A stretch of DNA of 64,000 bases from Glandiceps talaboti (lineage: Eukaryota > Hemichordata > Enteropneusta > Spengelidae), in NCBI RefSeq assembly GCF_964340395.1, contig NC_135556.1:18160001-18224000 (forward strand), in the 5' to 3' direction. The notes beneath the pieces are model-generated. The model made no database searches and was not told where the DNA came from. It saw only the letters and a program-made list of their open reading frames with translations. The translations under genes were made by a program, and so were the position numbers. This document shows, piece after piece, positions 1 through 64,000 of the stretch. The first letter of the stretch is position 1. Each line of letters opens with the position of its first letter.

Positions 1-46
1 TGACAACAACAAAAATTTCCTATGGTTTCCTATGTTCTGTGTCTTT

Positions 47-446
47 TAATAGGGAACGCCACTCCAGGACATAAAGGTAATTTCATAAACTTTGGGTTCT
101 GGAGAGTCATTTCATGATTTCATATAACACAATTTTCACTTGATTGCCAAGAAACACCAAATTGAAACTCTTTTTCACCTCTCTTAATCTTTCGGTGGAA
201 CACCATTGCAATCATGGGTCTTACCAGATATGATTATTCATTACATGCACGCTGAATATTCATGATTTATTTGAAGGAAGTAAACTCTTAGTAGTCATTA
301 TGCACCTGTAATGAATAAGACCCATGATGCAATAGTGTTCCACTGAAACAAGTGAAATCATGAGTGAGTGAAATCATGAAATGACTCTCCAGAACCAAAT
401 GTTTATGAAAATACTTTTATTCCATGGAGCGGCATTCCCCTTTATG
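47..446. repeat. Foldback (long inverted repeat) element, family A
   Basis: The left arm (from about 51, GGGAACGCCACTCC) and the right arm (to about 444, reverse complement GGGGAATGCCGCTCC) are inverted copies of each other over roughly 150-190 bp. Both contain TTTCATAAAC, GGTTCTGGAGAGTCATTTCA and CATGGGTCTTA. This is the structure of a foldback MITE. A diverged single-arm copy lies in an XPNPEP3 intron at about 27811-27990, so the family is dispersed. No transposase is seen. Confidence 0.75.
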
Positions 447-860
447 CCTGTAGTACCTTTCTGTGTACTATACGACATTATGCATTTGATACTTATTGAT
501 AAGTTCACATAGGACATGTTATAAACAGACCAACCACCTAGTCTTCAACTGAAGTTTTAATGACAAGACCACTTATGTTACGTGTACTTTTCCTTAGCTG
601 AATATAGAAAAATATTGAGGAAATATATATATATATTGGACATGGAACTGCCTCTGACATGCACAAGTAATTCCTAACTAATAATAGAGTATTGTATTTG
701 CCAAACAGTGTATTAAACTTGTCATTGCAGTATCGGATTGTGTGAGTTCGTGTTCAATGATTCATAAGTTAAGCTAAACTCTAGTACCCCCCCCTCCCCC
801 ACCTCAGTCATTAAATTGAATACTAGCCATGTCATTTTCATAATTGAAATGCATGCATTC

Positions 861-906
861 TTATGAATGAATGAATGAATGAATGAAGGAAGGAAGGAAG
901 GAAGGA
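861..906. repeat. (TGAA)n / (AGGA)n microsatellite
   Basis: About six TGAA units run directly into about five AGGA units; a compound simple repeat. Confidence 0.9.
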
Positions 907-1913
907 CAGGGTTTGTTAAATATTTAGTGATACACATTTGTTCAAAACTATGCATTTGATTGTTCAATATACATAATAGGAAATAAATGTGAATATGAAT
1001 ACCAAACAACAGGAAGCATTGCCTTTGTTAAAAGGAACAAAGGGGAGATATCTATTGTTTTGGTCAGTGTGGTGTGATCTGTGGACAAGACAGTGGTTCA
1101 CCCCTCACAAAACTAGATGTGGGCAGCTGTCCCTAGATTCTATAAGTTTTGGTCACAGTGTGGTGTGATCTGTGGATATGAAAGCTTAGTACTAAAATAT
1201 GGGCTGTCTTCCCTATTCCTTTGGATACAGCTTAGTATCCACATCTAGTATAAATATGGAAGAGGTTACTTTAACACCTTAAAACCTCTAATAATTCTCA
1301 GAGATAGCATTACATTATAGTAATAGGTGGGGAACACATTACTAACAGTTTTCTACACACTCGAAACAATGGGTGGGGTATTGTATGCAAGGGGAATTGG
1401 AAAAGCCTCACTGCTGGCGTTAACCAATCACATACAATAAAAAAAAGAGCAGTGCCTAAACATTGATTTTTTAAGATAAAATATTCCGAACAAAAGGGAT
1501 TGACAAATTTGTCGATATTAAAGTGTGTTTTGGGTGTGGGAGCAAGTAAGAATGGGAGTTATGTCACTGTTACAAGTACAGGCAAAGCACAAATCATGTT
1601 GATGATGAAGGACACAGGAAATGAAATTAAACTGCTTTTTTTTTCTTATTGTGGGTTAATCTAAGTTCTTTTTATCTTTAAATGTCCACAATGCATTCTT
1701 ATGGAAATCACATGAATCCACACTGTCCTGTCATTACATAAAAAACATTATTATTACCAGAGATTACTTGCATTGGTGCGTGCACATACTAGTGGTATTT
1801 TCACTGCAGCACAATACCAATGCGATCTTTCGCTACGCATGATATCGTGTGATCGTGTATGATTTTTATGGAATCAGGATATTTGCCATTTCAGATAAAC
1901 ATATGTAATAACA

Positions 1914-2098
1914 ACAGAACCCCATGACATGTGAGTTCCAGTGTGGATACTCAGAGGTATTTGTACTCGTGCTTGCAATGGTTTTCTGCTGCACTTTCAC
2001 ACGCTACACCGAGACAGTACGGGCGCAAAGAACACTGCAAGCACTCGAGCAAATACCGCGAGTATGCCACCTGGAAATCACGTGTCATGGGGTTCTGT
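1914..2098. repeat. Foldback element, family B
   Basis: ACAGAACCCCATGACA at 1914 is repeated in inverted form at the right end (TGTCATGGGGTTCTGT, ending at 2098). The arms continue inward for about 67-70 bp with roughly 80% identity, around a short centre. The open frames read through it come from the repeat. Confidence 0.75.
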
Positions 2099-2359
2099 CG
2101 TAGTATCCTGGAATAGACTTCAGGCTAGCTTTGATATCATTTTTAGTACTCTAAGTTTGATTTGAATGAATGACAACTACAAACTATCTATTATAATAAA
2201 GTCAATAATTTTGAATTATATCTTTGTGAAATTTGAAATGTTATTTTCTACTGTTAGTAGTGAAAAATGACTAAAACCAAAGGAGAACCTTATAAGTATA
2301 ATTGATACTTTCAAAACTGCCATATAAAAAGTTTGGATGAGGGGCAATATATTTATACA

Positions 2360-2440
2360 TATTGTGCCATATTTGGACATTGTGTGCCATACTTGAACAA
2401 AGCATGCCATGTTTGGACAAAACATGCCATATTTGGATGT
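2360..2440. repeat. Short tandem repeat, about 22-bp unit, 4 copies
   Basis: Variants of TGCCATATTTGGACAAA recur four times in tandem just downstream of the PAICS exon 3 donor. Confidence 0.7.
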
Positions 2441-2541
2441 ATAGCATACAAGGTTGCGATATATCAAAAATATCCATAGCAGTGTGAACAAGCAAACAAA
2501 TGATTGTCGTCATCCATCACCCATAAGTCATCATCTTTTAC

Positions 2542-4062
2542 CTTGTAGAAGTATTCTGACTTGACGGGACAGAAGCGATATCCTTCCTTCACACCCTCAT
2601 GACGACGCAGAAAAGACCCTGTGGCTACTCTTCTAGTTACAAACTCCAATGGAATCATATCACAGTTGATACCAATGAAGGCTGTATCTGTATGTTGTTT
2701 GATGAAATGGCTTTTAATTCCTGAAAAGGAAACGAAAAGGAAAAATATCTAGATGACAACACTTCTAAAGTTGTTGTGTTGAGAGGGACAGTCTCATAGC
2801 TTATTTTATGGTCAACTACACTGACAGAGATGGAAGTAAATGGGTGACATTCCCACTAGTCTAGTGCTATCCATGGCATCAAATCTCAAGGTCTCTCTTT
2901 ACCTATCAGAGATATAGGTGATCAGACAACAGACTTGGGTCAGAAACCACTCCACATTCTAAACACCAGTGTGGGTCTATAGGGTCTGACTGATTGAATG
3001 GAATTCCTTACCTGCATTGTTCAGAAGTTCAAAAAGTTTACTTGTAGTAGCTGTGGATATGGCAGCTTTGCCTTTCATGTCATGGGCTCTGGCTCCATCA
3101 CCAGCCGTGATTCTGTCTTTGGACTGTAGTAGGACTTGATTATTGGGAAGTTCATAGACAATTTTAGTCTTGCCTTCAATGAGAGCTTTTCCAGGTGTGA
3201 TGTCTAGAGAAATCAATCAATTGATCCAAGGTCAATGAAACAAGCATTTCAAACTCTCTTAAACCATTGATAATGACTGTCTAGGAATTTTCCTTTCAAT
3301 TTTCAGCATTACAAAAGGGATGAAATGTGTATACATTTAAGGAACTGTTGCAAGTGAAGTTCATATGCCTGTCTGTCTGTGTCTGCATGTATGTATGTAT
3401 GTATGTATGTATGTATGTATGTATGTATGTATGTATGTATGTATGTATGTATGTATGTATGTATGTATGTATGTATGTATGCATGCATGCATATCAGTCT
3501 GATATAATTTGATAACTTCTTAGATCAGTAAATGCACATAGTTTTTAGTTTAAGATTAACATTTCACAACATACGAATATCTATCACCACGTCCATGCTT
3601 AACCCATGGAAGTGTCACAGTGGGTGATATTTCCATTGTTATTTAAACCAAATTTGCTTAGAAATAATAGCATTGGATATAAAAAGGCTACCACATATTG
3701 CAATGTGTTTTAATATCATACTATGACTGGGGTACTGTGTGCCCGGGGCATCTCACATGGTACAGCAAGCATGTGAATGAGAGATTTCCTTTCTGATTAT
3801 ACGTACCCTTGCCTAGAATCCAAGCAATGGGAAAATTTTGAATTTTGTTTTCCCCCTCAAGCTTGCCTTTATCTGCTCTCCATGCACGAGTCCACTTACT
3901 AGTTAATAAAGAATGGCCTAGCACACCACTCTTGTTTTTTACACTCTCTGCTGTATAAAATTTACTATTAAAGAGTCAAAAAAGCGCAATGAAATATTAC
4001 ACTAATGTATAAATTTAAATTTCACACTAGCTGTTATCAAGCTACAACTTCCTACCTGACAT
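2542..4062 (-). CDS. PAICS: PAICS, bifunctional SAICAR synthetase / AIR carboxylase (5' part only)
   Basis: Three coding exons on the minus strand, all with GT-AG junctions: 4062-4056 (only 7 coding nt, ATG TCA G), 3203-3012 and 2720-2542. The phases join into one 126-aa frame. It begins [20 protein letters not shown] and continues with [19 protein letters not shown], then [17 protein letters not shown] and GVKEGYRF. These match the N-terminal SAICAR synthetase domain of animal PAICS, including the GKT and SKDRITAGD nucleotide/substrate loops. In animals the enzyme couples CAIR to aspartate and also carboxylates AIR, in the cytosolic purine pathway. The remaining SAICAR synthetase part and the AIR carboxylase domain lie off the left edge. 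The gene is divergent from PPAT, the pathway's first enzyme. Identification is secure; the donor at 2542 is inferred from phase and homology. Confidence 0.95.
3385..3490. repeat. (ATGT)n microsatellite in PAICS intron 1
   Basis: About 25 uninterrupted tetranucleotide units, open on both strands (translates as YVCM or HTYI repeats). It is not coding. Confidence 0.95.
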
Positions 4063-4149
4063 TTTGCCTTGTCTTCGGTATTAGACGAGCCGCCGTGTAT
4101 GTTGAGCACTTGCCTTGAAATGGTTTCTTCACGCTCTTTGCAGCTGATC

Positions 4150-4161
4150 AACCACGTGGTT
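4150..4161. promoter_or_regulatory. Palindromic E-box AACCACGTGGTT
   Basis: A perfect 12-bp palindrome with a CACGTG core, about 90 bp upstream of the PAICS start codon. It is a possible MYC/MAX or USF site. Confidence 0.5.
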
Positions 4162-4398
4162 TGGAGGGCAGCCTTTTCACTGATGTGGACCTACGCGTCA
4201 ATTAAAAATAACGAATAAAATGATCTGGTTTTCTCTCTTTACGTGTATAACTTCCGGTACTTTTGTTTTTATCGGAAATTACAATCAAAAGATGTCATTG
4301 TGTTTATTTTCTTTTGATTTATTTGTTTTGAAAATATTTGTTGTATAATATTTTGTGGAATAATACATATACATGCTTAATATTGTCAAGCAAATGAA

Positions 4399-4410
4399 TT
4401 TTGGCGCGAA
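4399..4410 (+). promoter_or_regulatory. E2F-like site
   Basis: TTTTGGCGCGAA matches the E2F consensus core (TTTSGCGC) and lies mid-promoter between PAICS and PPAT. Confidence 0.4.
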
Positions 4411-4633
4411 TGTAACACATGTGGCCGGAAATGCTCAAGGCCATACATTAGACTCAACAGATCTTTCCATTTCATGCTTTAAGAATACAAAATAGGTTCA
4501 TATATATTAATCCTTTAGTCATATTCATTCATACAGAGCAAATAAGACCGCTAAGAGTACGGCGTAAAGGTAAATGACAACAAGAAGCTACACTTACCCT
4601 TGAATTTTTACCAAATTGGAAATGGTATAACCT

Positions 4634-4645
4634 CACGCATGCGCA
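4634..4645. promoter_or_regulatory. NRF-1-like site
   Basis: CACGCATGCGCA differs from the palindromic NRF-1 consensus YGCGCAYGCGCR at one position. It lies about 290 bp upstream of the PPAT start codon. Confidence 0.5.
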
Positions 4646-4932
4646 CAAACGACTACCGGCGTTTTCTCACTCCAGCCCAGCCTGGCCGACGTGCATGTTG
4701 AGTGAATAATACGCGACTAAAATTGAGAGATAGGAGTGTTAATTCGAATTTCAACATATATTGAAGATATTAAGTACAGTGAAAGGGCGATCAGCTACAC
4801 GATTTACCAGGACAGGGTCTTTACATTTGGTAACCGATCACCAACTCCTGTAAAGACGTTTTTTTTTACTCGATCAGCTGCTGTCTGTCACACACTGTGA
4901 CCGTGTCTGTATATATATCTTCAGCGTCGATA

Positions 4933-7900
4933 ATGGCTGACTGTGGAGAAAGTGAACTCGATGGTTTGCAGGAAGCCTGTGGTATATTTGGTGTTGTTGC
5001 TTGTGGTGAATGGCCAACACAGTTAGATGTGGCTCACGTTATTACGCTAGGTTTGGTTGCTTTGCAACATCGGTAAGTATAATCACATGAAATGGAGAAC
5101 ACAACTGTTTTTGTTTGATGACCTTTTCGCTCGAATATTATACATGTGTGTAACGCGTCGTCAGTAACTTAGTAAGCTACTACTCGTAACAGACCGTATA
5201 TGTTATCACTATCAGAAACCAAGTTCAGCAGCAATAACAAAAGGTAACAAAACTAGTAATGAGATCAGATGAAAGTCAAAGTTTGGTCTATTAACTTCTA
5301 ATATTTATATTGTAATTACTTGAAAGCGTGGTTGGTAACAAAAAGTGCTCAAACTCTCCCCCACGATGTTCCTTTCCTTGAGAGGGTGATTTATTTTTTG
5401 AACGTGTATTGGTGAAGCTGCTTTTAATATTGTTGTCATGTTTGGTGACGTGCCTCATTCACATCCTCTGGCCTTAGAATTTGTCATTAAAAAAGCAGAA
5501 CAACAGAAGTCGTAAATGTGTTCATTCAATAGGACTTAATTAGCGTGTGATGATATAAACAGTCTGTTAACAGTGTAAAAATAAAATATGGCCAATATGT
5601 TTTCATAGTTGTTAACCTTCATTTTAACAACTTATTTGAAGCAGTACAATCAGTCAGTAATATCGATAAAAAAAACCCACAAAAATACAATTTATTACAT
5701 GTAAGCTTACCACAAAGATATTGCAGTATTCTTGAAGAATCTCCAGATCATGCTTCCATACTACCATATTTTAACACAATTTCCTTTTGTAACAATAAAA
5801 TTCTAAATTTTTGTTTAGCTTCATTAATTCACACAACCATGGTTATACAACAGTGCTACATAATGATAGATTCTTGCTGAAAAAAGGAGAACTGGTTATT
5901 TGGCATAAATGTGAACTTGGGAAGTTTCATAAAATCTGACAGCCCACTTCAAAATACCCCACTAATGTTGTTTTTTTTATCATAGGAGAGGTTTAATAGT
6001 TCAGATAAGGCATGCATATTTTATTAAACCTCAGCAGTGATTTGAAGAAAAAGTCTTGCGTTTTTAAAAAAAGTAACCAACAGTATTTTATTCATTGTAT
6101 TGATTTTCTTTAAAGTCCTCAGCTGGCCCAGCTCAAAGGTGTACTTGTTAAATATGCAAATCAATCAATGTATTGTTCACGAGACAAAGACTCCAGGTTT
6201 AAATTTAGTATTGTTCAGGAAGTTTGAGATTCGGTTGCAGACTACTGGATACTAACAGCCATTTAAAAAAAGTACTCCATCAAACAAAGTATTGTTTTCC
6301 TTTACTTTGAATGAGAAACTGATAATGCTGTGTTCCCATAGTAACCATGATGTTTGGGGTATCTGCTTTGTATGCCTGTCAATAGCTTAGAAAGGTGATA
6401 ATGGGGACACCGAAATAAGAATAGTGCAAAGAAATTAAAATGTTGCACAGACAATTCATGTTTAAAGTGAAGGATTACTTAAATCATAGACCCTACACAA
6501 AAATTAAGTTCAGTGAATATTGTTTTCTCCAAAAAATGATGTTTGGTATAGTATTGCAATGATCGACTTTCTCATGTTTACGTGTATTATGTGATATTTG
6601 GAGGACCAGGGTGAAAGCCAGTCAAATCATAGACAGTGGAGGGGAGACCCTCCACTGTCTATGGTCAAATTTATATCATGCTTGAACTCCCAATAACCAG
6701 TTTTACGTCATGTCATGTTTAGCCCTTATCGGCACTCCCTGGTCTTTTTGTGTCTGTGAAGTGGTAACTGATAGGGTGGTTAAAAATGTATATTTACAGA
6801 CTACCCGTATAGAACCCTGAGTTCATTCCAGAGTCATTTTCTGCCTATCAGCCTTTTTTTGCAGCTAAATTTTAATCCTAAAAATGGCCTTTAAAAACAT
6901 GATACATCATGTAAGGCTTTAGAACCATGGATGTTGGAGAGAGACGTTGTCGATGGTACAATTCACTGTCTATGGTCAAATTTATATCATGCTTGAACTC
7001 CCAATAACCAGTTTTACGTCATGTCATGTTTAGCCCTTATCGGCACTCCCTGGTCTTTTTGTGTCTGTGAAGTGGTAACTGATAGGGTGGTTAAAAATGT
7101 ATATTTACAGACTACCCGTATAGAACCCTGAGTTCATTCCAGAGTCATTTTCTGCCTATCAGCCTTTTTTTGCAGCTAAATTTTAATCCTAAAAATGGCT
7201 TTTAAAAACATGATACATCATGTAAGGCTTTAGAACCATGGATGTTGGAGAGAGACGTTGTCGATGGTACAATTCACTATTCCTTCAAATGTGTTGCATG
7301 GCTTCGTATTCACAAATTAGGATGGAGTCAGTTTACTGGCTGAACCTATTACTACTATTCATAGCTGCATATTCAACCAGTAGAAAGACTAATGAGAATG
7401 AAAATCGTAACTTTTTATTTTTATTTTTAGACTTCCATATCGTTTAAATAAAAGTGAAATGTTTTTAAAGGAAAGAATATCATTTTCACAATTCATGAGT
7501 CTGAGCATAGATGTATTACATTTACTGTTCACTAATACAACCATGATTGGTGTCATTATAAAAGCACTAACTTCTTACAGATCTTGGGAATGATTTCAGC
7601 CTTGTTCACAAGGACATGTATTGTCAGGGGGGGGTGGGGGGTCACCTTTTTATGCTTGTGACTTTGTCCTTGTTTAAAAAGAAAGCAGGCAAAACTTGAA
7701 ACCAAATATTTCTTTATCAAAAACCGTGCAGTATGACTTTAACCGCAACTTACTAATTAATGACTTAATATAAATTAGTTATTTATTCACTTGCAGTGTG
7801 CCCTCTAACGATAGCCAAATTTTGTTGTTGTGAGTCAAAATGAGAAAAACTGGGATTTATTGTGAGTCACCACATAGTAAGAGATGGGGGAACACCAAAT

Positions 7901-9883
7901 TTTGGTGTCACTAGAAATTGTGTGTGTCAGTGGTGTGTCAAATTGGCTTCGAGGGCACACTGCTCACTTGAGTACAGTACTAAAATTTTAACCAGTACAC
8001 ACAACACACTTTTGATAAGTTGAGTGATTGCAATCAGTCTTGTTCACTCATGATACAGTGAACAAGACTGACATGTTTATACTCACATGTTCTCAAAGTT
8101 TTGATTCAACTTGCCCATACAAACAGTTTGACAAAAACTATTTGTTTCTCACCTACCGGGATAATCACCTTACTCTGTACTAGTGAAATTATAACATTTG
8201 TGAAATATGAATCTCAGAGGAACTGTGAGACATAGTTACAAATTATTATAAACTCATTACCATCGCGTCGATTGACACCAGGGATTGAGAGCGTTGTCAG
8301 GTCTATCCTGTATGACTTCTGGAAAAACATAGCCTAACAAACATAAGAGTGTGTCCCTATTGGCATACTAATTGGCCTGGTCTTCACTTTTTTAAAGTAG
8401 AAGACTACATTGGAAAAATTGAAAATATGCTCGAAATTTCCAGTTTCATTATCAAATTCTATATCAGAAATATTCATCAATTCATTCATCAAAGTAATTT
8501 TTTTTTTCATAGGGGTCAAGAAAGTGCTGGGATTATCACAAGTCTGGGAGTTAACACCAAGAAGTTTTACAAACACAAGGGAATGGGACTAGTCAATGCT
8601 ATATTTACTGAGGACCATCTGGCCAAGCTGAAAGGCAATCTTGGAATAGGCCACACTAGGTATTCAACAGCTGGTAGTTCAGAACTGACAAATTGTCAGC
8701 CATTTGATGTCGATACAATCCATGGACGAATTGCAGTCGCACATAACGGAGAGCTTGTCAACGCTTTACCGCTTCGGAAAAGGGTAACTACTTTTTGTCT
8801 ATTTGATGATATGAATGAGTGTATGCCCTTTATAGAATCAGGCATATTAAAACATTTTGTAATTATTCATAATTGGACTACAACCAGTTTATTTATATAG
8901 ATATGGCAACCAAGCGGTATAATAAAAGTAGGAACAATTCTGTGACTACTGTGAATTCATTGATTAATTTACAGGTCATAATCTTTGCTCAGTTTGAAGG
9001 TTATGTGTTCACTTCATTACAAATAGCATCACAGTTGTACATAAAGAACCATTTCTTGAACCGTAGCGACAACATTTGCCTTTTTCAACATGGTACAAAA
9101 TTGTCTAGCTAGGCTGGGGTATGCATGTGTGAAAACGATTTGTTCTTACATGTAGCTGCACTACAGGTGTTTCAAAGTATAAAGTATCTGGGTGTCACAA
9201 CTGATTGATCGTACAGACAATGCCATTGAGGAAAGTGTCTTGTAATAAATTGTATTTGTTCACAGAATACCACTGCCTGATGTCAAGGTGATAGACATAT
9301 ACAGCACTGTACACATTGTGTATTGTAAAGTCTGCACATGGGGTGCATAGCCTTCATGTGAAAGTTTTACAGGACTGACGTGACAGATTCACTGGCTATA
9401 AGTAGCGTCTGCCTGTGGCATTGTCACTCAATCATTGGTGCTGTGATAAAAGATCTACTTTCTTTATAGACTTTAAAATTTAGAGAAAATGGCAGGTCAC
9501 CGTAGGACCCAATAAAATATATGGTGCACACAAAGACTGTGTTCATAAAGTGTACTCTTGTACTTTGCAAAAAGAAAGTTGTACAAAGTACACTCTCAGC
9601 ATGATCTCACTTGATATACTTACTCCCAGTGTTGGTTTTAAACGTCAAATAAAGAAAAGATTACTTTTCTGTAGGCTATTGTGATTGTAGTGTCTTTGTT
9701 AGGATCAGGGGTAGTTTGATCAAGCCTACATAGACTAAGATGTCATCACCTATGGTGTAATGGTGCAGAACTATGTACCTTTATAAAATATATGGGGAAC
9801 TCGAGCAGATATTACCTAGGAGTAAGAACACTCACTCAAGAAAAGCAGCAACAAAAAAGCAAACAACAACAGCAACACACACG

Positions 9884-9928
<45 letters not shown>

Positions 9929-11369
9929 TTTTGTCAAAATAATGAATAATTTGTAGTAAGAAATGAATTATCCCCAGTCATCAAGTTTATGGAATGTTGA
10001 AAGATATTATATATTTTTAGATCCTATATAAATATACTCAAATTATGATGAAATATAAAGTTGTTTATTAACATGAGGGATGCCACTTTTCCTATTTTGG
10101 GTAGTTGTTTCTGCAATCAAAACAATAAGAATGAACTGTGTCTTAATTAAGTTTGTCACAGTTTGTGTATAATATCTCTTCCTCACATTAATTTGTAATG
10201 AGATTCATATGATGTTGGATTCCACTTATGGGCGCAGTGTTTTTGCTAGGGGTGGTAAGTAGGTAAAATCTACCCGAGTTCCCCTGTCGTGGGTTCCCCA
10301 GCAAGATTATGGCATAATGTATGGGGAAACTATGCCACTTTTACTGTATTCTCCCATTCTGTTACCACGGTCAGTGTTTTTGCTAAGGTTTGGGAACCCC
10401 GGTAACAGAAAGGGGGAAAGAGGTAAAACTGGTAGTGCTTCCCATGCAATGTATCATAGTTTAGGTGGGGAACCCCGGTAGATTTTACCTACTTACCGCC
10501 CTTAAATAAAACACTGACGGTTCCCAGACCTTAGCAAAAACACAAGGACATTTCAATGCATGCAGTGACGCTAATGTGTGGTGTTGGTTTATTATTGGAG
10601 GTAACTTATGTCACAAACTCTGCTTATCTTTCATATCATTGTTGCTTTTGTCTAGAGAAAGGAACTCGATGCTGTAACAGTGCATTTCTACTTTTTTTGT
10701 CTTAGGTATTAACACATGGTGTTGGTTTGTCTACTGGAAGCGACAGTGAACTTATCACACAGTTGTTGTCATTTACACCACCCCAAGGAGAGCCAAACGG
10801 TCCTGACTGGCCTGCCAGAATACGTCAGTTAATGACAGAAACGAGAACAGCATATTCCTTGGCAATAATGTACGAAGACAGTATATATGCTGTTAGGGAT
10901 CCATATGGTAACAGACCACTATGTATTGGCAAGTTGGTGTCTCCTGCAGGGTATTCAGGTATGTGTCAATATAGCAAGGCTATTATTGGACATCACAGAT
11001 ACCGCTTTGTTGATCATCATGACAAACATATTCACAAAGTGACATGGATCAGAGATGAGTGTGATGATGTAGAAGTGGCGGGAAAGGGGGATATGAACAA
11101 ACAATGACAAGATATCATATCATATATTATACCAGTATATTGATGGCACAAATCTAGAGATCTGATGCCTATGGTAATAGACTGTAATGTATTGGCAAGT
11201 TGGTGTCTGCAGTAGGGAGCATACAGTTCAGAAAAAGATCACAGACTCCAGTTAATTGGAGGATTCATAGCATATCAGACTAGATATATTACACAAATAT
11301 TTTCATTATTCTAGAGAGAATCTTGTTTATGGTATATTATCAATAATATCATCGGCTAAAAGTTGCTGG

Positions 11370-11461
<92 letters not shown>

Positions 11462-13862
11462 ATAGTAAAGTATCATTGACAACTAGTAGAAAGTATAGAT
11501 AATCCTTTAGAATTTTCCTTGAAGTTCCCATTGTACATTTTTCTTATGTGTATTTGATAATTCATTTTTCAGAGAGTAAATCAGGAGAGAATGACATTGA
11601 AGGGTGGGTGGTGTCTTCAGAGTCCTGTAGTTTCCAATCTATTGGTGCAAAGTACCACAGAGAAATCAAACCGGGGGAAATCGTTCAGATCTCGAAGAGT
11701 GGTGTCAAGACACATTGTATAGTTTCAAGACAGAAGGAGGACGAACCACCAGCATTTTGTATTTTTGAGTATGTTTATTTTCTACGGCCAGATAGTATTG
11801 CAGAAGGTAAGTTTGCATAATGTATACACTTTAATTGAAAAATGCATCAGATTCATGAATGTTCAAATACAACTTTTGACATCAGACTGTGGACCGAACA
11901 GAACCTGTGGCAGACAGGGAAAGTAGACAACTGAATTGGATTCGTAACACTAGTTACAGCAGATGCAGCTATGGATGGATATAGATAGTTAAAAGTAAAT
12001 TCTATCCAATGACACATTGTAGACTGACATGTCCTGTCAATCTGCCCTCACCGGATGTGTGAGGGCGCCCCGTCAAAATTAGTTACAGCAGATGCAACTA
12101 TGGATATAGACAGTAAAAAAGTAAATTCCATCCAAAGACACATAGTAGAGTGTAAGATACATCTTGTCGTTCCACCTTCATGGATGTGTGAGGGCACCCC
12201 GTCACAGCATACCTTACAGAATATGACACATAGTTGATCATTGTTACTTTGATACTAGGTCAGATGGTGTACTCAGTACGTAAACGTTGTGGTAGACAGT
12301 TAGCCAAGGAATCACCGGTAGATGCTGACATTGTAAGCACAGTACCTGAATCAGCTACGCCAGCAGCCATGGGCTTTGCACAAGAGGTAGGTAGATGAAT
12401 AAACCACAGATACATCAAGTTTTACACTTTTGATATTTTTCACACATTTCTCTAAAAAAATCTTTGTGTATTCTCTCATCTCAAAGTTATGAAATTACTC
12501 CTATACCAGCCATTTATAATTGTATGAGATTACATATAATAATTTTTGAATGATAATCTTTATTAGTCCAAATGTATTATGAATGGTTACTACTCAGCAT
12601 CATTCTTCTTATATACTGGGTATTGGGCAGGTGAATTTGTAATCAAACTTAGCCAGTGCTTTGCAGCGGCAGTGGTGTATCTTGTAAATTATGAACACCT
12701 CTGTAGTTCATTTCAATCACTTTGCAGCAGAAGAACCAGTTCATCGTCATAAACCACAGCCTCTTTTACGACACTGTCCAAAACGCATTGCCAATTTTGC
12801 AGTGTTGCGGAAGAAATAACAACTCTGGTTTGCGAGAATGAGCCAGTTCTGTTCAGTACATGTATTAATTCTAAGTTAAGAGATATTGTTGTGGAACACT
12901 TCATCAGTTTTTCTGAAGAAAAAAATTGGGAATTTTTTTTATTTTCTAGTCTGGTCTGCCCTACGTTGAGGTACTTTGTAAAAATCGCTATGTAGGTCGT
13001 ACATTTATCCAACCAAACATGAGATTGAGGCAACTCGGTGTCGCAAAGAAGTTCGGTGCGTTATCTGAAAATATCAAAGGACAAAGGATAGTTCTTATAG
13101 ACGATTCCATTGTACGTGGTAATACCATGGGACCTATTATAAAACTTCTTAAAGATGCTGGAGCGAAAGAGGTAATCTTGAACATTACAATATTTTATTT
13201 TTAACATTTATGGATGATGTATTTGGAGTGTATTTTTTCACAAATAGTGTTGTGTTGACATTGAGCAGTAATCTCAAAACTGAAACATTTTAGACAACCA
13301 GAAACAATCAGCAGCAACAGTGCTTGAACCAGTTACTTGCAGATTCCAAGCTTAGCTGGCTGGCCACTCTAACTATTCGTCCATCTTGACTTTACATCAG
13401 AAAACAACTATAGACAATGTTGGAATCATGGCTTGTGCTTTGGTATGAGCCTGTCCACAATCACACACATTACCAGCATTGAACGAAAGAAAGAAATCAG
13501 TGAGATTTCAGAAAATTTCTTTGTTTTCCATATTCACTGAAATAATGAAATGAAATTGTCAAAATATCCTAACAGCTAAAATCGTTATTTCTTCATTTTA
13601 GGTTCACGTTCGTGTTGCATCACCTCCAATCAAGTACCCCTGTTACATGGGCATTAACATACCAACTAAAGAGGAGTTGATAGCCAACAAACTAGCAGCT
13701 GACCAGCTTGCTGAATACCTTGGTGCCGATAGCGTGGTCTACCTTTCTGTCAATGGCCTTGTGTCTGCTGTCAGAGAAGGAATTGCTGAAAAAGATGAAA
13801 CAAAAACTGGACATTGTACTGCTTGTCTCACTGGTAAATACCCAGTAGAGCTAGAGTGGTAA
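4933..13862 (+). CDS. PPAT: PPAT, amidophosphoribosyltransferase (glutamine PRPP amidotransferase)
   Basis: Catalyses the first committed step of purine synthesis (PRPP + glutamine to phosphoribosylamine). Seven coding exons: 4933-5072, 8513-8783, 10706-10958, 11573-11806, 12259-12386, 12950-13171 and 13602-13862. All are GT-AG with matching phases and give 502 aa (human 517). A short propeptide precedes the nucleophile Cys16 (EACGIFG), as expected for an Ntn hydrolase that must be processed. GHTRY (Arg96) and HNGELVN (Asn125-Gly126) mark the glutaminase site. The PRPP loop [13 protein letters not shown] is at 389-401. Cysteines 284, 430, 488 and 491 sit where human PPAT binds its 4Fe-4S cluster. 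The C-terminus GKYPVELEW matches the human ending. Relative to human, about 15 residues are missing before the last cysteine pair. Intron 1 is 3.4 kb and repeat-rich. The poly(A) site is uncertain; the first canonical AATAAA is near 15430. Confidence 0.98.
6628..6663. mobile_element. Micro-palindrome element, CATAGAC type, with 7-bp direct repeats
   Basis: A 36-bp hairpin with 16-bp perfect arms (CATAGACAGTGGAGGG and its complement) and a 4-bp loop. It is flanked on both sides by GTCAAAT (6621-6627 and 6664-6670), a perfect 7-bp candidate target-site duplication. The right arm is also the left boundary of the 311-bp tandem duplication that follows. Confidence 0.65.
6653..7274. repeat. 311-bp tandem duplication in PPAT intron 1
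   Basis: Copy 1 is 6653-6963 and copy 2 is 6964-7274. Reading both through, I find one mismatch (GGCCTTT versus GGCTTTT). The shared junction sequence is CACT. This is a very recent duplication, or two haplotypes assembled in tandem. Confidence 0.9.
7794..7962. mobile_element. hAT-like MITE (CAGTGTGCCCTCTA family)
   Basis: Terminal inverted repeats CAGTGTGCCCTCTAA and CGAGGGCACACTG bound a 169-bp non-coding element. The 8-bp flanks TTCACTTG and CTCACTTG match at 7 of 8 positions. An 8-bp target duplication and ends starting CAG are typical of hAT transposons. The interior carries CACCAAATTTTGGTG, shared with the copies at 21670-21941 and 37919-38042. Confidence 0.75.
8034..8071. repeat. 15-bp inverted repeat (hairpin)
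   Basis: TCAGTCTTGTTCACT is followed after 8 bp by its exact reverse complement. The flanks show no direct repeat, so it is not grouped with the micro-palindrome elements. Confidence 0.7.
9875..9926. repeat. (AC)n microsatellite in PPAT intron 2
   Basis: About 25 CA units with two CG interruptions. Confidence 0.95.
10235..10543. mobile_element. Nested hAT-like MITEs (CAGTGTTTTTGCTA family)
   Basis: Two element starts (CAGTGTTTTTGCTAGG at 10235 and CAGTGTTTTTGCTAAGG at about 10374) and two inverted ends (ACACTG at about 10516 and TTAGCAAAAACAC ending 10543) interleave. This gives a composite inverted-repeat block containing GGTAAAATCTACC and TAGATTTTACC. A related copy sits at 45894-46060. 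It has no coding capacity. Confidence 0.65.
11372..11461. repeat. (CT)n microsatellite in PPAT intron 3
   Basis: About 45 CT units with two isolated CG interruptions; a long pyrimidine strand within the intron. Confidence 0.95.
11951..12208. repeat. Tandem duplication, about 129-bp unit
   Basis: Two imperfect copies begin TAGTTACAGCAGATGC at 11951 and 12080 and end with GGATGTGTGAGGGCRCCCCGTCA. They lie in PPAT intron 4. Confidence 0.8.
12734..12845. repeat. Dispersed repeat, unnamed family, copy 1
   Basis: About 110 bp shares blocks with 23408-23520: AAACCACRGCCT, TTTTACG, and ATAACAACTCTGGTTTGCGAGAATG versus its counterpart in the second copy. Family unknown. Confidence 0.55.
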
Positions 13863-14204
13863 CATACATATTAATATAGGACCTTCCTCACCTGTGTTTA
13901 AATGGAATGGTCTTCAAGATGTACATTTCAATGAAACAAAAGTCTTTTTGTAAAGAACTGTCAATCTTTTGCCGCATTTTTGCCCATTAGATGCTTTGAA
14001 AAGTACAACCATTGCAGCTTTAAGTGCTGTTTGCTTCTGTTTTGACAACAATTTATCTGTGGTAGGTCTTTGAAATATTTGTAGACAGTGCAGATAGCAG
14101 TGATTTATTAGTCTACAAAAACATCAGTTCTGAAAAGTAAATGCATTGAATTATACTTGGTATGTCTGTCAGTGCATGCCAAAGTGTGATAAAACAGAGC
14201 TGAG

Positions 14205-14300
14205 TTTTTTTAGCCCCCAAGAGGCACTGCCTGGAGGGGGCTATTACATTGGGGTCTGTCCGTCCGTCCGTCCATCCATCCGTGTGTTCACCCTCATATC
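14205..14300. repeat. Short repeat fragment with AGCCCCC/GGGGGCT inverted pair
   Basis: TTTAGCCCCCAAGAGGCA is followed by GGAGGGGGCTATTACATTGG and then a (CGTC)n/(CATC)n tract. The two G/C runs are inverted relative to each other. It looks like the end of a dispersed repeat; family not assigned. Confidence 0.45.
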
Positions 14301-14524
14301 TCTGGCATACAACACACAAGTTGGGCTGTGTGTTCGATTGAAGGCTTGTTATTTTCAACAAATATGTTACAGACCCATCATTTGATAAACGGTACAGGTA
14401 GAAGCAAACACGAACTACGTGCAGCAATGGAGTGTATTAATTTGGTGGGACTTGAACTTTAACCTTTTGTAACCTTAAATAAGTACAGAGGTTTGGACAC
14501 ACTTTTATATATGTGCACTGCCAC

Positions 14525-14755
14525 TTGTGATTAGTAATTCATACTGATCTTGAATATGATTGGTTCATTAATTAGTTGTCTGTGATATGATTGGCTTATA
14601 TCTTTCCTACCGGGTTTGTTTGTAGTTTATCCATGAGTAATCTTGAATGTGATTGGTTAATCAATTATTTATGTGTGATATGATTGGCTTATCATTCAGT
14701 TCTCATTAATGTGATTGGTTTATCAAAGTCTTACACAAAACACGATTGGTTTTCA
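14525..14755. repeat. Degenerate tandem repeat with six TGATTGG (inverted CCAAT) motifs
   Basis: GATTGG cores occur near 14557, 14587, 14649, 14680, 14710 and 14741, within imperfect copies of a unit containing CTTGAATRTGATTGGTT and GTGATATGATTGGCTTAT. Each core matches the NF-Y box in reverse. Whether it is regulatory is unknown. Confidence 0.55.
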
Positions 14756-15294
14756 AGGTGTACATGGTTAATTTGAACAGCGATTTTAAATTTTTGTTTT
14801 GAGTAATTTGAAATACAACAAGACCGATATGGTAGTGAATAATATAGGGACATGGCATTATACAAATGTAGTGCATTTTAATGAATACAGGGTTTGTGTT
14901 GTGTATAATTTGTCTGAAATCGTTTGAAAAATGTGGAATCATTTAGATGTGTTCACTACACCCATTCCTTATTTTCATCACGGCGTATTACAGAGTAAAG
15001 ACAAGTCATGGTTATTGACCTCAAGTTGACAAATAGACCAGAAGTTATTTATAGATTTTTTGTATGCGTGTAAGTCAAGTGCCTTACTCCACAGAACAGA
15101 CTTAAGTTATTTTTTTCGCCATGGTAACAAAAGATATGCCAATGTCTTTATTTTTCTATGTTTTGTTTTGTGGAAAATGTTTACTTTTTGTGCTATTTTC
15201 GTTGGCAGATATTCAATACTATTTAAAGTGTCATATCTATTTTCTGTACCTTTTACAAGATTTAAGCCTTCTGAATTAATTAAAACCCTTAAGA

Positions 15295-15365
15295 TGCCAT
15301 AGACTTTTCATGCAAAAGACTCCCTAGGCCATGGACTTTTCATGCAAAAGACTCCCTAGGCCAAG
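15295..15365. repeat. Tandem duplication, about 36-bp unit
   Basis: GACTTTTCATGCAAAAGACT followed by CCCTAGGCCA occurs twice back to back. Confidence 0.85.
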
Positions 15366-15570
15366 GACATTTTCCACTACAGAGTAGGATCTTACCTACT
15401 CTACAATTATCAACTTTAACTTGAAAGGAATAATAAAACATATAATCAATCCTATTTTTTCCTTATACACCCATTACATATATATTGTCAAATGAATATT
15501 AATTTACCCAGGTATGATGTGAAAATTGGGACTTATGCAAACGAGTAAACTTGTCTGTATATATGCAAAC

Positions 15571-15596
15571 CATAGACCCTGGGTGGAGGGTCTGTG
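15571..15596. mobile_element. Micro-palindrome element, CATAGAC type
   Basis: 26 bp with arms CATAGACCCT and AGGGTCTGTG (9 of 10 pairing) around GGGTGG. Flanks TGCAAAC and TGCAGAC match at 6 of 7. Confidence 0.6.
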
Positions 15597-15959
15597 TGCA
15601 GACATGGCATTGTAAGGGTGAAAGGCCTAAAAACAGCTTATTTCACCTGTTCTCTAAGTGACTCTAAGTATTGTTGGTTGCCTAATCAAGTTCTTTTACT
15701 GCCACTGAAACGGTTTTACAGTTTCATTCAATGAACTATTGTAAGTGCATTTTCAAAGTATTAACAAACTTCATTGCAAAAACAAACATTTATTTGTATT
15801 TATTTGAATTCCAGCTGTGAAAGTTTTGTATGTGCCAGTTCAGTATGAAAATAATGTTATCAATAGATTTTATTGTAAAAAATCTCACTCAACTGGTACC
15901 GTTTTTTGATCATAAAAAAACATTGTCATATTTTTGTGTTCATTCAACAACAGGGTTAT

Positions 15960-16233
15960 CATGATATTGTAGAAGCCAACTCGGAGGACACTCCGATCAA
16001 CTGTGAAATGTTTATTGCATGAGCCCAAGTACAAACTGTGGTCATATGGCAGGCGTGCATTCTTACGTACTGCACCCCATCTCTGGAATGCACTGCCATT
16101 GGAAATACGACAAAAATCAACAGCTAATGCCTTCAAAAATAACTTAAAGATATATCTATTCTCCAGAGCACTCTAACTGTACAGCGCCTCTGAGCACTAC
16201 ATTGTAGTGGAAACTGATGCTTTATAAATTCAC

Positions 16234-16273
<40 letters not shown>
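15960..16273 (+). mobile_element. 5'-truncated LINE (CR1/L2/Jockey-like) 3' end
   Basis: From 15973 to the stop at 16174-16176 one frame reads as the C-terminal tail typical of non-LTR retrotransposon reverse-transcriptase proteins: WSYGRRAFLRTAPHLWNALP, then LEIRQKSTANAFK, then LKIYLFSRAL and stop. A short 3' UTR follows, then a (GATT)n tail at about 16234-16273, the kind of short-repeat 3' end known in CR1/L2-like LINEs. Only about 68 codons of the ORF remain, so it is a dead-on-arrival copy. Assignment to an exact clade needs a search. Confidence 0.75.
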
Positions 16274-17266
16274 AGAGTCATGCACAGAGTTGGAAAAGGT
16301 CATACATAGATACTTGTATAGGAAAACTAAATATGTGATTGAAATAAAAGGTCTACAACTCTCTGCAATTAATGATTACAAAATCAGCTATAATCAGCCT
16401 ACAAAGTTGAAATATAGAACGAAAGTGGTCATTCAAAATGAAAGTCATGAAATTTGTTATTTAGAATATTTTGCAGGTTACAAGATTGCAGATGCAAGTG
16501 TGTGACTGTTATTTTTTTTATGACAAAAACTGAATATTTGACCTGGTTTCATGCTGGGTGTATATTTGATAGTTTATTTTGCAAGTAGAGAACAACGATT
16601 TAGCCTCGCCGTGTTTTAGCCTCAAATTGAATGTCAAAATCATGTCTTTGATATGTAAAACTTGTGAAAATGATACAAACTTTTGGATTTTGTCAGTTTA
16701 TTTTTAATTTACAAACATTTACTTTAGGATGATTTTGCCTGTATTAATAAAGTATTGCACACTGTTGAAGGAGGGTTGCGTGTCAGGATTACTCGTAGTT
16801 CTGTATTTTTTTTTACCAGTGCCATGCACGTTTCTGAAAGGTTGTTACAGAAATGTTTATTTACCAATAAATTAGTACTCTTCCTACAAAAAAAATAACC
16901 TCCAATAATTTGTCATGTAAAAATTCTTCATCTATTGCTTGGATTGTTTTAATTTTGGATTTAGAATTTAATAGTGTCCATTTGATGAGTAATACTGCAA
17001 GGAAAAAAGCAAACTGTTGTAAAAAAATGTAAATACATAAAAAAAATTGTAATCCATGGGAATTGTTGATACAGGAGGACTCCAGTATGATGAACGTTGA
17101 AGATTTATAGTTACTGTATGAATGGCAGATTTTGATATTCAGTTTGTTTGTTGTTTTTTGTTTGGGTGGGGGTTGGGGGGGGGGGAGTTTGAAGAAAAAA
17201 AAGAGTCTCCATCATAAACTTCTTTGCTTGAGTATCTTCTAAAACTTTGATATTACACAGTTGAAG

Positions 17267-17297
17267 CATGGAGGTAGGACCACATCCTACCTCCATG
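17267..17297. mobile_element. Micro-palindrome element, CATGGAGG type
   Basis: 31 bp with 13-bp perfect arms (CATGGAGGTAGGA and its complement) around a 5-bp loop, flanked on both sides by GTTGAAG (17260-17266, 17298-17304). The same core and near-identical flanks recur at 30078-30121. Confidence 0.6.
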
Positions 17298-18394
17298 GTT
17301 GAAGGAACATAGACCATTTTTATCTAAATATTAAAAACTTAAAAGTCATCTAAGCATTATATAAATTTCGAGATTTGAAATGAGTATAAATCTCTAGATA
17401 GTGTTGTATTTTTATCGATGATTCTTATGTCGGTGGCAATATTTGGGTATTCCAAAAAATTACGGAATATGTCATCAAACCATTTTATGTTCAGTTTGCG
17501 AGACTGCTATGCCACAGATGTCACAATTATCAGTGATTTTGATTCAAGAAATGTGTTATCTTCATGTGAAATGAAGATAACACAGAGAAAATATTCAGAT
17601 CTGGCCTATGTCACTTTAAGATTTTTACATAATGCTTATTAAAAAAGTTGCTGTAGATGAGAAGGGCACGTAATTTTGTTCAAACCTAGCTAGACTGGGA
17701 AGCATTTGTTGTGGACAGGGTACTGTTTACAAGTGTAGTCAAAGAAAGACTACAGGACATGCATATTATCATGTTGTATTCTGCCCATTTTTTAAAAAAA
17801 AAAGATCATACACTACAATGTAACATAACACACAACAAAACCAAAAATTTGCCTATAAACAGTTTGTGGACCAAATTTCAAACTCGGAGAAAAACAAAAA
17901 CAAAATTGCGAAAACAGAAAAAAAATGTATTTTTCATAAAAGAACAAAAACACTTCTTTAAAAAAATGATTGAAAATTTTTCAGTGTCAATGCAATTGTT
18001 TAGTAAAAATTGTTTAGTTATTTAAAAGTAATGATAAAATTGAAAATGTTCTAGTGTGTTCATTTTCAACATTTTTTCTTATCTACCAAAGAGCTTTCAT
18101 GATAAAAAAAAACACACTTCTCACCAGTGCTGTCTGAAATATTATTTCTTGTAAATAGATGAAAGATTTTTCTTTCTTCTGCATGCTGTACATAGTATGT
18201 ATATATATCTCTCTTTCTGTATTCTTGTAGTTGCATTTTCTGTATACTAGTAGTTATATATCTAACTTCACTAATGATGTAGTTTTCAAACATAATTCTC
18301 TTTATCCTTCACATCAGGGCAAAATGGGCTCAAACTGCTAGTTCCAAGTTTTCTTTATCTTCATTTCTGTAGGCTGAACCCTACATAGGAAGAG

Positions 18395-18540
18395 GTAGTC
18401 TTTGTGGCAAGTTTTTTGAACAATTACTGATACCTACCATAGAGGGTGCTGTTGTGCATGTATAAGAATAGATCATCTTTGTGGCAAGTTTCAATATACA
18501 AATGCTAATATTTGCCATAGAGGGCGCTGTTCATAAATTC
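18395..18540. repeat. Imperfect tandem duplication
   Basis: CTTTGTGGCAAGTTT and CCATAGAGGGYGCTGTT occur twice, about 80-90 bp apart, in the same order. Confidence 0.65.
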
Positions 18541-19401
18541 ATTATTCATCTCCTATATAGCACAGATGGTAGATTACTATGGTCATACAAATTGACAGTG
18601 TATCATTTAGACAGTCAGCTAATCATGCGCAAGTATATTATCTTTAGAGTCTCCTTTGCTGAGATTGTGCAAATTTTTCTGTACAAATTTGTTAACAATG
18701 TTGCAGAGAAAAGTGTTTAGAAGTAAAAAAAGAAAATGTATCCTTTGTTCTGAAATTGATCAAAATTGTCCACAAAACAGATACATAAATTAAAGAGTTC
18801 AGAAAATCTACCATCGTCACTCTAGCTGAAAGAAATGAAGATAAACTCAAAGAACTTTCTGTTTAGTTTCCATATTGTTACAAAGCTAGACTAAAAGATT
18901 TAACATTGTAGGCACTTACTTTCACACAGGAGCAGTGCTCACAATGATGACTCTTTTCAGTCTGCCTGGTTTACAGTTGTAAAAAGTCTCATAATCTGAA
19001 TAGACAAGCCACTTTATCAGATATTCTGGTTTACTGTCTTTTCTCTTGTACTTTTCATTCAGACAGTACAAAATACAAACTTATACCATGTATGGATATA
19101 TATATATGTCAAAGAAATGGCATGACCTTTAACCTGTGACCTGACCTGTCCATTCTGTGTGTCAAAGTTGGCATTCTATTTCTAAGGAGTGTAATATTGT
19201 GAATCGGCTTACCAGTCTAGCTGTTAAAACTGAGTGACCACTTAAATATATATACGGTTGATTGGGAGTTGAAATTAATCAAAATTTACTAATATTGAAA
19301 AAAAGAAGGTTATTTTTTTAAAAGGAAAGATTTGTTAGTATGTACGTAGTATGTTGTTCAGTCTGTGTACATAGGTACAGAATGAATCTAAACAATATTT
19401 G

Positions 19402-19501
19402 GTCTGCAAAGATCCAGTCATTGGTCTGTTTATGCAACCACTCTCTACCTCAGCAGGTTGGTGCTTAATACATAAGCGGAAACAATGGCGGATCTTTCAG
19501 A
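19402..19501. mobile_element. MITE-like repeat with GATCTTTCAG end, copy 1
   Basis: Begins CTGCAAAGATCCA and ends GCGGATCTTTCAG, an inverted pair. Shares GGAAACAATGGCGGATCTTTC with a copy at 24795-24916. Confidence 0.5.
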
Positions 19502-20440
19502 CTAAAACTTGAGATGGCAAATGACATATGTAGTATGAAATATTGTCTTGATTGGAGAGTTGTTATTCAAAAGTTGTACAACCACTGACAACAGCATCTG
19601 TGGTTTAGCAGTGCTCAAAATTACTTGTCAGCTGTCAGCTGTAAAAATCTTTCTTAACGAATACATTGATATAGTCCTTCAAATTTATGTAATATTATTA
19701 AGAACATGTTGCACAGCAAATGTTTCCTGTCAGCCAACCATCTGAACTGTAAAATGCAGTTGTTTGGCAGCACTCTTGTTGTACATTCTGTGGAGTATGT
19801 ACGTGTCACCAAACCAGTGTAGGTTACTGTCTAGGTGTATATGTCACCTTGAAATTGCAAACTGTGAAAGTTGAGCCAATGTGATCATACGTGCCATTTG
19901 CCAACTTCAAACATTTTATAAAATTTCAAACTTCACTTTCCTCTCTCATTCTTAGTTGTATTTTGAATATGATGGAGACTCGACTAATGAAAGTTTTGAA
20001 CCCCGGAGATGTAAAATATTTTGCAACCTGTAAAATCTTTTCACCTATATGCTGTGAGTAATGTGCATAGTCAGATTCAGTGATCACCAGGTGTTCTAGA
20101 AAATTCACTTAATATGCAAATTTTGCAAATTAACATTTTGAGGATGTAACACCTGTATTTTGTACTAGTGTCTTCATAAGCAAAAACAGTGGAAAGATTG
20201 AAATATTTTATTGAAGGGTATTTTGCTAAAAGAGTAGTTTACTTTTTGTTGTCTTTGATCTACAGATCAATAGACAGAAGTTTATTTTTAGTTGAAAATT
20301 GTAGATTGTGACAAAAGATTCTAATAAACATATTCCAAAATATTATGACCGTATTATACATGAACAATGCACCTTGTTACTGAGGAGGGTTAATGAAAGG
20401 GAAAGGATACCTTGTGAATTCACTATGTTTCATAAAGACT

Positions 20441-20716
20441 TAAGATAAAATGCGTTGGTTTCATTCACTTTGACTTATCAGTCAGAGCTAACATCGATCA
20501 GAACTTAGACGGAAGTGATATCTTGGTCTTTCTTTGAACATGTTGTCGACTGTATCTATCATTATTGTAATTCTATAAAGATACAAGCAGTCAACAGTAA
20601 CGTTTAACAGACGTTACATACTAAGGCCTGCACGTTACTTCCGCATAAGCTCTGATCAATGCCATCTCCATACTGGTAAATGAATAAGTGAATAAACCCA
20701 ACACATTTTATCTTGG
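20441..20716. repeat. Foldback element, family C
   Basis: The left arm TAAGATAAAATGCGTTGGTT and the right arm (inverse of AAGATAAAATGTGTTGGGTT) pair over roughly 100 bp. They include GATCAGAACTTAGACGGAAGT and its inverted partner ACTTCCGCATAAGCTCTGATC. Confidence 0.7.
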
Positions 20717-20740
20717 TTAACATCAACATTTTTATTAAAC

Positions 20741-20769
20741 CATAGATCCTCGTTGGTGGAGGGGCTATG
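20741..20769. mobile_element. Micro-palindrome element, CATAGAC type (decayed)
   Basis: 29 bp from CATAGATCCT to AGGGGCTATG (8 of 10 pairing), with GGTGGAGGGG in the centre. Flanks ATTAAAC and AATAAAC match at 6 of 7. Confidence 0.5.
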
Positions 20770-21669
20770 AATAAACACAGTGGATTTAGAATGTATCCTT
20801 TCTCTCCTTAAAATTCAGTTTTGTTGGATTGGGAATTTTACATTTTTCACATTGAAAATTAGATGCTATGATAGTAATTGTGATTGTGTTGTCGTACAAT
20901 TTATGCGTTATAGGCCATTCCAGACTGCAAACAGGAAATTGAGAATACAGCGCCCTCATTCAAATTGGGGGTATCATCACCTCATAGTGCCATTTCTTAA
21001 GAGCTTTGTCCCTTGGTATTCTGTAGAAGTGTAAATCAGGGATGTTTTCGTATTGTTCAGACATCGAGGAAAGCAGCAGTGCTCTATGATTATTTGAATA
21101 ACCTATACCATGTGTACCCTCAAGGTACACACAGACAGGAAGTAGAGCACCACCATGGTAAATTCTGGAAAGGCCGATTTCAGTTTTAGCTCATAGGGAC
21201 ATAATCCCGAATTTTTGGTAAATTGTTGTATTTTGAAATTACAAGAAAACACTTTTCAGAGTTTTATCATCATCCTGAAACTATTTATATTTATTTTTGA
21301 TGGGATTTCTGTTCGTAGGTAGTACCTAATGCATGAGAGCTTTATCTCACATAAAACTAAAGTGTGCTTCAAAAAGTGTTGGAGGACTATGTCCCTTTAG
21401 TTTTGGTTTTTATGTATTAATCTTTCTGACACGAGTGTTACAACTTAATGAAATGATCAACCATAAAATGAGGTGCAAAAACGTAAAATTTCTTTTGTAA
21501 CTATGATAAGATCTAATATGATACAATTGGTCATCTGTTTTTAGTGTCAAACTTACTTATAATTATACAGCTGTAAACTTTGTCCTAAAATTTGTACAAT
21601 TGTTACAAAAACTTTTCTCATTAAAATAGACAGTGTTTAAGATACGATGTGTCACGCCATGCCTGTCAG

Positions 21670-21941
21670 CAGTGTGCCCTCTAAGCCAATTTGACGTGCC
21701 ACTGACGCACACAATTTCTAGTGATGCTCCAAAATTTGGTGTTTCCCTATCTCTTACTTTGTGGTGACCAGTGTGTCCTCTAGGCCAATTTGACATGCCA
21801 CTAATGCACACAATTTCAAATAACGCACCAAAATTTGGTTTTCCCTGATCCCTTACTATGTGGTGACGCCCAAGAAATGCCATTTTTTTTCTCATTTTTA
21901 CTCTCAACAACAAAATTTGGCTGTCATTAACGGGCACACTG
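21670..21941. mobile_element. Dimeric hAT-like MITE with perfect 8-bp target duplication
   Basis: Starts CAGTGTGCCCTCTAAGCC and ends ACGGGCACACTG. Both flanks are CCTGTCAG, a perfect 8-bp duplication. A second element start (CAGTGTGTCCTCTAGGCC) lies inside at 21769, so the unit is a head-to-tail dimer in which each half carries CCAAAATTTGG. It is non-coding; same family as 7794-7962 in the opposite orientation. Confidence 0.8.
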
Positions 21942-22879
21942 CCTGTCAGCTGGTGAAAGGGATTGATTGGCCCGTATTTGAGGGCACCCTATCAAGGCAT
22001 ACCTACAGACTAACAGTGAGATAACTGATACCTTTAAAATTATTATAGTCAGGATGTTGCAGTGTTAGAAATCCAAATCCTTGATCATCAAAATCTCTGG
22101 TTTAAACATTCATCAAGTCTTAACAGTCATGTGAGAATGAATGTATAAATAATGTATTTATTGTGATTTCGTTAAATGTTATTTGTCAATATTTTTTTTC
22201 GATCTAAATCTCTTATTTTTTTCTGTCAAAAACTGATATATACCGAAGGGTTCATACACTCATGGAACATCCTGGAATTTCAAAAGGACTCCTGCCTGAA
22301 AGTCCTGAAAAAAATGTGATTGACTCTTCGAAAATTGTTTGACTGAACATTTGACGTTTTTGTCATAAAGTAGTGATTGTCACAAAAAATGTATTTTATG
22401 CGTTTGTAACATGTATATGTCACTGATCAACAATCCTGGAAGATAACCAAAGTTGATCTGAGTAGTCCTGGAAAATGATGAAAAATTTCCTGGAAAGTCG
22501 TGTAATTTTATTTGATTTATATGTATGAACCTTAATACAGTCTTGGTAGCAGACTTTCTTTTCCTCTAATTTTGTTGACTGCTATGTTTTAAGTTTGTTG
22601 GATTACTTTTGTGTATAATGATCATGTTGTCAGTTGTGAATTCAAATGAAGATTAATAAAATTTTGACTGTACTGTCTTGTTTGAAATGTTTGTTAAGAG
22701 ATATAGTCCAATAGTGGGACACAAACAAGGAAAAGTGTGTTTTGGACATTCTGTTGTTAACACACAGTTATCTGCCCATTCAGCTTGCAGCGTGCAAATT
22801 CCAGGCTGGCATGCTAACCATTTGACCATTAATGATTCTATCCATCTTTACACCAAATGATCTTACCTGGCCATAAATA

Positions 22880-23045
22880 CAGCCATTCGTCCAATCACAT
22901 AGCCTGCTTATTTATCATTTTGTTCATTTTTCCCCATAGCTCTCTCCATTCCTCCAAAGTCAGCCCCTATCTATCCTTCAATCTCCCCCACCTCTCACTT
23001 CCTCCATCAACCCCCTATCTATGCACCCAACTCCCCCACCACTCT
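22880..23045. repeat. Pyrimidine-rich low-complexity tract
   Basis: The plus strand is dominated by C and T (repeated CTATCTAT, CTCCCCCACC, CTCTCCAT). No conserved coding sequence; the open frames here reflect composition. Confidence 0.6.
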
Positions 23046-23407
23046 CTCCATTTCTGCAATGTATGTATGATGCAAACACTACAATGTTGCACATTTGCCA
23101 TACAACATCAATGTATGAAATAAGCAGACAGAGACAGACACTTGTGAATGATTGGCAGTATTTAACATTTATTATACAGAATTATACATTATCTGAATGG
23201 TATGAATACATTAATGCTAATCATATCATACAACTATAATCACTTAGTTTACAAAAAACATACAAATGTAAACCCAAAATGTGAAATAACTTGATAATTA
23301 TCAATCCCAAACATTGATAATAATATAACCTGCCTGATTATCAAAATATCGTAACAATGTATTTATCAAATACATGGTAAGCAATGCTACTCTAATATCT
23401 ATATTAA

Positions 23408-23520
23408 TACATCGTCGAAACCACGGCCTGTTTTACGGCAACATTCTTAACGAGCCTCCCACAGGTTCGAAATGTAGTGGTAGATATAATAACTCTGGTT
23501 TACGAGAATGTATTAATAGT
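23408..23520. repeat. Dispersed repeat, unnamed family, copy 2
   Basis: Partner of 12734-12845: AAACCACGGCCT, GTTTTACGGCA and ATAACTCTGGTTTACGAGAATG in the same order and spacing. Confidence 0.55.
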
Positions 23521-24208
23521 GAGTTGTGATCTTTGGTGTAATATACAAATGCACAATCCAAAATACTCTTCATTTTGAAGGTTTTTTTTCTTTCTTGTGG
23601 CTACAAAATGGATAATGAACTGCCTTGTAAAAAGCTCAGGAATTAAAATTCCTTTATCATTTGACTGCTGAACTTCACCGTATTGTTCACCAATTCAAAT
23701 ATTGCAGCGATTGGCTTTCTTTTAGGAGGGGGAGAGGAGGTTTAACCTGAACCTAAATGAACAAAGTCTGCTTCCCAATGAGACATTCGGTACCTAACAT
23801 AATACACTTCACTATGAGCAGTATTGATAGATAACAGAACATGATATGTGTTAAGAAAGAAACAGCATCTGCATATTCCACTAAAATGAACTGGAAAGTT
23901 CTTGAGGTACTATTTATGGAAAGAAAGTTGTGTTAAATACAACAGAATTTGTGCTAAGATATTAGAAACCTGTATTAAACAGAGAAGGAGGAATATGGTA
24001 AAACTTGGATAGTTCCTCACATGAATTTACAGAGAAGAAATCCCAGTAAAATGACTGGGAAACTTACCAAATAGGTAGATATTACTTAATTAGCTCAAAG
24101 ATTCATCATTGTGTTATAGATGTCAACCAATGGCCTCTTTACTGCACAGTCCAAGGCGTACGTTAGTGGAAAAATGTACTTTGGCTTATGAGTATGCATG
24201 ATGTAGAC

Positions 24209-24590
24209 TCAAAACAACACTGTAACTGGAGTATTATCTTGTTTTGATCAGACAACCAACAATACCGGTATATATATTCCATGGAAATTGTTAAAATACC
24301 AATAATTAGATACTGTACATGTTAATGAGAGGTTGATTTTATCAATGAGTTGTACAGTAACAGGATGAGATCATGATCACATTGGGGTTGCTGATTTCAG
24401 GGTGTAGACCGAAATATTAATTTGATTGGATTTATTGTACCATGTGTACAGCTACAAAATATATATTTACCTACCAGTGATTCAGCACTGTTCAAGGTGT
24501 ACAATATGATGAGTTAGTCATTATATCTAACAAAACAGTTTCAAAAAACATATTCCAGTTTCTGCTAGTGCAGCTTTACTTACATTAACT
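24209..24590. repeat. Unclassified dispersed repeat, about 380 bp, copy 1
   Basis: Aligns by eye with 45150-45490 in the same orientation. Shared blocks include TGTAACTGGAGTAT, AAATTGTTAAAATRCCAAT, GATCATGATC or AATCATGATCG, TTTGATTGGATTTAT and CTAGTGCAGCTT. No coding capacity seen. Confidence 0.6.
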
Positions 24591-24794
24591 CAATTCAAAC
24601 ATTAAACTAATGGTTACCAGGCATACAAACAATGATAAATCCTTCAGTCTGCCCATCTACATCCCTCAACAAAAAACATCGTGCAAGCCTGACAGATTTC
24701 ATTTCTGAAATTGGATCAGTATTTTTCCAAATAATGCCAATTCTGACACCTGAACTTTACAAGTAATTCATTTGTAAGGTTGTACTCAATTTAG

Positions 24795-24916
24795 TTTGAA
24801 AGATCCAATTGTTGGTCCACTGTTTAATCACCTCCCCACCCCCACCCCACCCCCACCCCTGGGTAAGAGTGGCTTGGAGCATATTGCAGAAGTGGAAACA
24901 ACAGCGGATCTTTCAG
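24795..24916. mobile_element. MITE-like repeat with GATCTTTCAG end, copy 2
   Basis: TTGAAAGATCCAATTGTTGG at the left and GCGGATCTTTCAG at the right are inverted ends. The centre carries a C-run (24833-24861) with potential to form a G-quadruplex on the minus strand. Confidence 0.5.
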
Positions 24917-26344
24917 GCTAATACTTGAATATTTTAAATGACATTGTGTGAAAATTACCACACACAAATAAACAGCTGACCTTGCAAATCGGTGTGAACA
25001 AGGCCAATCTTAGGACTTTGTCCTGAACTTTGAATACTAAGAACTAGAAACTAAGAATTGATAAAAATAGCTTGTTAAAACAGATGTTATGAATTGAATT
25101 TAGAATAACCAATGACTTGTAATGATCAATGCAAATTAATCCTGTGTGAGATAACAAGAATTATTAAAACTAATAATTGCTAAATATGTGAAGTGGTAGT
25201 CATGCAGACTTCAGACTTCGCATCTTTATGTTGAACAAGAATTTGACCACCTAGGCATGTCATAAAAATAACAATCATTCAATTTCATGATTGACACCAT
25301 GACTTCCACTCCACACGCTACACATACATTAAACTATAGATTGTAAGATATGTTGTGTTGTTCAGCCCTATCAGGCTTCTTAACCTGATGAGTGCTGGCT
25401 GATAGCGTGGCACGAATGTCTGTATCTTACAGACGAACCGAACTACAGGTAAGTGTGAAAATAAGTGAACCTTTTTGTTCTATTTGGACCTCTGGAATGA
25501 AATAAATGCTACTACAGGTACAGAGAATTGACAGCAAAGACATGAAGTTATATAAAGTTACATGGATTGTATAAACCCAGGTGGATATGTAGAAGGCAAT
25601 AAATTCTATACTCATAGGCAACATAGCAGATAGGATTGAGATTAGTAATAAAATCAGTGTATAGAATTATGAAGTTGATATGTTAGTTTGAAATTGAGAA
25701 ACTTGTATTGAAGGTGTACGTGTCATAACAAAAAAATATTTTAGTTAGCATAGATTTTCTGCAAAGGTTCTTAAAGGTATATGCCATTCAATGACGTAAA
25801 TACACTCGGTTTAATGTATCAGAGAACAACTGTATTTTGAAATTATAATTACTGTTCACTGAGCAGCCAAAAGCTTTTTCATTTCATTCATCCTTTTGAG
25901 TCTGCATAGAGATGAAATGTTATATGTAATATCAAATGTACACGTTAACTACATTTTTACTAAAAAAAATAATTTTTCTCAAAGCATGTACTATCTGAAT
26001 ACATTGTACGTGTATTTGTATACATGTATGTATTAGACTTGTATTCCATTGCTTTCCTTCACCACTAGAGGGCACACTTTATTGCACCATAAAGGCACAC
26101 TGACCTGTCTTTGTAAATATGCATATGACTTCTCTACTCCACCAGAAAGTAGTACTGACTTTCCTATAATGGTCAATAACTTTGTCTTTTCAAACACTAT
26201 CGCTACTCTATATTTTCAACAGGGGGTGTGATTTATCGGAAAGGTCTATTGACTTGTTTTTCCAGCAATTTAAATAATGTCTCTATTTCACCACTAGAGG
26301 ACATTTGGAAATGTCTATTGACTTGTATTACACTAATTCTTTAA

Positions 26345-26995
26345 TTACTGCATCAAAACTGGGACAACTGTCTTAATTTCATCCCAAAACATATTTTATC
26401 TTGATTATGCAAGTGGACTATTGGTCAAGAGCCTCACTTTCACTCCAAAACATATCCTTTTTTGATTATGCAAGTGGTATATTGGGTCAAGGGCCTCACT
26501 GTCATCTCATTATTTTCCATTTTGATTATGCAAGTGGTTTTTTGGGTCAAGGGCCTCACTTTCATCTCAACATTTTCCATTTTGATTATGCAAGTGGTTT
26601 ATTGGGTCAAGGGCCTCACTGTCATCTCATTATTTTCCATTTTGATTATGCAAGTGGTTTTTTGGGTCAAGGGCCTCACTTTCATCTCAACATTTTCCAT
26701 TTTGATTATGCAAGTGGTTTATTGGGTCAAGGGCCTCACTTTCGTCTCAACATTTTCCATTTTTATTATGCAAGTGAACTATTGGGTCAAGAGCCTCACT
26801 TTCGTCTCAACATTTTCCATTTTGATTATGCAAGTGAACTATTGGGTCAAGAACCTCATTTTTATCCATTTTGATTATGCAAGTGTACTCTATTGTGCCT
26901 GAATATATTCTACTTTGATTGCGCATGTGAATTACTGGGTCAATAGCTTCATTTTCATCCCAAAACATATGCTACTTTGATTATGTAAATGTAGT
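26345..26995. repeat. 60-bp minisatellite with 120-bp higher-order structure
   Basis: At least seven clean 60-bp units run from 26461, each starting at TTTGATTATGCAAGTG and containing GGGTCAAGGGCCTCAC. More diverged units lie on either side. From 26461 to 26760 two unit types alternate (CACTGTCATCTCATTATT versus CACTTTCATCTCAACATT), giving a 120-bp period. Because 60 is divisible by 3, two frames stay open for about 150 codons; I regard these as by-products. The array ends just beyond the XPNPEP3 stop codon. Confidence 0.9.
26762..26767 (-). terminator. Candidate poly(A) signal of XPNPEP3
   Basis: AATAAA on the minus strand, 244 bp downstream of the XPNPEP3 stop, and the first canonical signal there. 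It is made by one G-to-T change in a single minisatellite unit (TTTTATTATG instead of TTTGATTATG). Confidence 0.5.
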
Positions 26996-27010
26996 ATTAC
27001 CATACTCTTT

Positions 27011-30000
27011 TTACCATGCCCACATATTTCCACCCATGTTACCAGCCAATACTTTCTCTATATCATCAGCTTGTTTGGGACATTTGGCAGTCAATACCTC
27101 AGCACCTTCATCAGTGATGAGTACATCATCTTCTATACGAATTCCTATGCCATGGTAGTCTTGAGGTGCATGGCTATCACCAAAGGGAATGTACACACCT
27201 GAGATAAAACAAAAAAACTTTCAGTAGGGTTCACATTGGTGACTTTCAAGGACTGTTCTACTAGGGGTGCCCCTATACTACCAGAGCAGCTCTAATTGGG
27301 GTACCCCATACACTAATACTAATTGATATAGCAGTTCTATTTGGGGTACCCCACACTCATAGAACAGTCTACCACAAGGATGCCAAGTGACTTTCTTGTT
27401 AAACTGATCAAGGAAGGTTTACTTGGAAGACTGTTCCACAATGGGAATTTTGACATTCTATGGTAAATCATTACAAAAATGTCATTTTCCAGGACTAAAC
27501 ATGAATTATTTCACATCTTTTAGGGACTTTGAAGGACTTTGAGATAGTACCCTGCTGGTGATGTATCAATGAATATTTACCTGGTTCTATAGTGATCACC
27601 ATACCGGGCTGTAACTTGATGTTCCTGGCAACTCTAGGAGTGTCATGGGTATCCATTCCTAGGTAGTGTCCAACATGATGAGGGCAGTATATACTGGCAT
27701 ACTGTAATCAAACAAACATTGACATCAAAATCATTCAAAAGAAACATTTTCCACTGAGACCATAGAACTTACTAGTTTAATTGTTACAACTACTATTTTC
27801 ATTTCATTATAAGGGGATTACCACTTCAGGAAATATAAATATTTTCATAAACTTTGGGTTCTGGAGTGTCATGTTATGATTTCACATCACATAAATTGTG
27901 TGTGACTGCCAAGAAACACTAAATTATAACTCTGTTTCACCTCTATTGTTCTTTCACTGGTCCATTGCATCATGGGACTTAGCAGACATATATATTTATT
28001 AGACTCCAAAGTGCTTATTACCTTCAGATAAATATTTGACTCTGTACTGAATATTTTGTGTCCTTAGTTTTTGTCATACTATTATATAACTCAGTTCAAT
28101 TTTCTCACATTTCAACTTTTCCCTATGATTGTATGGATTCCGTTAAAAAGTTATAAAGTCCATCTGTGTTTAATATGTTGCAACAATATTTGAAAAATTA
28201 TGTTTCAGCGAGGAGGCTACTATCTAGACCTCCAGTAAATAAACAACTTTGATTGTCTGAGTTGATATGTGACAATGTTCCTTACCTTTCTTCTTACATT
28301 TTCATCAAAACTCTTTGGAAGGATTCCAAGATCTTGGAGGTGTTGTCCGAACATTTTCAACATGGCATTGTAAATTTGATCCAACGTCATATTTGGCAGT
28401 GAGCACATTTTCAGACATTTCAGTTGGACATCTAAGACCATTTCATACAAAGTCCTTTGAGCGAGGCTAAATCTACCACTAACTGGCCACGTCCTGGTGA
28501 CATCACTGGCATATCCATGGTACTCGCAACCAGCGTCCATTAAAATCAATTCATCAGGTTTCACAACCTGGTTGTTGCTTATGTAATGCAAGGTATTGGC
28601 TCTGTTGCCACCAGCAACCACTGGCGGATATGCTAAGATTTCGGCACCGTGGACTCGGCACTCGTAATCAATTCGTGCATATAAATCAGATTCGTTGACT
28701 AGCGGTTTGGAATATTTCATCACATTTATGAAAGCTTGAGAGGCAATTGATGCTGATTTTCTCATTAGACATTGTTCTGCCGTAGATTTGATAACTCTCA
28801 TCTGATGCAGGGACTCTTCCAATGTCTTTATCGCACAGCCCTGTTTTCTTATCGGGTGAATCAAGTGCTGCATTATCTTGCTGTGAAATTCTGGATGAGC
28901 TGGTTTCAGGAAATCATACCATAAAACCAATTCTTTCCTTTCAGAGAATTGCACCAAATAGTCGCAAAGTTCACTGTTATTGTATGCGGTATCCATACCG
29001 ATAAAGTTGACAGCGCCCTCAACGCCACTTCTTGGCCCATCCCATAGCTCCCTGTGTGCATCTCTCTTTGGAACCAGAAGCGTTGCCTTGTGAGCCGGGA
29101 GAGGTTTCCCGGGAAGACTCTCTATGACCAATAAACTATCTGGTTCTTGGAATCCACAAAGATACAGGAAATCTGTGCTTTGCCGGAAAGGATACGGTAT
29201 TTCGTCTGTCATGAACATTTTAGGATGTGAAGGAACAACTACAACATGGTGCTTCTTTAACTCACTTTTGGTAGATGATTGACGAATTTCTGTCATTAAT
29301 TGTTTTCTACGGTTTGCATATTCTTCAGCAGTAATGCCAGGCGTGACTTCACCATACTTCATGAGATGTGGGTGAGTATATGGCGTTGGTTGTCCCAAAC
29401 TCCTTGTAGGAATACCTGGTTTACCATCCCTAGCCTTTAACTGACTCTGGATAGGTGGACCTATAATGCAAAAAAATAAATTAATCACATTCTTAGAAGG
29501 AAGATGATCGCAATTGTCATGAAAATCAGTTTTATAATTTAACTTTACACAATTCACATATTGAGCTTTAAACTTGTGTTTGTCAACATCAAGTAGGGCA
29601 TTCATTTGCTATACCAAGTGTATGAATAATTTTTCCATTTGGTACAAATTGTAGGAGCACTCCGAGCAGTTAAAATTAAGATTAAGGGGAAAAAACTGTT
29701 TTCACTGTTACAATGTTCTATTCATGCAGAATCTCTCTCTTACAATACAACTATGAGTCACATTACAAAAAAATCATATATTAAAGTTATTTAGCTATTC
29801 AGTCCAGCTTGCAGACGGAGTACGGGACTCGGTCCTGTGGACTGAAATGGAAGGGACATTGTCAGAATCGCGTTCTGACTGACTCCGTCTGCAAGAAGGA
29901 CATCCTTTCCATTCTTGCCATAGAATTCTTCAGGTATTGGGCTAGGGCTAGGCTTTATAATCGTGTTTCTTGTTTCTGTTGGCCCAATCATGGCCCAATA

Positions 30001-30360
30001 GATAATTAAACAAGTTTACTTGTCTATGGCAGCTTAAAATGTGTGTTGTAAACATGCCCTTTGAGATTTGGTTGAAACATGGAGGTATAAAAATAGAAGC
30101 TTCTATTTTTATACCTCCATGGTTGAAATTACCGGTGAAGGTCGATAGATAGAAATTATTAGAATGAGTTACAGGTGTACATCTACAGAGCACAGGTGTG
30201 ATTTATAAATTCAAAGATACATTTACTTACTTGAACTGTAGCAACGCCTATGTTGATATTCTTTCAAATTAGTACTACAAACTCTGCGCCCCCACGTTGT
30301 TACTACGGACGCTTTACATCCTCTGCTTCGTACTACGCAGGCAAAGCTTGAAGCTGCCAT
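27011..30360 (-). CDS. XPNPEP3: XPNPEP3, mitochondrial Xaa-Pro aminopeptidase 3
   Basis: Metallo-aminopeptidase of the M24B (aminopeptidase P) family that removes N-terminal residues before proline, in animals mainly in mitochondria. Four coding exons on the minus strand: 30360-30231, 29460-28286, 27701-27581 and 27198-27011. Phases are consistent and give 537 aa (human 507). The first about 45 residues are rich in Arg, Ser, Ala and Cys with no acidic cluster before residue 34, as in a mitochondrial presequence. The N-terminal aminopeptidase P domain includes [12 protein letters not shown] and ELWDGPRSG. The five metal ligands are all visible: Asp352 and Asp363 ([17 protein letters not shown]), His447 ([10 protein letters not shown]), Glu474 (TIEPG) and Glu498 (RIEDDV). 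The 1175-nt second exon carries most of the protein, unlike the many-exon human gene. It is divergent from ST13. Confidence 0.97.
27811..27990. repeat. Family A foldback arm in XPNPEP3 intron 3
   Basis: AAGGGGATTACCACTTCAGG, TTTTCATAAACTTTGGGTTC and CATCATGGGACTTA correspond in order to the arm of the element at 47-446. No inverted partner arm is seen. Confidence 0.65.
29798..29895. repeat. Interlocked inverted repeats in XPNPEP3 intron 1
   Basis: CTTGCAGACGGAGT (29808-29821) pairs with ACTCCGTCTGCAAG (29882-29895). TTCAGTCCA (29798-29806) pairs with TGGACTGAA (29838-29846), crossing the first pairing. GTCAGAA/TTCTGAC (29861-29879) forms an inner hairpin. It looks like a small foldback element; not a tRNA. 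Confidence 0.65.
30078..30121. mobile_element. Micro-palindrome element, CATGGAGG type, 44 bp perfect
   Basis: A perfect palindrome with 22-bp arms and no loop, starting CATGGAGGTATAAAAATAG, flanked on both sides by GTTGAAA (30071-30077, 30122-30128). It lies in XPNPEP3 intron 1, about 110 bp from exon 1. Confidence 0.65.
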
Positions 30361-30688
30361 ATTTGTTGGAAAGTTTCAACTTTGACCAGCGAACTTATAA
30401 TCTGAAGAGCGCCCCCAACTGAATTTTAACACGGACTGAAAATCTTTACCAGAATCGCCGAAGAAAGTAGTTTTTGTTTACATAGCAGTAATTGACCATT
30501 GTTAATTGCAACGAGGTGTTAATTAATAGCAGTTCATTATAGAAAGTGTAAATGCGGGGAATCCCTTCACACCAAGTCACGTGACAGGAAACAAGAGCAG
30601 CCCCTAGCCTTCTGCTTCTGGATAGTTCCGTGCACAATCGTCGTGCAGACTATTGATAGAAAACAATATCAGTGAGAAGCCCACAGTC
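30361..30688. promoter_or_regulatory. Bidirectional promoter between XPNPEP3 and ST13
   Basis: Only 328 bp separate the two start codons. A perfect palindrome GTCACGTGAC at 30576-30585 has the CACGTG E-box core used by USF and MiT/TFE factors. No TATA box is placed convincingly for either gene. The human genes are also divergent neighbours. Confidence 0.75.
30576..30585. promoter_or_regulatory. GTCACGTGAC E-box (CLEAR-like)
   Basis: Perfect 10-bp palindrome 103 bp upstream of the ST13 start codon; matches USF and TFEB/TFE3-type motifs. Confidence 0.5.
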
Positions 30689-52860
<22,172 letters not shown>

Positions 52861-53608
52861 AGTCAAGTTTCTACGCAATGAAGGAAGTTCACAATATTTT
52901 TGAAGTCAACGTACTATAAAGGAAATAAGCAAATAGGTTTAAAGTAGTTATACTTGATGTTAATAGAGTTGTCCACGTTACTTGTAGGATAATATTTTGG
53001 GTTTTGTAGGACTGCATGAAGTAAGGAAATAGCAGCTGGCATGCAGTAGTATCAATATAACATAGTTAGAACATTAAGACAACGTACAGTTTCACACAGG
53101 GCTGTAAGCAGGAGTAAGACAGTTTGACTATACCAATAACCCTTAGCGATAAAGACATGCTGAGTATAATATTATGATGTCATTTGTGCGAGTTGAGAAA
53201 AGTCAACATGCAAGTATTACTAACAGTTTCACTAAATAGTAGCAAGGATTATAAACACTCTTGCAGTGAAAATATACTAGGTATCCAACAGTTCATCAGT
53301 GTGAAATGAAAGGTAATACATATGTGACTATTTGTCTTGTATTTCCAGAATTTTAAGAGCACTCATTTATTTCAAGATAGATCATTATTTTTCAACTGCC
53401 ACTGACTGTTGGTAGCGCTTCATGGACCGTGCTGTACAGTGGCCTGTAGTTTTACTACATTGAGAACACTGAAATATGGCACAAACCTCAGATGACAAGA
53501 CCACACCTCACCTCACATCACATCACAGTAGAAGTATTAACAGTCATACAAAGCTGTAAACACCAATTAATAGCATCAACTCAACCAGAGACTTCAGAGT
53601 TCAGTTGT

Positions 53609-53780
53609 AGAGCTGTATGCTTAACTTTCGCAGTGAGATACATGTTGCAGTAAGATTTCAGTTTTAGAGCTGTATGCTTATCTTTCGCAGTGAGATACAT
53701 GTTGCAGTAAGATTTCAGTTTTAGAGCTGTATGTTTAACTTTGGTAATGAGATACAATATGTTGTAATAAGGATTGAGCT
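53609..53780. repeat. 57-bp tandem triplication in ST13 3' UTR
   Basis: AGAGCTGTATGCTTAACTTT starts copies at 53609, 53666 and 53723. The first two are nearly identical and the third has diverged. Confidence 0.85.
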
Positions 53781-54362
53781 ATCACAATTAACTTGATGGA
53801 GAATGTCAGTATACCCGAAATATTAGTATTAACTTTGAAAAGGTAGATAAATGATGCAGTGATTGACATAGTATTCATCAGGTCAAAATTTCACTCCGAA
53901 GATGTTAATGTAGCACTGTTAAAAAACTAACAAAATAGTTTCTAATGACATGATGTTAAGAGTGACAATGCTATATTTAACATGATGCAGAGGTTATACT
54001 ATACAAGCCAGTTGAATGAGAAAGGCATGTAGATATAACTGGGGTGGTGGTATTTGTTCATTAAATGGCAATTATTGGTATTTAAGAAAATGTTTAGTTT
54101 TTGACTGAAATTGATTAATTTTTAACTACTTAGATAATCATTGCTAGATTACATTTTTATGTGCATCCTGAAGATGGCATGCGCGCCTGCAGTAAAAATT
54201 GACTTGATAGATCGCCCTCAATAGTTGATAGCTATTGTGGATTGTCTTTCGTTTTTTTTGTATGGTCATCTGTTCCTACCATTTTTGTATAGTTTGCAGC
54301 TGTCTCTCAATTTTGTAATACTTGAGTACAGACACAGTGTTACTGTTGTAAAGAGGCAAGGC

Positions 54363-54368
54363 AATAAA
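54363..54368 (+). terminator. Poly(A) signal of ST13
   Basis: First AATAAA after the stop codon, in GCAATAAAGTCAT, followed by a T/G-containing stretch. Confidence 0.6.
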
Positions 54369-57300
54369 GTCATATCAAAGTAGCATATTGCTGCAACTGG
54401 TTCATATTATGTAACGCACAATATATGACACTGTTTGCAACCATAGGCACATTTGTAAGTCTTACAGCCAGGATGTGTATTAAATGTAGAAACACTGATA
54501 ACATCAATACTGCTACTGAAGTTTTATCTGGGCCAAAATGAGTGTAACAAGAAAACTGCTTTCTCCATTTAGAGACAAAAATTTGTTATATCATCAGCTA
54601 ACATCTATCTGTAATAGTAGTGCATTATAGATTGAGAATATCCAATTGTGTTTTTGTCATCTCACAGATATGTTTTAAGGTTTACATTTACCATGGAGAT
54701 AATGTCTATATGTAATTGCATTGTTCCTTGAACACTGATATCTCCAGCGTACTATATTCTCTGTATTCAAGTACATGTACCATTAAAATATGAATAAACG
54801 TCATACATCATGGTAATCAGTGAAAATAAAGGAAACTGAGTCGGCTGGTGTTTTTTTTTCCAACTTTTATTAGATTCGATATATATTAGGTTCCACATAT
54901 ACAGAAAGCAACCTCATCACCATAGCAACCAGACTTGTTTGTTTGTTTGTTGTTTGTTCTCTACTTAGCTAAATATTTGTCTATTTCAGGAATGTAGAAC
55001 ATTTAATACAAAGACCACCAGCAAACAACAACATTGCACTTGTTTTCTTTCGAAATAGACAAGACAGAAAGAAAATTATGAAAATATACATGAACAAGAT
55101 CATACAACAATCAACAAATAGAATCGTCATGTGTGAAATTTGAACAGACCATACAGACTATATGTTGAATTAAAGTAATTATGCCTCACTGTCTCGTTTT
55201 GCTAAGTATACTACTAGTTACTGAGACATAAATATTTCCCTTATCTCAAAATGGTAATGAACTTTTTTTTCTCTCTCTGGAATGTGGCTGGGTGAGTAAA
55301 GAATAATGTTCAAGGTTGGTCCAAGAAAACTTATTCTAAGAACATAGTGTCTATTGCACGTATCATGAAGTACTGGCTAGCTCCAGATGATTTTCCTCCG
55401 AAATATACATTACATGTCAAAGAAAAAAGATGAGAATAGAAAGTGCAAAGAGTGTATGTACTAAACTAGACCGAGATAACTCTTCTTGCTGCAATTCGTT
55501 CAAATTTCTAAATTCTAAAATTTCAGTTTTGTTCCTGTCAATAGTGTATGAGATAGGGTGAAACCATTTTGTACAGTAGGTGTGTACACTACCTGACTGC
55601 AGGGGCACATGAAGTATTGTATAGTTTGGTACGAAATATTAGAAAATTCACCAAACCCACACACTTCTTATGTATATAACCCTTCAAACAGTTAGAGTGT
55701 GTTGGTCCGAATACCCTACTAGACGGTGTACAATGGGTTTGATACTAAGATTGGGCTAAATTGTCACATGATCCTCAGAATGAGAGCTCAACTAACAGAA
55801 ATACAAAGTGGTTTGTGAACAAACTTTGGCACTATTTGCACATTGAAAGAGTGGCTCCTAGGTTTTAGCATCTGGTGGTTGACAATCATCACAACCAAGA
55901 CCAAGAAAGTTATATAAATCTCTATTAAAAAAGTGACAGAATCTTACTTTCAAACATCTTTGATCACCTCAATTTATACAACATGGACTGCCGTCACTAT
56001 AGTCCAGGTTTAATAGGTCCTATCTGTTTTATGAATAGTTCAATTCTGTATCGCTATTTGACTGAAAGATTCATTGCTGTGGGCACTTCGTGAATTGCTC
56101 TTTACGAAGCAGTTGCGTCAACAATGAGTCTGTCATCGTTCTATATTGCTATTGGTTCCATTCTTGTATTCATTTCTATTGGTACATTTGGTCATGTGAT
56201 TGTCTTTGGGACACAAGGGAAATCAAAGCACTATGGCTGCTTTTCATACACTGTTTCTTTACCACAGTTTTTGAACTTGCAAGACTACTTCAGTCAACCT
56301 ACTGTTAGTATATATAGGTGGTAAGAACTGACTCGGAGCCAATGCAGTCATTTCCCCTAATGCCCCCTAAACCAACAGATTCCACAAAAGTCTTGAGACA
56401 GATTGCTTATATCACAAGAAACTTTGTGGTCTTGCTGAAAACCCTTTATATTATTACTTGAGGTAGAGAAGTGAGAGTTATTGTTGGAAACAACTATTTT
56501 GACAGAAAAGTTACTAAAAGAGATCACTGAACTGCGCCCTCTGGTGACAAAGTTTGGCATCATATGAGAATGAATCTGATTTAATTGATTTGTCATTTGG
56601 CGGATACAAATGCTACTGTGTCTAAAGTACGACAGTTGTTCTTTATCTATCTACTTATATTGTAAAAGACCACTAGAGGACGATGGTCAAACTAAAGGTA
56701 TGTTACAACTACTTTGAAGTTAACACCACTAGAGGGTGATGTTCAAAGTAAAGGTATGTTTAAACCTACTTTGAAGTTAACATCACTAGAGGGCGCTGTT
56801 CAATGAAAAGGTATGTTACAAACCTACTTTGAAACTATTGGCAGAGTGATTTGTGAATCAAAAGTAACTTGGAAAATGAGGTCAAGATACCTTCACACTG
56901 TGTGTTAGTAAGTAGACAAGAAACTGTGGCGGAAACAGAAAAGTGAGACTTTGACATGATTGGAACTTTGTAACAAAAGATACAGCATCTTCGAATACCA
57001 CCAATTTGCATTTAAATTTTCACCATTTTGCTGTGAATTCTTGTTATGAAAATTGGAATTTTATGAACTTGTGAAGAAAGGGATGTTCTACATATCTTTA
57101 TGTAATTGTTGTGGAAATATAAACAAAGGCAAATGTGTCAGTTGTGTAGTTCAGAGAAAAACTACCAACTGTATATAAAGTAAGTACTCAATAGTACTTG
57201 GAATGTTTTTAAAAAAATAGACTGTATGGTCTGTACAACGATTCACTTCTTTACTGTCAGCATTTGTGACATTTGAGTAAATTCTGAAAAAAATTTTCAT

Positions 57301-59238
57301 CTAAGAAAATTCCTAACTGTATTGCACTGTTTTTTGCGAAAAAAAGTGAGACACAAAGCTTAAAAATTACAGAGAAAATATTGCAAGCAAAATTAATTAT
57401 TCACAATTACTATCAATTCTTTGGCAATACATATCATTGCACTCTGAAATCATTTTGTGTTTTCTACGTTTAAATTCTACTGGTCTAAAATCTACACTAT
57501 TTGGTCTCTGACATGATCTTAAATACAAATTGTAATACAATCAACTTGGCATGTTTTCCTTTCCCCAAATTATAATTCTCGGTACCTGAAGTGAACTGCG
57601 TGCTAGGGGGTCAAATCAATAGAACCATGCAAGTCACTGATAAAAAGTAATATGACTTCAATGTCAAGTCTACTTTAGCACAAGAGTAATTTCTTTCTTC
57701 AGTATGAGCAATTCTATTTTGATATGTTGACCAAAAAATTTATGCCAAATGTATTAAAAATATTTTTTCTTGCCCAAAAAATTATCGACTGGATAAAGTT
57801 CAACATATTGTAAACTGACAGTGAAATGCTGTGATTTCTATGACTTGTCTAGGTGGTACAACTCCAATTCACACACAAGTGGCGTGAATTCAGTTTTTAG
57901 ATATTTCTGACAGTGTCTTGAGCTCAGTTGGAATACTTGGCTGCAAATTGTTTCTCTCAGAGTGCAAAATTTTTGAAGTAGAAGCCAGGGATGACAGTCA
58001 AAGCATCCATGACTCATCACGCATCTCAACATATTTCTAACAATCTTCAACAAATCCAGTCCATCTCTCTGACTCTTTGTCAAACATACTTATCGTGGAA
58101 TGTTACAAAGCCAGTCAAATTTAACACCATTCTTTCTCATAATTACTGGATTTTTCCTTCCATTCTGACGATGCTGTCATCATTAATTGCATGAAGTGTA
58201 TTGCACTATTTGAAATATGAGGAAAGAGTCAGAAAACATACAACTGCAGACTATACCTTGCAGATATTGTTTCAGTCACAATTCTTAGGCCTGTGGAGAT
58301 GAAAACCCCCAATTTATCCCCAAAATATGACCAAGAAAATTACTCAAAAAAATGAAAAGGAGCCCTACACTCACTTACTACATACATTATCTACAACAAT
58401 TAGAAGCTTCAATATGCATGCACATACAAAAAATTTGACATTTCAGAAAATTAGAACTCGATTGAAGAGTGGCAGTGGAGACTGGTAGAACTGCAGTTTG
58501 AAAGATCTTTAAGACCTTACTTAGTTAATACAGTTACAATAAATAATGAAGTAATTGCAGTTTTTTTCTGCATTAAATAGTTATAAATTAAGGCCATGAC
58601 TGAGAATCTGGAAAAAAAAATTCGAAAATTTCATCTAAATGTATTTCCAATTCATGGTGTTTTTTAAAACATACTCACCAACTTCAATGTACAATACTGT
58701 TTGTACAACAATGTTTCTTAGTCTATCTCTATCATAAGGTTACCAATATTTATTCCTTTTGCAGAGTTTTTTTTTCAAAATAAAGATGAAAATTACTCAT
58801 GCAGGACGAAAAGGCACAACATTTCTGGTTTACAAATCGTCATTTAAATGATAACACTGGCAGACTGAAAATAAATAGTAAATCTTTTACGAAAAAAATT
58901 ACAAAACTGGGAAAAAACCTCCAAAAAATACCTTACATGGTTTGAATAGATCGGGATATATAACATCTTTATCTCTGACATTGCACATTGCCACTTTATA
59001 ACCTATCTTGCACATTTGACAAAACAGTTTTTAGAGTAAGTTTTTTTTTCTACTTTTTATCTGCTCTTTGATACAAACTACAAGCGGTAACTACAGTACT
59101 TTTATATATATATACTGTATTCTACATTTTTCTGTAATATGGCTACTGCATACTACTTTTGCACAATCTACTTGTAACTATGGTAACACACATGAATATT
59201 CATAAGGCCATGGCTTGTTTTTGATTGGTTGTAAGGTT
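54369..59238. other. Interval between convergent ST13 and DCLK; probable DCLK 3' UTR
   Basis: No conserved coding sequence on either strand. Minus-strand AATAAA hexamers occur (near 58748 and 54867), so much of this could be the 3' UTR of DCLK; vertebrate DCLK transcripts also have long 3' UTRs. A three-copy tandem repeat is listed separately. Confidence 0.45.
56671..56840. repeat. Three-copy tandem repeat, 56-57-bp unit
   Basis: CACTAGAGGRYGMTGTTCAA followed by AAAGGTATGTTTAAACCTACT recurs at 56671, 56727 and 56783. Confidence 0.8.
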
Positions 59239-62200
59239 TTAGAATGTGTAATCATCATCACCATGTTTGGAATCGGCAGCACGTCGTCCTTGGAAAAACT
59301 TGTCAGATTTATCCAGAGCTGTAGACTGTGAAATAAAAACAAATTAAGTACGTGAGACGGATGAGGTTGAAATTTTTCCCCTTTCTTGACAAAGTCTGAA
59401 AACAAGGAAGTGTGTAAATTAAATATTCAGTGGTTTTTAGTCAAGGAAGGAAAACAATTACAGTATTTGTATAAATGTACCCTGTCTTCAGGAGTGATGA
59501 TCGAGTGGTTCTCTGCAATGTCAGTTTGGGAATGACGGTACTGTTTCATTCACCATGCCAATAGGAAGGCTAGTATGAATGACCCAGAGTAGTACATTTT
59601 CTGTTCCTTTCTCTCTGTCTATGTTGAAAGAGTACCCACTGTTGTATAGCTAAAATGATGTTGGCTTGGTATTTCACTCATGGGACATTACATTTTTGAC
59701 ACAGAGATAGACACATTTATACTCTAGACCATAGACCGTTGGTGTAGGGTCTATGTCTAGACTAACAATAACAGAGATACAATAAACACAGCGGGATACT
59801 TTGCCCAGTCACATTGAACACTGATAAGCATTGCTATTCTTTCACAGTGCAATAAAAACAGGCTTATCTAATGAAAACATTACACATGGACTTGATGATT
59901 TTGATGGGCTGCAATTGTTTATTTTCTAAATGATAATCAACATATCAACTTGACTACTTCTACATCCCCACTGTGCACGGCACCTATGTAATTGTTTCCT
60001 TTGCATTAGAAGTTGTCTGAGGGTGTGTATAATAAATGTCATCTATATGTTGCATGAGTGAAACACCAAGCCTACATCATTTTAGCTGTAAGTATTTCAT
60101 GTGTTGGTAATATGCTATTTACATGTGTTATAATAAGTTGTGTGAAACACTCATTCATTGAAAAAGTATAGTGTTTAATACTATGCAGAAAGGACCTTAG
60201 AGGGGAACTAAGTAACAGAAGAATATAATTTAACAAATTGAAAATCTTGAATCAAAGTCACCAGTAGGCTTTGAAATAAATATGTTTCCTTTTGTGCTAA
60301 AGATAAACATTTGAATAATTTTTGTAGATTAAAAAAAAGATCATTTTGGAATATGCAAAACATCTTTGGTGAAAAGGGAAAACTGGCTTTAAAAGATGAC
60401 ACAGGGCAATAAGTAACTGGTCTGACCCATTGATTTCACTAAACTTACCATCCCTTCAATTTATACTCATATGGTATCATCCTGATACTTAAATAAGGTG
60501 AGCAACACCACTGTGTCACAAAAAAAGGTGGAATTATTGCCAGGATAGTTTATCAATGTACCTTTAGAGATGAAAATAAGTAGGAGTGTAGCGCCATAAT
60601 CATGATTTAATGCAGATCACTTCTTGAAAGACTAAAAAGGGTTTAATTTTGGAATTAAGAAATTGAAGCGACTGACATATTTAAGAAGTTCAACGTAATA
60701 GTTTAGAACTCATGAAAGATAGAATATGAAATAGTTTAAGATATATAGCAAGAGGAGGGAGAAAGAAGAGACAGTTACCATGGAAACGATCTTCAATTCT
60801 GCAATGCCAGATGGAGAGATGAAGGAACAATTACTGATAATTCTAGATTTATCTTTTTTGAGAAAGTATGCTCAGGGAAAGAGTGCGATGAATAAACTAT
60901 TAAGAAGTCCAAACTTTTTAATCAGAAAAAGGAAAAGTTGTGAATACACAGATGTAGTGTTAGTTTTGTAAAAGAAGGATTTGTTGAAGAAAATACTTAC
61001 TGCAACTAATGCAATGCCTGCTGCCTTCAATGATGTTTTAGGTTTAGTGTTAAAATGCATGCTAATTTTACGAGCAACTGTCATCTGCATGTCTTTGTCT
61101 AGAGCTGTGTCATCCTGAAATATTCCAAAAATTAGTGGTCAGTATTCACAGTATGATTTTAAAGTCTACATGCACATACATTTATAAGAATTACAAAGAG
61201 AGAGAGAAGTGTTAATCAAAGGACAGGAAAAGGGAGACAGAGTTTAAATATTTACACTACAGATAAAACATAGGAACAAAAAAATGCCATAAATAATTCA
61301 GAAATTTGTTTGTTTTTTTTTATATTTAACAACTTAAATTTACAGTACAGTAGTAGAAAAACAATCAATAGATACACCAACACCTATACATCAAGTAAGA
61401 ATCACTCAAATAAAAGACTGAATAGTAAAAACAAAAGAATCACAATACTTGGAAATAGAGGGCAGTATATTTATACTCACAGCCACCCAGGCATGGTCCA
61501 ACACTTCATTTGCAGAGAATCTCTTCTCACCGTCCACTTCTAACATAGCACTGATCAATTCCTAATCAAAAATAAAATGTACATCATTTTAATAAAATTA
61601 TTGCAAATATGATTTCTTATCAATCTAATCCTTACATGTCTATCACTGTGATATTATTGCCTGTATTACAGTTTGACAACATTATGAACAGAAATAGTTA
61701 TGATTTTATACATATCAATGCAAATAATTTCACTCGAGATTATTTTGTGTAGATAATTTTTGGAAAAGCTTCATTCCCTGTTTTTCACATCTGGATAATT
61801 TGATCACATATTCATTTATTCCGGCACCTAACATATTCTAACAAATAATCCTCTTTTCGTAAAATCTCTTATAATTAGATTAATTTTGAACAAATAAAAA
61901 AATTTAAACAAATAAAATACCCATCAGACAGATGATCAGTTACACTTTTTTTTTAGATTGATGAGTAAGATTAAGATATGATTGTAATCTTTCAGTACTT
62001 TATAATACATTCTATCAACATTTATCCATAAGATTTCCAGCAATATCTTTTTTTATTCCATTTTTTTTCCTATTCATTTTAGGAAAGGATAATACTGACA
62101 ACTCCAAAAAATGATAATGTTAATATATTTTTTTAATCTAGAAACTTGTAAGTATTCAAATATTTATGATATTTGGGGAAGTGCATTTCCATGGATACAG

Positions 62201-63004
62201 GGTATTAAATTTATCAATTTACCAGAACAAATTGGAGTTAATTAATGAGCTCAGCAAGTCAACAATGTTTTCATTAAATATCTCATTATAGAGGGAATGA
62301 AGTTGAATAAACTAACAAGCTGACAGTCATTATTCAAAATACAATTTGACCCTTGACCCTCAAATCATTAGGCCAGAGATTTGCCATTGGCTTTGTAATC
62401 TAGCAAGTCTACATCAATGCCAAAAATTATGTCCTTTGAAAGTACAGATAGCTGCACTTGTAATTGGTCACCTTCCTAATTTTCAGTCACACATACGGCT
62501 AGTTTACATCATGGGTTTACATATAAGATCCACTTAGATTTAGCAGAGCTGTTGGTGGTAATTTCAAATTCTAAATGGACTTCTATGCATCAAAGGGCTG
62601 TGTTTGACACTGATGTACGATTGCTAGAACAGCAAGTCTCTGGGCTGTCAAATTATTATCCACATCACCTTATTCAACACAACAATATTTTCAATTACAA
62701 ACCATTGCAATCACATGATATATGTAAATAGTGTCTACTTTTCTGTTCAAATCTTCTACTTCTAACATCCTAGTTCATTCATTTCATCTTATTCAGTTTG
62801 TTGTTTTTGCCTTTTAGTTATTTGCTTTGTTGACTCCCTATAGAACAGATATACTGTATAAACTAACATTTGAACACTATCTCACAAAGTAAGCCAGTAA
62901 AACCTACCTTTGCAGAATCAGAGATATCACCCCAATATGGAGATGGAAAATCAAAATCACCGATTAGAATTTGATCAAATATTTCATCTTGGTCCCCTCT
63001 ATCA
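59239..63004 (-). CDS. DCLK: Doublecortin-like kinase (DCLK), C-terminal exons only
   Basis: Four coding exons on the minus strand: 63004-62908, 61561-61481, 61114-61001 and 59325-59239. They read as one 125-aa frame ending at a stop. They encode the end of a CaMK-type Ser/Thr kinase domain and its tail: [61 protein letters not shown] and AGIALVASTALDK. These match vertebrate DCLK1/2 (FDQILMGQVDFPSPYW, RFSAVQVLEHPWV, AGKIKKHFNTGPK, VIATTALDK). In that family the post-kinase segment is autoinhibitory. The protein ends in a short acidic tail (HGDDDYTF) rather than the Ser/Pro-rich tail of human DCLK1. Doublecortin domains and the catalytic loop lie off the right edge. First codon in this window is split (phase 2). 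Confidence 0.93.
59730..59755. mobile_element. Micro-palindrome element, CATAGAC type
   Basis: 26 bp from CATAGACC to GGTCTATG with perfect 8-bp arms and centre GTTGGTGTAG, flanked by TCTAGAC on both sides (59723-59729, 59756-59762), a perfect 7-bp direct repeat. Lies in the last DCLK intron. Confidence 0.65.
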
Positions 63005-64000
63005 CTGAAAAACAAAGAAAGAAAATAATTACATAAAATTTATTATTAATGTAAACTCCTCTAATTCTACATCAATACATATTTATTTTCATTTTACTGT
63101 TCTGTTGACATCTCTTTCAATTTTTGCAATAGCCATGGATTCAATTGGTTTACAATACAACTTACTTTTAATATTTCTGTGTCACTTTTAATATGTTACA
63201 GTCATATTTAACTTCATCACTCAAGTAGCCAGTGGTTACATAATCAGACCAATAGCTGGACCTTTTAGACCACATGTACTTGTAACATGATTTCCCCTAG
63301 ATGCTGATTTGATTCTGAATCGGTGCCAAAGTCAATGTCAACTATAAACTGAGCTCAAATAAATTCAAAGCCATGATCTATAAGTTCACAGTAAATACAA
63401 AAGAATGATTGTACAAATATAACAACCACAAACATAACAAAACAAAATTTCACCTCAGTTGTACTATCAATATCTAAAAAGTCATCTTTCTTTATTTTTT
63501 GCCTTCATTTGGCATTTTCACAAAACATCATTATCTGTTAAAAGACAAAAGGTTATCTCACTAAAATCCATTAACTGCAAAGGTTTGCTTTTTAACAATG
63601 TACAGACTGTTACTCATACTAGGACATTACAGATAATACTAAACTACTGATAAAGCTATACAACAGCAGAAGTTGTGAAATTGCCCTCTAAGCTGTTCAA
63701 GTACCTTATCAAAAATATGCATTATATAAAATTGTATGGTATCTCTACTTTGATAGTACATTCCACAAGGGCATGTAGATTGCAAGTGATTTTAACCACA
63801 CCATATGTTACATCCATGGCCATCAGTATTTTTCTGACACCTGATCCTATCACATCAACTTGGATATACACATTTTCAGGTATAATCACCAAGTATAAAG
63901 ATAACTTTGAAGTTTGTGCTGCATAGTTGTTTCTACTGCAATTTGAGTAGACAAACTATATGTTGTACATTCATAGCCAGGGTATCTCATCATTTCCAGG

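Follow-up and report, generated by a model that had tools for sequence, protein, structure and literature searches.

Excision footprints of P-type transposons are known from flies. The cuts made by P transposase are staggered: one strand is severed at the end of the element, its partner 17 bp further in (PMC7776569). According to Table 1 of PMC2895639, the P excision junctions recovered in spn-A mutants run from the target duplication through at most 17 nt of one element end, an overlap or filler and at most 17 nt of the opposite end to the second copy of the duplication. We compared 44 of the 66 junctions of that table, dropping 20 with long microhomology and 2 in which one end was lost (the figure legend speaks of 68); their inserts have a median length of 30 bp and their outer perfect arms a median of 15 bp, and the inserts described below measure 21–44 bp. 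Another P-superfamily element of flies, 1360, makes a 7-bp duplication at the target GTTNAAC (PMC3276498). In this work we describe micro-palindromes of the hemichordate Glandiceps talaboti which, very probably, are excision footprints of P-superfamily DNA transposons, and the source genome seems to hold large numbers of them.

The window, by which we mean the whole stretch of 64,000 nucleotides that was analysed (contig NC_135556.1, positions 18,160,001 to 18,224,000), contains seven micro-palindromes of 21–44 bp bounded by 7-bp direct repeats, four with exact repeats and three with repeats matching at 6 of 7 positions. The original prediction took as its reference a 36-bp hairpin, which was confirmed: perfect arms of 16 bp with 4 nt between them occupy 6628..6663 (+ strand), and GTCAAAT stands on each side, the left target-site duplication at 6621..6627 (+) matching exactly the right one at 6664..6670 (+). 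In this footprint, 20 nt come from one end and 16 nt from the opposite end of an element of end family A, whose 36-bp terminal inverted repeat is known from full elements. The four further copies named in the prediction are all present, on the minus strand. Two belong to end family B, one at 15571..15596 (15 nt with one substitution, a C, then 10 nt; flanks TGCAAAC/TGCAGAC, 6/7) and one at 20741..20769 (18 nt with one substitution, a G, then 10 nt; flanks ATTAAAC/AATAAAC, 6/7). The copy at 59730..59755 has 18 nt and 8 nt of end family B2 between exact TCTAGAC flanks, and that at 38555..38575 is a family A footprint in which little of one end is left (15 nt and 6 nt; flanks GCCCTAA/GCCCTTA, 6/7). 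Two probable footprints, both on the plus strand and absent from the first list, define a second end family, C (CATGGAGGTA, the CATGGAGG family), which is represented by these two window copies and presumably also belongs to the P superfamily. One lies at 17267..17297 (CATGGAGGTAGGA; flanks GTTGAAG, exact) and the other, a variant with perfect 22-bp arms, at 30078..30121 (flanks GTTGAAA, exact).

Two less complete sequences lie near the reference site. At 6485..6498 (+) a one-ended remnant, CATAGACCCTACAC, follows CTTAAAT; its second end and duplication were not found. A possible decayed footprint of the CATAGACGTTGGAGAGAGAC family, whose flanks do not match, lies at 6926..6955 (+) and has a copy at 7237 through a tandem duplication; L003/L007 is a better-kept relative. 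Elsewhere in the window, a 272-bp sequence at 21670-21941, with CAGTGTGCCC inverted ends, an 8-bp repeat CCTGTCAG and a 99-bp internal tandem repeat, resembles a small hAT element. Host gene exons were recognized by Pfam for SAICAR synthetase (2464-2748, −), glutamine amidotransferase (8316-8900, +), aminopeptidase P (28220-29608, −) and a dynamin-type GTPase (42754-43848, −). The window gave no matches to Rfam at gathering scores and none in a tRNA scan.

Within the window, CATAGAC-N(4-30)-GTCTATG matches twice where 0.01 matches are expected. In a scan blind to the sequence of the repeat, 7 inserts with inverted ends proved to be framed by an exact 7-bp repeat, compared with a mean of 0.9 in 8 shuffles, and four of the seven start with CAT and end with ATG (6628, 17267, 30078 and 59730); the same scan also exceeded the shuffles for repeats of 6, 8 and 10 bp, much of that excess falling within tandem repeats. 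A looser test for CAT..ATG inserts, allowing the two 7-mers to differ at one position and with some simple-repeat stretches masked by hand, gave a weak excess (8 cases, 4 of them exact, against a shuffle mean of 3.95 and a largest value of 7 in 20 shuffles). The left copies of the seven window duplications agree with GTTNAAC at 27 of 42 positions (24 of 42 with the poorer copy of each), the expectation being 11.5, and this motif is the best of 64 palindromic 7-mer motifs. When full elements were sought, as inverted ends bordered by duplications and separated by no more than 6 kb, 52 pairs were found at 7 bp, against 28–39 in five shuffles; 8 of them begin with CA, the exact micro-palindromes themselves included, and no convincing P-type element was judged present in the window.

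The original prediction took the differing flanks around a common pair of ends as the mark of a transposon insertion that duplicates 7 bp of its target, and in this it was right; an excess of matching heptamers in the genome would, it stated, support insertion. The source genome (590 Mb in 47 contigs) contains CATAGAC-N(4-30)-GTCTATG at 3456 places, compared with 193 for the reversed control; these places include copies within larger repeats and tandem arrays and are thus not a count of independent scars. Among the first 50 of the 3456 places listed, which form the head of the listing, all on contig C1, and are not a random sample, the flanking 7-mers match at 6 or more of 7 positions in 36, with heptamers that differ between sites (7/7 in 24, 6/7 in 12, 5/7 in 4, 4/7 in 2, 3/7 in 2, 2/7 in 3 and 1/7 in 3); 14 of the 50 are thus without a 6/7 duplication. 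At the same listed places, no pair of heptamers reached 6/7 in any of seven shifted registers, and repeats of any other length between 4 and 11 bp matched at no more than one of the 50. A hAT origin was rejected, as hobo has 8-bp duplications and near-exact 8-bp repeats occur at none of the 50 listed genome sites. The commonest base in each column of the 36 genome duplications gives G, T, T, (T/A), A, A, C, i.e. GTTNAAC. A search for the family B arm, CATAGACCCTCCACC followed by the second end, gave 523 and 485 matches on the two strands (1008 in all), compared with 0 and 0 for the control. Viral and prokaryote sequence collections, each searched with one pattern, gave 0 matches.

The original prediction had proposed a search for longer, transposase-encoding elements with such ends, and the genome contains them. 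Three full elements contain a match to PF21787 (TNP-like RNase H, N-terminal): one of 9454 bp on contig C14 (24543531-24552984) with GTATAAT exact on both sides and perfect 36-bp inverted repeats, one of 9667 bp on C19 (16466610-16476276) with GTTACTC exact on both sides and perfect 36-bp inverted repeats, and one of 9179 bp on C24 (18349274-18358452) with GTTACAT exact on both sides and perfect 37-bp inverted repeats. Across the two main stretches in which they align, the C14 and C19 elements share 99.5-99.8% identity; their ends start with CATAGACAGTGGAGGGGAGA (family A), and the same arms are seen at window sites 6628 and 38555. The C24 element has ends starting with CATAGACCCTACACCAAC (family B2), the arm found at 59730. 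In families A and B2, the footprint arms are the first 15-20 nt of the inverted repeats of these three elements. A fourth element, of family B, is 4124 bp long (contig C5, L068 559-4682); its ends, which start with CATAGACCCTCCACCAAC and match the window arms at 15571 and 20741, form a perfect 19-bp repeat, agree with each other at 27 of the first 28 bp, and are flanked by CCCATAT/CCCATAC (6/7). No PF21787 match lies within it, the nearest being about 100 bp outside, and its end regions resemble those of the C24 element, with 84-88% identity over 104-155 bp. The terminal inverted repeats of all four elements (36, 36, 37 and 19 bp) begin with CATAGAC. From these sequence comparisons, footprints can be traced to elements directly for families A and B2, indirectly for family B, and by presumption for the CATGGAGG family (C).

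The C5 element also carries two long ORFs that match Exo_endo_phos and RVT_1, as if a non-LTR retrotransposon lay inside it. Both 9.5-kb P-type elements contain a footprint-like palindrome starting with CATAGACAAT (L070 7719-7754, L071 2277-2312), which is carried along with them and has flanks matching at about 5 of 7 positions.

PF21787 has 13 matches in the genome and none in 14 control genomes; within the 10 kb examined around the remaining matches, families A, B and B2 were not represented by any complete pair of ends. The ORFs of the C14 and C24 elements match this family with E values of 1.9e-23 and 2.2e-25. When a profile of five element ORFs was compared with the PDB, the sole hit at E up to 0.1 was the fly P transposase (6p5a, E 1.2e-9), which one ORF alone matched only weakly (E 0.04). 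The catalytic residues of the fly enzyme are D230, D303 and E531 (PMC8230255). Both catalytic D columns align, the first in a weak stretch, and the ORFs of C14 and C24 have these aspartates; only L074 and L075 showed the catalytic E motif, and the element ends of these two were not found. Searches of four single ORFs in Pfam gave only PF21787 and no match to a THAP domain or GTP-binding insertion, which may lie in other exons. The source elements combine a P-type transposase with an RNase H fold, a 7-bp duplication and terminal repeats that start with CAT, three features of P-superfamily transposons, whose target duplications measure 7 or 8 bp.

The length of the arms bears on the position of the cut. 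Family B arms were measured against the intact end in 84 rows, which are the 100 listed of the 1008 matches minus 14 with an amplified 24-bp core and 2 nested ones; 24 of the 84 are two rows each of 12 sites, so that 72 sites are represented. With reference ends of 28 nt and a pattern allowing 40, the arms stop at 15 nt in 36 rows, 16 nt in 18, 17 nt in 8 and 18 nt in 15, that is, at or below 18 nt in 77 of 84; the longer ones measure 19 nt (1 row), 20 nt (2) or 21 nt (4), and none goes further. A limit near 18 nt is predicted by staggered cleavage inside the element end. In the 22 arms that are intact through nt 18, the next base is that of the element end in 7 and a G in 10. At nt 16, C replaces A in 26 of the 84 rows and is followed by A in 23 of these, which may reflect a variant end not seen in any full element; these rows are scored as 15 nt, and the arm lengths of family B are therefore partly underestimated. 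For family A the cut may lie near 20 nt, judging from the single site 6628 (20 + 16 nt). The 20-nt arm at this site and the family B arms of 19–21 nt (7 of 84 rows) are longer than the 17 nt known from flies, and the 22-bp arms at 30078 would need a longer cut or palindromic filler.

The palindromes could themselves be mobile. The original prediction proposed that an inserted unit of only 21–36 bp might be a minimal transposase substrate, two bare ends fused, and such micro-transposons of 21–44 bp, moved by a transposase, would account for the shared ends and the 7-bp duplications, as well as for six cores that recur at 2–4 of the 72 family B sites each and, where fetched, lie in different flanks (L099/L100/L101, L102/L103 and L018/L061). 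A MITE or micro-transposon would have its whole internal sequence in common among many copies with different flanks; what we found is 63 distinct cores at the 72 family B sites among the rows listed, and 49 at the first 50 CATAGAC sites listed. The commonest core, in 14 of the 100 rows listed, has the same flanks each time, 96.8-100% identical over 624 bp, and is therefore one footprint that has become a passenger in an amplified repeat of at least 624 bp. Recurrence of a core in different flanks is expected of excision as well, since identical junctions recur among fly P excision products, up to 14 of one kind (PMC2895639). Moreover, the THAP domain of Galileo binds about 70 bp inside the element end (PMC3688188), a site absent from the micro-palindromes. 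Given the diversity of the cores, and because the most repeated one is a footprint within a larger amplified repeat, the micro-MITE idea was rejected, and we consider it very unlikely; both the tiny mobile unit and the minimal substrate give way to ends that belong to elements of about 4–9.7 kb, around cores that differ between sites.

Extreme internal deletion would make no use of tail joining: after excision of a P-type element, gap repair would have broken off and left only its tips, with the same ends and duplications; internally deleted P elements are known to arise through such interrupted repair. Interrupted copying should nevertheless give a broad range of lengths, whereas family B arms end at 15–21 nt. 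Spacers of 31–60 nt give 561 genome places against 72 for the control, to be compared with the 3456 against 193 for spacers of 4–30 nt, and 36 of the 50 longer places listed are units of two tandem arrays. We consider this explanation extremely improbable. We give practically no credence to the remaining possibility, that the palindromes arose by chance or belong to a dispersed hairpin motif, either carried along in a larger repeat or serving a regulatory function. One footprint has indeed spread within a larger repeat and some lie in tandem arrays, but the excess over expectation both in the window (0.01 expected) and in the genome (3456 versus 193, and 1008 versus 0) and the variation of the 7-bp duplications from site to site all speak against it.

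Excision footprints would arise as follows. A P-superfamily element would insert with duplication of 7 bp of the target, preferably at GTTNAAC, and its transposase would later excise it by cutting one strand at the end and the other about 18–20 nt inside the terminal inverted repeat. Each chromosome end would then keep a single-stranded tail, the first 18–20 nt of the terminal repeat, and since the two tails are identical in sequence, the joined product would be a short palindrome. Trimming, annealing, filling and joining of the tails by the cell would yield a product that is sometimes asymmetric or has a few added bases and is still framed by the 7-bp duplication. We infer excision itself, the exact cut position and the end-joining step from the structure of these products.

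Several structures associate footprints with further rearrangement. Two tandem copies of a 311-bp unit occupy 6653..7278 (+), with CACT at each junction; the unit begins within the right arm of the footprint at 6628, as if this scar had been a breakpoint. On contig C1, the tandem arrays at 12313471-12314703 and 31992178-31992310 have units composed of a footprint-like core and a short spacer, with periods of about 35–37 bp, the spacer of the latter array being the 7-mer CGTGAAC/CATGAAC. These arrays of footprint-like cores suggest that scars can seed minisatellites. At L085 (4940-5011), a 72-bp complex insert with nested copies of end sequences lies between exact ACTGTAC repeats, like a product of multiple rounds of templated repair. 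We propose only tentatively, and rather doubt, that P-type scars are a lasting source of palindromes, that a scar together with one duplication expands into arrays, that breaks at scars start tandem duplications, and that the element thus shapes the genome mainly through its leftovers.

Among the open-licence papers searched we found no account of such genome-wide P footprints, which cannot prove that there is none, and no occurrence of any of six arm strings. Hundreds to thousands of recognizable P-type scars make a genome a natural archive of repair junctions, in which each independent scar would record one transposition and one germ-line break repair, with its overlap, filler and trimming; such repair is otherwise studied with reporter constructs in flies. 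Scars would allow departures to be counted, not residents, and would show, outside flies and fish, where P-superfamily elements are cut and which targets they prefer. They also explain to annotators a class of tiny palindromes that can be mistaken for hairpins or MITEs.

The hemichordate elements and their footprints can be placed among the described P-superfamily systems. The terminal repeat of zebrafish Pdre2/THAP9 also begins with CATA (CATACCTGTCAAC), but the zebrafish element has an 8-bp duplication, a 13-bp terminal repeat and separate subterminal repeats (PMC10983969). Galileo of Drosophila shares a mostly 7-bp duplication and a palindromic target; it differs by its consensus, GTATTAC, and by its long terminal repeats, compared with 36–37 bp here (PMC4168063). 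1360 of Drosophila has in common with the elements here the 7-bp duplication and the target GTTNAAC (PMC3276498). With P of D. melanogaster the likeness concerns the footprint itself: the junctions of PMC2895639 likewise consist of the duplication, no more than one overhang of each repeat with overlap or filler between them, and the duplication, the ends likewise begin with CAT, and perfect palindromes form if the tail ends anneal. In contrast, the fly duplication is 8 bp long and the tails 17 nt, versus 7 bp and probably about 18–20 nt here, and the fly junctions are laboratory events in repair-mutant flies, whereas the hemichordate sites are genomic.
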